DNA from: Aurantimonadaceae bacterium
Lineage (GTDB): Bacteria; Pseudomonadota; Alphaproteobacteria; Rhizobiales; Rhizobiaceae
DNA: 64,000 bases
Direction of reading: 5' to 3'
NCBI GenBank assembly: GCA_947474855.1
Contig: CANJKV010000001.1
Coordinates: forward strand, 45,622 to 109,621
In this document: positions 1 through 64,000 of the stretch, in pieces
Layout of the letters: every line of letters begins with the position of its first letter
Numbering within the stretch: the stretch's first letter is position 1
Position numbers and translations under genes: made by a program
The notes under the pieces: generated by a model
Told to the model about the DNA's origin: nothing
The model's input: the letters and a program-made list of their open reading frames with translations, nothing else
The model's database searches: none

Positions 1-1293
1 CCAGACGCCCGCGGAGAGGCCGTATTGCGTGCCGTTGGCGATCGCGATCGCCTCCTGCGAAGTCTCGAAGGTGAGCACCGTCAGCACCGGGCCGAAGATC
101 TCCTCGCGCGCGATCGCCATGTCCGGCGAGACGCCGGTGACGATGGTGGGCGCCATGAAGCGACCGCTGTCGGCGGACAGGATCGCCCCGCCCGCCGGAA
201 AGCGCGCGCCGGCGCCCCGCGCGCCCTCGACATAGGCGCCGATCTTGTCGGTGTGATCCTGCGAGATCAAGGCGCCGACGACCGTTTCGTCGTCCAGCGG
301 ATCGCCGACGCGCACGCGCGCCGAGCGCGCCCGCACGCGCTCCACGAGGTCCTCGGCGATCGAGGCGTGGACGACGAGGCGGCTGCCGGCATTGCAGCAC
401 TCGCCCGCGTTGAAGAAGGCGCCGAAGACGATGGCGTCGGTCGCAGCATCGAGGTCGGCGTCGGGAAAGACGATCTGGGCGTTCTTGCCGCCGAGCTCCA
501 TCGAGACCTTCTTCAAGGTTCCGGCGGCCAACGCCATCAGCGCCTTGCCGACCTTGGTCGAGCCGGTGAAGGAGAGCATGTCGACGTCATCGCTCTCGAC
601 GGTCGGCGCGCCTGCCTCTGGCCCCGTGCCGGTGACGATGTTGACGACGCCCTTCGGCAGGCCGGCCTCGATCAGGATCTCCCCGAGCAGCAGCGTCGAG
701 GCCGAGGTCATCTCGCTCGGCTTCACCACCGCCGTGCAGCCGGCCGCGAGGGCGAAGGGCAGCTTCTGCGACAAGATCAGGAAGGGGAAGTTCCACGGCG
801 TGATGATCGATACGACGCCGATCGGCTCGCGCAGGACGACGCCGAGCTTCGTTTCGCCGATGGTCGAGAAGGACTGGCCGTGCAGCGTCCGGGCGAGCGC
901 GGCGGCGAAGCGCCAGATGTCGACCGCGCCGGCCACCTCGCCCCGAACCTGCGCGATCGGCTTGCCGGCCTCGATCGCGTCGAGCCGGGCGAACTCCTCG
1001 GCGCGCGCTTCGATGCAGGCCGCGACCTTTAGGAGGAGGCTCGACCGCTCGGCGCCGGTCATGCGCGGCCAGGGGCCGACGTCGAAGGCCGCCCGCGCGG
1101 CGGCGACGGCGGCGAGCGCATCCTCGCGCCCTGCCCGCTCGTAGATGCTGACGGCGACGCCGTGCGCCGGCGCCACGCGCTCGATCGTGCCGCCGCCGCG
1201 TGCCTCGGTCCAGGCGCCGTCGATCAGGAGACGATAGCGGCGCGGGCCGGCTTCGGCTTCCGGGATCGGGGCGATGGTGATGTGTGCGGTCAT
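1..1293 (-). CDS. Aldehyde dehydrogenase family protein (3' end truncated by window edge)
   Basis: Reverse-strand reading gives ...VVSIITPWNFPFLILSQKLPFALAAGCTAVVKPSEMT...SFTGSTKVGKAL...KKVSMELGGKNAQIVF...FNAGECCNAGSR...EEIFGPVLTV, canonical ALDH motifs; ATG at 1293; open at window edge so absent from ORF track. Confidence 0.93.
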   Translation of the reverse strand, partial: MTAHITIAPIPEAEAGPRRYRLLIDGAWTEARGGGTIERVAPAHGVAVSIYERAGREDALAAVAAARAAFDVGPWPRMTGAERSSLLLKVAACIEARAEEFARLDAIEAGKPIAQVRGEVAGAVDIWRFAAALARTLHGQSFSTIGETKLGVVLREPIGVVSIITPWNFPFLILSQKLPFALAAGCTAVVKPSEMTSASTLLLGEILIEAGLPKGVVNIVTGTGPEAGAPTVESDDVDMLSFTGSTKVGKALMALAAGTLKKVSMELGGKNAQIVFPDADLDAATDAIVFGAFFNAGECCNAGSRLVVHASIAEDLVERVRARSARVRVGDPLDDETVVGALISQDHTDKIGAYVEGARGAGARFPAGGAILSADSGRFMAPTIVTGVSPDMAIAREEIFGPVLTVLTFETSQEAIAIANGTQYGLSAGVW

Positions 1294-1320
1294 CGGTCGG
1301 GTCTCGTGTCTCATCGATGC

Positions 1321-2133
1321 TCAGCGGCCGGGAAAGGCGGCGGGCCGCTTCTCGCGGAAGCTCGCCACGCCCTCATGCCGGTCGGCGGTGGTCGCGACGA
1401 AGGCGCTGGCGAGCGCTTCCGCCGCCCCCTCCCGCTCCTCGCCCTCGGCCATGTTGAGGAGGAGCTTGACGGCTTGCGTCGCGGTCGGCGCGCGAGCCGC
1501 GATAGACCGAGCCCAAGCGAGCGCCACGTTGCGCCCCTCTCCCGTCGGCGCCAGCCGGTCGGCGAGGCCCTCGCCGAGCGCTTCGCGGGCCGTCAGCACC
1601 TCGCCGCCGAGCGCCATGCGGCGCACGATCCGGATGCCGAAGCGCCGCGCCGCGCGCTGCGTGCCGGACCAGCCGGGGACGACGCCGATGGAGCTTTCGG
1701 GAAAGCCGAACTTCACCTGCTCCTCGGCGACGCGGAAGTCGGCGCAGGCGGCCAGTTCCAGGCCTCCCCCGAGAGCATGGCCGTCAAGCAGCGCGATCAG
1801 CGGCACGGGAAGGCGGGCCAGCCGGTCGAAGATCGCGTGGCCGCGGCGCACCCACCCCTGCGCGAAACCGAGCGGCTCCATGTGGCCCCAGGCGAGGATG
1901 TCGCCTCCGGCGCAGAAGCCGCGCCCCTCGCCCGACAGGATCGCGACGCGCACGCCCGGCTCGGCCGCGAGCGCCGAGATCGCGCCGTCGAGCGCGTCGA
2001 GCATCGGGAGGTTCAGCGCGTTGAGCTTGGCGGGTCGCGCGAGAACGATCTCGGCGACCGTGCCCGACACGACGAGCCGGACGCCGTGCCCTTCCTCGCC
2101 GAAGAGGCGGGCGGTGGAGACCTCAGGCTGCAC
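1321..2133 (-). CDS. Enoyl-CoA hydratase/isomerase (crotonase) family protein
   Basis: Protein ...RLVVSGTVAEIVLARPAKLNALNLPMLDALDGAI...GEGRGFCAGGDILAW...ALLDGHALGGGLELAACADFRVA; probable GTG start overlapping the upstream CoA-transferase. Confidence 0.9.
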   Translation of the reverse strand: MQPEVSTARLFGEEGHGVRLVVSGTVAEIVLARPAKLNALNLPMLDALDGAISALAAEPGVRVAILSGEGRGFCAGGDILAWGHMEPLGFAQGWVRRGHAIFDRLARLPVPLIALLDGHALGGGLELAACADFRVAEEQVKFGFPESSIGVVPGWSGTQRAARRFGIRIVRRMALGGEVLTAREALGEGLADRLAPTGEGRNVALAWARSIAARAPTATQAVKLLLNMAEGEEREGAAEALASAFVATTADRHEGVASFREKRPAAFPGR

Positions 2134-3748
2134 GGGCTTCCGCCTTCGGCTGGAGCGCGACGCCGGACGCGACCTTCCTCGGCAGCGCCAGGCCCATCGG
2201 TTCGGGCCGGTAGAGCGCCGCGTCGGAGGTCTTGAGGTTCGGCGAGACGAGAAGCGGGAAGTCGGCATGGGCGAGGACGTCGCGCTGAAGGTCGATGCCG
2301 GGCGCGATCTCCGTCACCTCGATGCCCGCCGGCGTCAGGCGCATGACGCAGCGCTCGGTGACGTAGAGGATGTCGCGGCCGGCAGCGCTCGCGCGCGGAC
2401 CGGAGAAGGAGACGTGTTCGACCTCGCGCACCAGCTTGTTGACCTTGCCTTCCTTCTCGATGACCACGCGGCCGTCGGCGACGCCGACACGCGCGCCCGC
2501 CTTGAAGAGGCCGGAGAAGACGATGCGCCTGGCATGCGAGGTGATGTCGACGAAGCCGCCGGCCCCGGCCGTCACGTGCGGCCGGGCGGACAGGCGCGAC
2601 ACGTTCACCGAACCGTCCTGCCCGATCTCCAGGAAGGACAGGAGCGAGGCGTCGAAGCCGCCCGCCTGGAAGTAGGTGAAGAGGTGGGGCGAGGGCATGA
2701 TCGCCTCGGCGTTGGACGAGCAGCCGAAGGCGAAGTCGAGAAGCGGCAGGCCGCCGACCGCGCCCTGCTCGATCACCCAGGTCACCGTCCCGTGCAATCC
2801 CTCCTCCAGGAGGATGCGTGGGACGTTGGCCGAGATGCCGAAGCCGATGTTGACCGCCATGCCGTCGGCGAGCTCCGTCGCGACGCGCCTGGCGATGACC
2901 TTCTGCATGCCCCACTCCGCCGTCTCGAAGTGCGAGAGCGGATGGAAGATCTCTCCGGAGATCGCAGGGTCGTAGGTGGTCTGCGTCGTCTGCATCTGGT
3001 CGGGTGCGACGACGACGTGATCGACGAGGATGCCCGGCACGCGGACGTCCTGGGGCGACTGCGTGCCCGCCTTCACCTCGCGCTTGACCTGCGCGATGAC
3101 GACGCCGCCATTGTTGTGGGCGGCCATGGCCTGCTCCAGCGCGCCGAGAAAGGCGCCCTCGTGCTCGAAGGTGAGGTTGCCGCGCTCGTCGGCGCTCGTC
3201 GCGCGGATCACCGCGACGTTCGGGCGGATCGCCGGGAAGAACAGCCATTCCTCGCCGCCGAAGCGCTCGACGCGCACCACCGGCTCGCCGGAATTGTCGT
3301 TCATCGCGCAGCCGTGGCGGCGCGGATCGACGAAGGTGTCGAGCCCGACCTTGGTGAACACGCCCGGCCGGCCGGCCGCCGCCTCGCGGTGCATGTCGAA
3401 GAGGATGCCGGACGGGACGTTGTAGGCCTCGACCGCATTCTCCCCGATCATCCGCCAGATCGCGGGCGGCTCGGCCGTCGATGGCCCCGAGGGATACGAG
3501 CCGCAGATCGTGCGCTTGAGGAGACCGGGCCTCGCCAGATGGTCGATGCCGCGGATGCCGTACATGTCGCCCGCCGCGATGGGGTGCAGCGTGGTCAGGC
3601 CGCGCGGATGCCCCGTCGCCTCGAACCGCTCGCCGATCGCCGCCAGCACCGCGTCGGGGCAGCCGAGACCGGACGAGGAGGAGACCGTCACGACCGAGCC
3701 GTCGCCGATCAGGCTTGCCGCCTCTTTGGCCGAGATGCGCTTGCTCAT
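2123..3748 (-). CDS. Acyl-CoA:acetate/3-ketoacid (propionate-type) CoA-transferase
   Basis: MSKRISAKEAASLIGDGSVVTVSSSSGLGCPDAVLAAIGERF...; alpha and beta subunits fused (about 541 aa), family I CoA-transferase architecture. Confidence 0.88.
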   Translation of the reverse strand: MSKRISAKEAASLIGDGSVVTVSSSSGLGCPDAVLAAIGERFEATGHPRGLTTLHPIAAGDMYGIRGIDHLARPGLLKRTICGSYPSGPSTAEPPAIWRMIGENAVEAYNVPSGILFDMHREAAAGRPGVFTKVGLDTFVDPRRHGCAMNDNSGEPVVRVERFGGEEWLFFPAIRPNVAVIRATSADERGNLTFEHEGAFLGALEQAMAAHNNGGVVIAQVKREVKAGTQSPQDVRVPGILVDHVVVAPDQMQTTQTTYDPAISGEIFHPLSHFETAEWGMQKVIARRVATELADGMAVNIGFGISANVPRILLEEGLHGTVTWVIEQGAVGGLPLLDFAFGCSSNAEAIMPSPHLFTYFQAGGFDASLLSFLEIGQDGSVNVSRLSARPHVTAGAGGFVDITSHARRIVFSGLFKAGARVGVADGRVVIEKEGKVNKLVREVEHVSFSGPRASAAGRDILYVTERCVMRLTPAGIEVTEIAPGIDLQRDVLAHADFPLLVSPNLKTSDAALYRPEPMGLALPRKVASGVALQPKAEARAA

Positions 3749-3978
3749 CGTGTCACCAGTCGCTTTTCGTGTGGTCGCCGGGTGTCCGCGAGATCGGCCG
3801 AAGATCGATCTCTCCGGAAGCTCGCGGACGATGCAGCCCGGCGCGCGGGGCGCCGAGCCGTGGTCGCACGGGGAAACGTCGGTATTCATCGAGCCCGGCC
3901 GCCGCTCCTGCGGGCGGCACCGCGCGCCCCTCGTCTGGACCGCGGAGCTTCGACGATCTCTCCGCCTCCCCGGAGATT

Positions 3979-3992
3979 TTGGAACGTTCCAA
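3979..3992. promoter_or_regulatory. Putative LacI-family operator (perfect palindrome TTGGAACGTTCCAA)
   Basis: Perfect 14-bp palindrome between the CoA-transferase and the divergent lacI-type gene. Confidence 0.65.
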
Positions 3993-4220
3993 CATGCTGC
4001 GCGCGGATTGTCAACCTGCCTGACGAGCCGCTCTAGTTCGGATGATCACGAACGACGCCTTGCGCAGACGGGAGACGAGCTCCAGAACCAAGCAGACTGT
4101 CGCAGCCGGAAGCGTGGAAGGCTCGCGTTTCAATGCCGTCGCTTCTGTACGGCGTGACACGGAATTCCGCGAATTCGGCGTTGTAGAGCGCGCACGGGGC
4201 CATGCCGCCCCTTGACTGTT

Positions 4221-4234
4221 TTGGATCGTTCCAA
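4221..4234. promoter_or_regulatory. Putative second LacI-family operator (TTGGATCGTTCCAA)
   Basis: 13/14 match to the palindrome at 3979-3992; 34 bp upstream of the lacI-type start codon. Confidence 0.62.
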
Positions 4235-4267
4235 CAAGCTCGGTCGAATCGAACTCCGGAGGATAGG

Positions 4268-5305
4268 ATGGGTCGGCCGCGGGTCACCGTCATCGACATC
4301 GCTCAGGCCGCGGGCGTCTCGAAGTCGACGGTCTCGCTGGTGCTGCAAGGCTCACCCCTCGTGAAGGGGACGACGCGGGCGAAGGTCCTCGAGGCGATGA
4401 ACGAGCTCGGCTACGTCTACAATCGCGGTGCCGCCAACCTGCGGCAGACCGGCTCGAAGTCGGGCATCGTCGGCGTCGTCGTGAACGACCTGACCAACGG
4501 CTTCTTCGCCGAGCTCGCGGTGGGCGTCGACATGGTCGTCCAATCCGCCGGCTTCGTGCAGTTCCTGTCCAACACCGGCGAGAGCATCGACCGCCAGCGC
4601 GAGGTCGTCGCCTCGATGCGCGAGCACGGCATCTCGGGCCTCCTGGTCTCCCCGGCGCGGGGAACGGACCCATCGGACTTCGCGCCCCTCGTCGAGGCCG
4701 GCATCCCCGTGGTCGTCGTGGTGCGCAGCCTGCCCGGCGGGAAGCTTTCCTCGGTGGTCGCCGACAATCCGAGCGGCGTCGCCGGCGCGGTCCGCCATCT
4801 GGTCTCGCTCGGTCACCGGCGTATCGCCTTCCTCGGCGGCTTTCCCGACACGGCCGTCTTCCACGAACGGCTGTCGGGCTACCGCTCTGCGGTGACCGCG
4901 GCGGGCTTCGGGTTCGACGAGGCGCTCGTGGTGCCGTCGCCTCCGTCGCGGGCGGGCGGCGCGGATGCGGTCGCGCGGGCGCTCGCCGCCGACGCGCCCC
5001 CCACGGCCGCCGTCTGCTTCAACGACGCCACCGCCTTCGGAGCCTGCGACGGACTGCGCTCGCGCCGCCTGGAGCCAGGTCGCGACTTCGCAGTCGTCGG
5101 GTTCGACGACGTCATCGAGGCGCGCACCGCTGTTCCCGCCCTCACCACCGTTTCCGTCGACCCACAGGCCATGGGCCGCCGGGCCGGGCAGCTCCTTCTC
5201 AAGCAGATCGCCGCCGGCGGCGTGTCGTCCGAAGCCGTGATGACGTCGGTCCGGCTCGTCGTCCGCGAGAGTTGCGGCGCTCCGCGGCTCGCCGCCGACG
5301 TCTGA
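4268..5305 (+). CDS. LacI family transcriptional regulator
   Basis: MGRPRVTVIDIAQAAGVSKSTVSLVLQGSPLVKGTTRAKVLEAMNELGYVYNRGAANL N-terminal HTH plus periplasmic-binding-like domain. Confidence 0.95.
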   Translation: MGRPRVTVIDIAQAAGVSKSTVSLVLQGSPLVKGTTRAKVLEAMNELGYVYNRGAANLRQTGSKSGIVGVVVNDLTNGFFAELAVGVDMVVQSAGFVQFLSNTGESIDRQREVVASMREHGISGLLVSPARGTDPSDFAPLVEAGIPVVVVVRSLPGGKLSSVVADNPSGVAGAVRHLVSLGHRRIAFLGGFPDTAVFHERLSGYRSAVTAAGFGFDEALVVPSPPSRAGGADAVARALAADAPPTAAVCFNDATAFGACDGLRSRRLEPGRDFAVVGFDDVIEARTAVPALTTVSVDPQAMGRRAGQLLLKQIAAGGVSSEAVMTSVRLVVRESCGAPRLAADV

Positions 5306-5388
5306 GGTTCGGCCCGACCGCGTCCGTTTCGCTTCTCGTCACCGTCGAATTGTCGCGCCCGCCGAGCGCCCTCCGCCGAAAGACACCC

Positions 5389-7494
5389 ATGACCCTCGAA
5401 GTCCCGCAACACATTCTCGACGCCCTGACCGACGTCGACATGCCCAGGCTCCCCGCGGAGCCAGCGGCCGCCGAGACGATCGCCGTTTCCGGCACCGAGC
5501 TTCCGCTGTACCGCCGCGCATGCATCGTGGTCGGGTCGGGCGCGGCGGGACTTCGCGCGGCCGTCGAGGCGAAGCGGCGCGGCGTCGACGTCCTGGTCCT
5601 CAGCCAGAGCGCCTGGGGCGGCACCTCGGCCTGCTCCGGCTCCGACAAGCAGACGCTCCACACGGCCAACACGGCGAATGCGGGGGACAACTTCGGTGCC
5701 ATGGCCCGTGCCCTGCGTGCGGGCGGAGCGATGGACGAGGACACCGCCTATGTCGAAGCCGTCGGCTCGGCGCGGATGATGGCTTCGCTCCAATATCTCG
5801 GCCTCCCCCTGCCCCAGGATCCGCTGGGCGGGACTCTGCGCTATCAGACGGACCACGACGAGGTCGGCCGGGCGACGAGCTGCGGCCCCCGCACCTCGCG
5901 GCTGATGGTCAAGGTGCTGGCCGAGGAGGCGATCCGGCTCGGGGTGCCGATCCTCAACCACACCACCGCGGTTCAGCTCCTCGTGGTCGATTCGGGAGCC
6001 GAGCGGCACGTCGCCGGCGTGCTCGCCTTGCGCGCCGGAGACCGCACCGAAGCGAACCCGTTCGGGCTTGCCGTGTTTCGAAGCAACGCGGTCGTCCTGG
6101 CCGCCGGCGGACCGGGCGAGCTCTACCGCGACAGCGTCTACCCGAACGGCTGTTTCGGCTCGCTCGGCCTCGCGCTCGAAGCCGGGCTCGACCTCGTCAA
6201 CCTGACCGAGAGCCAGTTCGGGATCGGCACGCGGCGGGAGGGCTTCCCCTGGAACCTGTCGGGCACCTACGTGCAGGCGATGCCGCACATCTACTCGGTC
6301 GATGCGGATGGACGGGAGCACCACTTCCTCGCCGACTACTACCGCACGACCCGCGAGCTGGCCTCGAACGTCTTCCGCAAGGGATACCAATGGCCCTTCC
6401 ACGCGACGCGGATGCTGGACTTCGGGTCGAGCCTCGTGGACCTTGCGATCGTGCGCGAGTCGGCGGCCGGGCGCCGCGTGTTCATGGACTTCCTGAGGAA
6501 CCCGCTGCCCGTCGGCGACGACCTGCCCTTCTCGCTCGAGCGGCTGGACGACGACGTGCGCCGCTATCTCGGCACGGCCGGCGCCGACCAGGCGCTGCCG
6601 ATCGAGCGCCTGCGCCACATGAACCCTCTCGCGATCGAGCTCTACCGGCGCTACAAGGTCGACATTGCGCGTGAGCCGCTGGAGTTCGCGGTGAACAACC
6701 AGCACATGAACGGCGGCGTCATGGTCGACGTCTGGGGCCGAACCTCGCTGTCCGGCTGCTACGCGGTCGGCGAAGCCGCCGGCACGCACGGCGTCACGCG
6801 CCCGGGCGGCGCCGCCCTCAACGCGGGCCAGGTCTTCGGCACGCGCGCCGCGGAGCACCTCGCGGCACGGTTCGATCCCGAGCCGGCCGACGTCGACACG
6901 GCGGGCTTCCACGAGGCCGTCGGAGGCGCGCTGGCCGGCATTCGCGCGGTGCTTCGCCCCGACAGCCCCTTGTCGATCCGCTCCGTCCGGGCCGAGGTGC
7001 AGGATCGGATGAGCGACAAGGCCGGGCTGCTCTGCGAGGCGACCGAGGTCGGGACGGCCCTTGCCGACGCCAAGTCGCTCAACGCGCGAATCCGGGCCGA
7101 AGGCATCTCCTACGCTCGCCCCGCCGAGGCCGGGCGGGCGCTCCAGTGGCGTCAGATGGCCCTCGCTTCGGAAGCGGTACTCACGGCGCTGGATCATTTC
7201 GTCCGCAGCGGCGGGGGCAGCCGCGGCGCCCGCGCGATCATCGACCGCGACGGCGAATCCCTGCCGCTGGCGAGGTCGGGTGCCTTGGAGGATTGTCGCT
7301 TCCGCAAGGAGCGTGAGGCCCAGCGCGCGGAGCAGATCATCGTCGCGATGGATCGCGACGGCATGCGGGCGTCAACGCGGGCCAACCGCGGCTTCGACGA
7401 GAGCGGGCGATCGTTCTTCGAGCGGGACTGGCCCGATTGGTTGACGGGGCGGATTTTCTCTTCCGGAGACGACAGGAGCGGGACCGATGACTGA
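5389..7494 (+). CDS. FAD-dependent oxidoreductase, fumarate reductase/succinate dehydrogenase flavoprotein-like
   Basis: MTLEVPQHILDAL...ACIVVGSGAAGLRAAVEAKRRGVDVLVLSQ (GxGxxG), ...GVTRPGGAALNAGQVFGTRAAEH. Confidence 0.85.
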   Translation: MTLEVPQHILDALTDVDMPRLPAEPAAAETIAVSGTELPLYRRACIVVGSGAAGLRAAVEAKRRGVDVLVLSQSAWGGTSACSGSDKQTLHTANTANAGDNFGAMARALRAGGAMDEDTAYVEAVGSARMMASLQYLGLPLPQDPLGGTLRYQTDHDEVGRATSCGPRTSRLMVKVLAEEAIRLGVPILNHTTAVQLLVVDSGAERHVAGVLALRAGDRTEANPFGLAVFRSNAVVLAAGGPGELYRDSVYPNGCFGSLGLALEAGLDLVNLTESQFGIGTRREGFPWNLSGTYVQAMPHIYSVDADGREHHFLADYYRTTRELASNVFRKGYQWPFHATRMLDFGSSLVDLAIVRESAAGRRVFMDFLRNPLPVGDDLPFSLERLDDDVRRYLGTAGADQALPIERLRHMNPLAIELYRRYKVDIAREPLEFAVNNQHMNGGVMVDVWGRTSLSGCYAVGEAAGTHGVTRPGGAALNAGQVFGTRAAEHLAARFDPEPADVDTAGFHEAVGGALAGIRAVLRPDSPLSIRSVRAEVQDRMSDKAGLLCEATEVGTALADAKSLNARIRAEGISYARPAEAGRALQWRQMALASEAVLTALDHFVRSGGGSRGARAIIDRDGESLPLARSGALEDCRFRKEREAQRAEQIIVAMDRDGMRASTRANRGFDESGRSFFERDWPDWLTGRIFSSGDDRSGTDD

Positions 7495-7608
7495 CGGATC
7501 TTGGATGACGGCCGCGATCATCGGCGAGACCATGGTCGAGGGACGATGCCTCGACGGTTCTGCCCAGCGTCGCGCGAAACGATCACAAACGTCATGTGGA
7601 GAGCCTCG

Positions 7609-8094
7609 ATGACCATACCGGATCTCGAAGAACTCGCGCGCGAGCTGGAGGAGCTTCGTTTCGAGCGCTTCGATCTCGACGATGCCTGGCGACTCGGCTG
7701 CATCGTGCGGGAGATGGCGGTGGCCGATGCGCTTCCCGTGCGCATCGAGCTGAGCGTGGCGAGCAACGTGCTGTTCGCGACCGCCCTGCCCGGCACCAGT
7801 CCCGACAACGCCGAGTGGGCCCGCCGCAAGCGCAACACCGTGATGCGCTTCCACCGGTCCTCGCTCGCGCTACGCCTCGAGTGCGAGGCAAGAGGCGTCG
7901 CGCTCGGCGCGCGGTTCGGCCTCGACGAACGGGACTTCGCCGCGAGCGGCGGCGGCGTGCCGATCGCCACGCGGGCTACTGGCATCATCGGGGCCGCCGT
8001 CGTCAGCGGCTTGCCGGACGTGGAGGATCATCGGCTGCTGGTACGCGCCATGAGAGCGCTAAGCGTCGAGCAGAACGGACAAGCGAGAGCCTGA
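7609..8094 (+). CDS. UPF0303 / heme-degrading-domain-like protein
   Basis: MTIPDLEELARELEELRFERFDLDDAWRLG...WARRKRNTVMRFHRSSLALRLE...GLPDVEDHRLLVRAMR resembles the UPF0303 family. Confidence 0.75.
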   Translation: MTIPDLEELARELEELRFERFDLDDAWRLGCIVREMAVADALPVRIELSVASNVLFATALPGTSPDNAEWARRKRNTVMRFHRSSLALRLECEARGVALGARFGLDERDFAASGGGVPIATRATGIIGAAVVSGLPDVEDHRLLVRAMRALSVEQNGQARA

Positions 8095-8243
8095 CGGCAC
8101 GGCCGGGTCGCCCGCCACCGTCGATACCGCCGCTGGCGAGTTCAGGTCATGCCCTGCAGGCGTTTCCCTGATCGCTCCGCATGCCGCGTTCCGCGCTTGC
8201 CGGCATGGTTGGGAGCCGTCGACGTGCGTCGAAGCGGCACGGC

Positions 8244-9143
8244 TCACGCGCGGGCGGGATCTCCGGCGCTTCGATAGGCCTCGATGAAGGCGGCAAGCGC
8301 CGGATTCTCGTTGCCCGGCAGCCAGACCATCATCAGTTCCACCGGCTCCGCCGGATCGGCTACCAGCTTTCGGAACGAGACGCCGTCCATCCCGAGACAT
8401 GCTGCGCTTTCGGGCACGAGCGCCGCGCCGAAGCCGGCTGCCACGAGCGCCAGCATGGTATGGATCTGGCCGACCTGCTGCACGACGTTCGGCCGCACGC
8501 CCGCGCGATCCAGAATTCCGCTCGTCAGCTCGAAGAAGTACTTCGACGCGTCGGGCGAGTAGCCGATGAGGTCGCGTTCTGCGAGGTCCGTCGGCGCAAG
8601 TTCCAGGCGCAGACAGAGCGGATCGTCTCGCTGGAGAGCCACCATCATCGCTTCCGGCGCGAGCGGCAGGCTGGCGTGCCTCGCGCCCGGCGGCAGGGCG
8701 CGCAGGAGCCCGACATCGAGCGTGCCGCTGTCGAGCCCTTCGAGCTGCGCGTGGGTGACCATTTCCCGTAGCACGACGTCGATCCCGGGCAGTTGCCGCC
8801 GCAGGAGATCGAGGAGCGTCGGCATCCGGCTGTAGCCGGACGCTGCCGTGAAGCCGAGGCGCAGCGTGCCGGCCTCGCCCCGCCACACGCGGCGCGTCCA
8901 GCTCGCCGCGCTCTCCGCTAGGCGCAGGATGCGACGAGCCTCCGGCAGAAAGGCGCGCCCCGCCGGCGTCAGGCGAACGACCCGGCTGGATCGCTCCAGG
9001 AGGCGGGCTTCCAGCGCGTGTTCCAGGAGCTGGATCTGCCGGCTCAGCGGCGGCTGCGTCATGTTCAGCCGCGCGGCAGCGCGCCCGAAATGTAGCTCGT
9101 CGGCGACAGCCACGAAGCAACGCAACTGGCTCAGCTCGAACAT
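8244..9143 (-). CDS. LysR family transcriptional regulator
   Basis: [54 protein letters not shown] typical of LysR. Confidence 0.95.
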
Positions 9144-9345
9144 CGATCCACTTTCCGCATCGATCCATTCGGTCTTTGAGTTAGACCGCATCGAAGCAGG
9201 CGTCTACGTCTCGGCTCACGAGCCGCGGGCCAGCACGATCGCTCAGACGCGGGCACCAGCGCTGGCCGAGGCTTGGATCGCCCGTCATGGAACGAGCACC
9301 CCAGCACTCGGATCGACCGACCGAACCGGAACCGGAGGAATCCAA

Positions 9346-10290
9346 ATGACCAGTCTTTCGCCCGCCGCGATGGCCAGCGCCGTTGGATCCGGCCTCCTGA
9401 CCTTCCCGATCACGCAGTTCGACGCGAACAACCGCTTCAACGAGGAGGCCTTTCGCGAGCACTGCTCGTGGCTCCTGGCTCACGACGTGGCCGCCCTCTT
9501 CGCGGCCGGCGGCACGGGCGAGTTCTTCTCGCTCACTCCGGCCGAGGTCGACGCCGTGGTTCGCGCGTCCGTCGCCGAGACGGCGGGCCGCGTGCCGGTG
9601 ATCGCAGGCTGCGGCTACGGAACCGCGATCGCCGTGGAGATCGCGACGGCCGCCGAAAAGGCCGGCGCCGACGGCCTTCTGCTTCTGCCCCCCTACCTGA
9701 CCGAAGCCGGGCAGGATGGTCTGGCCGCCCATGTCGAGGCGGTGTGCCGTTCGGTCGACATCGGCGTCATCGTCTACAACCGCGCCAACGCCGTTCTCGG
9801 CCCCGATGCGCTGGCCCGGCTCTGCGAGCGCTGCCCGAACCTCGTCGGCTTCAAGGACGGCGTCGGCGACCTCGAGCTGATGGCGCGCGTCGCCAGCCGG
9901 ATCGGGGACCGCCTGACCTATGTCGGGGGCCTGCCCACTGCCGAGACCTTCGCCCTGCCCTACCTCGAAATGGGCGTGACGACCTATTCGTCGGCGATCT
10001 TCAACTTCATGCCGGAATGGGCGCTGCACTTCTACAAGGCGGTGCGGGCCCGCGACCGCGACACGGTCGCCCGGGAGCTGAAGGAGTTCGTGCTGCCCTA
10101 CATCGCGCTGCGCGACCGCGGCCGGGGCTATGCCGTTTCCATCGTCAAGGCCGGCGTCGACGCCGTCGGGCGCCGCGGTGGCCCGGTCCGCACGCCCTTG
10201 ACCGATCTCACCGCATCCGAGCGGGCCGAGCTCAAGGCGCTGATCGAGAGCGCCGAGGCGCGTCTAACCCGCGCCTCGCTCGCCGCCTGA
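9346..10290 (+). CDS. kdgD: 5-dehydro-4-deoxyglucarate dehydratase (DapA/NAL superfamily)
   Basis: [44 protein letters not shown]...[15 protein letters not shown]...[12 protein letters not shown]; directly upstream of glucarate dehydratase. Confidence 0.93.
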
Positions 10291-10361
10291 ACCAGCCGCC
10301 ACCGCGGGTGCGACGCGTTTTCGACGCGCTTCGCGCCCCGGCATCCGGAGGGAGGATCCCG

Positions 10362-11738
10362 ATGCTCGCCGACCCCACGTCCAGCACGACTGCCGACCGT
10401 CACCTCGCCCGCCAAGCGCCCCGGATCGTTTCCGTGCGCGCCGTGCCGGTGGCCGGGCGCGACAGCATGCTCCTCAATCTCAGCGGCGCCCACGCTCCCT
10501 TCTTCACCCGCAACCTCGCCATCGTCGAGGACGATGCCGGCCATGTCGGCGTCGGCGAGGTGCCCGGCGGCGAGGCGATCCGCCAGACGCTCGACCAAGC
10601 GGGACCGCTCCTCGTCGGGCACTCGGTCGGCGAGTACAACGCGCTCCTGAACCGCGTGCGCGCGACCTTCGCCAGCCGCGACAGCGCCGGCCGCGGGCTC
10701 CAGACCTTCGACCTGCGCACGACGATCCACGTCGTCACGGCTCTCGAGTCGGCGCTTCTCGACCTTCTCGGCCAGCATCTCGGCGTGCCCGTCGCGGCGC
10801 TTCTCGGCGACGGCCAGCAGCGCGACCGCGTCGAGATGCTCGGCTACCTCTTCTATGTCGGCGACCGCCGCCGCACCGATCTGCCCTACCGCGCCGGCGA
10901 CGGCGCGAGCGACGCCTGGACGCGCCTGCGCGACGAGGAGGCGCTGACCCCCGAAGCCGTCGCCCGCCTCGCCGAGGCGGCACAGGAGCGCTACGGCTTC
11001 CGCGACTTCAAGCTGAAGGGCGGCGTTCTCGCGGGCGAGGCGGAGATGGAGGCGGCAGCCGCGATCAAGCGCCGCTTCCCGCAGGCGCGCGTGACGCTCG
11101 ACCCGAACGGCGCCTGGTCGCTCGACGAGGCGGTGCTGCTCTGCAAGGGGCGCGGCGACGTCCTTGCTTATGCCGAAGACCCTTGCGGCGCCGAGAACGG
11201 CTATTCCGGCCGCGAGGTCATGGCCGAGTTCCGGCGCGCCACCGGGCTGCCGACCGCCACCAACATGGTGGCGACGGACTGGCGCCAGCTCGCCCACGCC
11301 GTCCAGCTCCAGTCGGTCGACATTCCGCTTGCCGACCCGCACTTCTGGACCATGCAGGGCTCGGTGCGCGTCGCCCAGCTCTGCCAGACCTTCGGCCTCA
11401 CCTGGGGCTCGCACTCCAACAACCACTTCGACGTGTCGCTCGCCATGTTCACGCATGTCGGCGCGGCGGCGCCGGGCCGGGTGACGGCGCTCGACACGCA
11501 CTGGATCTGGCAGGACGGCACCGAACGCCTGACACGTGAGCCGCCGCGGATCATCGACGGCCACGTCGCGGTTCCCGATCAGCCGGGTCTCGGCGTCGAG
11601 CTCGACATGGAGCGCGTGGAAGCGGCGCACCGCCTCTACCTCGACCATTGCCTCGGGGCGCGCGACGACGCGCTCGCGATGCGCTTCCTCGTGCCGGACT
11701 GGCGCTTCGACAACAAGCGGCCCTGCCTCGTGCGCTGA
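10362..11738 (+). CDS. gudD: Glucarate dehydratase (enolase superfamily)
   Basis: [59 protein letters not shown]...[16 protein letters not shown]...[15 protein letters not shown]. Confidence 0.95.
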
Positions 11739-11820
11739 GCGCGCCCGCATCACGCGAAATCGCGCCGCGCACGCCGATGGGAGGCGGAGCGCGACGATGA
11801 TCAACCTGGGAGGAAACCAA

Positions 11821-12786
11821 ATGAAGAAGACCCTGATCGGGCTCGCCGCCGGCATGGTGATGTCGGCAGTGGCCGGGGCGGCCTACGCCTTTCCGGACGG
11901 GCCGGTCACGATCGTCGTGCCCTTCCCGCCGGGCGGCGCCACGGACACGACCGCCCGCCTCATGGAGGCGACGATGGCAGCGGCCCTCGGCGGCAACGTC
12001 GTCGTGGAGAACCTGCCGGGCGCGACGGGATCCATCGGCGCCAGCCGCGTCGCGACCGCCGAAGCCGACGGGCAGACCCTGATGGTCGCCTCGCTCGGCA
12101 CCTTCGCGACCAATCCGTACCTCCAGAAGAACCTTGCCTACGATCCCGTCAAGGACTTCGACCTCCTCACCGTCGCGGTTCGCACGCCCAACGTCCTCGT
12201 CGCCAACCCGCAATTTGAGGCGGCCGACGTCGCGGCGCTCGTCGAGGCCATGAAGGCCGAGCCGGCCACGGTGACATTCGCGAATTCGGGAACGGGGTCT
12301 TCGGATCACCTGACGGCAGCCCTGTTCTGGCAGGCGACGGGCACGGAAGGCGTCCACGTGCCCTACAAGGGCGGCTCCGCGGCCCAGACCGACCTTCTCG
12401 GCGGCCACGTCGACGTGTCCTTCCAGAACCTCGGCGCGATCCTGACCTATGTCCAGGCCGGCCAGATGAAGGCCCTCGCCCAGACCGGCGAGACGCGCCA
12501 TTCCATGCTGCCGGACGTGCCGACGCTGCAAGAGCTCGGCTATGCCGACGTCGTCGTCAATTCCTGGCAGGGCGTCGCGGCCCCCAAAGGCCTGCCTGCC
12601 GAGACCCGGACGAAGCTGAACGAGGCGCTTCAGATTTCGCTCAAGGATCCGGGCGTGGTGGAAGAGTTCGGCAAGCTCGGCTTCGAGGTCGTGGCCAACT
12701 CCAACGAGGAGTTCGCGAGCTTCCTGACGCAGGAAATGGCGCGCTGGAGGGGCGTCATCGAAAAGGCCGGCATCCAGCCGGAATAA
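11821..12786 (+). CDS. Bug/TctC-family tripartite tricarboxylate transporter substrate-binding protein
   Basis: Signal peptide MKKTLIGLAAGMVMSAVAGAAYA then FPDGPVTIVVPFPPGGATDTTARLMEATMAAALGGNVVVENLPGATGSIGA. Confidence 0.93.
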   Translation: MKKTLIGLAAGMVMSAVAGAAYAFPDGPVTIVVPFPPGGATDTTARLMEATMAAALGGNVVVENLPGATGSIGASRVATAEADGQTLMVASLGTFATNPYLQKNLAYDPVKDFDLLTVAVRTPNVLVANPQFEAADVAALVEAMKAEPATVTFANSGTGSSDHLTAALFWQATGTEGVHVPYKGGSAAQTDLLGGHVDVSFQNLGAILTYVQAGQMKALAQTGETRHSMLPDVPTLQELGYADVVVNSWQGVAAPKGLPAETRTKLNEALQISLKDPGVVEEFGKLGFEVVANSNEEFASFLTQEMARWRGVIEKAGIQPE

Positions 12787-12800
12787 TCCAACGAGCCGAG

Positions 12801-12830
12801 AGCGGCCGCGCCGCGGAGGCTGCGGCCGCT
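12801..12830. terminator. Probable bidirectional hairpin between convergent genes
   Basis: AGCGGCCGC (12801-12809) pairs with GCGGCCGCT (12822-12830) between convergent stop codons; no clear U-tract. Confidence 0.5.
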
Positions 12831-13439
12831 TCAGGAACGGCTCGGCGATCGCTCCGCGAGGAGGCCGGTCGCCATAGCGCGGAAGACCTCGACGGCCTTG
12901 GGCACGACGGCGCGCGGCTCGTCGCTGGCGGCGATCCAAAGGGCGGCGTTCAAGGCCGCGCCGCTCAGAAGGCGGGCCGCGGCCTCCACGTCGACGGGCT
13001 TCATGACGCCCTCCGCGACGAGATCGGCGACGGCCTGCTTTGTCAGCTCCAGGCAGGCGTTCTGGCTCGGCCACGTCGAGGGATCCCCGAGAAAGGCCGG
13101 ACCGTCGAGAAGCACGATGCGCCGGACCTGCGGATCGAGCGCCATCTCGATATAGGCAGCGCCTTCCGCCAGCAGAGCCTCCCACCGGCTCGGCGCCGCC
13201 TCTGCAGCTTGCCGGGCTTGCGCCGCCATCTCCCCGTCGAGCTCGGCGACGACCGCGGCCAGCAACCCCTTCTTGTCGCCGAAGTTGTGGTAGAGCGCCC
13301 CGCGCGTCAGGCCGACATCGGCGGTCAGCTCGTCCATGGATGCGGCGGCGAAACCCTTCTCCGCGAACGCGCGGCGCGCCGCCCGGACGAGCTTTACGCG
13401 GTTTTCTTCCATGGCTTCGAGGCGGCGATTGGGACGCAT
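12831..13439 (-). CDS. TetR/AcrR family transcriptional regulator
   Basis: MEENRVKLVRAARRAFAEKGFAAASMDELTADVGLTRGALYHNFGDKKGLLAAVVAELD. Confidence 0.95.
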   Translation of the reverse strand: MRPNRRLEAMEENRVKLVRAARRAFAEKGFAAASMDELTADVGLTRGALYHNFGDKKGLLAAVVAELDGEMAAQARQAAEAAPSRWEALLAEGAAYIEMALDPQVRRIVLLDGPAFLGDPSTWPSQNACLELTKQAVADLVAEGVMKPVDVEAAARLLSGAALNAALWIAASDEPRAVVPKAVEVFRAMATGLLAERSPSRS

Positions 13440-13478
13440 GACGCTTCTTCCAAGTGGCGGCAGCGCGCACGTCGATTG

Positions 13479-13495
13479 ACATACGCTCCGTATGT
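13479..13495. promoter_or_regulatory. Putative TetR-type operator ACATACG-N3-CGTATGT
   Basis: Perfect 7-3-7 inverted repeat between divergent tetR and RidA genes. Confidence 0.7.
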
Positions 13496-13507
13496 GAGCT
13501 ACTCCGG

Positions 13508-13520
13508 ATACGCGCCGTAT
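13508..13520. promoter_or_regulatory. Putative second TetR-type operator ATACG-N3-CGTAT
   Basis: Same ATACGNNNCGTAT core as the site at 13481-13493, centre-to-centre spacing 27 bp. Confidence 0.68.
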
Positions 13521-13606
13521 ATCAAAAGATGCGGCTCCGGCAAAGCTCCGGCTGCTGCCTGCGGCAGGCAGCGCGAGGTCTGTGCCGCCCACGGAAGGAT
13601 CCGATC

Positions 13607-14005
13607 ATGACCAAACGCGACACCGTCTTTCCCGCAAACCGTCATGCCCTCTACGAGAAGCACGGCTACTCGCCCGCCATCCGCTCCGGCGACCTCCTGT
13701 TCGTGTCCGGCCAGGTCGGAAGCCGTCTCGACGGTTCCCCCGAGCCGGATTTTCCGAGCCAGGTGCGGCAGGCCTTCGCAAACCTCGAGGCGATCCTGGA
13801 CGCGGCCGGCTGCACCTTCGATGACGTGGTGGACGTCACGACCTTCCACACGGACCCGGAGAACCAGTTTCCGGTGGTCATGGAGGCGAAGGGCGAAGCC
13901 TTTCCGCAGGCGCCCTACCCGACCTGGACGGCTCTGGGCGTCAACTGGCTCGCCGGCTTCGACTTCGAGATCAAGGTGATCGCCCGCATCCCGGCCACAG
14001 CCTGA
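13607..14005 (+). CDS. RidA family (YjgF/YER057c/UK114) protein
   Basis: YSPAIRSGDLLFVSGQVGSRLDGS...QVRQAFANLEAILDAAGCTFDDVVDVTTFHTD...FPQAPYPTWTALGVNWLAG. Confidence 0.92.
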   Translation: MTKRDTVFPANRHALYEKHGYSPAIRSGDLLFVSGQVGSRLDGSPEPDFPSQVRQAFANLEAILDAAGCTFDDVVDVTTFHTDPENQFPVVMEAKGEAFPQAPYPTWTALGVNWLAGFDFEIKVIARIPATA

Positions 14006-14014
14006 CGACCGTCC

Positions 14015-14041
14015 CGCAGCGGCACCATCGACGCCGCTGCG
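14015..14041. terminator. Probable terminator hairpin downstream of RidA gene
   Basis: CGCAGCGGC (14015-14023) / GCCGCTGCG (14033-14041), 9-bp perfect stem, no clear U-tract. Confidence 0.4.
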
Positions 14042-14121
14042 GCGAGTGGGATCGGTGGCAGCCCGCGGCTCGCCGAACCGGCCTCCGCCTCCTCAAGGCA
14101 GCGCCGGCGTCCGATCGGACC

Positions 14122-14304
14122 TTAGTTGTTGGGGCCGTCGATCCGGCTTGGCTGGATGGGATCGGAGGTCGGGAAGCTGTCCTCGAGCGACTTCTCCAGC
14201 TTCTCGTCGTCGGTCAGCGGCCGCTCCTGATGACCCGGCGTGCCATGATCGTCTCCGATCTTCTGCATCGTCGGCGCCTTGATGTCATGTTCGGACTTGG
14301 ACAT
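14122..14304 (-). CDS. Small conserved hypothetical protein (60 aa)
   Basis: MSKSEHDIKAPTMQKIGDDHGTPGHQERPLTDDEKLEKSLEDSFPTSDPIQPSRIDGPNN; LEDSFP(T)SDP-type small protein, charged, no TM. Confidence 0.7.
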   Translation of the reverse strand: MSKSEHDIKAPTMQKIGDDHGTPGHQERPLTDDEKLEKSLEDSFPTSDPIQPSRIDGPNN

Positions 14305-14362
14305 GGGATCTCCTTTGCCAAGCGAGGAGAAGCCCGCGTCGCGCGCGATGGTTCCCGCTCGG

Positions 14363-16075
14363 TCAGTCCCGCCAGGGAACGATGCCGGGAAGGCGCCGGC
14401 CGAGCCGATCGAACAAGGCGGCGAGAAACGCGACGACGAGGATCGACAGGACGGACAGCGCCGATGCCTTGCCGGAATTGCCCTCGTACTGGAAGGCGAA
14501 GACCATCACGCCCACCGTTTCGGTGCCCGCCGACCAGAGAAGCGACGACACGGTCAGCTCGTTGAAGGCGGTCAGCGCCGCGAGAACCATGCCCGCGCCC
14601 GCGGCCGGTGCGGCGAGCGGCGCGGCGATCCCCCGCAGCCGCCGCCCCAAACGCACGCCGCAGACGCGGCCTGCATCGTCGAGCGCCGGATCGAGCCGGG
14701 CGAGCGCCGCCGAAATGGGGCCGAGCACCAGCGGCAGGAAGCGTACGACATAGGCGAAGAGAAGGATCGCCGGCGTCGCGTAGATCGAGATGCCGACGAT
14801 CGGCAAGGGCGGCAGGAAGACGAGAATGAATGCGAGCGCCACCACGGTCCCGGGGAGCGCGAAGGGCACCTCGGCCGCGAGGGTGGTCAGCCGAGCGGCG
14901 GGATTTCGGCGCAGTCTGGCGAGGTAAGCGAGCGGCACCGCGACGAGGCCGGCGATCAGCGCCATGAACAGCGAGAGCGCGGCGGAGTTCAGGATGGCGC
15001 GGCGCACGGCGGCGCTGGAGAGGACCGCCTCGTAGTTCGCCGCGGTCGCGCTGGTCCAGCTCAGCGCGACGCCGAGGGCCGGCGCGAGGGAGCTGAGCAC
15101 GAGGGCGAGCATCGGCAGGATTGCCACCACCGTAACGCCCCCCCACACCACACCGAGGGCGAGCGGGAGCGGCGCGCTCGTCAGCATCGGCGTGGCGGCG
15201 CCCGGGCGCACTTCGACCGGCACCGCCATGTGCCGCAGCAGAAGCGCCCGCGCCGCGAGGGCGCCGAGAACGAGAACGGCGAGGATCAGCGCGATCACCG
15301 CGACCTGCGGCAGGACGGCGGGTCCGAAGCCGTTCAGCCGCTGATAGGCGAGCGTGGTGAGAACGGGGAAGCGGCCGGGGATACCGAGAAGCGCGGGAAT
15401 GCCGAAGTTTCCGATCGAGGCGGCGAAGGCGAGGACGGCGCCGCTGAGGATGGCGGGTGCGAGCAGCGGCAGAACGATGCGGCCGGCGATCCGTCGGCGC
15501 CGGGCGCCGCAGATGCGGGCGGCCTCGACGAGGTCGGCGGGCAGTCCCGTCATGGCGGCGCGCGTCGCCAGAAACACGAGCGGCATGGCCTCGACGCCCA
15601 TCAGAGCCGCGATACCCCAGCCCGAATAGAGCGGACTGCCGCCCGTTCCCGCCCAGATCAGGCCCGACAGCTCGATCCATGCGAGCGCGATGATCTGCGA
15701 GGGGATCAGGAGCGGCGAGAGCAGGAGAAAGGTCGCGGCGGTGCGGGCGCGCGAACGGCCGTAGCCGAGGGCGAGCGCGAGCACGGCGCCGGACAGCGTC
15801 GCGACGATCGTCGCCCCGGCGGAGACGGCGAGGCTGTTCACGAGCGCGCGCTGAACGGCCGTGGATGCCACCGCCTGCGACAGCGTGCCCAGGATCGTCC
15901 CATCCTCGCCCGCCGAGAAGGCGAGCGCGATCAGCCGGGCGAGCGGATAAAGGCTCGCGCCGCAGACGAGAAGAAGCAGGCCGCCCGCAAGGACGGTATC
16001 CCGTCGAAGCGCGGGTCGCCGCAGCCGGAAGCCGCCGGGTCGGCGGCCGGCTGCGGCCTCGACGACGTCAGCCAC
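14363..16075 (-). CDS. Iron(III)-type ABC transporter permease (fused double permease)
   Basis: 570 aa, multiple TM segments in two halves; overlaps the upstream binding-protein gene. Confidence 0.9.
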   Translation of the reverse strand: MADVVEAAAGRRPGGFRLRRPALRRDTVLAGGLLLLVCGASLYPLARLIALAFSAGEDGTILGTLSQAVASTAVQRALVNSLAVSAGATIVATLSGAVLALALGYGRSRARTAATFLLLSPLLIPSQIIALAWIELSGLIWAGTGGSPLYSGWGIAALMGVEAMPLVFLATRAAMTGLPADLVEAARICGARRRRIAGRIVLPLLAPAILSGAVLAFAASIGNFGIPALLGIPGRFPVLTTLAYQRLNGFGPAVLPQVAVIALILAVLVLGALAARALLLRHMAVPVEVRPGAATPMLTSAPLPLALGVVWGGVTVVAILPMLALVLSSLAPALGVALSWTSATAANYEAVLSSAAVRRAILNSAALSLFMALIAGLVAVPLAYLARLRRNPAARLTTLAAEVPFALPGTVVALAFILVFLPPLPIVGISIYATPAILLFAYVVRFLPLVLGPISAALARLDPALDDAGRVCGVRLGRRLRGIAAPLAAPAAGAGMVLAALTAFNELTVSSLLWSAGTETVGVMVFAFQYEGNSGKASALSVLSILVVAFLAALFDRLGRRLPGIVPWRD

Positions 16076-17063
16076 CGAAGAGGTCGGAGAAGCGCATCTT
16101 GAGGTCGTCCTCGTCGGCGAGGAGCTTGGCGGCGTCGGTCGGAAGCACCTTCAGCGTCGCCGCATCGGGATAGCCGGCCGGCGCGGCCATGCCGGCGATG
16201 ACCGGGAAATAACCCTGCGCCACCGATTGCTCCTGCGCGGCGCGACCGAGCTGCCAGTCGACGAAAGCCTTCGCGGCTTCCGGATTGTCGGTGCCGGCGA
16301 GGATCGCGACGGGCTGGGTGATCGTCGAAACGCCCTCGGCCGGGAAGACGAAGTCAACCGGCGACCCCTTCGCCTCGGCGTTCATCGCCATGTATTCGAC
16401 GATGATGCCGTAGGCTTTCTCGCCGCGCGCCACGGCCTCGATCACCGTGCCATTGCCCTGGCCCGCGACCGCGCCGGCATCGGCAAGCGCCTGGTAGTAA
16501 TCCCAGCCGAACTCGGGCTGCTGCATCATCGTTCCGACATGCACCACCGCCGCTCCGGAATAGAGCGGGCTCGGCATGATGAGCTGCGAGGCGACGGTCT
16601 CTTCCTTGAGGTCCGCCCAGGAGGTTGGCGGCGTCTGGACCTTCTGCGTGTTGTAGACGATTCCGGTGGTGATGAGCTTGGTGCCGAAGTAGGTCTTGTC
16701 CGGGTCGACCAGCGTCGCCGGAACGTCGGCGACGGGTGCCTCGGCGTAGGGCATGAGGCGCTTGTCGTTCTTCAGCTGCGTCATCGCGATCGTGTCGGCG
16801 ATGAGCAGCACGTCGGCGGGCGAGTTGCCGGCGGCGAACTCGGCCTGGAGCTTGGCCATCAGCTCCGTGGTGCCGGCGCGGAAGATCTCGACGGATACGC
16901 CCGGATGATCCTTGCGGAACGCGTCCACCACAGCGGTCATCTGGTCGTTGGGCTGCGAGGTGTAGACGGTGATCGTGCCCGTCGCGGCATCCTGCGCCGC
17001 GGCGGGAGCGGCGAGCATGACGGCGGCGAGCGCGGCCATAGACGAGCGGAGACGGAAATACAT
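16068..17063 (-). CDS. Iron-type ABC transporter substrate-binding protein
   Basis: Signal peptide then ATGTITVYTSQPNDQMTAVVDAFRKDHPGVSVEIFRAGTTELMAKLQAEFAAGNSPADVLLIAD, FbpA/FutA-like. Confidence 0.9.
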   Translation of the reverse strand: MYFRLRSSMAALAAVMLAAPAAAQDAATGTITVYTSQPNDQMTAVVDAFRKDHPGVSVEIFRAGTTELMAKLQAEFAAGNSPADVLLIADTIAMTQLKNDKRLMPYAEAPVADVPATLVDPDKTYFGTKLITTGIVYNTQKVQTPPTSWADLKEETVASQLIMPSPLYSGAAVVHVGTMMQQPEFGWDYYQALADAGAVAGQGNGTVIEAVARGEKAYGIIVEYMAMNAEAKGSPVDFVFPAEGVSTITQPVAILAGTDNPEAAKAFVDWQLGRAAQEQSVAQGYFPVIAGMAAPAGYPDAATLKVLPTDAAKLLADEDDLKMRFSDLFGG

Positions 17064-17143
17064 GCGACGGCCTTCCGAAAGCGGCGGGATGCTCAGCAGC
17101 TAACGCGGCCGCATGACAGGCGGATGACGACCGGCCGGAGGCG

Positions 17144-18226
17144 TCAGCTGGCCCGCGGCAGCACCCAGCCATCCACGACGCGCAGCCGCACCGCCGCGCC
17201 GGTCGGCAGGGGAACGGGACTGCGGACCTGCACCGCAGCCGCCTCGCCTGCCCGTCCGAGATCGACCGTCAGGAGATGATGGCCGCCCTCGAAATGCCCA
17301 TCCCGCACCGTGCCGCCGAGCAGAGGCTCGCCCGGCGAGCGGCTCCCGTCGTCGGCGAGCGCGAGGCCCTCGGGCCGAAGGCAGATCCAGCCGGGCCCGC
17401 CCGGGGCCGAGCCGGCCAGCGAGAGCACGCCCTCGGCGAGCCAAACGTCGAGCCGCGCCGGATCGTCCGCCGACGCGCCCAGCACCTCCACGGGCAGGAG
17501 CCGCCGGCTGCCGACGAAGCGCGCGACGGCCGGCGAGGCGGGACGGTGCCAGATGTCCTCCGGCGCCGCGACCTGTTGCAGACGCCCGCCGTCCAGAACC
17601 GCGACGCGGGTCGCGAGCGCCATGGCTTCGGCCTGATCGTGGGTGACGAAGACGAAGGTGGTGCGGGTCTCGGCATGGATGCGCCGGAACTCCGCGGCCA
17701 TGCTCGCGCGCAGGTTCGCGTCGAGGTTGGCGAGCGGCTCGTCGAGGAGGATGAGCCGCGGCCGCATGGCGAGGCTGCGTGCCAGCGCCACGCGCTGACG
17801 CTGGCCGCCGGAAAGTTCGTGCGGCCGCGCGCGCGCCTTGGCGGAGAGACCGACGAGATCCAGCGCTTGGCCGACCCGCGCCGTGATCTCCGATCGGTCG
17901 AGGCCGCGCCCGTGGAGGCCGAAGGACACGTTGCCCTCCACCGTCATGTGCGGCCAGAGCGCATAGGACTGGAACACCATGCCGAGCCCGCGATCCTCGG
18001 GCTCGACGAAGACACCCTCGCCCGCCACGACCCGCTCGCCGAGCGCGATCGTGCCACGGTCCGGGCGCTCCAGCCCGGCAAGAAGGCGAAGGACGGTCGT
18101 CTTTCCGCAGCCCGACGGCCCGAGAAGCGCGAGGAAGGCGCCGTCCTCGACCTCCAGGTCCAGGTCGTCGACGGCGCGCGTTCCGCCGTAGCTCTTGCTC
18201 ACCTGCCGCAGAACGATACCGACCAT
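17144..18226 (-). CDS. ABC transporter ATP-binding protein (FbpC/PotA-like)
   Basis: MVGIVLRQVSKSYGGTRAVDDLDLEVEDGAFLALLGPSGCGKTTVLRLLAGLERP...LSGGQRQRVALARSLAMRPRLILLDEPLANLD. Confidence 0.95.
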   Translation of the reverse strand: MVGIVLRQVSKSYGGTRAVDDLDLEVEDGAFLALLGPSGCGKTTVLRLLAGLERPDRGTIALGERVVAGEGVFVEPEDRGLGMVFQSYALWPHMTVEGNVSFGLHGRGLDRSEITARVGQALDLVGLSAKARARPHELSGGQRQRVALARSLAMRPRLILLDEPLANLDANLRASMAAEFRRIHAETRTTFVFVTHDQAEAMALATRVAVLDGGRLQQVAAPEDIWHRPASPAVARFVGSRRLLPVEVLGASADDPARLDVWLAEGVLSLAGSAPGGPGWICLRPEGLALADDGSRSPGEPLLGGTVRDGHFEGGHHLLTVDLGRAGEAAAVQVRSPVPLPTGAAVRLRVVDGWVLPRAS

Positions 18227-18321
18227 GCGCGCCGTCAAATTGCCACCCGAAGTCCGGCCACTTAGCTCCCGCATGCGACGGCGCTGTGACAAGCGGGGCC
18301 GAATGAGCTCAACGGCAGCCA

Positions 18322-18487
18322 TAGAGCCTGTCATGGACCATGGATAGGTGTTGTGTCGGGTGAGCGAGGTCATCCGGGGCGTCGGCTAGTTGAGCTAAGA
18401 CGGATAGTCTTGGCTCGACGAACCTCCTACCGGGCTGAACCGCGCTGACCCGACACAACACCTATCCATGGTCCATAACAGGCTCTA
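18322..18487. mobile_element. MITE-like non-coding element, 40-bp terminal arms (39/40) bounded by TA
   Basis: Left arm 18322-18361 TAGAGCCTGTCATGGACCATGGATAGGTGTTGTGTCGGGT; right arm 18448-18487 ACCCGACACAACACCTATCCATGGTCCATAACAGGCTCTA, reverse complement with one mismatch; no transposase inside. Confidence 0.7.
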
Positions 18488-18601
18488 GGTTCGTCCGGTG
18501 CCGCGTCGTCGCGATGGTCGGGCGCTCGACGGTGTCGCCCCGCGTCGCACGGTTCCAGCATGGCCGATGATGACTCTGTAGTGCGCCCGTTCGAGCCGCG
18601 G

Positions 18602-20299
18602 CTAATGCTTCGACGCCGCAGTAGCGTCCGTTCGCTCGGTCCATCGCGCCGCGAAGGGCTCGGTGCGCAGCCCTTCGCCGGTCACGAACGCCAACGGAAG
18701 GGTCGCGAACAACCCGGAGGCGTCGATGCGTTCGATCCGGCCGAAGAGCTGACGCTCCAGGCACAGGCGCACGAGCCGCAAACCGAAGCCGGACGTCCAC
18801 GGCAGGGGATCCTCGCCGTCCGGCAAGACCCAATGGAATCGGATGTGCTCGCCGGCTTTCTCGACGCGCAGGACGACGGGCTGGCCCCTCGCCTGCCCGT
18901 GCAGGCGCTGGTTGACGGCGAGTTCGTGCAGCGCCTGCGCCAGGGGTACGACGGCTTCGGCGCGCATTCGGATCTCGGGGCCTTCGAAGAGGATGGTGAG
19001 CTGCTCCTGCTCGGCCGTCCTCGCGACGAGTTCCGACAGAGCCGTGGGCGACCATTCGGCGTGCGACAGGAGATCGTGCGCTCTCGACAGGGCCATGATG
19101 CGCCCCGAGGTCTTGGACGCCAGAGCCGCGTTGTCGCCGCTGCTCCTGATGGTGTGCTCGACCACGGAGCGGAGCACGGACAGCGTGTTGCGGACCCGGT
19201 GGTTCAGCTCGGCCAGAAGGAGGTCGCGATGACGGTTCCGCTCGCTGAGGGAGGCATCGGCTTCGCGCAGGGCGGTTGCGACCGTCACGAGCTCGCTGAC
19301 CGTCTGAGGCGTCCTGTCCGCCGGTCTGCCCGTCCCCGTCGAAGCTGCCAGCGTCTGGAGCGCCCGGACGTCGCGCTCCAGGCGGAGCGAATAGAGCCGG
19401 GCGAGAAGGGCCGACGTCGCGAGGACGAGGGCGATCACCGCCGCGAGTGACAGAACGAGCGTGCGGAACGGCGCGTTGAGGACCGAACGGGGCACCGCGA
19501 CCACGACGCGCCAGGGGGTCTCCTCCAGCGTGTCGTAGGCCGTGAAGACCGGCGTCCCATCAAGGGCCTGGACATCGTCGACGACGCCGGACTGGAACTC
19601 GGCCGCTCGTTCGGTGAACGAGGGCGGCGCGAGCTCGCCGATATAGCGCTCCTGGTCCCGGCTCCGCGCCACCACACGATCGCTTCCGTCGAGAACGGTC
19701 GCGGTCCAGGCGGCCGGCAGGGGCGCATTTGCCAGAATGCCGCGGATCACCTCCGGCGCCATCGCCATGTTCAAAGCGTAGCGGACCTCGCCCTCGACCC
19801 TGAGAGGAACGTTGACCAGCACGTATCGTCCTCCCGTCAGGGCGCCCGTGTAGAGGTCGGACACGGTCGGATCGCCCGTCGAGAACACGCGCACGTCCGC
19901 GGTGACGACCGCCGGATCCCTGTTCACGGGCAACGGCGTGCCGGTGGGAACGAGCGTGTTCATCGTTTGGCGATGGTCGCGATCCCGCACCGAGATCATC
20001 GATCCGCGGACCTTGAGGAGCTGCAACGCCTGCTCGCGGAGTGCTCCGAAATCCTGGACGGCAACGTTCGGTGAGGTCGCCAGGGCCTGCAGCGCTGCCT
20101 TCGTCGCTACGAGCTCGCGGTCCAGCTGGCTGCTCACGGTGGCCGCGAGCGCGACGGCGCCTTCCTCGACCCGTCTGTGCTCGGCGACCGCGTACCACCA
20201 GCCGAGACCGAGGCCGAGCAGGAGCTGGGGAACGAGGATCAGCACGGCGAACACCAGAAGGTGCCAGCGGATCGGCAGGGTTCGGAGCGACGGCTTCAT
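18602..20299 (-). CDS. Sensor histidine kinase, HWE/HisKA_2-type, periplasmic cache-like sensor domain
   Basis: N-terminal TM, extracellular domain, second TM, then LLLAELNHRVRNTLSVLRSVVEHTIRSS and C-terminal FGLRLVRLCLERQLFGRIERI. Confidence 0.88.
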   Translation of the reverse strand: MKPSLRTLPIRWHLLVFAVLILVPQLLLGLGLGWWYAVAEHRRVEEGAVALAATVSSQLDRELVATKAALQALATSPNVAVQDFGALREQALQLLKVRGSMISVRDRDHRQTMNTLVPTGTPLPVNRDPAVVTADVRVFSTGDPTVSDLYTGALTGGRYVLVNVPLRVEGEVRYALNMAMAPEVIRGILANAPLPAAWTATVLDGSDRVVARSRDQERYIGELAPPSFTERAAEFQSGVVDDVQALDGTPVFTAYDTLEETPWRVVVAVPRSVLNAPFRTLVLSLAAVIALVLATSALLARLYSLRLERDVRALQTLAASTGTGRPADRTPQTVSELVTVATALREADASLSERNRHRDLLLAELNHRVRNTLSVLRSVVEHTIRSSGDNAALASKTSGRIMALSRAHDLLSHAEWSPTALSELVARTAEQEQLTILFEGPEIRMRAEAVVPLAQALHELAVNQRLHGQARGQPVVLRVEKAGEHIRFHWVLPDGEDPLPWTSGFGLRLVRLCLERQLFGRIERIDASGLFATLPLAFVTGEGLRTEPFAARWTERTDATAASKH

Positions 20300-20387
20300 C
20301 GTCGCTCGACATCCGCCATCGCGCCGGCCAGGGGCTTCGTCCCCCTCCGATCTCGCCGAACCGTCGCCACCCTGCGCGAGGCCGACC

Positions 20388-23090
20388 TCACGGCCGCTCA
20401 TCCCGGATGACGGCTCCGATCCGGCGGCCGAGATCCTCGACGTTGAACGGCTTCGTCACGACCGACATGCCGTGATGGAGATGGCCGTGATTGAGCACGG
20501 CATTCTCGGCGTAGCCCGTCACGAACAGCACCTTGAGGGTCGGCCTGAGTTCCCGGGCTGCGTCCGCGACCTGCCGTCCGTTCATGCCGTTGGGAAGGCC
20601 GACATCGGTGATCAGGAGGTCGATCCGCGCGTTCGATTGCAGCACCTTCATGCCCGAGGGGCCGTCGACCGCCTCGATCGCCCTGTAGCCGAGGTCTTCC
20701 AGGACGTCGACGACGAGCATGCGCACCAGCGGCTCGTCGTCGATGACCAGCACGGTTTCCCCGTCGCCGCCGGGAACCGCTGGCTGCGCGGCTCCGACGG
20801 ATTCGGCCTCGGCGTCGCCGAGGTGTCGAGGCAGGTAGACGCAGACCATCGTGCCCTGCCCGACTTCCGAATAGATCCGCACCTGACCGCCGGACTGGCG
20901 GGCGAAGCCGTAGATCATCGAGAGGCCGAGGCCGGTACCGACGCCGATGGGTTTGGTGGTGAAGAAGGGCTCCATCGCCCGCTCGACGACGTCGCGCGGC
21001 ATGCCGGTTCCGTTGTCCGAGACGCAGAGCGACACGTACTGGCCGGGCGGCAGGTCGCGCTCGCGCGCCGCCCGCTCGTCGAGCCAACGGTTGCCCGTCT
21101 CAATCGTGAGCCTGCCCCCGTCCGGCATGGCATCGCGGGCGTTGATGCACAGGTTCAGGAGCGCGTTCTCGAGCTGGTTGGGATCGGCGAGAACCGGCCA
21201 GGCGCCGCTGGCGGCGACGACCTCCACCGAGATCGACGGCCCGACCGTGCGGCGGACGAGCTCCTCCATGCCGACCACCAGGGTGTTGACGTTGGTCGGC
21301 TTGGGATCGAGCGTCTGGCGCCGCGAGAACGCGAGGAGGCGGTGCGTCAGGGCAGCGGCGCGGCGCGCGGCGCCCTGCGCGGCGGACAAGTAGCGCTCGA
21401 CATCGGCGCTGCGCCCCTGGGCGATCCTCGTCTCCATCATCTCGAGGCTACCCGAGATCCCGGCCAGGAGATTGTTGAAATCGTGCGCGAGCCCTCCGGT
21501 GAGCTGGCCGACCGCCTCCATCTTCTGGCTCTGGCGCAGCTGCTCCTCGATGCGCTTCTGATCGGTCACGTCGCGGCCGACGATGTGGAACGAGCCGGTC
21601 TCCACCTCGGGGATCGCCGTCCAATCGATCGTTCGGTATGCGCCGTCCCTGCCGCGAACATGGTCGACGAAGTCGGTGACGGTCTCTCCCTTCGACAGGC
21701 GTCGAACGACGTCGGCCGCTTCCGAGTGGTCGGCCGGGTCGACGATATCGGCGAAGGGATGAGCGAGCAGTTCCTCCTCGGTCCAGCCGAGCATGCGGGT
21801 CCAGGCCGGGTTGACCGACTTCATATACCCGTCGAAGCCGGCCGTCCCCATCAGGTCGTTGGTGCTCTGCCAGACGCGGTCACGCTCGCGGGTGCGGCGA
21901 TCAAGCTCCTCCGCCTGTCGCTTCACCCGCGTCACGTCGCGCACGGTGGCGTAGATGCGCCCGTCCCGCGGCACCGCGTTCCAGGAAAGCCAGCGGTAGG
22001 TTCCGTCGCTATGTCGATAACGGTTCTCGAAGGAGAGCTGGGCCTTTCCGTCCGACAACCGGGCGGCGGCCGCGCGGGTCGTGCCCTGGTCGCCGGGATG
22101 AACGAAGTCCAGGAACGGCCGCGATCGCATGTCCTCCTCGCTCCAGCCGAGCGTCTCGGTCCAGGCCGGATTGAGTTCGACGAAGTAGCCGTCGAGATCG
22201 GCGACGCAGAGAAGGTCGTTGGACGCGCTCCAGATCAGGTCGCGCTCGCGGGTCCGCTCCTCGACCTTGGCCTGCAGCGCCGAATTGAGCCGGGCAAGCT
22301 CCGCCGCCTGGCGCTTGTTGTCGTCGATGTCGGTGTTGGTGCCGACCCAGCGCGACACGGCCCCGGCATCGTTTCTCACGGGAATGGCGCGCACGAGGAA
22401 CCACCGGAACAGGCCGTCGTGGCGCCGGATGCGGAACTCCACCTCGTAGGTCTCGCCCGTCGCGAGGCTGCGTGACCAGGCTTCCACGGCCTGCGGCAGG
22501 TCGTCGGCATGCACGATCCGGCCCCACGTCTCGGCACCATTGAGCGTGCCGGGCGCGACGCCGCAATAGGCGTAGACTTGGGCGTTGAACCAATCGAGGT
22601 GGCCGTCGCCCGTTGCCGCCCAGACCTGGTTCGGCACGGCCTGCGCGAAGACGCGGAACTGTTCCTCGCTCCGGCGCAGCTCCGTTTCGGCGGCCTTGCG
22701 CGCGCTCGTGTCGTTGAACAGGAGGGCGACGCGATGGCGCTCCGACGCGTCGACCGGAAAGGCGTAGACGTCGAACCATCGGGCCATGGCGTCCGAGCCG
22801 CTCTCGAAGCGGCTCGACTCGCGCCGACGGTCGATGTCGGCATAGGTATCGACCCAGGCCTGCTCGAGGTTCGGCACGAGCGTCCGGGCGGTGCGCCCCG
22901 TCGCGTCCCTCAGACCTGTTTGTTGCTCGAAGGACGGATTGGTCTCGACGAAGAGGTAGTCGACGGCTCGGCCATCGGCATCGTGGAGCACCTCCAGCAC
23001 GCAGAAGCCGAGATCGGTGTTGTCGAGGATCGCACCGTAACGGGCGGCATCTTCGTCGAGGTGGAGTCCGGTCGGCTCGGGATCGCTCAT
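20388..23090 (-). CDS. Multi-PAS hybrid histidine kinase with C-terminal receiver domain
   Basis: Repeated PAS signatures, AVGQLTGGLAHDFNNLLAGISGSLEMM H-box, ATPase GVGTGLGLSMIYGFARQSGG, receiver VLVIDDEPLVRMLVVDVLEDLGY. Confidence 0.93.
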   Translation of the reverse strand: MSDPEPTGLHLDEDAARYGAILDNTDLGFCVLEVLHDADGRAVDYLFVETNPSFEQQTGLRDATGRTARTLVPNLEQAWVDTYADIDRRRESSRFESGSDAMARWFDVYAFPVDASERHRVALLFNDTSARKAAETELRRSEEQFRVFAQAVPNQVWAATGDGHLDWFNAQVYAYCGVAPGTLNGAETWGRIVHADDLPQAVEAWSRSLATGETYEVEFRIRRHDGLFRWFLVRAIPVRNDAGAVSRWVGTNTDIDDNKRQAAELARLNSALQAKVEERTRERDLIWSASNDLLCVADLDGYFVELNPAWTETLGWSEEDMRSRPFLDFVHPGDQGTTRAAAARLSDGKAQLSFENRYRHSDGTYRWLSWNAVPRDGRIYATVRDVTRVKRQAEELDRRTRERDRVWQSTNDLMGTAGFDGYMKSVNPAWTRMLGWTEEELLAHPFADIVDPADHSEAADVVRRLSKGETVTDFVDHVRGRDGAYRTIDWTAIPEVETGSFHIVGRDVTDQKRIEEQLRQSQKMEAVGQLTGGLAHDFNNLLAGISGSLEMMETRIAQGRSADVERYLSAAQGAARRAAALTHRLLAFSRRQTLDPKPTNVNTLVVGMEELVRRTVGPSISVEVVAASGAWPVLADPNQLENALLNLCINARDAMPDGGRLTIETGNRWLDERAARERDLPPGQYVSLCVSDNGTGMPRDVVERAMEPFFTTKPIGVGTGLGLSMIYGFARQSGGQVRIYSEVGQGTMVCVYLPRHLGDAEAESVGAAQPAVPGGDGETVLVIDDEPLVRMLVVDVLEDLGYRAIEAVDGPSGMKVLQSNARIDLLITDVGLPNGMNGRQVADAARELRPTLKVLFVTGYAENAVLNHGHLHHGMSVVTKPFNVEDLGRRIGAVIRDERP

Positions 23091-23385
23091 CTCGAAAGGT
23101 CAGGTCCGGCTGCGGGATGCTGTGTCATGCAGGACGCCACCCGAAGGGACCGACGCCCGATCCATTCCGCTGGCCCGGAGCGGCGGCCCGGAGGAGCCTA
23201 GATAGTCGTCTAGACGCCTTTGGCGAGGCTCGTCCTGGTTGTGCGATTGCCCGGTCGGCATGTCGTCGTCAGCCGCCCGAATTCCATGCCCGGACATCGA
23301 CGGTCTTCGCACGGGCGAGTCGCACCCGGGTCTTCATCGGGTGCGCGTCAGGGGCGACGGAGCGCTCCGTGCAGATCATCGTTGG

Positions 23386-23772
23386 TCAGCGTTCCTGATG
23401 GTCTGGCACTTCGAGGACGAGCGGCTCAAGGGCCCGCAGAATGTCCTCCTCCCGGAAGGGCTTGGCGATGAAGCCCAGGGGCTCCCAGGCTGCGGCAATC
23501 GCGCGGAGGCGGTTGTCGACGTTGCCGGACACGAAGAGGGAGCCGACACCATGCTCCTCCCTCAGCCGCCGTGCGACATCCACGCCGTCGTGGCTGCCGG
23601 CGATGTTGTAGTCCATGATCGCGACGTCGAGACGTTTCCTGGAGGCGATCTCCATGGCCTCGCTCATCCGCGTCGCGATGCCGGCGACCTCGTGATCCGC
23701 ATCCTCGATGATGCTTTGAAGATCCATCGCGATCAACGGCTCGTCCTCGACGATCAACACGCATAGGCTCAT
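23386..23772 (-). CDS. Single-domain response regulator (receiver only)
   Basis: MSLCVLIVEDEPLIAMDLQSIIEDADHEV...LDVAIMDYNIAGSHDG...FIAKPFREEDI; no output domain. Confidence 0.9.
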   Translation of the reverse strand: MSLCVLIVEDEPLIAMDLQSIIEDADHEVAGIATRMSEAMEIASRKRLDVAIMDYNIAGSHDGVDVARRLREEHGVGSLFVSGNVDNRLRAIAAAWEPLGFIAKPFREEDILRALEPLVLEVPDHQER

Positions 23773-23990
23773 TGCTGCAGGCTCCTTCGAGCCGCAAACA
23801 CACCGCGAGGCCGGAAGGATGCGGTGAATAGGCGTTGAACCTGTGGACGGCGACGGGTGACGGTAGACCGGCCCCCATCGATGAGCCTCGGCTGATCGCG
23901 ATCGCGACCCCAGCCCCCGATCGCCCGGCGCATCCCCCGCCGATCCGCGCGGACCGGCGAGCCGCACCCGCGCGGTACGGGAGAGCCGGA

Positions 23991-25187
23991 CTATCGCCTG
24001 GCGGGCCTCAGGCGGATGAGGTCGACGTCGTCGCTCGACATCGGTCCGTCGCCACCTCCGGCCGACCGGCCGCGAATCCCGACCGTGGACCGATCGACGG
24101 CCTCCAAAAACCGGGTCCGCGTGAGATCACGCCCGCTCTCGGCCAGGCCGTCCCGCACGAGGCTTGCGAGCAGGTCTGCAAGTTCGTCGCGACTGGCGAA
24201 GGGAGGAGCCGGCCTCACGAGAAGGGTTTCGGCAGGCGCTTCGGCGAGGCGCTCGAGATCGCTGGGCGTTTTCACCGCGAAAATCGACACGATGAGGCTG
24301 GTGCCGGCGAGGTCCGCCTCGGGAAGCGCCAGGATCGCGGCGAGGTCGCGGGCCGACGTCGCGTGACGTTCCACGCGGTCACCGGCATCCCGAAGCGTAC
24401 CGGCATTCCGCGAGATGAAGTCGGCAAGGGCACTCTCGCCGGGGGTGAGCCACACGACGTCGGGCAGCCGCTCGCGATCTCGCGACGGCAGGTGGGCCGG
24501 ACCGACCACCGGGATGCCTTGGGCGACGAGCGCGTCGAGGAGCCCGGTGCCGAAGGCCGTTCCCGGCTCGCTGCCGAGAACCGCGAAGACGTCGTCGAAC
24601 GCTCTGGAGGCCGGATCGGCGAGGATCGAGACGAATTCGGCGCGCCGCCCGTTCACGTCGGGCGAACCGAGGGCGCGCCAGGCCCGCTCCAGGGACAGGC
24701 GAAGGGCCTCTGCTTCCTCGCGGTTGCCGGGCTGCGCCGCGACGGCGAAGCGGACCCGCCCCGCTTCGACCCCGCGTCGCTCGTCCGCCTCGAGCTGCGA
24801 CAGAAAGAGCCATAGGGCATCGATCTGCGCCTCTTCGAGCCCATAGCGCGGCATGGCGAGGGCCAGAGGCCGTCCGTCGCTGCGAAGCCCGTCGCGGAGC
24901 GCGCGGGCGAAGAGCGCGGGGTCGTAGGCGGGACGCGTGGGCGCGGGCTCGCGCAGCGTTCGGCCGTCCACCGGCGGGATCACCGCCGAGCCCGCGACCG
25001 CCCCCGACGCGTCGCGGCCATGGCAGCCCGAGCATCGAAGCCCGGTCTGCGGCACGCCGGCGATCGTCGCAGCTCGGTCGGAGGCTCGCATGCCCCGGAA
25101 GATGGCGCTCCCGCTCTCCCCGCCGATCGCAGGACCGATCGAGGCCAGCACACCGAAAAGGCTGACGACGAGCAGACAGTGCCTCAC
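23991..25187 (-). CDS. c-type cytochrome fused to a periplasmic-binding-protein-like domain
   Basis: GTG start overlapping the upstream SCO1 stop (GTGA); GVPQTGLRCSGCHGRDASG (CxxCH) and AMPRYGLEEAQIDALWLFL; about 250-residue C-terminal part resembles ABC substrate-binding domains. Confidence 0.75.
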   Translation of the reverse strand: MRHCLLVVSLFGVLASIGPAIGGESGSAIFRGMRASDRAATIAGVPQTGLRCSGCHGRDASGAVAGSAVIPPVDGRTLREPAPTRPAYDPALFARALRDGLRSDGRPLALAMPRYGLEEAQIDALWLFLSQLEADERRGVEAGRVRFAVAAQPGNREEAEALRLSLERAWRALGSPDVNGRRAEFVSILADPASRAFDDVFAVLGSEPGTAFGTGLLDALVAQGIPVVGPAHLPSRDRERLPDVVWLTPGESALADFISRNAGTLRDAGDRVERHATSARDLAAILALPEADLAGTSLIVSIFAVKTPSDLERLAEAPAETLLVRPAPPFASRDELADLLASLVRDGLAESGRDLTRTRFLEAVDRSTVGIRGRSAGGGDGPMSSDDVDLIRLRPARR

Positions 25188-25762
25188 GGCGGAGATCGGA
25201 CCCAGTCCAGGAGTTCCTGCGGTTCGACGAAGCCGTCGCGGATCGAGGGCTCGCGGTCCCCGGGAGCCCAGCGCACGAAGCGAACGGAGTGATCCTCGCC
25301 GCTGGACGGGCGCATGGCGAGCCCGTCCAGAACGGCGAAGACGTCGGCGGGATGGCCGGTGAGGAAGATCCGCGAGGGGTCGAGATAACGAGCCCGCTCG
25401 GCTTGGAGGCGTTCCGGCGTGTCGTCGAGCGGGTTCAGCGTCAGCGTCGCCAGGGTGATGCCCTCGAGGCCTTCCGTCCGTGCCTTGCGGGCGACGGCGT
25501 CCATGATGGCGTCGCTGGGCGGACACTGGGCGAGGCAGCCGGTCAGGGTGAAGGACAGGAGCAGCGTCCCCTCGCCCGCCAGATCGTCCGGGAAGCGAAG
25601 GGTCCGCCCGTCCGACGTCACGAGCTCGACCCCGACGGTCCGTGGCCCCGGCGCGCTGCTTTCGACGCTCAAGTCGATCGCGCGGGCGACGCCCGGGGCC
25701 GAAAAAAGCAAGGCCGCGGCGGCGGCGCGGAGCATCCATCGCAGGGTGTCGCAAGCGGTCAT
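25184..25762 (-). CDS. SCO1/SenC family copper chaperone-like protein
   Basis: GTLLLSFTLTGCLAQCPPSDAIMDAV (CxxxCP), TLNPLDDTPERLQ, EDHSVRFVRWAPG. Confidence 0.85.
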   Translation of the reverse strand: MTACDTLRWMLRAAAAALLFSAPGVARAIDLSVESSAPGPRTVGVELVTSDGRTLRFPDDLAGEGTLLLSFTLTGCLAQCPPSDAIMDAVARKARTEGLEGITLATLTLNPLDDTPERLQAERARYLDPSRIFLTGHPADVFAVLDGLAMRPSSGEDHSVRFVRWAPGDREPSIRDGFVEPQELLDWVRSPP

Positions 25763-27600
25763 GGCGTCGTTCTCCGAACGTCGAAGACGGCAGGCGCGAT
25801 CTCGATGCCCGGCGCTTCGACCGACAGCGAGAAGCGCCCGGGCCGGCGCGCGAGCTCTACGACGAAGGTCCGGTCCGGACCCGGGCGGGCCAGAAGGCGC
25901 TTGGGCGCGCCGAAGCCGAGATCATGGAGCCGGAGCGCGAGCGGCCCCTCGGCAAGGCCTGGCGGACGGTTGCGGATCGCCAGGACCACCACCGCCTTGC
26001 CGCCCGGCTCGGGCGGCGGCGTCATCGAGACGACGCGAAGGGAGGCCGGCGGCAACTCCTCGGCGCCCGGTCCCTCCACGAGGAAGCCGGCGCAGCCGGT
26101 GGTTCCTCCAGGCCCCGTGGTCGCCACGAGCTGGTAGGATCCGCCGCGCGGAAGCGTCACCAACGCCGAGAACCGGCCGGGCGCGATTTCGGCGAAGCCG
26201 CGATCGAAGAGCGCGAGCTCGTCGATCGTCCGTCCCGCAACGCGGATGGTGGACGTCATCGCGTTGGAGATGCCGCCGCCTGCCGCGATGCGATAGGCGA
26301 CGGGACTGCCGGGCGGCAGGAAGAGCGCCATGGGCTCGGGATCGAGAGGCACGAGGATCCCGCTCCCGGCATCCGGCGCCGTGAGCGGGCCGGGAACGTC
26401 CACCCGTCGAAGGAAGGGCGGCGCACCGCCCCCGAGCGGCGCGAGATCGAGGACGCTCACGAGACGGGAATCGGCGTGCGCGAGAACGAGGGAGGTGCCG
26501 GCGCGGGCGCTCGCCGTCACCGGGCCGGGAAGCGGCAAACGCGCTGCGATGCGCGAGAACGTCAGATCGACCACAGCGAGATCGGGGCGCGCCCCGTCGC
26601 TCCAGGCGAGGGCATAGCGGCGATTGCCGGCTTCGCCGAGCGCCAGGCCGGAGGGCGAAAACGGAAGCGGGAGGCGCGCCGCGTCGGCGGGGGCGTCGAG
26701 CCAGCGAAGTCGCAGCTCGGGCGCATCCGGGACGGCCGACACCAGCGCTACCCCATCGGCCGCGACCGCTGGCCCGAGGCTCGCCGGAGGCAGGCGAACG
26801 GGCGCAGACCCGAGATCGCGCAGGATCGCCGCCGACCCGTCGGCAGCCGCGACGATCGCGCCGGCGCCGGACGCCGTCATGCGGATCGGACCGGGACCGA
26901 GGTTTTCGCGGCGCAGGAGCGTGCCGTCTCCATTCAGAAGCGCGATCGATCCGGCCGCGTTTTCGGTGACGATCAGCCCGTCGCCGCCGAGCGCGAGAAG
27001 CCCGCTGGGGTTGCGGAGATTCTCGGCGACGAGCCGACGACCGCCGGCGGGAAGATCGACCGCCTCGATCCGCCCGGCTGCACGATCGAGAAGAAATGCG
27101 CGCGGTACCGTTCCGCCGAGCGCGAAGCCGTCCGCCGCGCCGTCGATTTGCGTGACGCTGATCGTGTTGGCGACGCCGAGGCGATGGGCGAGATCGGTCA
27201 CCACGAGCCGTGCTCGACCGTCTTCGCGAGCGAGGCCGACGAGATAGCGCCCGTCGAGCGGAAAGTCGTCCGGCGACAGCGTTCCCGAGGCGCGCAGCAT
27301 GTGGGCGGCCGCCCCGCAGCTCGGCGCGCCCGGCTCCAGCCGCCGGACGAAGGCGCGCGGCCGGAGCCCTGTCGCCGGCCGACCCGAGGTCGCGTCCGAG
27401 AAGGAGACGGTGACCGATAGCACCTGTCCGGCCATGAGGGACGGATCGCCGGCAGGCCTGCCTGCGGAGAAGGGCTCGATCGTCATGGCCGTTCGCAGGC
27501 CCGGAGCCGACGGGACATCCTGGGCTGCGGCCGTCGCGAGCGCCGCCGCGAGGAGGCCGAGGGCGGCGCCGACGCGGCCGGCCCGGTTCAGGGCTTGCAC
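25759..27600 (-). CDS. Secreted beta-propeller/cytochrome-d1-like protein of the multicopper oxidase operon
   Basis: GTG start overlapping the MCO stop; signal-like AALGLLAAALATAAAQ; NHL-like repeats (NLRNPSGLLALGGDGLIVTENAAGSIALLNGDG). Confidence 0.65.
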   Translation of the reverse strand: MQALNRAGRVGAALGLLAAALATAAAQDVPSAPGLRTAMTIEPFSAGRPAGDPSLMAGQVLSVTVSFSDATSGRPATGLRPRAFVRRLEPGAPSCGAAAHMLRASGTLSPDDFPLDGRYLVGLAREDGRARLVVTDLAHRLGVANTISVTQIDGAADGFALGGTVPRAFLLDRAAGRIEAVDLPAGGRRLVAENLRNPSGLLALGGDGLIVTENAAGSIALLNGDGTLLRRENLGPGPIRMTASGAGAIVAAADGSAAILRDLGSAPVRLPPASLGPAVAADGVALVSAVPDAPELRLRWLDAPADAARLPLPFSPSGLALGEAGNRRYALAWSDGARPDLAVVDLTFSRIAARLPLPGPVTASARAGTSLVLAHADSRLVSVLDLAPLGGGAPPFLRRVDVPGPLTAPDAGSGILVPLDPEPMALFLPPGSPVAYRIAAGGGISNAMTSTIRVAGRTIDELALFDRGFAEIAPGRFSALVTLPRGGSYQLVATTGPGGTTGCAGFLVEGPGAEELPPASLRVVSMTPPPEPGGKAVVVLAIRNRPPGLAEGPLALRLHDLGFGAPKRLLARPGPDRTFVVELARRPGRFSLSVEAPGIEIAPAVFDVRRTTP

Positions 27601-30600
27601 GGCGTCGCCTCCCCCGGAGCGTTCGGCGAAACCGCGAGATAGCCCCACACGCCGGCCGCGAAGATGTGCTGCGGCCCGTCGCGCCACAGGTATTCCCCCG
27701 AAGCCTGCGGCGCGCAGCCGAAGGCCGTCATCGCCTTGCCGGGACCGAGCAGCGCCGAATGCCCGGATCCGAAGCCGGGCATGAGGTCGTCATAGCCGAA
27801 GCCCGTCGACACGAAGGCCCGTTGGCGCGCCCGTCCCTGCGGCAGGGCGATGCGCACGGCGATCTCCTCCTGCGGCCGCGCCGCGATCTCGGGGCTGGCG
27901 AGCGGCCGCGTCTGCGGCGAGGCGAAGCGCCGGGCGAGGAAGTCGGGCGCGAACTCGACGGCGTTGAGGTCGTCCCCGTCGCCGCGATCGGGATAGCCGC
28001 GCGTGCCGAAGGCCGCGTCGGCTCCCCCCGTTCCGGCGATGCGCAGCCGGAACGGCGCGGAGCGATAATCGACACCCTGCTCGCCGCGATCGTAGGAGTC
28101 GTCGCAGACGACGCAGTCCGGAAGCGGCCGCCCGCTCCAGCCGGGCAGCGCGGCCACCGCGGAGGCGCGACGCCAGAGGTTGAGGCCGTCCTGCCAGAGA
28201 AGCACCCGCTCGCGCAGGATCGCCTCCGGCACGTGCGTCGCGTCTCCGGGATCGCCGACGACCGTGACGGCGGGCACCGGCACGAGCGCTGCCGGGGCGT
28301 GGCGCCAGGTGAAGCGCTCCGCCGAGCTTCCGGTCGGCGTCGATCCCTTCGGCTCGACCACCAGCGTTCCCGACAAGCCGTGGACGCCGTGCGAGACGAT
28401 GTCGCCGAGGGAGCGGATCGGCAGAGCGCCGAAGGCGTAGGGAATGCTCACGAAGACGCGGTCCGCCCGTCCGGGTTCGGCGAAGAAGGCGTCGAGCGCC
28501 CGCTGCACGAAACCCGTCTGCTCTTCGGGGATGTCGTAGACGCAAAGAACCAGACCGAAGACGGTGATCTGCTTCTGCGTGGCGCATCCGTTCTCCTCGC
28601 TGCTGCGCAGGACGACTCTCATCGCCTCCCCCGCGCCGAGCCCGGCCGCGGCCCGCAGCGCGGCGTCGAGGCCGGAGCCCGAACCGGGGTCGAGAAGTTG
28701 GTCCAGCCGGTTCTCGCTCGCCCAGGCGAAGCCGGCGAAATAGCGCGTGACGGTCCAGAACGGCCGCGACGAGCCGCCCGGCGGCACGGCGCGGGCCTCG
28801 TTGACGCCGACGGCCTGGAGTCCGCCGGGCCTCAGCATCGGGGTGGTCAGCGGAAGCGACAAGGCCACGTGCCGCGAAGGCACGAGTTCGAAGGAACCGC
28901 CCGTCTGCCGCCGGTCCACGTTGAGGGGAACGATCGGCGGCATCAGCGCGTCGCCCGGCTGATCCCAGATCGCTCCGGTCGCGCTCAACGCGTTGATCAG
29001 CAGCAGGTCGGCGCAGTCGCCCGCTGCCACGCGGAGGACGAACGGCATGCCGAAGATCGTGGCGCGCTTAGCGGCCTGCGTCGCCGCGTCGTCGCCCGGC
29101 CGGATCGCCGCGTCGAGCTTGCGGCGGATGATGGCGCGGATCGCGCGGGCATCGAGTCCCGCGAGCGTCGCGTCTTGGCGGTTGGCGAAGGCCTCGTAGA
29201 GCCCCATGCCGGACCCGCCGTCGTAGTAGGGGGCGAGATTCAGGGGAGCCCTGTCGAGGCCAAGGTCGGCGAGCGACAGGGGCACGAGCATCAATCCGTC
29301 GGGATCGAACAGCCCGTTCTGGCGCGGCCCCGCACCATAGATCGTGCCGGGAACGGCGAAGTCGTCCTTGGGAAGCACCTCGCCCGCCCGCACCGCGGCC
29401 GCGATCACCGGAACGCGGTCACCATCGAGGGGACACCACGCCTTGAGGCTCGACGTTTCGGCCGGCACGGTCGGTGCGATCGTCGGCGTGGCTGGAACCG
29501 GCGCGCCGCTCGTGGTCGCCCTCCACTGCCGGCGCAGGACCGGAAGCGGCACGAGGCGCCGTCCCACCGCGCTCCCGGCCGCCACCGGATCGAGGCAGCG
29601 CTCGAACTCGTCGCCCGTTCTGGGCGGCGTCGACAGGCACGTCGCCGCGTCGGCCTCGCCCGGCCCGTCATAGGTGCGGATCAGGCCCCAGGCCCCGTTC
29701 CATAGGGCGTCGGTCGAGCCGAAGTGATAGAGGAGATCGAGCGAAGGCCGGCCGTCCGGAACGCTCGCGACGAGGCTGCTGGCGCCTCTACCGTCGTTCG
29801 AGCCGTTCGACCCGATGGCCGGCGCGAAGGATGCCCCCTGGTTGTTGACGCCGCTGGCAACGAGCGAGCCGAACTCGAAATGCTCGGAAATGCCGACCTC
29901 GTGCGCGGCGACGAAGCCGAGGGGGTTGTCGCAGCCTGCGACGAAGGTCTCCATGTCGTTCCAGAACGGCTGGTTCTCGTAGCCGCCGACCGACCAGCCG
30001 GGGAACTCGCCGGGCCGTCCGCTCCGGCCGAAAGGCGATTCGAGGCAGGCGGTGCTGCGCGAGCGCGGACCGCTCCGCTCCGACTCGTGGCGCTCCGCCG
30101 GAAAGGGCTGATCGACGTTGCGGCGGATGGTGCGCCCCTCGACCGTGAAGATGTGCTGGACCTCCTGCGCACCCTGGATCAGGCGGACGACGAGGCGCTC
30201 GCCGGACAGGGCCTCCAGGACGGGCGTGCAGGGATCGCCGTGGAGGTCGGAGCGGAAGATGTTGGCCATGTCGCCCGCCTCGCCGCCGCGCTGGCGCACG
30301 ATGCTGCGGTTGTCGCTCGGCGAGAGGCTCGGCGCGCCGGCCGGGCCGCAGGGGCTCGCGGCGAAGGGTGGCGGCAGGCCGTTCCGGTCGCCTCCCACGC
30401 GAAGCGGGATCGGCTCGCCCCGATAGTTGACGAGGTAGGGATCGTGGTGATCGGCCGAGATCGCCTCGGGACGTGCCGGCGGCGCGATCGGGCGGCCGTG
30501 CTCGCGCCGGATTTCGCGCCAGCGCTCGGCGAGTTCGGTGACGCGGGCTTCGCTCGGCGACAGCGGGGTACCCCGCAGGGCCAGATCGAGGGCAGGCGCC

Positions 30601-33600
30601 GCCTCGCCGTTGGCGACGTCGTCCGGCGAGGGGGACGTCGCAGGATCGAGGGCCTCGGCCACCAGCCGGTCGAGACCGCGAAGATCGCCGGCCGGTTGCG
30701 GCACCGGCAGGGGCGCGTTGGTCTCGCGCCTGCCGTCGTAGAGTAGCGCGAAGTCGGCGATGGCGAGGGCATATTCGCGGGCATCGACCTGCAGGGGATC
30801 GCCGGCGACCTGCTTGGCCGGGTCGCCGAGCCTCGGCCGGTCCCCCGGCTGCTCCAGCGCGTTGTCCTTGTAGGTGAAGACGTTTGCACGCGCGCCGACG
30901 AGGCGTTCGGACTCTTCGGTAGCGAGCGTCGGCACCGGGGGCGACGCGCCCTGCGCGGTCGCCGGGCCGGCGACGCAGAGCTCGGGCGGCGCGGCCTCCT
31001 CGCCCGGTCGCGGCAGCGGGCAGACGACGTGCGTCGACGGCTCGATCAGGAGCGCGGAGTAGAACCCGTGCTGCTGGATGTTGGAGGGTCCGAAGTGATC
31101 GTGGGTGAACACGGTACGCAAGGTGCGGTCGGCGACCTGCGCTCCCTCGCCCGCGCGCCCGACGAGGCCCTCGTAGCTGAGGATCGGGTCGGCGAACCAG
31201 CGCTGCACGGTGGTCTGGAAATACTGGATGTTCTCCGGCAGGAACCGGTCCAGCTTGTGGACCGTCTCGATCATCCGGGCGGCGCATTGCGCGTCGGTGC
31301 GCTCGGCGATGTCGTCGATGGAGGACGGATCCTCCCCGTCCCGCTTCGTCGCCCGGCCGCGCGAGTGGCAGATCCGGGCCAGGACTTCCTGCGGCGAGAA
31401 GGTGCCATCCTCGTAGTTGAAGCCGTTGCCCGAGCCGTCCGACGAGGTGACGTCGAACTTCACGAGGTGGATATGCTGGCCGATCGTGTCGGTCGGAACC
31501 TTCATCTGGAAGTCGTCGAGCTTCAGCGCCTTGGCCGTTTCGTTCGTGTGCTGGACCTCGATGCACTCTCCGGAAAAGGCGCGGAAGTAGAAGGGTTCGG
31601 CGGTGGCGGTGGAGCGCCCCTTGGTGGCACCGGCCTGCGAAGACAGGACGTTGATCCGTCCCTGCGGATCGTGCCAGCCGGCGCGGTTGACCACGAGATC
31701 GACGTCGACTGCCGAGACCTTGAAGCGGCGGAAACCCAGAAGCCCCGGATCGGGCACCATCCTGACCTCGGCCGCGCGCAGCGGATCGGCGATCTCGGCG
31801 AAGGCTTGCGGATCTCGGGCCCAGGAACCCGTCGCGGCGTCGAAGCGGCGGAAGGGACTGCCTGCCATCACGCTCGGCGCGCCGCACGGATCGGCGAAGG
31901 GAGCACCGGGCGCGGGCGGCGCGCCGTTCACCGGAAAGAAGGCGCGGGTCGGCGGCATCGCGGGCGGGCTCGGGCGGGGCCGCAGAGGCGCAGAGCCGGC
32001 AGCCGCGACGGGCGCGGGCATCGCTGCCAAAACGCCGGCGGTCGGGACGTCGTAGGCACCCGCGTTGGCGTCGGGCGCGGCCACGACCGCGCCGTGGGCA
32101 TCGCGCAGCTTCACCGCCGCACCGTCGTGGTGGAAGCGCATGGCGGATCGTTCGAGGCGGGTGCCGGCATGGGGCAGCAGTTCCAGCCGCAGCTCGCCGA
32201 ACTCCGACGTCATGTCCCCGAGCGCCAGCATGCGCTCGATCGGCACCACGGGGTCTTCGCCCGCCTCGAAGCGCTCGCGCTGCTCGTCGGTAGCCGCGCC
32301 CGGGAGGGACCGCCCCGCCGTCACGACGTGGCGCGGAAGCCCGCCGTCGAGGCGCGGCCGGCCGAGCGCCGCGGCGAGGTTCGGCTCCAGCGCGTTCGCC
32401 GCCTCGGCCATGTCGAGCGGCGGCTGCGGCGTGCGATGGCCGGGCACGCCGGGAATATAGAACGGATAGCCCGGCATGGCCGTGCCGGGACCCTCGGTGT
32501 CGGCATAGGTCGGCAGGAGCGGTAGGCCGTTCGCGGGCAGCGGGACGAGCCCGGGGATTGGCGTTCCCAAATCCTGACGTGCGGCGCCGGGCTCGCGCCA
32601 TTCGCCCTGCGGGCCGACGCTGCCTTCCCGCCGCGGCGTCGTCGCGCCCGCCAGGATCTCGGCCTGCGTCTGCTTGCCGCGCGGCTCGACGGAAAGCGAC
32701 GGCTCGACCTGCCCGTCCGGCAGGAGGCGCGTGCCGTCCTCCAGAACGTCGTGGACGCGCCAGAGCGCCCACATGCCTTGCGCGAAGTGCGGGTAGAGGT
32801 GGCAATGGAAGATCGCGTCGCCCGGCGTGCGGTTGCGATTGCCCGTGCCGAGCGATGCCCAGTAGCCCTTCGGTTCGGGGAGGCTGCCGTCCGGCTGGCG
32901 CGGCGCGAAGCGGTCGAGCCCGCCCTGGTAGATCCTGTAGGTCAGACCCTGCTGCGGGGCGATGGTCTGGCTGTCGAGATAGGCCCCCCGGCCGGAGTCG
33001 TTGCCCGCGAACCATTGATGGCTGTGCAGGTGGAAGACGTGGGTTTCCTTGCCCGCGTGGAGGTTGCGAAAGACCACCTTGTCGTTGAGGTAGGAGTGGT
33101 GGACGTTCGAGGGATCGTCGGGAAAGACTTCGAGAAGCGCCGGGTCGCCGTTCGCCCAGCTTTCCAGGAAGAACTCCTCGTATAGGCATTCGGCGCACTG
33201 TCCGGCTGGGCCGATGCCCAGCCGGTTGGCCAGCACGGCCGCGCCGACCCCGCTTGAGCCGTAGTTGATCGCGAAACCGTCCCGCACGCCGGCGAGCTGA
33301 CCGTAGCGGCCGAGCGCCTTCAGGTCGTCGGCGTAGAAGGTCTTCAGCTCGTCGTGGAAGATGACGGTGAACTCGCGAAAGGGTGCGGCCGCTTCGCGCG
33401 CCAGGCGCCGTTCGCGCAAGCTCGCCTCCGTCCGGGCCACGGGAAGCGGCTCGGCCTCAGTCTCCGGAACGACGATGGCGTTGAGGTCGGAATGAACGAT
33501 CTCAAAGACCGGCGCGGTCTCGCCGGCGTCGATGCAGGGCCGGAGCATGGCGAGAACCGGAACGTCCTGCACGCCGCAGTCGAAGCCTCGGCCGGCCCGC

Positions 33601-34625
33601 GCCGCGTCGCGGCTGTCTGGCACAGCCGCGAAGTAGTCAACCGTGCCTTGCCGCGCGTGGCGCACCGGCCCTTCCGATTTTGGCCAGACGCGATCGAAGG
33701 CGGCGGGCGAGACCTGGCTGCGGAAGGCCTGCGCACCGGCCCGCTCGACGATGAGCGCGCCGAAGAGGCCATGGATCAGCGAGCCGCCGTCCGCCTCTCC
33801 GCCGGCCGGCGCGGCATAGCTCGACACGAGATGCGTGCCTTCGGTCGGCAGGCGCCAGCGGCAGGTGAAGCTTGCGCCGGGTGCGACCGCGCCGGTGCCG
33901 ACGCAGGCCGGATGGATCTCGCTCCCGACAGGCACCGGTTCGAGGCCGGGAATGACGAAGGACAGGTTGCGCGTCAGCGGCCAATCCGTCCCGTAGCCGT
34001 TGGCGGCCACGGCCTCGTCGCCGTCCGCCTCGACCGTCCGACACTGCTCCGCGAAGGCGGCGCCCACCTCGTCACGCAGGGCGACGGAGCCTGCGCCCGC
34101 GTCCTCGCAGAAGCCCAGTCCAGGCTCGCCGTCGGTTGCGGAAGGCGGCAGCGCGGTGCTTGTCAGCCCCGGCTGGTCGGGCCGCAGGAGGTTGGTGACC
34201 GTCACTTCGAGCGTGTCGCCGACATTGGCGCGCAGGACCAGCGGACGCGGACGCAAGCAGTCGCGAAGCCGGACCTCGCCGGGTTCGAGCGGCCCGGTTC
34301 CGCCTTCGGCGCCGGTCATCTCGCCGCAGGCCTCAGCGTCGGGCCCCTCGCCGCTTCCGGCATCGAGGGCCGACACGTTGCGCTTGAGCGCGAAGATCAT
34401 GCCGTAGGGATTGAAGGAGCCGAAGCGGTTGTAGACGATGAGGTGATCGAGGGCGACGACGTCGGCGTGGACGATGCGGCCCACCTCCTGAGCACCCGCC
34501 TCGCCGGCCGAAAGGCCGCCGCTCGCCGTGAGCAGGAGCGCCGAGAGCGCCATGGCGATCCGCGGCGGCCGGGCCGAACCCGATCGGCACCGCTGCGACG
34601 GAGCGAGACGAACAACGTCGAGCAT
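27588..34625 (-). CDS. Giant (2345 aa) secreted multicopper oxidase, putative MnxG/McoA/MofA-type Mn(II) oxidase
   Basis: Signal peptide MALSALLLTASGGLSAGEAGAQ; four MCO copper motifs: ETHVFHLHSHQW (HxxHxH), FHCHLYPHFAQGM (HCHxxxHxxxxM), GQHIHLVKFD (HxH), THDHFGPSNIQQHGFYSALLIEP (HxH). Confidence 0.85.
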   Translation of the reverse strand: MLDVVRLAPSQRCRSGSARPPRIAMALSALLLTASGGLSAGEAGAQEVGRIVHADVVALDHLIVYNRFGSFNPYGMIFALKRNVSALDAGSGEGPDAEACGEMTGAEGGTGPLEPGEVRLRDCLRPRPLVLRANVGDTLEVTVTNLLRPDQPGLTSTALPPSATDGEPGLGFCEDAGAGSVALRDEVGAAFAEQCRTVEADGDEAVAANGYGTDWPLTRNLSFVIPGLEPVPVGSEIHPACVGTGAVAPGASFTCRWRLPTEGTHLVSSYAAPAGGEADGGSLIHGLFGALIVERAGAQAFRSQVSPAAFDRVWPKSEGPVRHARQGTVDYFAAVPDSRDAARAGRGFDCGVQDVPVLAMLRPCIDAGETAPVFEIVHSDLNAIVVPETEAEPLPVARTEASLRERRLAREAAAPFREFTVIFHDELKTFYADDLKALGRYGQLAGVRDGFAINYGSSGVGAAVLANRLGIGPAGQCAECLYEEFFLESWANGDPALLEVFPDDPSNVHHSYLNDKVVFRNLHAGKETHVFHLHSHQWFAGNDSGRGAYLDSQTIAPQQGLTYRIYQGGLDRFAPRQPDGSLPEPKGYWASLGTGNRNRTPGDAIFHCHLYPHFAQGMWALWRVHDVLEDGTRLLPDGQVEPSLSVEPRGKQTQAEILAGATTPRREGSVGPQGEWREPGAARQDLGTPIPGLVPLPANGLPLLPTYADTEGPGTAMPGYPFYIPGVPGHRTPQPPLDMAEAANALEPNLAAALGRPRLDGGLPRHVVTAGRSLPGAATDEQRERFEAGEDPVVPIERMLALGDMTSEFGELRLELLPHAGTRLERSAMRFHHDGAAVKLRDAHGAVVAAPDANAGAYDVPTAGVLAAMPAPVAAAGSAPLRPRPSPPAMPPTRAFFPVNGAPPAPGAPFADPCGAPSVMAGSPFRRFDAATGSWARDPQAFAEIADPLRAAEVRMVPDPGLLGFRRFKVSAVDVDLVVNRAGWHDPQGRINVLSSQAGATKGRSTATAEPFYFRAFSGECIEVQHTNETAKALKLDDFQMKVPTDTIGQHIHLVKFDVTSSDGSGNGFNYEDGTFSPQEVLARICHSRGRATKRDGEDPSSIDDIAERTDAQCAARMIETVHKLDRFLPENIQYFQTTVQRWFADPILSYEGLVGRAGEGAQVADRTLRTVFTHDHFGPSNIQQHGFYSALLIEPSTHVVCPLPRPGEEAAPPELCVAGPATAQGASPPVPTLATEESERLVGARANVFTYKDNALEQPGDRPRLGDPAKQVAGDPLQVDAREYALAIADFALLYDGRRETNAPLPVPQPAGDLRGLDRLVAEALDPATSPSPDDVANGEAAPALDLALRGTPLSPSEARVTELAERWREIRREHGRPIAPPARPEAISADHHDPYLVNYRGEPIPLRVGGDRNGLPPPFAASPCGPAGAPSLSPSDNRSIVRQRGGEAGDMANIFRSDLHGDPCTPVLEALSGERLVVRLIQGAQEVQHIFTVEGRTIRRNVDQPFPAERHESERSGPRSRSTACLESPFGRSGRPGEFPGWSVGGYENQPFWNDMETFVAGCDNPLGFVAAHEVGISEHFEFGSLVASGVNNQGASFAPAIGSNGSNDGRGASSLVASVPDGRPSLDLLYHFGSTDALWNGAWGLIRTYDGPGEADAATCLSTPPRTGDEFERCLDPVAAGSAVGRRLVPLPVLRRQWRATTSGAPVPATPTIAPTVPAETSSLKAWCPLDGDRVPVIAAAVRAGEVLPKDDFAVPGTIYGAGPRQNGLFDPDGLMLVPLSLADLGLDRAPLNLAPYYDGGSGMGLYEAFANRQDATLAGLDARAIRAIIRRKLDAAIRPGDDAATQAAKRATIFGMPFVLRVAAGDCADLLLINALSATGAIWDQPGDALMPPIVPLNVDRRQTGGSFELVPSRHVALSLPLTTPMLRPGGLQAVGVNEARAVPPGGSSRPFWTVTRYFAGFAWASENRLDQLLDPGSGSGLDAALRAAAGLGAGEAMRVVLRSSEENGCATQKQITVFGLVLCVYDIPEEQTGFVQRALDAFFAEPGRADRVFVSIPYAFGALPIRSLGDIVSHGVHGLSGTLVVEPKGSTPTGSSAERFTWRHAPAALVPVPAVTVVGDPGDATHVPEAILRERVLLWQDGLNLWRRASAVAALPGWSGRPLPDCVVCDDSYDRGEQGVDYRSAPFRLRIAGTGGADAAFGTRGYPDRGDGDDLNAVEFAPDFLARRFASPQTRPLASPEIAARPQEEIAVRIALPQGRARQRAFVSTGFGYDDLMPGFGSGHSALLGPGKAMTAFGCAPQASGEYLWRDGPQHIFAAGVWGYLAVSPNAPGEATPCKP

Positions 34626-34934
34626 AGGCCCTCACACGGAGATCGTGCGTGCCATGCGGTGTCCGCCCCATTTGCCGAGGCGGCGCGCACAAGCTTCACG
34701 CACTGGACGACGTTAGGGAAGGCAAGTCCTTGATACTCGAGCAGATCGTGGAACGTCGACGCGATCCCGATCACGCTCGCAACAGACACTCAGACTCTGG
34801 CAACAACGTCCCGCGAAGCGGACACGACTCATCCGACCGGGCACGATCTACATGCTCATCATGCCTACTATACATAGAATTTATTTGGCATCAACATGCG
34901 CAGCGAGCATCGGCCGTCGACCGGAGACCGTAGG

Positions 34935-36704
34935 ATGGGTATTCTCGCGAGTGGACGCTATCGAGGCCAGTTCGATGGCGGGCAAACCATGATCCTGCGC
35001 TGCGAACGGGATGCCGCGAGCGGCGGACTGGCGCGGATCAGCGGCGACGTCGCGGAGCCCGACGCAGCGATCTACTCATTCGTATCGGACCCGCCCGGCA
35101 ACGCCGGCTTTCCATCCGAGGGGGCCGACGGATTCCTGCGGTTCTCGGCCGAAACGGTGAGCCGGACGGGCGCGAACGCTTTTCGCATCACGCTCGATCT
35201 GCTGCCGCGCGAGGCTGGGCAGGTCGACGTCAGGCTGGTCAGTCCCCTGGCCGTCATGAACGGCAGCCTGTCCTTCGTCGACAGCCTGTTCCGCAGCCTC
35301 GTCCTGCGCGTCGACGTCTGGCCCGGCGTGGTCCCGCGCGAGCCGGTCGACAACGGTTCCGAGTGCGGGCGCCAGATCGTGTCCGCCTTGGCCGCGGCAG
35401 GCATCGCGGCGACGATCGAGCCCGGGGTCGCGCCAGATCCCGCGGCGACGCCGCGGCGGATGGAGTTCCGCGACCTTCATGCCTGGCTGCGCAATCTCCC
35501 GCCGACGTCTCTCAGCAACGGCGACTTTTTCGTCAGCCTGCTACTCGGCAGCAGCCTGGCCGGGGGTACCGGCAAGCACACGCAAGGCATGATGTACGAG
35601 ACCTTCGGCGAGCGGGCTCGCCAGGGCGTCGCCGTCTTCCTCGACCACTCGGCCTTCGGAACGCCGAACGAGACCGTCTGGCACCGCGAGTTCGTCTTCT
35701 CCGTGCTGCACGAGATCGGGCACGCCCTGAACCTTCCCCATGCTTGGCTCGCCGAGCCTCCGGGACCATCCGCCCTGTCCTGGATGACCTATCCCGACCG
35801 ATATCCCGGCGGCATCGCCCCCTTCTGGACGGCCTTCGAGCCGGGCTGCTTCGGCGAGACCGAACTGCCCTACCTGCGTCACGCCTATCACTGCGACATC
35901 GCACCGGGGCAGAGCCACTTCGACGAGCGCGCTTGGCCCGGCTTCGTGCGGGGCGGCGGCAGCGACCTGACGAGCGCGCGCCGATCATCATCCGCCGGAT
36001 TGGCGATCGCGCCGCTGAAGCCGCACTACGCCCTGGGCGAGCCGATCTTCCTTCGCGCCGAAATCCGGAACACGGGCGCGCGGTGGCTGTCCTTCGTCGA
36101 CGCTCTCGACCCGAGCGACGGATGGCTCGACGTCGTCGTCACGACGCCGGACGGGAGCCGGCGCAGCTTCGTTCCACCAGCTCGCCTGTGTCAGACGCCA
36201 CGCCGCCGGCGCCTGGAGCCCGGTGCCTGCAAGCCGTTCGACGGCATCCTTCTCAGCTTCTCGCAGGACGGACCGCTGTTCGAGGAACCGGGACTCTACC
36301 GGATCGAGGCGCGCTTCGACGGACTGCAGAACGGGCCGCTTCTCGCCGCCACCGAGATTCGCATCCTGTACCCGACGCGAAACGAGGAGCTGTTCGCGCG
36401 GGCGCTGTTCGCCGACGCCGCTCTGTGCCGTGCCATCTGGCTGCGCCATCCCCTATCCGAGAAGCAGGCCTGGGCGGGCATGATGGACAAGCACGCACAC
36501 CTTCTGCCGACGGACGCCGACAACACCACGAGCGCCTATCTGCACTACGTCGCAGCTCAGGGCTGGCTGAAGCCGCACCGCGAGGGCGTCGACGGCCAGG
36601 ACTGCGGCATCAGCCGCGGCAAAGCCAAGGCGCACCTGCAGGCAGTCGAGCCGGCCAACCTTCCGCAGAGCGTCGGCCGATTGCGAGCGCGGCTCGCGCG
36701 GTGA
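34935..36704 (+). CDS. Uncharacterised protein with metzincin-like HExxH zinc protease motif
   Basis: EFVFSVLHEIGHALNLPHAW; about 589 aa; no obvious Sec signal peptide. Confidence 0.65.
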   Translation: MGILASGRYRGQFDGGQTMILRCERDAASGGLARISGDVAEPDAAIYSFVSDPPGNAGFPSEGADGFLRFSAETVSRTGANAFRITLDLLPREAGQVDVRLVSPLAVMNGSLSFVDSLFRSLVLRVDVWPGVVPREPVDNGSECGRQIVSALAAAGIAATIEPGVAPDPAATPRRMEFRDLHAWLRNLPPTSLSNGDFFVSLLLGSSLAGGTGKHTQGMMYETFGERARQGVAVFLDHSAFGTPNETVWHREFVFSVLHEIGHALNLPHAWLAEPPGPSALSWMTYPDRYPGGIAPFWTAFEPGCFGETELPYLRHAYHCDIAPGQSHFDERAWPGFVRGGGSDLTSARRSSSAGLAIAPLKPHYALGEPIFLRAEIRNTGARWLSFVDALDPSDGWLDVVVTTPDGSRRSFVPPARLCQTPRRRRLEPGACKPFDGILLSFSQDGPLFEEPGLYRIEARFDGLQNGPLLAATEIRILYPTRNEELFARALFADAALCRAIWLRHPLSEKQAWAGMMDKHAHLLPTDADNTTSAYLHYVAAQGWLKPHREGVDGQDCGISRGKAKAHLQAVEPANLPQSVGRLRARLAR

Positions 36705-36714
36705 CCGGGACGCC

Positions 36715-37335
36715 TCAACGACCGACGTGACAGCAGACTCGCGCGAGAGCGGCCCGGAGGTTCGCCAGGATGATCACGGCGCCGACAGCGGCGACCGTCA
36801 TCAGCATCTCGATCGAGAAGGGCGTGCCGTAGCGCGCCTCGGTGATCGCCCGCCGGGCGACGGGCACGAGGCGAATAGCCAGCGCGAGCAGGAAGGCGTC
36901 TCGCTCCATACCGGGCACGGCATGGCCGAAGACGTAGGCCGCGACGAGCGCGGCGCCGCAGGCGGCGGTCAGGCGCGCCTTGCGGGTCTTCCACCAGGCG
37001 GCTCCGCCTCCGTTTTCCGCGTGGGAATGCAGATGCCCGTGGGCGGACGCCCATTCGTTATGTCCGCGATGGTCACGGCCGACATGCGAGGCTGTTGCCG
37101 ATCCGGGTCCGACGGCGGCCGGCGCGATGCCGTAGCCGAGGTTCCTCACCTGCCGCTCCAGCGCGCCAGCATCGGGGGAGGAAACATGGGTGACCGTCAT
37201 CGTCTCCGTGGAGACCGAAACCGAGACGTCCTCCAGGCCGGGAAACAGTCTGACGGCCGTACCAACCTTCGCAGCGCAGGACGCGCAATCCATGCGGGAT
37301 AGATGGTAGCGGGAACGATCGAGAGCGGCGCTCAT
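36715..37335 (-). pseudogene. 5' remnant of a heavy-metal-translocating P-type ATPase (truncated)
   Basis: HMA domain YHLSRMDCASCAAKVGTAV, His-rich linker, first TM segments and ARYGTPFSIEMLMTVAAVGAVII, then homology stops with a short tail LANLRAALARVCCHVGR*; no phosphorylation (DKTGT) or ATP-binding domain nearby. Confidence 0.8.
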
Positions 37336-37492
37336 GGGACAAGTCCTCGTTTGTCCCGCTATCGCCACGTCCTCCAGCGACTAGAGGATCAAGCGCTTGG
37401 TCGATCACGGCTCCTTGAACATCTCGCCGGCTCGAGCAGCCTCGCCCGGTCGGCTCGCCGCGGCCTCGTCGGCGTGAAGGAAGCAGCCGGTC

Positions 37493-38092
37493 TCATCGAA
37501 CGCTGCCGACGAGAAGGTCGCGAATGTCTTCGATCGTGACCCAGCGTCCGGCATGAGCCTCGGACTGGCGCTTCAGGTAGGTGTAGGGCGTCAGCTCCCA
37601 GGCGAGGACCCGATCCTCGAGGTTGTCGAGGATGAAGTCGCCCTGGTCGGTGCGCAGAGTCAGGACCGCGTGGCCGTCGCCGTTGCTCTGCCGCACGACG
37701 GTGATCAGGAGGGCCGAGGCCGGAACGCCCTCCGTCTCCAGGACCCGCTGCTTGAACAGGACGTAGTCCTCGCAGTCTCCCTCGCTCGTCGGATAGGACC
37801 AGAACTCCGATAGGCCGTGCATCTCCTGATCGGTGCGGGGCTGGATACGGACGTTCGCGAGATAGTTCACGCGCTGCACGGTCTGCCAGAGTTCGGGCGT
37901 CAGCTTCACGATGGCCCGAACGGCGTTGGCCGTGCAGCGCGAGGGCTCGCGGCGGCAGAAGTCGTGGTGGCCGATCGGCTGAGAGGCCGGACCTGTCGTC
38001 GGCATCGGTCTTCCCGCCTGCGCCGAGGTGGCCGTCACGACCCCCAGCGCCGTGAAGACCAGCGCAACCAAGGCACGACGAACCGCTCGCAT
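37493..38092 (-). CDS. Transglutaminase-like cysteine peptidase (BTLCP family)
   Basis: Signal peptide; SEGDCEDYVLFKQRVL (Cys), GDGHAVLTLRTDQGDFILDN (His/Asp). Confidence 0.9.
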   Translation of the reverse strand: MRAVRRALVALVFTALGVVTATSAQAGRPMPTTGPASQPIGHHDFCRREPSRCTANAVRAIVKLTPELWQTVQRVNYLANVRIQPRTDQEMHGLSEFWSYPTSEGDCEDYVLFKQRVLETEGVPASALLITVVRQSNGDGHAVLTLRTDQGDFILDNLEDRVLAWELTPYTYLKRQSEAHAGRWVTIEDIRDLLVGSVR

Positions 38093-38142
38093 CCCCGTCC
38101 CCCGCTCCGTCCCGTCCCCGTCCCGCCGCTCGGTGGCGGTGG

Positions 38143-38158
38143 TTAACGAAAACTTAAC
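38143..38158. promoter_or_regulatory. Candidate CtrA box TTAA-N7-TTAAC
   Basis: TTAACGAAAACTTAAC, matching the alphaproteobacterial CtrA consensus TTAA-N7-TTAAC; about 50 bp upstream of the peptidase start. Confidence 0.6.
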
Positions 38159-38461
38159 GCTGCTGGGCCGTCTCGGACAGGATGGTCTCGGCCATCGTGG
38201 TTAATACCCACAATCTTAAACATTGCCGCGGCCATTGCATCGGAGCGAGCTCCACATCAGCGCGTCGGGCAGCATCGTCGCACCGCCGCAAGCGTCGAGC
38301 GCGTGCGGGATGACGGGCCCGAGCCGGGTGACGGCACTGCCTGAGCGACCACTGACCGGCCGTCGTCGCGCCACCCGGCCGGTCAGGCGCTCGGCCGCAC
38401 CGGCGCGCCCCGCGACAAGGCACGGGCGGCGTCCTCCGGCGCGACGGCGGTCGAAGTCGCG

Positions 38462-41065
<2,604 letters not shown>

Positions 41066-41236
41066 CGATCCCCCTTCGAGGCTGCTTTGCCTTGTCATGA
41101 GTCGGGTGTCCGCCCCCTCTCCGCAGAGGGCCGGCATGTACCACAAATCACATAAAATGCAATTTGCAGCGAGATGCCGCCGCTGCGCCTGCGATTTGGT
41201 CGACCAGAAGCGACGGACGCGGGCGGGGCCTGGCCG

Positions 41237-42127
41237 CTAACCGACCACCGTCGGGCTCTTGATCGCGCCGGCACCCAGGATGTGCGCCTTCAGGAAGGCT
41301 GAGGCGCGGGCCAGCTCGCCGGCCTCGATCATGTCGAGGATCAAGAGATGCTCCTTCGACTGAAGCGGCAGGCGCGAGCGGTCCACCGTCGCGCGATATT
41401 CCAGGAGCCGGCGCAGACGATTCACCCGCACCAGCGCGTCGGTGAAGAAGGCATTGCCGGCGCAGCCGACGAGCATCTCGTGGAAGCGCGAGTTCAGTTC
41501 GAAAAGCCGCGCTCGCCCCATGCGCTCGAAGCCGCCGGCGAGGATCTCCTCCTGGCTGGCCCGCGCCTCGGCAAAAGCCGCTCGGTCGATACCGAAGCTC
41601 GGCAGGAGGAGCGCCTGGCTCTCCACGGAAGCCCGGAACTGGTAGGCGTCATCGTAGGCCGCGCGCGAGCGCAGCCCCGCCAGGAACTCCCAGCCGTTGC
41701 CGGGACGCCGGTCGGCCCAGCCCTCGTTCCGGATGCGGTTGAGGGTCTTGAGGAGGCGGGCGCGCGCCAGGCCGTAGAGGCGCATCAGCTCGTTCTCGCT
41801 GACGCGCTCCGGCAGACGGCCGGACAGGCAGTCGTCGACGATGCGCGCGTAGACCTCGTCTTCCGGCTCGGCCGCGGCGGCAGGATCGGCCAGCGGCGAG
41901 GCGATGTCGTTCGGCGCCTTGGCGAGGAAGTAGCCGCGGTTCGGCTCGAGGCGGACGATCCCCTCCTCGGCCATTCGCTTCAGGGCGGCGCTGACGGGGG
42001 CGCGCGACAGTCGCAGCGCGTCGGCGAGACCTTGAGCGGGCAGATGCTCACCCGGCGTCAGTCCTCGGTCGCGGATGTGGGCGATGATGCGCGAGGCCGT
42101 CGGGACAGACAGATTCGGCCGTGCCAT
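41237..42127 (-). CDS. GntR family regulator (probable FCD domain)
   Basis: SVPTASRIIAHIRDRGLTPGEHLPAQGLADALRLSRAPVSAALKRMAEEGIVRLEPNRGYFL winged HTH plus helical C-terminal domain. Confidence 0.9.
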   Translation of the reverse strand: MARPNLSVPTASRIIAHIRDRGLTPGEHLPAQGLADALRLSRAPVSAALKRMAEEGIVRLEPNRGYFLAKAPNDIASPLADPAAAAEPEDEVYARIVDDCLSGRLPERVSENELMRLYGLARARLLKTLNRIRNEGWADRRPGNGWEFLAGLRSRAAYDDAYQFRASVESQALLLPSFGIDRAAFAEARASQEEILAGGFERMGRARLFELNSRFHEMLVGCAGNAFFTDALVRVNRLRRLLEYRATVDRSRLPLQSKEHLLILDMIEAGELARASAFLKAHILGAGAIKSPTVVG

Positions 42128-42255
42128 CTCGATAACTCCTCCGCGACGCCCGTCAGGCTCTAGCACGAGGCTCACCGGACGAGCCACAGTCGACAAATTG
42201 CTTTTTGATTTTAATTAGTGCAATGAACGGGCGTTCGATCCATGGGAGAACCTCG

Positions 42256-43242
42256 ATGCTCCGTTTCAATCGCCGCGCCCTGCTCGGCGCCTTGTCGGCC
42301 GTAACGCTCGTCCTCGCGGCGCCGCTTGCAGGACCCGTTCAAGCCCAGGAGGCGCTGCCCGAGCTCAAGCTCATGGCGCCGGCCGGCGCGGGCGGCGGCT
42401 GGGACACGGCTGCGCGCACGTTGCAGGAGGTGATGACGCAGGCCGGCGTCGCGCGCTCCGTCCAGGTGATCAACGTGGCCGGCGCCGGCGGAACGGTGGG
42501 TCTCGCCCAGTTCGTCGGCCAGGCGGACGGCGATCCGAGCCAGCTCATGGTCGGCGGCATCACGATGGTCGGCGCCATCATCTCCAACAAGGCGCCGGTT
42601 TCGCTCGATCAGGTAACGCCCCTCGCCCGCCTGACCGGCGACCCTCTCGTCATCGTCGTCCCGAAGGACTCGCCGCTGAAGACCATCGACGACCTGATCG
42701 CCGCGCTCAAGGCGGACGTGGCGTCGACGACCTGGGCGGGCGGCTCGGCCGGCGGAGCCGACCACATCCTCGCGGCCCTCGTCACCAAAGCTGCGGGCGT
42801 CGACCCGGCCAAGGTCAACTACGTCGCCTTCTCCGGCGGCGGCGAAGCCCTGGCCGCCATGCTCGGCGGGCGCGTTTCGGCGGGCGTTTCGGGCTACGGC
42901 GAGTTCGAGAGTCAGATCGAGACCGGCGAGTTGCGCGCGCTCGCCCTCTCCTCGCCCGAGCGGCTCGCGGGCGTCGATGTGCCGACGCTGAAGGAGCAGG
43001 GCGTCGACGTCGAGGTCGTCAACTGGCGCGCCCTCTTCGCCGGCCCAAACATCGCGGACGAGGACAAGGCGAAACTCTCGGCCGCCGTCGAAACGACCGT
43101 CAAGTCTCCGGAATGGACGGAAGTCCTGAAGACCCGTGGCTGGACCGACTACTACGCTCCCGCCGACGAGTTCGCCGCCTTCGTGTCGTCCGAGAACGCG
43201 CGCGTCGGCGAGATCCTGAAGTCGGTCGGCCTCGCCGACTGA
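42256..43242 (+). CDS. Bug/TctC-family tripartite tricarboxylate transporter substrate-binding protein
   Basis: Signal peptide MLRFNRRALLGALSAVTLVLAAPLAGPVQA; LKLMAPAGAGGGWDTAARTLQEVMTQAGVARSVQVINVAGAGGTVGL. Confidence 0.92.
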   Translation: MLRFNRRALLGALSAVTLVLAAPLAGPVQAQEALPELKLMAPAGAGGGWDTAARTLQEVMTQAGVARSVQVINVAGAGGTVGLAQFVGQADGDPSQLMVGGITMVGAIISNKAPVSLDQVTPLARLTGDPLVIVVPKDSPLKTIDDLIAALKADVASTTWAGGSAGGADHILAALVTKAAGVDPAKVNYVAFSGGGEALAAMLGGRVSAGVSGYGEFESQIETGELRALALSSPERLAGVDVPTLKEQGVDVEVVNWRALFAGPNIADEDKAKLSAAVETTVKSPEWTEVLKTRGWTDYYAPADEFAAFVSSENARVGEILKSVGLAD

Positions 43243-43249
43243 GCGCAAG

Positions 43250-43279
43250 CGCCGGCGGCCGACCCATCGGCCGCCGGCG
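43250..43279. terminator. Strong GC hairpin downstream of the TctC-like gene
   Basis: CGCCGGCGGCCGA (43250-43262) / TCGGCCGCCGGCG (43267-43279), 13-bp perfect stem with CCCA loop; no U-tract. Confidence 0.6.
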
Positions 43280-43438
43280 GGAGCCTCGCGCTCCAGGGGA
43301 GTGCGAGGCAGACGTGACCGGCAGCGCGAACGCGCGACGGAAAACCAGCCCCGAACGACGGATGTTCACCGGCGCTCGCAGATGATGTAGGCTCCGGGGA
43401 CCAAGGCGTATCGGGCGCGGGATGGCTGGGAGGGTTTC

Positions 43439-43987
43439 GTGGAGGCGGTCGGCAGCGGCTATCGCACCACGGCACGGCTCCTGCACTGGACGGTCGCCGT
43501 TCTGGTTCTCGGCATGATACCGGCGGGCCTCGCCATGACGACGGAGGGCCTGCCGCGCGGCGTGCGCGACATGCTGTTCATCGGGCACAAGAACGCGGGC
43601 GCCCTGGTGCTCGTTCTGATGCTGGCGCGGATCGCCTTTCGCCTGACGCACAAGCCGCCGCCCTTGCCCGCCGACCTGCCGGCGGTCCAGCGGCATGTCG
43701 CGGCGGCGACGCACACCCTTCTCTACGTCGTCGTCCTCGTCATGGCCGTGTCCGGCTTCGTTCGCGTTCAAGCCGGCGGCTTTCCGATCGAGATGCTGGA
43801 CACGCTCGGCCTTCCGCCGCTCGTGCCGCGATCCGACGCTGTGGCCGAGACTGCGAAGCGCCTCCACTTCCTCGCGCACTACGTCGTTATCGGCCTCGTC
43901 GCCCTCCACATCGCGGGAGCGCTCCATCACGCGCTCTGGCGGAGGGACGGCCTCGTGCGGCGCATGTGGCCGCCGATCGCGCCGTGA
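43439..43987 (+). CDS. Cytochrome b561 family protein
   Basis: YRTTARLLHWTVAVLVLGMIPAGLAM...GHKNAGALVLVLMLARIAFRL...RLHFLAHYVVIGLVALHIAGALHHAL; four TMs with conserved His. Confidence 0.9.
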   Translation: MEAVGSGYRTTARLLHWTVAVLVLGMIPAGLAMTTEGLPRGVRDMLFIGHKNAGALVLVLMLARIAFRLTHKPPPLPADLPAVQRHVAAATHTLLYVVVLVMAVSGFVRVQAGGFPIEMLDTLGLPPLVPRSDAVAETAKRLHFLAHYVVIGLVALHIAGALHHALWRRDGLVRRMWPPIAP

Positions 43988-43991
43988 GCGC

Positions 43992-44780
43992 TCAGCGCGC
44001 GGCGGGGATGGCGAGAAGATCGACGTGGCCGACGGTGCACAGGGCGCCGCTCGCCGCCGCCGATCGCCGAAACGCTGCCCAGTCTTCGAGATCACCCGGC
44101 GAGATCCGGCCTGTCTCGGCCGCGGCCGCGGCGAAGCCGTCCAGAAAGGCACTCTGCAGCGCCGCATCGGCCGGGCCGAGGCGCCAGGCGCTGTCCGCGA
44201 GCCGGACCGCGAAGCCGCGCCGGCGGAACGCCTCGGCGCAGATGCGCGGCGCCGCCGGGCCCAGTGCGGCGCCGAAGCCCTTGTCACCGCCTTGATGCGC
44301 GACGAAGGCCGACACGACGGCCGCGTCGAGCGGATGCGGCACGCTCCAGCCGACGCGGCCGTCGACCGACAGAGCGGCGTAGAACGGCAGGCGGCGCTCG
44401 GCCAGCGCATCGGCGAGGCGCTCCACGAACGAGGCCGATACGAGATCGAGCAAGGCCGAGGCCGTGACGAGCCCGGCTCCGCCGATAAGATCAGGATCGA
44501 AGTCGGCGAGGTCGGCGGCGAACGTCTCGACCCTGTCGCCGCTTCGCTGCCGCGCCTGATCGAGAAGGTCGGGATCGGCGTCGACGAGGCGCCAGCGTGC
44601 GGCTTCGGCAAGCCGCGGCTGCAGAGCTCGAAAGCTAGAGCCCGTGCCGGCGCCGAGATCTACGACGAGGCCGCCGCGCGCGCCGGCAAGCTGCGCCGCT
44701 TCGGCGAGAAGGCGCGGATCGCGGGCGCGGGCGTCCGCGGGCTCGCGCAGATCCAGCCAGCCGCTGTCGAAGCCGCTCAC
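43992..44780 (-). CDS. Class I SAM-dependent methyltransferase-like protein
   Basis: LAGARGGLVVDLGAGTGSSFRALQPRLAEAARWRLVDADPDLL; overlaps the upstream glycosyltransferase gene. Confidence 0.82.
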   Translation of the reverse strand: MSGFDSGWLDLREPADARARDPRLLAEAAQLAGARGGLVVDLGAGTGSSFRALQPRLAEAARWRLVDADPDLLDQARQRSGDRVETFAADLADFDPDLIGGAGLVTASALLDLVSASFVERLADALAERRLPFYAALSVDGRVGWSVPHPLDAAVVSAFVAHQGGDKGFGAALGPAAPRICAEAFRRRGFAVRLADSAWRLGPADAALQSAFLDGFAAAAAETGRISPGDLEDWAAFRRSAAASGALCTVGHVDLLAIPAAR

Positions 44781-45823
44781 TGCCCTGCCTCGGTCAGCGC
44801 GCCGGCGACGAGCGTCGCCGTGTCCCGCCAGCTCGGCAGCAGCTCGGCGGCCTGGCGCGCGCCGCGCGCGAAGGCCACGCGCTCCGCGTCGCTGGACAGG
44901 AGCCGCCGCAGCGCCGAGGCTAGTCGAGCCGGGTCGTCCGGCGGCACCAGGATGCCGGCCGTTTCCGGAACGACATCGGGGACCGAGCCGGCTCGCGCGG
45001 CGATGATGGGCAGACCATGCGCCATGGCCTCGGCAAAGACCATGCCGTAGCCCTCGTAGCGGCTTGGAAGCGCGAAGACGTGGGCGCCGGCATATTCGGC
45101 CGAGGGATCGACCACACCGCCGACGAAGACCACGCGCCCGGAGAGGCCGTGCCTCGCCACCCGCTCGCGCAGCCCCGCGCCCCAGGCGGGGTCGATCGAG
45201 TCGCTCCCGACGATGCGGCAGCGCCAGTCGAGGTCGGCCACAAGGGCCAAGGCGTCGATCAGAACGTCGTGGCCCTTGCGCGGGATCAAGGACCCGACGG
45301 ACAGGACGAGCGGCGGGCCTGCCGGGGGCTCGCGCGCCGGCGCGCGATCGGTGCCGGGCGGCGCCACGGTCAGGCGTGCGCGCGGCACGCCGAAGGCCGC
45401 GACCAGGGTTTCCGCCGTGGCGGGGCTCGTCACGACGACGGCCAGGGCTTCCGCCAGCGCCTGCACCTCGGAGCCGCGCAGCTCGGCGGCGAGCGCGGGA
45501 TCGAGTCCGGTCTCGAGCGCCAGGGGATGGTGGACGAGCGCGACGAGGCGCAGCCGCCGCGCCTCGGCCGCAGCGGTCTTGGGCATCAGGGCGTAGGCAA
45601 GGCCATCAACGAGAACGAGGGCTCCGTCCGGAAGGGCTGCGAGCGCCGAAGAAGCTTCGGCCTCCGCCTCGCGCGCGTTGTCCGAAGCGAGCTGCGGCAG
45701 CGCGACGTGCCGGACGTCCCAGCCGAGGAGGCGCAGCTCGGCCATGAGGCGACGGTCGTAGCCGTAGCCGCCGGTACGCGCCTCGATGTCGCCGGGAACG
45801 ACGACGTGGAGGACGGCGCTCAC
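44777..45823 (-). CDS. GT4-like glycosyltransferase
   Basis: VLSVGSLIPRKGHDVLIDALALV...VFALPSRYEGYGMVFAEAMAHGLPIIAARAGSVPDVV. Confidence 0.92.
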   Translation of the reverse strand: MSAVLHVVVPGDIEARTGGYGYDRRLMAELRLLGWDVRHVALPQLASDNAREAEAEASSALAALPDGALVLVDGLAYALMPKTAAAEARRLRLVALVHHPLALETGLDPALAAELRGSEVQALAEALAVVVTSPATAETLVAAFGVPRARLTVAPPGTDRAPAREPPAGPPLVLSVGSLIPRKGHDVLIDALALVADLDWRCRIVGSDSIDPAWGAGLRERVARHGLSGRVVFVGGVVDPSAEYAGAHVFALPSRYEGYGMVFAEAMAHGLPIIAARAGSVPDVVPETAGILVPPDDPARLASALRRLLSSDAERVAFARGARQAAELLPSWRDTATLVAGALTEAGQ

Positions 45824-46218
45824 AGATCAGCCTCGAACCAGGCGCGGGCGACGTTGGACTCGTGGAGCCGCACGCGCAGGCGAACGATCCGCGCGCCGCC
45901 GCTGCCCAGGCGCCCGTCCCGGATCAAGCCGGCGATGGCGTCGAAGACGTGCCGCGCCAGCACCTCGGTCGTCGTCACGCGCCCGGCAAAGACCGACAGC
46001 TCGTCGAGATTGGCGTAGTTCAGCGGAGCAAGCACCTCGCGCAGCACCTCGAAGGCGAGGCCGATGTCGACCGCCAGTCCGTCCTCGTCCAGCTCGCGCG
46101 TGAAGAAGGCGGCGTCGACGTGGAAGGTCGCGCCATGCATCCCCTGCGCCGGGCCGAAGACGGGGCGCGGAAGGCTGTGGGCGATCATGATGTGATCGCT
46201 GACTTCGACGGCGAACAT
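45820..46218 (-). CDS. PTPS/QueD (6-carboxytetrahydropterin synthase) superfamily protein, cysteine-less
   Basis: MFAVEVSDHIMIAHSLPRPVFGPAQGMHGATFHVDAAFFTRELDEDGLAVDIGLAFEVLREVLAPLNYANLDEL...TTTEVLARHVFDAI...VRLHESNVARAWFEADL. Confidence 0.87.
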   Translation of the reverse strand: MFAVEVSDHIMIAHSLPRPVFGPAQGMHGATFHVDAAFFTRELDEDGLAVDIGLAFEVLREVLAPLNYANLDELSVFAGRVTTTEVLARHVFDAIAGLIRDGRLGSGGARIVRLRVRLHESNVARAWFEADL

Positions 46219-46228
46219 GGCGGCTCCT

Positions 46229-47215
46229 TCAATATCGGATGCGGTGGCAAAGGGTGTCCGGCGCGTCGAGCACCGCGGCGTAGTCGCGGGCGAGCGAGGC
46301 GAAGCAACTCTCGCCGGAGACGAGCACGTCGAGCTCCGGCCGATCGCGAAGAAGGCGCAGCGCGAGGTCGAGGCGGCGCGCGGTGCTCCAGCGCGCGCGC
46401 CGCGACGGCGGAACGGCGCCAACCTGCGAGCCGAGAATCGACAGGCGTCGCGAATGAAACGCGCCGCCGAGCCGAAGCTCCACGGGCGCCGTGCCGTACC
46501 AGCTCGCCTCCACGGCCCGGCCCTCGAAGCCGAGGCAGGCGATCGCCGTGTCGAGGCCGCCGGCGCTGCCGCTGACATGCACGGCGACGTCGCAATCCGT
46601 CGGCGCATCCCCGGGCACCGCGAAGCCGATCCCGAGCGCGGCTGCAAGGCGCGCGCGCTCCGGGGCGACGTCGACCAGCGTCACCTCCGTGCCGGGGATG
46701 CCTGCGGCGAGCGTCGCGACGAGCGCACCGACCATCCCGGCGCCGATCACGGCGACCCGGTCGCCGGGCTGCAGGCCGGCATCCCAGGCGATCGTCAGCG
46801 CCGTTTCCATGTTCGCGGCGAGCACCGCGCGCTCCGCCGGCAGCTCCTCCGGCACGAGGTGCAGAGCCTCGGCCGGCACGACGAAGCGGTCCTGGTGAGG
46901 GTGGAGGCAGAAGACGGTGCGGCCGAGAAGAGCCGCGGGTCCTGCTTCCACGACGCCGACCGAGGCGTAGCCGTACTTCAACGGAAAGTCGAAGCCGCCG
47001 TCCTGAAACGGTGCCCGCATCGCCTCGTGCTGGTCCGCCGGCACGCGGCCGCGAAAGACGAGCCGCTCCGTTCCGCGGCTGATCGCGCCGAAGCGGCTCG
47101 TGACGCGGCACTCCCCCTCTGCCGGCTCCGGCAGTTCTTCCCGGCGCAGCGCCGCCCGTCCCTCGGCCTCGATCCACAGAGCCGTCGCTTCATGCCGCCG
47201 CGGCTCGTCGCTCAT
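46229..47215 (-). CDS. Zinc-binding (MDR) alcohol dehydrogenase-like protein
   Basis: FGAISRGTERLVFRGRVP...GYASVGVVE...AGLQPGDRVAVIGAGMVGALVATLAAGIPGTEVTLVDVAPERARLAAALG. Confidence 0.87.
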   Translation of the reverse strand: MSDEPRRHEATALWIEAEGRAALRREELPEPAEGECRVTSRFGAISRGTERLVFRGRVPADQHEAMRAPFQDGGFDFPLKYGYASVGVVEAGPAALLGRTVFCLHPHQDRFVVPAEALHLVPEELPAERAVLAANMETALTIAWDAGLQPGDRVAVIGAGMVGALVATLAAGIPGTEVTLVDVAPERARLAAALGIGFAVPGDAPTDCDVAVHVSGSAGGLDTAIACLGFEGRAVEASWYGTAPVELRLGGAFHSRRLSILGSQVGAVPPSRRARWSTARRLDLALRLLRDRPELDVLVSGESCFASLARDYAAVLDAPDTLCHRIRY

Positions 47216-47330
47216 CGGATCTCGTCAGCGGCCGAAAATCGATCAACGCTCATTGTCGCATTCCTGAATCAGCGGCACTGCCGCGCTAGGTTTCATTCTC
47301 ATCCGCATCCGCAAGGCCGCAACCCCCATC

Positions 47331-48098
47331 ATGACCCTCCACGACCCTCGCATCGTGCCGCAGGCCTCCGCCATCCGCCTCGCCCGATCGGGAGCAGCGG
47401 GAGCCTTCGCCGCCTCGACGCTCCTGCTGCTCGGCTTCGGCGTCGTGGCGATCGGTACGTTCGAGCTGGGGTGGCAGCTGCTGCCGCTTTCGTCCGGGCT
47501 GTTCGCGGCAATGGGTGTCGTCGTTCTGACGAGCCTTCCGAACGGCCATCCGCATGCCCGCTTCGGGCCGGCCAACACCATCACGACCGTTCGGGCGGCC
47601 ATGACGGCGCTTGTCGCGGGTCTGCTGCCGGAAGCGGAGCGGATCGCCGATCCGGCGCAGGCGGGCCTCGCGTGGACGTTGACGGGATTTGCGGCGCTCG
47701 CGCTTGCGCTCGACGGCTTCGACGGGCGGGCCGCACGGCGCAGCGGTCTCGCTTCGCGCTTCGGCGCGCGCTACGACATGGAGGTGGACGCTCTTCTCAT
47801 CCTCGTGCTCTCGGTTTTTGCGCTGGCCTCCGGCAAGGCGGGCGTGTTCGTTCTCGCGATCGGACTCATGCGATACCTCTTCGTCGCCCTCCTCGCCCTC
47901 GTGCCCAGCCTGGACGGCGAGCTCGCGCCATCGCAGCGCCGGAAGGCCGTGTGCGTGGTCCAGGTCGCAGTGCTCTGCGCCCTCCTCGCTCCGCCGCTCG
48001 CGCCGCCGCTGTCGGGCTGGCTCGCGGCCGGGGCTCTCGCTTTGCTCGCGGCCTCCTTCGCCGCCGACATCCTCGCCCTGGCGCGGCGTCGCGGATGA
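47331..48098 (+). CDS. CDP-alcohol phosphatidyltransferase family protein
   Basis: Complete signature DGFDGRAARRSGLASRFGARYDMEVD (DxxDGxxAR-x8-GxxxDxxxD) in a multi-TM protein. Confidence 0.93.
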   Translation: MTLHDPRIVPQASAIRLARSGAAGAFAASTLLLLGFGVVAIGTFELGWQLLPLSSGLFAAMGVVVLTSLPNGHPHARFGPANTITTVRAAMTALVAGLLPEAERIADPAQAGLAWTLTGFAALALALDGFDGRAARRSGLASRFGARYDMEVDALLILVLSVFALASGKAGVFVLAIGLMRYLFVALLALVPSLDGELAPSQRRKAVCVVQVAVLCALLAPPLAPPLSGWLAAGALALLAASFAADILALARRRG

Positions 48099-48835
48099 AC
48101 GCCGACGTCGCGTCCACGCTCGGTCTCTGGCGCTCGCTCCTCATCTATCGCGGCCAGCCCTGGCGCACCCTGGCGCTTCGGCGCCTATGCCGGACGCTCG
48201 TGCAACCGGGCGACCTCGCCTTCGACGTCGGAGCGCATGTCGGCAGCCGCACCCAGGCCCTGGCGGCTGCGGGCGCCAGGGTCGTCGCGGTCGAGCCGCA
48301 GCCGCTCTTCGCGGATTATCTCGCGCGGCGCGTCGCCGGTCCGCATGTCGCCGTCCTGCCGGTGGCGCTCGGACGAACGCCGGGGCGCGCGACGCTCAAC
48401 GTTTCGCGTCGGCATCCGACGGTATCCACGCTGTCGACGGACTGGATCGGCAAGGTGCGGGAGGCGCCGGGCTTCTCGGGCGTGCGATGGGAGGGCCGCG
48501 TCGAGGTTCCCGTCACCACTCTCGACGCCCTCGTCGCAGAGCACGGCCGCCCGGCGTTCTGCAAGATCGACGTGGAGGGAATGGAGGCGGAGATCCTCGG
48601 CGGCCTCAGCAAGCCGATCCCGCTGCTCTGCTTCGAGGTCCTGCCGGCCGCCGCCGACGTGGCGGAAGCCTGCATCGCACAGCTCGCCGGGCTCGGGCCG
48701 TACCGCTTCGGCTTCGTGCTGGGCGAGCGACATCGCCTGGGAGACGAATGGCTGAGCGCCGGCGAGATGGCAGCGCGGCTCCCCGACATCGCGGCAGCCG
48801 GCCGCTCCGGCGACATCTATGCCCGCCTCGACTGA
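48095..48835 (+). CDS. FkbM family methyltransferase
   Basis: LAFDVGAHVGSRTQALAAAGARVVAVEPQPLFADYL...FCKIDVEGMEAEILGGL. Confidence 0.9.
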   Translation: MNADVASTLGLWRSLLIYRGQPWRTLALRRLCRTLVQPGDLAFDVGAHVGSRTQALAAAGARVVAVEPQPLFADYLARRVAGPHVAVLPVALGRTPGRATLNVSRRHPTVSTLSTDWIGKVREAPGFSGVRWEGRVEVPVTTLDALVAEHGRPAFCKIDVEGMEAEILGGLSKPIPLLCFEVLPAAADVAEACIAQLAGLGPYRFGFVLGERHRLGDEWLSAGEMAARLPDIAAAGRSGDIYARLD

Positions 48836-50444
48836 CGGCCGGCGCAGGGCGGCGCTGCGATCGATCCTGGGTGCGGCGCTTCTCGCCGCCGGGCTGACGC
48901 TTCCGGCACCGGGCGGCGGGCTGCCGTCCAATCTCCCGCTCGAATGGCCGCTGGCGATCCTGCTCCTGGTTGTCGCTGCCCCCTCGCGCCTGCCCTTCGC
49001 GGCCCTGCGGCTGCTCGTGACAGTCGCCGTGGCGCTGACCGTCTTCTTAAAGCTCGCCGACCTCGGTACCGGGCTTGCCTTCTCGCGCCCCTTCAATCCG
49101 CTCCTCGACGCGTCGATCCTCGTGTCCGGCTGGCACCTTCTGGCCGGCACGATCGGGCGCGGCGAGGCGCTGGCCGTCGTGGTTCTCGCGCTTGCAGCCT
49201 GGGGCGCGACGACGGCGCTCCTGTTCTGGAGCCTCGGCGGCTTTTGCCGTCTGCCGGCGAGCCCGCGCCGGCTCGTCGGCGGCCTTGCGGCCGCGATCGC
49301 GTCGCTGTGGCTCGTCCCGTCCGGTCCGGTGAAGCCGGAGGCGACGCGCTATCTCGACGCCCGGCTCGATCTCGTCGCGCAGTCCGTTGCGAGCCTCGCA
49401 CGCTTCGAGGATTCGCTCGCGACCGATCCGCTGGCCGGACGCGCGCCCGAGACTCTCTTCTCGGCGCTGTCGGGCAAGGACGTGATGATCCTCTTCGTCG
49501 AGTCCTACGGGCGAAGCGCCGTGGAGGATCCCGCCTATGCCGGCGCGACGCTGAGCCGCCTCCGCGCGGCGGAGAGCCAGCTGTCCTCGGCCGGCATCGG
49601 CACCGTCAGCGGCTGGCTGACGTCTCCCACCCTCGGCGGCCAGAGCTGGCTCGCGCACGGCGCCCTCCTGTCCGGGCTCTGGACGAGCGACCAGAGCCTC
49701 TACGATCGGATGATCGCGAGTGATCGGGCAAGTCTCAACGCCTTGTTCCGCACGGCCGGCTGGCGGACGATCGCGGCGATGCCGGCGATCACCATGGAAT
49801 GGCCCGAGGCCGGCTGGTTCGGCTACGACGCCGTGTTCGACGCGCACAATCTCGGCTACCGCGGCGAACCGTTCGACTGGGTGACGATGCCCGACCAGTT
49901 CACGCTCGCCGCGATCCGGCGGGTCGTCGAGGCGGAGCATCCGCGTCCCGTGATGGTCGAGGCTGCGCTGATCTCCAGCCACGCTCCCTGGACGCCGCTG
50001 CCGCGGATGGTACCGTGGGAAGACGTCGGCGACGGCCGCGTCTTCAACGGTCAGGCCGCGTCCGGCGAGAAGCCCGAGGAGCTGTGGCGCGATCCGGCGC
50101 GGGTCCGCGCCGCCTATGGCCGATCGATCGACTACGCGCTGGAGGCCGTCTTCTCCTATGCCGCGACCTTCGGCCGGAACACCGTCTTCGTGATCCTCGG
50201 CGACCATCAGCCCGCGCCGCTGATCACCGGTGATGGCGCCACGCGCGACGTGCCCGTCCACATCCTCTCGGACGATCCCGAGGTCCTCCGCCGTCTCGCG
50301 GAATGGAACTGGACGCCCGGGCTCGTTCCCGCGCCCGATCTGCCGCCGTGGCGGATGGATGCCTTCCGCGAACGCTTTGCGCGGGCGACGAGCGATTCGC
50401 CGCTTCCCTCGCCGGAGCATGCGGGCCATAGCTCGACGCCATGA
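48819..50444 (+). CDS. Membrane-anchored sulfatase/alkaline-phosphatase superfamily enzyme (LTA synthase-like)
   Basis: N-terminal TM helices; GKDVMILFVESYGRSAVEDPAY...TSPTLGGQSWLAHGALLSGLWTS...TVFVILGDHQPAPLI. Confidence 0.85.
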   Translation: MPASTDGRRRAALRSILGAALLAAGLTLPAPGGGLPSNLPLEWPLAILLLVVAAPSRLPFAALRLLVTVAVALTVFLKLADLGTGLAFSRPFNPLLDASILVSGWHLLAGTIGRGEALAVVVLALAAWGATTALLFWSLGGFCRLPASPRRLVGGLAAAIASLWLVPSGPVKPEATRYLDARLDLVAQSVASLARFEDSLATDPLAGRAPETLFSALSGKDVMILFVESYGRSAVEDPAYAGATLSRLRAAESQLSSAGIGTVSGWLTSPTLGGQSWLAHGALLSGLWTSDQSLYDRMIASDRASLNALFRTAGWRTIAAMPAITMEWPEAGWFGYDAVFDAHNLGYRGEPFDWVTMPDQFTLAAIRRVVEAEHPRPVMVEAALISSHAPWTPLPRMVPWEDVGDGRVFNGQAASGEKPEELWRDPARVRAAYGRSIDYALEAVFSYAATFGRNTVFVILGDHQPAPLITGDGATRDVPVHILSDDPEVLRRLAEWNWTPGLVPAPDLPPWRMDAFRERFARATSDSPLPSPEHAGHSSTP

Positions 50445-51262
50445 CGCCCGATCCCATCCTCATCGCCGAAACCGTGGTCCTGCTCCTGGGGGCCAGCGCC
50501 TTTGCGGGCGTTCTCGCAGGCCTCTTCGGCATCGGCGGCGGCGCCGTCTTCGTGCCGGTGCTCTACCAGACCTTCGGACTCTTCGACGTCGATCCCGACA
50601 TATCGATGCAACTCGCCATCGGCTCCTCGCTCGCGATCGTGGTGCCGACATCGATCCGTTCGGTGATGAGCCACCGGGCGCACGGCGCGGTCGATTTCGA
50701 GCTTCTGCGGAGCTGGATCGTCATCGTGCCGCTCGGGGCCGTCGCCGGCGTCGCCGTCGCGACGGCCATCTCGTCGGAAGCCCTGCGCTCGATCTTCGCG
50801 GTGATCGCTTTCGTGCTCGGGACGCAGCTCCTGATCGGAAAGCTGCCCTTCACGCTCGGCACGGACCTGCCCGGCCGCCTCGGCCGCTGGATCGCCGGCA
50901 TCTTCATCGGGATGGTCGCCGCGCTGATGGGCATCGGCGGCGGCGTTCTCAACAACACCTTCATGACGCTCTACGGCCGACCGATCCACCAAGCCGTAGC
51001 GACCTCGGCCGGCGTCGGCGTGCTCGTCTCGATCCCGGGGCTCCTCGCCTTCGTGGTCGGCGGCTGGGGGAGCCCCGACCTGCCGGCCTGGAGCCTCGGC
51101 TATATCAGCCTGCCGGTGATCCTGATCGTCGCGCCGCTGGCGACGCTCTTCACCCCGATCGGCGCGCGCCTCGCCCACCGGCTGACCAAGCGGCAGCTTC
51201 AGGTGGGCTTCGGCATCTACCTCCTCACCGTGGCGCTACGCTTCTTCATCAGCCTGGTCTAG
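50441..51262 (+). CDS. TauE/SafE-type sulfite exporter family membrane protein
   Basis: LAGLFGIGGGAVFVPVLYQTFGLF...GMVAALMGIGGGVLNNTFMTLYGRPIHQAVATSAGVGVLVSIPG. Confidence 0.92.
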   Translation: MTPDPILIAETVVLLLGASAFAGVLAGLFGIGGGAVFVPVLYQTFGLFDVDPDISMQLAIGSSLAIVVPTSIRSVMSHRAHGAVDFELLRSWIVIVPLGAVAGVAVATAISSEALRSIFAVIAFVLGTQLLIGKLPFTLGTDLPGRLGRWIAGIFIGMVAALMGIGGGVLNNTFMTLYGRPIHQAVATSAGVGVLVSIPGLLAFVVGGWGSPDLPAWSLGYISLPVILIVAPLATLFTPIGARLAHRLTKRQLQVGFGIYLLTVALRFFISLV

Positions 51263-51320
51263 ACACGCTTTCCTGATCTGCGACCTGAAAACTCGGCTTC
51301 AGATCATTGACATCGCGGAC

Positions 51321-51800
51321 CTATCCGGCGGCGAAGGCTTCGGGATTGCGGCGCCAGACCGACCGGTTCAGGCCGGCGGCCAGACAGACCCAGGCAAGAT
51401 AGGGAACGAGCAGCCAAGCCGCGACGGCGTCGATCGGCGCGAACATCGCGATGTTGGCGAGGATCGCGGCGCCCAGGGCCAGAATGTCCGCGAAGGCGAG
51501 ATCGGGCCGGCGCAGGCCGAAGAACAGCCAGGACCAGGCGGCGTTGAGGACGAGCTGGAGCGCGAAGATCGCGAAGGGCAGCGGCGCCAGCCCGACCGCC
51601 TCGTAGACCCGCCAGCCGCTCACGGCGATCAGGACGTAGAGCACGGTCCAAACGATCGGAAAGGTCAGGTTCGGCGGGGTCCAGGACGGCTTGGCGAGCC
51701 CGTTGTACCAGGTGCCCGGCTTGAACAGGATGCCGGTCGAGGCCACCGCAAGGACGATGACGAGAAAGGCGCCGAGGCTCAGGATGGAGGGCAGTGTCAT
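51321..51800 (-). CDS. TspO/MBR family protein
   Basis: WYNGLAKPSWTPPNLTFPIVWTVLYVLIAVSGWRVYEA...LVLNAAWSWLFFGLRRPDLAF. Confidence 0.95.
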   Translation of the reverse strand: MTLPSILSLGAFLVIVLAVASTGILFKPGTWYNGLAKPSWTPPNLTFPIVWTVLYVLIAVSGWRVYEAVGLAPLPFAIFALQLVLNAAWSWLFFGLRRPDLAFADILALGAAILANIAMFAPIDAVAAWLLVPYLAWVCLAAGLNRSVWRRNPEAFAAG

Positions 51801-51983
51801 GGCATGCAGCTTCTTCAGACGGTTGCGGCGGATTGCTAAGCTAGAACGTTCGAGAGGTCGCGGCCAGCCCCGCACGCGGCGCGGCGGGAATGAGCGCGAT
51901 CTCTGTGCGGTTCGTGACAGGATCGACAGCATTTTGCGTGCATGCTTCCCCGACACGATGCGCCCAACCGGAGGAACCCGCCC

Positions 51984-52493
51984 GTGAATGCTCGACTCTG
52001 CCGCCTCGCCGCCGCCCTCGCCGTGGCGACCGTCGCTTTCGCGCCGCTCGCGCAGGCCGACGAGAAGCAGGATCTGAAGACCCTGCGCACCTGCCTCGGC
52101 GAGAAGTCCGAGGACGAGAACGCCTGCATCGACGTCGTCGCGAACCCCTGCATGGAGGAGCCGGACGGTTCCACCACGGTCGGCATCACCGAGTGCCTGT
52201 CGCGCGAGGAGGCCGCGTGGGACGTGCTTCTCAACGAGCGTTACGAGGCGCAGGTCAAGAGCGCCAAGGCGATGGACGCCGAACTGAAGGGTAATGCGGC
52301 CACAGAGAACGCGACCTCCGTGCTGGAGAGCCTGAAGACGGCTCAGCGCGCCTGGATCGCCTATCGCGACGCCGAGTGCGAGCGGCGCTGGGCGAACTAT
52401 CAGGGCGGCACCATCGCGTCGAACGTCGCTGCCGCCTGCACCCGCGACATGACCGCGAGCCGCGCCATCGACTTCGCGCCCGACGCAGGCTGA
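51984..52493 (+). CDS. LprI/DUF1311-like secreted protein
   Basis: GTG start; signal peptide; ITECLSREEAAWDVLLNERYEAQ...LKTAQRAWIAYRDAECERRWANYQGGTI. Confidence 0.82.
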   Translation: MNARLCRLAAALAVATVAFAPLAQADEKQDLKTLRTCLGEKSEDENACIDVVANPCMEEPDGSTTVGITECLSREEAAWDVLLNERYEAQVKSAKAMDAELKGNAATENATSVLESLKTAQRAWIAYRDAECERRWANYQGGTIASNVAAACTRDMTASRAIDFAPDAG

Positions 52494-52499
52494 GGTCGT

Positions 52500-53006
52500 T
52501 CACAGCGAGGCGTGCTGCCAGGCGTAAGCCGCGACGACGGCCAGGAGGACCGTCGCCAGCCCCATCTGCAGCGGCCGCAGGCGGGCGAAGAACAACGGCG
52601 CCTCGCCCCTGCGGGCGGCGCGCGGGTCGAGCACGCCGAGGCTCGCGAAGCCCGCGAGTTCGATGACCGACGCGGGAAAGGGAAAGCCCCAGGCAACGGC
52701 GAAGAGCGCGGCGATGCCGGCCAGGAACAGCCAGAGCATCGTCGCGATCTGCGCCGTCGTCGGCCCGCCCGGCTGGCGGAAGGACACGCCGCGACGCACG
52801 CCCGCGAAGAAGGTGAGCAGCGCCGCCCCGAAGATCAGGACGGCGTTCAGGATCAGGAAGGACAGGCCGCGCGGCGCAAGCCACAGCGACAGCGCGCCGA
52901 CCGCGAGCGGAACGAGCGCCGCGTAGGCGAACAGGAAGCCTTCGGTCGGCGTGTCCGCCGGCTCGCTCGCCTCGATGCGTCGTGACCCCCCGGTATCGGT
53001 CATCAT
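52500..53006 (-). CDS. DUF3429 family membrane protein
   Basis: AYAALVPLAVGALSLWL...FGAALLTFFAGVRRGVSFRQPGGPT, five TM-like segments. Confidence 0.72.
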   Translation of the reverse strand: MMTDTGGSRRIEASEPADTPTEGFLFAYAALVPLAVGALSLWLAPRGLSFLILNAVLIFGAALLTFFAGVRRGVSFRQPGGPTTAQIATMLWLFLAGIAALFAVAWGFPFPASVIELAGFASLGVLDPRAARRGEAPLFFARLRPLQMGLATVLLAVVAAYAWQHASL

Positions 53007-53210
53007 CCGTCCCCTTTCGGCACTTCCGCACCTCAACCGGCGCGGCAGGCACGCGTTCCACGCGGGATGGCGCCCGCGCGGTCACGCAGCCGGAGCGATC
53101 TGCCACAAATCTTGAATCCGTCAGAGGGGGTAAGGCTTTGCACCGGCCGGCCAAACCGGATAGCGGTCGGCGACGTTTTTCCCCCGAGCCGCAACACCGA
53201 GGCCGCATCG

Positions 53211-54341
53211 ATGCAGAGCCCCATCCAGTTCATCGATCTCAACACGCAGCGCGATCGCATCCGCGCCCGCGTCGACGCCCGCCTCGCCGCCGTTCTCGAC
53301 AGCGGCGCCTACATCATGGGGCCGGAGATCGCCGAGCTGGAGGACGGCCTGTCGCGCTTCGGCGGCATGGAGCGCACCATCGCCTGCGGCTCGGGCACCG
53401 ACGCTCTCGCCCTGCCGCTGATGGCCTGGGGCCTCAAGCCGAACGACGCGGTGTTCGTGCCGAGCTTCACCTTCGCCGCGACCGCCGAGGTCGTCGCCTG
53501 GTTCGGCGCCGTGCCGGTCTTCGTCGACGTGTTCGAGGACACCTACAACATGGACCCGGCGAGTCTTCGCCGGGCGATCGAGGAAGCCCGCGCCGGCGGC
53601 CGGCTCAACCCGCACAGCGTCATCGCCGTCGACCTCTTCGGCCAGATTGCCGATTATGCCGCGATCCGCGCGATCTGTGACGAGTTCGGCCTCAAGCTGA
53701 TCTCGGACGCGGCTCAGGGCTTCGGCTCGACCCGCGACGGCAAGACCGCCGCGCACTGGGCGGACGTCGTCGCGACGAGCTTCTATCCGGCCAAGCCGCT
53801 CGGCTGCTACGGCGACGGCGGCGCGGTCCAGACCAACGATGCGGAGCTCGACGCCGTGATGCGCTCGCTGCGCGTGCACGGCTCGGGTACCGACCGCTAC
53901 GACAACGTGCGCATCGGCATGAACGCGCGCATGGACACGCTGCAGGCCGCGATCCTTCTGGAAAAGCTTGCGATCTTCCCCGAGGAGATCGAGGTCCGCA
54001 TGCGCGCCGCCGCGCGCTACGCCGAGGCGCTGGGCGACGTCGTCGCCGTGCCGCGGTTGCCGGACGGCGTCGTCTCGACCTGGGCCCAGTATACGATCCG
54101 GCTGAAGCCGGGCACGCGCGACGCCTTCGCCGCCGCGATGCACGAGGCGGGCGTCCCCACCGTCGTCTACTATGCCCGGCCGCTCCACCGGCAGACGGCC
54201 TATGCGCACTATCCGCTTGCCGGAAACGGCCTGCCGGTGACGGATAGGCTAGCCGAGACGGTGATCAGCCTGCCGATGCACGCCTATCTCGACGAGGCAA
54301 CCCAGGATCGCATCATCGCGGCCGTTCGCACCGCCTTGTGA
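53211..54341 (+). CDS. DegT/DnrJ/EryC1/StrS family aminotransferase
   Basis: QFIDLNTQRDRIRARVDARLAAVLDSGAYIMGPEIAELED...CGSGTDALALPL...SFYPAKPLGCYGDGGAV (PLP Lys). Confidence 0.93.
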   Translation: MQSPIQFIDLNTQRDRIRARVDARLAAVLDSGAYIMGPEIAELEDGLSRFGGMERTIACGSGTDALALPLMAWGLKPNDAVFVPSFTFAATAEVVAWFGAVPVFVDVFEDTYNMDPASLRRAIEEARAGGRLNPHSVIAVDLFGQIADYAAIRAICDEFGLKLISDAAQGFGSTRDGKTAAHWADVVATSFYPAKPLGCYGDGGAVQTNDAELDAVMRSLRVHGSGTDRYDNVRIGMNARMDTLQAAILLEKLAIFPEEIEVRMRAAARYAEALGDVVAVPRLPDGVVSTWAQYTIRLKPGTRDAFAAAMHEAGVPTVVYYARPLHRQTAYAHYPLAGNGLPVTDRLAETVISLPMHAYLDEATQDRIIAAVRTAL

Positions 54342-54502
54342 AGCGGCAGCCCGGCTGCGACCGCCGTTCGGCGCAGCGGGCTCTGCACAGTGTGTAGGCA
54401 AGCCGCTCAAAGGTCACGCAGGACGCGAATCCCCGCGCAGTTCAGACTTGATTTTCGCCTCGGCGACTATCTCTTAGAAGAAGGTCCGAAGCGGAGTTCC
54501 CT

Positions 54503-55915
54503 GTGAAGCCTTTCGACGAAATGCTCCTCGACGGCGGCGGCGTCCGCCTGCCCTATCAGAGGTTCGAGGACTGGTTCGAACGACAGGATCACGCCGCCCT
54601 GATCGAAAAGAGCACGGAGGCGGAGAACGTCTTCCGCCGCACCGGCATAACGTTCAACGTCTACGGACAGGAAGAGGCCGCCGAGCGCCTGATCCCCTTC
54701 GACCTCGTGCCGCGGATCATCTCCAAGGGCGAGTGGGATCGGCTCGCCGTCGGCATCGAGCAGCGCGTCCAAGCGCTCAACGCCTTTCTCGCAGACGTCT
54801 ACAACGAGAAGGAGATCATCAAAGCGGGCATCGTCCCGGAGCGGCTGATCTCCGGCAACGAGGCCTACCTGCCGCAGATGGAAGGCTTCAGGCCGCCGGC
54901 CGGGGTCTACACCCACATCATCGGCACCGACATCGTGCGGACTGCCGAGAACCAGTTCTACGTCCTTGAGGACAACGCCCGCACGCCGTCCGGCGTCTCC
55001 TACATGCTGGAGAACCGGGAAACGATGATGCAGATGTTTCCCGAACTCTTCGCGCAGAACCGCGTGCAGCCGGTCGAGACCTACCCGCACGACCTGCGCC
55101 GCTCCCTGGCGGCGGTTGCCCCGCCGGCCTGCGAAGGCGTGCCGACGGTCGCGATCCTGACGCCGGGCATCCACAATTCGGCCTATTACGAGCACGCCTT
55201 CCTCGCCGACAACATGGGAGTCGAGCTGATCGAGGGCTCGGACGTCGTGACGATGGACGGGCGCGTGAAGATGCGCACGACGGCCGGCTACCGGACGATC
55301 GACGTCCTCTACCGCCGCGTCGACGACGCCTTCCTCGATCCTCTCGCCTTCCGGCCCGAATCGGTGCTCGGCATTCCCGGCATCATGGACGTCTACAAGC
55401 GGGGCGGCGTCACTATCGCCAACGCGCCGGGTACCGGCATCTCCGACGACAAGGCGATCTATTCCTACATGCCCGAGATCGTCGAGTTCTACACGGGCAA
55501 GCCGGCGATCCTCCAGAACGTGCCGACCTGGCGCTGCGCCGAGCCCGACAGCCTCGCCTATGTCCTGGAGCATCTCGCCGAACTCGTCGTCAAGGAAGTC
55601 CACGGCTCCGGCGGATACGGCATGCTGGTCGGCCCTGCCGCGTCCAAGGCGGAACGCGAGGTCTTCGCCGCCAAGCTGCGCGAGAAGCCCGGCAACTACA
55701 TCGCCCAGCCGACGCTGTCGCTTTCCACGGTTCCGATCCTCGTGGACAAGGGACTCGCGCCGCGGCACGTCGACCTTCGGCCCTTCGTGCTCGTGTCCGA
55801 CAAGATCCGGATCATCCCCGGCGGGCTGACCCGCGTCGCTTTGAAGGAGGGCTCGCTCGTCGTGAACTCCAGCCAGGGCGGCGGGACCAAGGACACCTGG
55901 GTGCTGAAGGACTGA
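54503..55915 (+). CDS. Circularly permuted type 2 ATP-grasp protein
   Basis: MKPFDEMLLDGGGVRLPYQRFEDWFERQD...RTGITFNVYGQEE...YVLEDNARTPSGVSYMLENRETM...VVKEVHGSGGYGMLVGP. Confidence 0.93.
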   Translation: MKPFDEMLLDGGGVRLPYQRFEDWFERQDHAALIEKSTEAENVFRRTGITFNVYGQEEAAERLIPFDLVPRIISKGEWDRLAVGIEQRVQALNAFLADVYNEKEIIKAGIVPERLISGNEAYLPQMEGFRPPAGVYTHIIGTDIVRTAENQFYVLEDNARTPSGVSYMLENRETMMQMFPELFAQNRVQPVETYPHDLRRSLAAVAPPACEGVPTVAILTPGIHNSAYYEHAFLADNMGVELIEGSDVVTMDGRVKMRTTAGYRTIDVLYRRVDDAFLDPLAFRPESVLGIPGIMDVYKRGGVTIANAPGTGISDDKAIYSYMPEIVEFYTGKPAILQNVPTWRCAEPDSLAYVLEHLAELVVKEVHGSGGYGMLVGPAASKAEREVFAAKLREKPGNYIAQPTLSLSTVPILVDKGLAPRHVDLRPFVLVSDKIRIIPGGLTRVALKEGSLVVNSSQGGGTKDTWVLKD

Positions 55916-55918
55916 TCG

Positions 55919-56866
55919 ATGGCACTTCTCGGACGCACCGCCGCCGGCCTGTTCTGGATGTTCCGCTATATCGAGCGCGCCGAGAACATGGCGCGCATCG
56001 TGGATGCGGGCCTCAGGCTCTCCCTCACCAACCTGACCAGCGGCCCGGAAGAGTGGCAGTCGGTTCTCGTTTCGGCGGGCGCGGAAGCCGCCTTTCGCCG
56101 GAAGCACGCCGAGTTCGACCCGCAGAGCGTGATCGACTTCCTGATCCGCGACCGCGACAACCCGTCGAGCATCCGCTCCTCGATCGACACGGCGCGCTCG
56201 AACGGACGCATGGTTCGCACCGCCCTCACCCGCGAGGTCTGGGAAACGCTCAACGAGGCCTATCTCGCGCTGAAGGTCCGGCTGGAGCGCCCCGTCCCGG
56301 AGCACGAGCTTCCGCAGGTGATCGACCTCGTGAAGCGGCAGACCGCCCTTATCCGCGGCGCGTTCCACGGCACGATGCTGCGCAACGAGATCTTCGACTT
56401 CTGCAATCTCGGCGCCTTCGTCGAGCGCGCGGACAACACCGCGCGCATCCTCGACGTCAAGTACTGGGTGCTGCTGCCGACGCATTCCTCGGTCGGCTCG
56501 CCGCTCGATTCGCTGCAGTGGGCGTCGATCCTGCGCTCCGTCTCGGCGCAGCGCTCCTATATCTGGGAGTACGACGCCGAGTACCGGCCGATCGAAGTCA
56601 TCGACTTCCTGATCCTCAACCGGCGCATGCCGCGATCCCTGGCCTATTCCAGCGCCTGCATCCTGGAAAGCCTCGGCTTCCTGGCGCGCAGCCACGGCTT
56701 CGACGCGGACTGCCACCGCACCGCGCAGGCGCTGAACGAACGGATGACGCGGCGCAGCGTGACGGAGATCATCGATGCGGGACTGCACGAATTCCTGGAG
56801 CAGTTCATCATCGACAACAATCGGCTCGCCAGCGAGATCGCCGAGAGCTTCAACTTCTACAAGTGA
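55919..56866 (+). CDS. Alpha-E domain-containing protein (DUF403)
   Basis: MALLGRTAAGLFWMFRYIERAENMARIVDAGLRLSLT; directly follows the ATP-grasp gene. Confidence 0.93.
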   Translation: MALLGRTAAGLFWMFRYIERAENMARIVDAGLRLSLTNLTSGPEEWQSVLVSAGAEAAFRRKHAEFDPQSVIDFLIRDRDNPSSIRSSIDTARSNGRMVRTALTREVWETLNEAYLALKVRLERPVPEHELPQVIDLVKRQTALIRGAFHGTMLRNEIFDFCNLGAFVERADNTARILDVKYWVLLPTHSSVGSPLDSLQWASILRSVSAQRSYIWEYDAEYRPIEVIDFLILNRRMPRSLAYSSACILESLGFLARSHGFDADCHRTAQALNERMTRRSVTEIIDAGLHEFLEQFIIDNNRLASEIAESFNFYK

Positions 56867-57016
56867 CGCGCTCCACGCTGCACCGTTGCAGGCGGGTGAC
56901 GGCGCAAGCTTGAGGCAGTCTCGGCGAGCCTATCGTCTTCCGGCCCGCTCGAAGGAGCGCTAACGAGCTGTAGCCGCCCGGCGGAGACCGGGCGGGCACG
57001 TCGAAAGAGGGCTCCC

Positions 57017-57754
57017 ATGACCTATTGCGTCGGTCTCGCGGTCGATCGGGGCCTCGTCTTCATGTCGGACACGCGCACCAATGCGGGCGTCGACAACATC
57101 TCGACGGTCGGCAAGATGAAGACCTGGGAAGTGCCGGGCGAGCGGTTCCTGTGCCTGCTCAGCGCCGGCAACCTCGCGACGACGCAGGCGACCGTGTCGC
57201 TCCTTGAGGAGCGCCGCGTGGCGCCGGCCGAGCGCAAGCCGGCGATCCTCACGATGCCCTCCATGTTCCAGACCGCGAGGCTGGTCGGCGACACGCTGAA
57301 GGAGGTCATCGCCGAATCGACTCCGGCCGGCCCCAACGCCGACGGGCGCTTCACCGCGAGCTTCATTCTTGGCGGCCAGATCAAGGGCGGGCGTCCGCGT
57401 GTCTTCATGATCTATCCCGAAGGCAACTTCATCGAGACGACGCCGGACAACCCCTTCTTCCAGATCGGCGAGCACAAGTACGGCCGCCCGATCATCGTGC
57501 GCACCTACGATCCCGGCATGTCGCTGGAGGAGTGCGCCAAGCTGCTCCTCGTCTCGTTCGATTCGACGATCCGCTCCAACCTGTCGGTCGGGCTGCCGAT
57601 CGACATGCAGTTCTACGAGACCGACTCGCTGAAGGCCGGCTATCGCCGCCGCTTCGACCGCCGCGACCCCTATTACGTCAGCATCTCCGAAGGCTGGTCC
57701 GAATCGCTGAAGAAGGCCTTCGACGACCTGCCGTCCTTCTCGACGGAGAGCTGA
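57017..57754 (+). CDS. Anbu (ancestral beta-subunit) proteasome-type protease
   Basis: MTYCVGLAVDRGLVFMSDTRTNAGVDNISTVGKMKTW with Thr2 nucleophile position; co-located with ATP-grasp and alpha-E genes. Confidence 0.92.
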   Translation: MTYCVGLAVDRGLVFMSDTRTNAGVDNISTVGKMKTWEVPGERFLCLLSAGNLATTQATVSLLEERRVAPAERKPAILTMPSMFQTARLVGDTLKEVIAESTPAGPNADGRFTASFILGGQIKGGRPRVFMIYPEGNFIETTPDNPFFQIGEHKYGRPIIVRTYDPGMSLEECAKLLLVSFDSTIRSNLSVGLPIDMQFYETDSLKAGYRRRFDRRDPYYVSISEGWSESLKKAFDDLPSFSTES

Positions 57755-57766
57755 CGCGGGGCCGCG

Positions 57767-58354
57767 TCAGTAGATGCCGGGGACGATCCGGGCGGTGCGC
57801 GCGCGATAGGCGCGGAACTCGTCGCCGAAGGCTTCCTCCATCATCCGCTCCTCCGGGCCGATGCGCAGGAAGAACAGCGTGCCGAAGCCGACGAGGCCGG
57901 ACAGACCCGCCAGCCAGTTCGGCAGGAGCAGCGCCTGCGCCACGGCCATCGTCCAGAAGGCGAGGTACATGGGGTGGCGCAGCCGCGAATAGATGCCGCT
58001 CGTCACCAGCTTGTGGCCTTCGCGGATGTCGAGCGAGACCGACCACATCTTGCCGAGCGCCTTGTGCGTCAGCCGGAACAGGACGAGCGCGAAGGCGGCG
58101 GCGATGCAGCCGATGACGATCTGCAGGCCCGAGGGTTCGTAGGACAGGGAGCGCGGCCAGCGCGTCGCGGCGAAGATGCCGGGCAGGATGCCGAGGCCGG
58201 TCAGCGAGATCGCCATGCGCACTGTCTCGGCCGTACCGCGCTCCGAGGCGGCGACGCGGGCGCGCTTGGCCCGCCGCGCGAACGAGAAGCGGATCACGTA
58301 CCAGCCGACGCCGAGAACGACCCAGGCGGCGACCCCGATGCTCGTCCAGCTCAT
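57767..58354 (-). CDS. Isoprenylcysteine carboxylmethyltransferase-like (ICMT/PEMT) integral membrane protein
   Basis: GHKLVTSGIYSRLRHPMYLAFWTMAVAQALLLPNW...RIGPEERMMEEAFGDEFRAYRARTARIVPGIY. Confidence 0.88.
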   Translation of the reverse strand: MSWTSIGVAAWVVLGVGWYVIRFSFARRAKRARVAASERGTAETVRMAISLTGLGILPGIFAATRWPRSLSYEPSGLQIVIGCIAAAFALVLFRLTHKALGKMWSVSLDIREGHKLVTSGIYSRLRHPMYLAFWTMAVAQALLLPNWLAGLSGLVGFGTLFFLRIGPEERMMEEAFGDEFRAYRARTARIVPGIY

Positions 58355-59541
58355 CGCGCTGCGTCCCCGGCGGGCGCGGGACCCAGCGGCGGCAGATCGA
58401 CGGAGCGCGCCTCGACGAAGCGCTGGAATGAGACGGGGCCGAACAGGATCATGTGGAACGCATAAGGGCGTCGGCGCTCGTTGCCCAGCACGAACTGCCG
58501 GTGCAGCCGGAAGAAGTTCAGCCGGACGCGACGGAAGGTCTCCGGCGTCAGGAGCTTGGACAACGAGATCCGCATCGTTTCCGGCATTCGCCCCGTCTCA
58601 ATTCCGATCGAGCGGGCGGGATGAGATCGATAGAAGTTGATCGGATCGGTGATGGCCTGAACGTCGAGCCATAGAACACGATGGCGCGAAACGAGCGCCT
58701 CCACCGCCGCCCGCTGTTCGCGGCTCGCCGGATGCAGCGCCGTCTTCATGAGGCTCGATCCTACGGTCAGAAGGCCGAGTTGCGGCGGCACCGCGCCGAT
58801 CCGCTCCAGCGCTTGAGCGAGCGCCGGCACGGCGAAGCTCGCGCCCAGGCTGTGCGCGGCGACGACGATCTCGTCGGCATCGTTGTCCGCCAGACGTTCG
58901 GTCAGGAGGTCCGCGAAGGCCGCGAGCCGCGCCTCGATCGCGGGCGAGCGGCCGCGGCAGAGATCCGCCGCCAGAGCCCAGTCGTCCAGGGCGACGAGAA
59001 GGTGAAAGCGCTTGTCCGCACGCTCGAACATGAGGGTGCCGACGGCGAGGCCGAGCGGCACGCTCCAGACGGCATGCCAGGCGGACAGGCCGGCCCAGGC
59101 CGGCAGCGTGGCGAGTGTCCCGCCGAAAGCGGCGACGACCGCCAGGAGGATCAGCGGGAACAGGAAGAACAGCGCGTAGCGCCAGCTCGTGCGGCAGTAG
59201 CGGAAGAACGTACCGCTGACGAGGAAATCGCCCATGGCGGCAAGGCCCGCGAGGATCCGGCGCCGCTTTGGACGCGCCGCATAATCGAGGACGATGTCGC
59301 CCCAGCCGCACAGGACGAGCTCGGTTTGGCTGCGCCAGCCCGCGCCCTCCCCGGTCCAGCGGGTTTCGGACAGACAGGCGCCCGGCCCGGCCGGATCGGC
59401 GCGGTCGAGCGTCAGGGATAGGTCGAAGGCGGCAGCGGTCTTCTCGGCGCCATGACGAAGGCGGCCGACATGGTCGGCCGCCTGCATGGGTTCGAATCCT
59501 GGAAACAGGAACACCAGCCGCCGCGAAACCGGGTCGATCAT
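58351..59541 (-). CDS. Membrane-associated alpha/beta-hydrolase-like hypothetical protein
   Basis: Two TM segments; EIVVAAHSLGASFAVPALAQAL (GHSLG-like elbow); stop overlaps the ICMT-like start (ATGA). Confidence 0.65.
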   Translation of the reverse strand: MIDPVSRRLVFLFPGFEPMQAADHVGRLRHGAEKTAAAFDLSLTLDRADPAGPGACLSETRWTGEGAGWRSQTELVLCGWGDIVLDYAARPKRRRILAGLAAMGDFLVSGTFFRYCRTSWRYALFFLFPLILLAVVAAFGGTLATLPAWAGLSAWHAVWSVPLGLAVGTLMFERADKRFHLLVALDDWALAADLCRGRSPAIEARLAAFADLLTERLADNDADEIVVAAHSLGASFAVPALAQALERIGAVPPQLGLLTVGSSLMKTALHPASREQRAAVEALVSRHRVLWLDVQAITDPINFYRSHPARSIGIETGRMPETMRISLSKLLTPETFRRVRLNFFRLHRQFVLGNERRRPYAFHMILFGPVSFQRFVEARSVDLPPLGPAPAGDAAR

Positions 59542-59593
59542 CGGGCCAGTCTGCGCGGGATGCGGGCGGAGCGCCGAAGCGCCCCGTACGGCA

Positions 59594-60175
59594 TCAGGTG
59601 TTCATCGCCTTCAGCGTCTCGATGTAGTTCTTCGGGAAAAGCATCGGGCTGGGAGCCCGGTAGCCCATGTGGTTGGCAATCTTGCCAACGAAGCCCGAGC
59701 AGTTGGCGAGCACCGCGTGCCAGACCGGCGAATTGGCCTGGAGGTGGCGGATATAGGCGAGGACGTCGTTGTACTGCGCCCGGTTCAGGTTGATCCGCCA
59801 GTTGGCGGTCATGTACTCGTCCTCGAGGTCGCCGTCGCTCGCGCCGGTCTCGGAGGGCACGGGCACCATGTGACCGAGGACGTAGGGCACGTCGCTGGTC
59901 GAGGCCGGGTGCAGGCCGGCGACCTCGCGCGTGAGGATGTTGCCGGCGCGGTCACGCTTGCCGAACATCACGAAGGTATGGCCGTAGCTTTCCGCCGAGC
60001 GGGCGCGAAACTCGATGTAGTAGAGACCGTCGTCGACGGGCGCGTAGGCGTTGGCGGCGTAGTCGGCCGACGACGTCGAAGCCATCGCCATCGAGGCGTT
60101 CTCGTTGGTGGAGGCGCAACCGGCCATACCGAGGCAGACAAGGCCGAGGAAAGCCGTCTGGATCATCATCTTCAT
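59594..60175 (-). CDS. Putative lipoprotein, conserved hypothetical
   Basis: MKMMIQTAFLGLVCLGMAGCASTNEN (lipobox); SYGHTFVMFGKRDRAGN...HAVLANCSGFVGKIANHMG. Confidence 0.78.
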   Translation of the reverse strand: MKMMIQTAFLGLVCLGMAGCASTNENASMAMASTSSADYAANAYAPVDDGLYYIEFRARSAESYGHTFVMFGKRDRAGNILTREVAGLHPASTSDVPYVLGHMVPVPSETGASDGDLEDEYMTANWRINLNRAQYNDVLAYIRHLQANSPVWHAVLANCSGFVGKIANHMGYRAPSPMLFPKNYIETLKAMNT

Positions 60176-60344
60176 ACGTTTTCGTTCCTTCGGACCGGCA
60201 GGCGCTCGCGGGGGCGCTCGTCCCGGCTTCTGACACGATGCTTAAGGCGTTGATTTACGAGGCACCATCGCGGAGTGAATGGCGTTCGCCCCCTCCTGCT
60301 CGACCTTTTGCGCGCCTGTTGCTTGGATGCAACAAACGCTGGGA

Positions 60345-61466
60345 TCAGTACTGCTGCGCCACGGACGGAAAGTAGGGATCCAGCGGATCGGCTTCACGCG
60401 TCGGGTAGGCGTCGACGGCCGGCATGGTCGATCCGGTTTCCCGGGAATCGACGTAGGACTGCGCGCCATATCCGCCTTGAGACGAGCCATAGCCGCCCTG
60501 CGCGGCGGGGTAACCGCCGGATGCACCGCCACCCTGGGCCGGATAAAGCTGCTGCGGATAACCCGCCTGACCATTGCCGTAGGGCTGCTGCTGAGCCGGA
60601 TAGGACTGCGACTGCGCCGGGTAGGACTGGCTCGGCATGCCGCCGACGCCGCCGCCCTCCATCGGCGCGCCCATGCCGGTCGCGCCCGTGTTGCTGGCGA
60701 CGTATTGCGGCAGGTCATCGTCGTTCTCGCCGACGAGTGCCTCGTTGCCCTGCAGCACGACCACCTTCGCTCCGACCGGGATGCGGTTGTAGAGGTCGAT
60801 GGCGTCCTGGTTCATCAGGCGGATGCAGCCGGACGAGGCGGCGGTGCCGATCGTCCACCACTCGGCCGTGCCGTGCAGGCGGTAGAGCGTGTCCTTGCCG
60901 TCCGCGTAGAGGTACAGCGCGCGCGCGCCCAGCGGATTGGTCAGGCCCGGGGGCATGCCGTTCTTGTACGGCTCCAGCTCGGGCTTGCGCTTGATCATCT
61001 CCGCCGGCGGATGCCAGCTCGGCCATTCGCGTTTTGTGCCGACCTTCGCCTCGCCCTTCCAGGACAGACCGGAGCCGCCCACGGCCACGCCGTAGCGCAT
61101 CGCCATGCCGTTGGCCTCGACCACGTAGAGGAAGCGGTTCGGCGTATCGACGATCACCGTGCCGACTTCGTAGCCCTGCGCGTTGTAGGGCACGCGCTGG
61201 CGCAGGAAGCGCGGATCGACCTTGTCGACCGGGATCTCGACGAGGTGGTGGCCGTTGTCGTCCACGGCCGCGTAGTTCATCACGGAGTCCGGCGGCGTCG
61301 GTGCGCCGAACGCCGACTCGGCGGCGAGCTGGGTCTCGGGCGGCATCTGGGTCGCTTCGGGCGCGAAGGCGTCCTCGGTGAGAGAATCGTGCGTCAGGCA
61401 GCCCGACAGCGACATCGTCGCCGCGGCCATCAACGCGATCCGGCTCGTTTTCGACAGCATTCTCAT
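60345..61466 (-). CDS. L,D-transpeptidase (ErfK/YbiS/YhnG) lipoprotein with repetitive C-terminal tail
   Basis: Lipobox MSLSGC; RLHGTAEWWTIGTAASSGCIRLMNQDAIDLYNRI catalytic motif; P/Q/Y/G/S-rich tail. Confidence 0.93.
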   Translation of the reverse strand: MRMLSKTSRIALMAAATMSLSGCLTHDSLTEDAFAPEATQMPPETQLAAESAFGAPTPPDSVMNYAAVDDNGHHLVEIPVDKVDPRFLRQRVPYNAQGYEVGTVIVDTPNRFLYVVEANGMAMRYGVAVGGSGLSWKGEAKVGTKREWPSWHPPAEMIKRKPELEPYKNGMPPGLTNPLGARALYLYADGKDTLYRLHGTAEWWTIGTAASSGCIRLMNQDAIDLYNRIPVGAKVVVLQGNEALVGENDDDLPQYVASNTGATGMGAPMEGGGVGGMPSQSYPAQSQSYPAQQQPYGNGQAGYPQQLYPAQGGGASGGYPAAQGGYGSSQGGYGAQSYVDSRETGSTMPAVDAYPTREADPLDPYFPSVAQQY

Positions 61467-61851
61467 GCGAGACCTTCCTCGACCTGCGGAACCTGGTGCC
61501 GCCCGGGCGCAACGCGTGCCCCCCGACGGGCGCCCGCGACGCTGCACCGCGATTCCCCGGTTTCGTCCGCAGCAAACCTGCAACAGTGTCAACCGTGTGG
61601 CACGGACAGGGTTTCTACTATGCTATTGGAGAACAATGTCCTAAGCAGACTGGCCTCGAAAACGGACCGCGTTTGCAGCGCGAAAGGCCCACGTAGGGCC
61701 GGACTGGCAGGAATCCTGCCGATGGCGCAAGCCTTTGCGGCGTCCTTGAGGGCGGCGCGCGTCACCCGTCCGAGCAAGCAGACCTGTTGCAGGACAGACA
61801 CAGAGATCGACCGCGGAACGAGGACGCCGCGGCTCGGGATGAGGACCGGAC

Positions 61852-62493
61852 ATGAAGAATCTGATCGCGGCGGCCCTTTTTTGCGCGTCGCTCTCCGCCT
61901 GCGCCACGACGCAGCCGGACGTGGCACTGCAGCCGGTGGCTCGGGGCCCCTCGCCGGAGGAGGTGCGGAACGACAATCACTGCCGAGGCCTGCTGATGCA
62001 GCCCGGGACCTTCGTCTACGTCCAGTGCCGGCTCGCCATGGACGGCACCCAGCTCAAGCAGGAGCGCCAGTTCCGCGCCCGGCTGGAATCGGTCGGCGGC
62101 CCGCTCGCGCCCGACGTCGAGAACGCGATGCGCGCCGACGTCATCTGCAACTTCAACGAAGCGTCCAAGCTCTCGCAGCAGGTGGGCGACGCGCAGGCCC
62201 TCGCCTACCAGGCGCTCGGCAAGTGCCGCCGCCAGCGCGGCGTGCTTGAGCGCTCGGTCGCCACCTGGCTGCCGGGCCGCTTCGACGCCCTGGCCACCTA
62301 CGAGCAGGATGCCGTCGGGCGGAACGTGACGACGATCAACGAGGCGCGGGCCTTCCCGACGACGCCTCCCCCCGGCGCGATGGCCGCGGCAGGCGCACCC
62401 GGCCCGGGTGGCATGCCGGGAGCCGGCGCGACCCAGCCGGTCGGCGGCCCGGCCGTGCCGACGGGCCAGCTCGCGCCGATGCGGGCCTACTGA
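61852..62493 (+). CDS. Putative lipoprotein, hypothetical
   Basis: MKNLIAAALFCASLSACATTQPDV (lipobox LSAC); coherent hydrophilic protein with G/P/A-rich C-terminus. Confidence 0.72.
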   Translation: MKNLIAAALFCASLSACATTQPDVALQPVARGPSPEEVRNDNHCRGLLMQPGTFVYVQCRLAMDGTQLKQERQFRARLESVGGPLAPDVENAMRADVICNFNEASKLSQQVGDAQALAYQALGKCRRQRGVLERSVATWLPGRFDALATYEQDAVGRNVTTINEARAFPTTPPPGAMAAAGAPGPGGMPGAGATQPVGGPAVPTGQLAPMRAY

Positions 62494-62680
62494 GCCGCGG
62501 CGCGGCACGATCGCGTCGCAACCCATTGTTCACCACGCACGAAACGTTGGGGAGTTCGGGCAACGCGTGTTGCGCTGTTGCACTAGCGAGATGGCCTGGC
62601 TTGCCCCAATTTGCGCTGCATGCGTATTTCCTGAGGTGGCTTGGGCGCATTCAACGTTTGACAGTAGAGGATCCCTCTCA

Positions 62681-62851
62681 ATGAAGAACATCATGGTTAT
62701 CGCCGCTGTGTCGTTCGCGATGGCTACCCTCGCCGGCTGCGCCGGTGACGGCATCGGCAAGGGCGTCGGCAAGGGCAAGGGCAAGGGCCCGGTCGTCGTT
62801 GAAGAGCCGGCGCCGGTCGTGACGCAGGACACCTACGTCTCGAAGGGCTGA
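62681..62851 (+). CDS. Small Gly/Lys-repeat lipoprotein (56 aa)
   Basis: MKNIMVIAAVSFAMATLAGCAGDGIGKGVGKGKGKGPVVVEEPAPVVTQDTYVSKG; lipobox LAGC; terminator downstream. Confidence 0.7.
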   Translation: MKNIMVIAAVSFAMATLAGCAGDGIGKGVGKGKGKGPVVVEEPAPVVTQDTYVSKG

Positions 62852-62911
62852 GCCCCGCCAAAACCAGCGGCGAGCGGGCAGCTTCCTCGAAGCGCCCCTC
62901 GCCTGTCTTCA

Positions 62912-62946
62912 GGCTCGTCGGTTCATCAGGACCGGCGAGCCTTTTC
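62912..62946 (+). terminator. Rho-independent terminator
   Basis: GGCTCGTCGG-TTCATCAGGA-CCGGCGAGCC-TTTTCC; 10-bp stem with one G-T pair followed by a T run. Confidence 0.7.
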
Positions 62947-63005
62947 CATTTGAAACACTCGCGCGCAGTCGACATCGAGCGCCAGCCCGGTGCGGCGACC
63001 GAATC

Positions 63006-63371
63006 TCAGGGATCGCGGCGCAGGCCCTTGGCGGCGAGTTCGTCGAGATAGGTCTGCCAGCGCGCGTCGCGATTCGCGCCGAGCTCGGACAGGTAGCTCC
63101 AGGTGAAAAGGCCGCTGTCGTGCCCGTCGTCGAAGACGATTCGCACGGCGTAATGGCCGATCGGCAAAACGTCGCGGATCGCCACGGCGCGCTTGCCGCC
63201 CACCGTCACGCGCTGGTCCGGAGCGTGGCCCTGCACCTCGGCCGAGGGCGACATGACGCGGAGCATCTCGGCGGGCAGTTCGTCCCGCGAGCCGCCCTTC
63301 CAGACGATGAGCAGGGTTCGACGGTCGGGCGAGATGCGCAGCTCTTCGGGAACTTGCGTGGGTGACGACAT
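63006..63371 (-). CDS. DUF971 domain-containing protein
   Basis: PEELRISPDRRTLLIVWKGGSRDELPAEMLRVMSPSAEVQGHAP...VGHYAVRIVFDDGHDSGLFTWSYL-like (here PIGHYAVRIVFDDGHDSGLFTWSYL). Confidence 0.9.
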   Translation of the reverse strand: MSSPTQVPEELRISPDRRTLLIVWKGGSRDELPAEMLRVMSPSAEVQGHAPDQRVTVGGKRAVAIRDVLPIGHYAVRIVFDDGHDSGLFTWSYLSELGANRDARWQTYLDELAAKGLRRDP

Positions 63372-63497
63372 GATTCGTGGCCTTTGAGCTGAAGGGAGGA
63401 CGCCCCGCGGAGGGTCGCTCCGCTTGACCGCGCCCACCCCTGCTTCCACATTCGGGGGATCAGCACGGGAGAATGCGCCCTCCGGGGCGGTTATGTC

Positions 63498-64000
63498 ATG
63501 GATCAAGCCGAGAACATCAAGCTGGACAAGGCCCCGGCCGCGGCCCGTCCGCAGATGATCGATCCGTTCAAGCGACCGATCACCTATCTCCGGGTCTCCG
63601 TCACCGACCGTTGCGACTTCCGCTGCGTGTACTGCATGGCGGAGGACATGACGTTTCTCCCCAAGCGGGACCTCCTGACGCTCGAAGAGCTCGACCGCCT
63701 GTCGAGCGCCTTCATCGCCAAGGGCGTGCGCAAGCTTCGGCTTACCGGCGGCGAACCCTTGGTGCGGCGCGGCATCATGCAGCTCATCCGCTCCCTGTCC
63801 CGGCACCTGGACAGCGGCGCGTTGGAAGAGCTGACGCTGACCACCAACGGCTCGCAGCTCGCGCGATTCGCTTCCGAACTCGCCGATTGCGGCGTCAGGC
63901 GAATCAACGTGTCCCTCGACACGCTCGATGCCGGCAAGTTCAAGGCGATCACGCGCTGGGGCGACTTCGACAAGGTGATGGGCGGCCTCATGGCCGCGCG
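63498..64000 (+). CDS. moaA: GTP 3',8-cyclase MoaA (3' end truncated by window edge)
   Basis: [40 protein letters not shown]...[15 protein letters not shown] (radical SAM CxxxCxxC); open at window edge. Confidence 0.95.

Follow-up and report, generated by a model that had tools for sequence, protein, structure and literature searches.

A MnxG-type multicopper oxidase operon as a candidate for Mn(II) oxidation in an Aurantimonadaceae bacterium

Introduction

Pseudomonas putida forms manganese oxide minerals from dissolved manganese by means of its mnxG operon. In strain GB-1, this operon comprises mnxG followed by genes for a YVTN β-propeller protein, two SCO1/SenC proteins, an ABC substrate-binding protein with a cytochrome c domain, and SurA (PMC11409713, Table 4). 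Large proteobacterial multicopper oxidases (MCOs) of up to 2681 aa were clustered as MnxG homologues in 2013, with six-domain members in Methylobacterium populi (2493 aa), Nitrosomonas europaea (1886 aa) and Roseovarius TM1035 (2681 aa); the passages of that paper considered here do not treat the operon or a flanking protease (PMC3600357).

The MopA-type giant haem peroxidases are another known class of Mn(II) oxidases. Mn oxidation in the Aurantimonadaceae, the family in which the known Mn oxidiser Aurantimonas manganoxydans is placed, is attributed to MopA, a haem peroxidase. Here we analyse a four-gene MCO operon in a stretch of 64,000 nucleotides (referred to as the window) from the genome of an Aurantimonadaceae bacterium (assembly GCA_947474855.1, contig CANJKV010000001.1).

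Results

A preliminary description of the window had claimed four minus-strand genes whose starts overlap the preceding stops, and the four open reading frames are indeed present as described. They encode, in this order, (i) a giant MnxG-type MCO of 2345 aa with a signal peptide (27588..34625); (ii) an exported β-propeller protein of 613 aa, counted from a GTG at 27600 (25759..27600); (iii) a SCO1/SenC copper-chaperone-type protein of 192 aa (25184..25762); and (iv) a fusion of an exported mono-haem cytochrome c with a periplasmic-binding-protein-like domain, 398 aa from a GTG at 25187 (23991..25187). The successive overlaps are 13, 4 and 4 bases long, and each of the four proteins starts with a hydrophobic segment of the signal-peptide type. 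The intergenic region of 270 bases (34626..34895) that separates the MCO gene from a divergently oriented gene contains a single sigma-70-like match for the MCO strand (34894–34867), which is about the chance level.

The four-gene arrangement does not result from chance, since an identical gene order is found at 53 further loci of alpha-, beta- and gammaproteobacteria. The synteny search also retrieved it from Pseudomonas genomes, which were picked via the MnxG model (79 of the 250 genomes of the genus score above its cut-off): homologues of all four proteins lie in the order seen here, and listed for GB-1, in Pseudomonas loci that exceed this equivalog cut-off. The suggestion that the propeller protein and the cytochrome fusion might be new accessory factors is thus not borne out: both are listed in the GB-1 mnxG operon (PMC11409713, Table 4), their homologues adjoin Pseudomonas mnxG, and the recurrence of the order makes the propeller, the SCO protein and the cytochrome fusion conserved operon members, which belong with the MCO across Proteobacteria. 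Leptothrix discophora and Rubrivivax pictus depart from this layout, their MCO gene and the three genes for its partners being divergently oriented. The four-gene order is carried by plasmids of Methylobacterium, Paracoccus, Roseivivax, Shinella, Sphingobium and Roseomonas, and the MnxG model finds a match in 1 of 61 genomes from a sample of the family and in 4 of 399 from the phylum; this sporadic occurrence, together with the plasmid copies, suggests that the operon spreads horizontally.

The NCBIfam MnxG model (NF041487) matches the MCO in seven stretches (E 3.5e-149), with a score of 498 bits. This is far under the curated equivalog cut-off of 3100 bits, full-length Pseudomonas members scoring 3795–3937; therefore, strictly speaking, the protein does not count as a Pseudomonas-type MnxG. 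The Pfam match is marginal (PF07731, E 0.002), and the solved Bacillus MnxG (PDB code: 9bxa) matches with an E of 2.9e-57, or 1.7e-111 with an eight-sequence profile. The MCO displays four copper motifs, namely HLHSHQW (residues 532–538), HCHLYPHFAQGM (residues 607–618), HIH (residues 1051–1053) and HDH (residues 1175–1177), the ligand residues of which are invariant in an eight-protein alignment; their aligned counterparts in Pseudomonas MnxG are IFHLHGHQW, HCHFYPHFAQGMW, GQHIHLPKWD and THDHLGPS. Both type-1 and trinuclear copper ligand motifs are present, as defined for the MnxG-like multicopper oxidase superfamily. Altogether, the link to large Mn-oxidase MCOs drawn in the preliminary description stands as regards homology to MnxG and synteny with the P. 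putida mnxG operon, but does not extend to membership under the equivalog cut-off.

Compared to the P. putida GB-1 operon (PputGB1_2447 and downstream genes), the locus has the gene order, homologous proteins and copper motifs in common. Differences concern the length of the MCO (about 1940 aa in Pseudomonas vs 2345 aa here), the presence in P. putida of two SCO genes and SurA, whereas a single SCO and no SurA gene are found here, and the upstream side, where a GspF-like type II secretion gene and no protease lies near Pseudomonas mnxG while a protease is encoded here. The gene downstream of the operon (23386–23967) encodes a response regulator, not a second SCO or SurA. Bacillus MnxG, part of the MnxEFG complex (9bxa), shows homology in several cupredoxin stretches, and its HFHxHxHQW, HCHLYP, HxH and HDH motifs match, but it is 1227 aa long; inspection of the neighbouring open reading frames at the locus revealed no MnxE- or MnxF-like gene. 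The MCO belongs to the same family as the large proteobacterial six-domain MCOs, so that neither its size nor its relationship to MnxG is new (PMC3600357).

The mof operon of Leptothrix discophora likewise places a cytochrome c gene together with that of a very large MCO, but it includes a gene for a MIP-type isomerase (mofB), none of which was found in the present operon. A Leptothrix MCO that is MofA-like, as identified by size and motif only, has HCHILGHEENDFM in place of the second copper motif given above; we rejected membership in the MofA group on the basis of this motif and of the missing MIP gene. Used as a query in 16 Pseudomonas genomes, in a search run without a positive control, the same Leptothrix protein gave no match, and McoA was not identified. 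The Iodidimonas IoxA cluster also pairs a secreted MCO with SCO1 homologues; IoxA is a protein of 62 kDa accompanied by three SCO1-type genes, and neither a propeller nor a cytochrome fusion is described there.

The SCO1/SenC identity of the third gene product, as proposed initially, is confirmed by a match to PF02630 (E 9.8e-8) and by a CxxxC motif, which is found in the SCO protein at 58 of 58 loci. Two further SCO1 genes with stronger matches lie elsewhere in the genome, and for this reason the SCO of the operon looks dedicated to it. The propeller protein itself has no Pfam family and a PDB sequence search with it returned nothing significant; its relatives match the Lactonase, YNCE, cytochrome d1 and YtkA families. 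Structural matches to its AlphaFold model (mean pLDDT 84.9) include the propellers 1l0q and NirN/NirF, at modest TM-scores. Two of its cysteines are invariant across 36 aligned relatives. The cytochrome c fusion gives weak Pfam cytochrome c matches (E about 1e-3) with a CxxCH motif; one CxxCH and a Met are invariant among 20 relatives, two of which match Peripla_BP_6, and CxxCH is present in the cytochrome at 56 of 56 loci.

To place the oxidase, we used a quick tree of 98 rows restricted to the conserved core, in which several branches are long and deep placements are tentative. The MCO groups with its nearest relative, that of Antarcticirhabdus aurantiaca, another member of the Aurantimonadaceae (97% in the core, 92% in another comparison), and next to this pair stand proteins from Methylobacterium, Nitrobacter winogradskyi and other alphaproteobacteria. 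This large group also takes in Pseudomonas MnxG, whose branch is long (1.68 substitutions per site), and 1.81 substitutions per site separate the group from the Bacillus, Microvirga and Rubrobacter proteins. A placement outside the Mn-oxidase clades, named in the preliminary description as part of a refutation, is seen only in part: the MCO falls with Pseudomonas MnxG as opposed to the Bacillus type, but on a deep, separate branch and below the equivalog cut-off. Relatives of the MCO are common in nitrifiers and methylotrophs, including Nitrosomonas, Nitrobacter and Nitrospira; to our knowledge, neither these genera nor the methylotrophs are known as Mn oxidisers.

Two animal-haem-peroxidase domains and 14 RTX stretches make up a 3408-aa protein encoded elsewhere in the genome, the gene of which is followed by a type-1-secretion ABC gene. 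These features agree with what has been published on MopA-type Mn oxidases, and the protein is a putative MopA-type giant haem peroxidase. The gene is located on another contig of an assembly with 4.4% estimated contamination; its G+C content agrees (0.69 vs 0.70).

The gene divergent from the MCO gene (34896..36704, plus strand) encodes a metzincin-like protease of 602 aa, with the motif HEIGHALNLPH, a downstream Met-turn-like WMTYP and no signal-peptide-like segment. The HEIGHALNLPH core and the W-M pair are conserved in six homologues, with Asn replacing the usual Gly; the protein matches no Pfam family, its model has a pLDDT of 60, and a PDB sequence search gave nothing significant. A protease is the divergent neighbour of the MCO in 27 of 32 scored loci, which were chosen for a divergent open reading frame of coding-like codon composition; about 46 long-MCO loci have enough upstream sequence and the rest of them lack such a neighbour, so the overall protease rate is lower. 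The proteases are trypsin-like in 15 loci (two of them beside a subtilase), metzincin-like with HExxHxxxxxH in seven (window included) and caspase-like (C14) in five. Recurrent divergent proteases of this kind are not described in the part of the literature that we covered.

Does the protease belong to the system? We regard it as an evenly balanced matter whether it stands outside, its linkage reflecting inherited hitch-hiking within each clade. In the MCO tree, the metzincin, C14 and trypsin-plus-subtilase types occupy one clade each and the trypsin/papain type two, which leaves only about four independent associations; proteases are absent beside Pseudomonas mnxG and from Nitrosomonas-, Nitrospira- and Sphingomonas-type loci; and most of the proteases, namely those of the metzincin, trypsin/papain-like and caspase-like types, have no signal-peptide-like segment, whereas the MCO is exported, which also argues against simple periplasmic processing. 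On the other hand, four unrelated protease types at a single syntenic site are hard to explain by chance, the other flank having no recurrent family: none occurs in more than two of 34 loci, going by the first 25 of 69 families, and single peptidases could be hidden among the others. A more tentative and somewhat doubtful proposal is that, beside the MnxG-type oxidases of alphaproteobacteria, one and the same divergent position was filled several times over by recruitment of unrelated proteases (metzincin, trypsin/papain fusion, trypsin plus subtilisin, caspase-like), the MCO or its regulator needing a dedicated processing or quality-control protease. The metzincin-like protease is co-located with the MCO within its clade, and we only infer its membership in the system; the recurring divergent protease is nonetheless a lead on processing or control of the giant MCO.

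Discussion

Judging from its sequence, the locus probably represents, in an alphaproteobacterium, the MnxG-type operons of Proteobacteria, with Mn(II) the most likely substrate of its MCO. It is a known kind of system, well supported in its structure, of which Mn(II) oxidation is the best-supported, if unproven, function. The operon is thereby a candidate for Mn(II) oxidation in the Aurantimonadaceae, where this activity is otherwise credited to MopA, and both classes of Mn oxidase, MnxG-type and MopA-type, would be represented in one genome.

In the mechanism that we propose, the giant MCO is exported, as its sequence shows by a Sec signal, and would be loaded with copper with the help of the SCO1 protein. 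At the cell surface, it would most likely turn Mn(II) into Mn(III/IV); electrons would pass from the type-1 copper to the trinuclear centre, the ligand motifs of both being present, and O2 would be reduced to water there. The propeller protein probably serves as a scaffold for the MCO or assists its assembly. For the cytochrome c/binding-protein fusion, a probable role would be ligand sensing or delivery, or else electron exchange with the MCO or the respiratory chain.

A less probable reading keeps the family, the operon and the MCO–SCO–cytochrome logic but replaces Mn(II) with a different reductant, such as Fe(II), Cu(I), iodide, sulfur or nitrogen species or a phenolic compound. We consider it rather unlikely: the only characterised homologues with such an operon are Mn(II) oxidases, the copper motifs are nearly identical and a second, MopA-type class of Mn oxidase is predicted in the same genome. 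In its favour are the deep branch leading away from Pseudomonas MnxG, the wide occurrence of relatives in nitrifiers and methylotrophs, and the Iodidimonas MCO, which oxidises iodide and has several SCO1 homologues in its cluster. Note that the same observations, namely the 1.68 branch, the nitrifier and methylotroph relatives and the SCO genes accompanying an iodide-oxidising MCO, were counted against Mn(II) oxidation, along with the score of 498 vs 3100 bits and the single SCO without SurA.

Copper tolerance, in which the MCO would detoxify periplasmic Cu(I) like CueO while the SCO1 protein and an adjacent HMA/P-type ATPase fragment handle the metal, would account for the SCO1 protein and the nearby HMA-domain gene (36715–37368) but is very improbable, as CueO-type oxidases are about 500 aa long, the HMA gene is incomplete and resembles those of Zn/Cd ATPases most, and the operon order is of the mnxG type, not that of a cop/cue locus.

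Returning to the MnxG-type operon, we considered the sensor kinases and the response regulator encoded downstream (18602–23967) as analogues of MnxS/MnxR and rejected them, their domains being those of HWE/PAS hybrid kinases and a lone receiver and such a neighbour being non-recurrent elsewhere. The Antarcticirhabdus locus, which is 92% identical, does have the hybrid kinase at the corresponding position.

Neighborhood of the multicopper oxidase gene

A protease gene occupies the divergent neighbor site of the giant multicopper oxidase (MCO) gene in 27 of the 32 scored loci, and the proteases found there belong to four unrelated types (metzincin-like, trypsin/papain-like, trypsin plus subtilase, and caspase-like, C14). 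The window carries the metzincin-like type (34896–36704); the equivalent site is occupied by a protease gene in the MCO loci L001–L004, L007, L016–L019, L026, L028, L036, L041–L046, L048, L050, L052, L062, L065, L066, L072 and L092 of other genomes. A 217-residue gene of the window (36715–37368), apparently a truncated pseudogene, encodes an HMA domain and just the initial part of a ZntA-like P-type ATPase.

The loci of Nitrosomonas, Nitrospira, Sphingomonas and others like them have an ORF of about 210–255 codons directly upstream of the MCO gene, in the same direction (L037, L056, L058, L061, L063, L067, L073, L075, L076, L080, L081, L084–L086 and L089). A Pfam scan of two of these ORFs gave zero matches. 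Just downstream of the operon, the window contains genes for an HWE kinase, a PAS hybrid kinase and a lone receiver (18602–23967); the PAS hybrid kinase is found at the same place in Antarcticirhabdus (L017).

MopA-type peroxidase and possible duplicate loci

The window's genome (G000) also encodes, on a separate contig (C19), a giant MopA-type heme peroxidase of 3408 residues (L200:1659–11885), which contains RTX repeats and whose gene adjoins a type-1 secretion ABC gene. Finally, Jiella avicenniae has apparently identical copies of the MCO locus on two contigs (L034 and L039), reflecting either a duplication or an assembly artefact.
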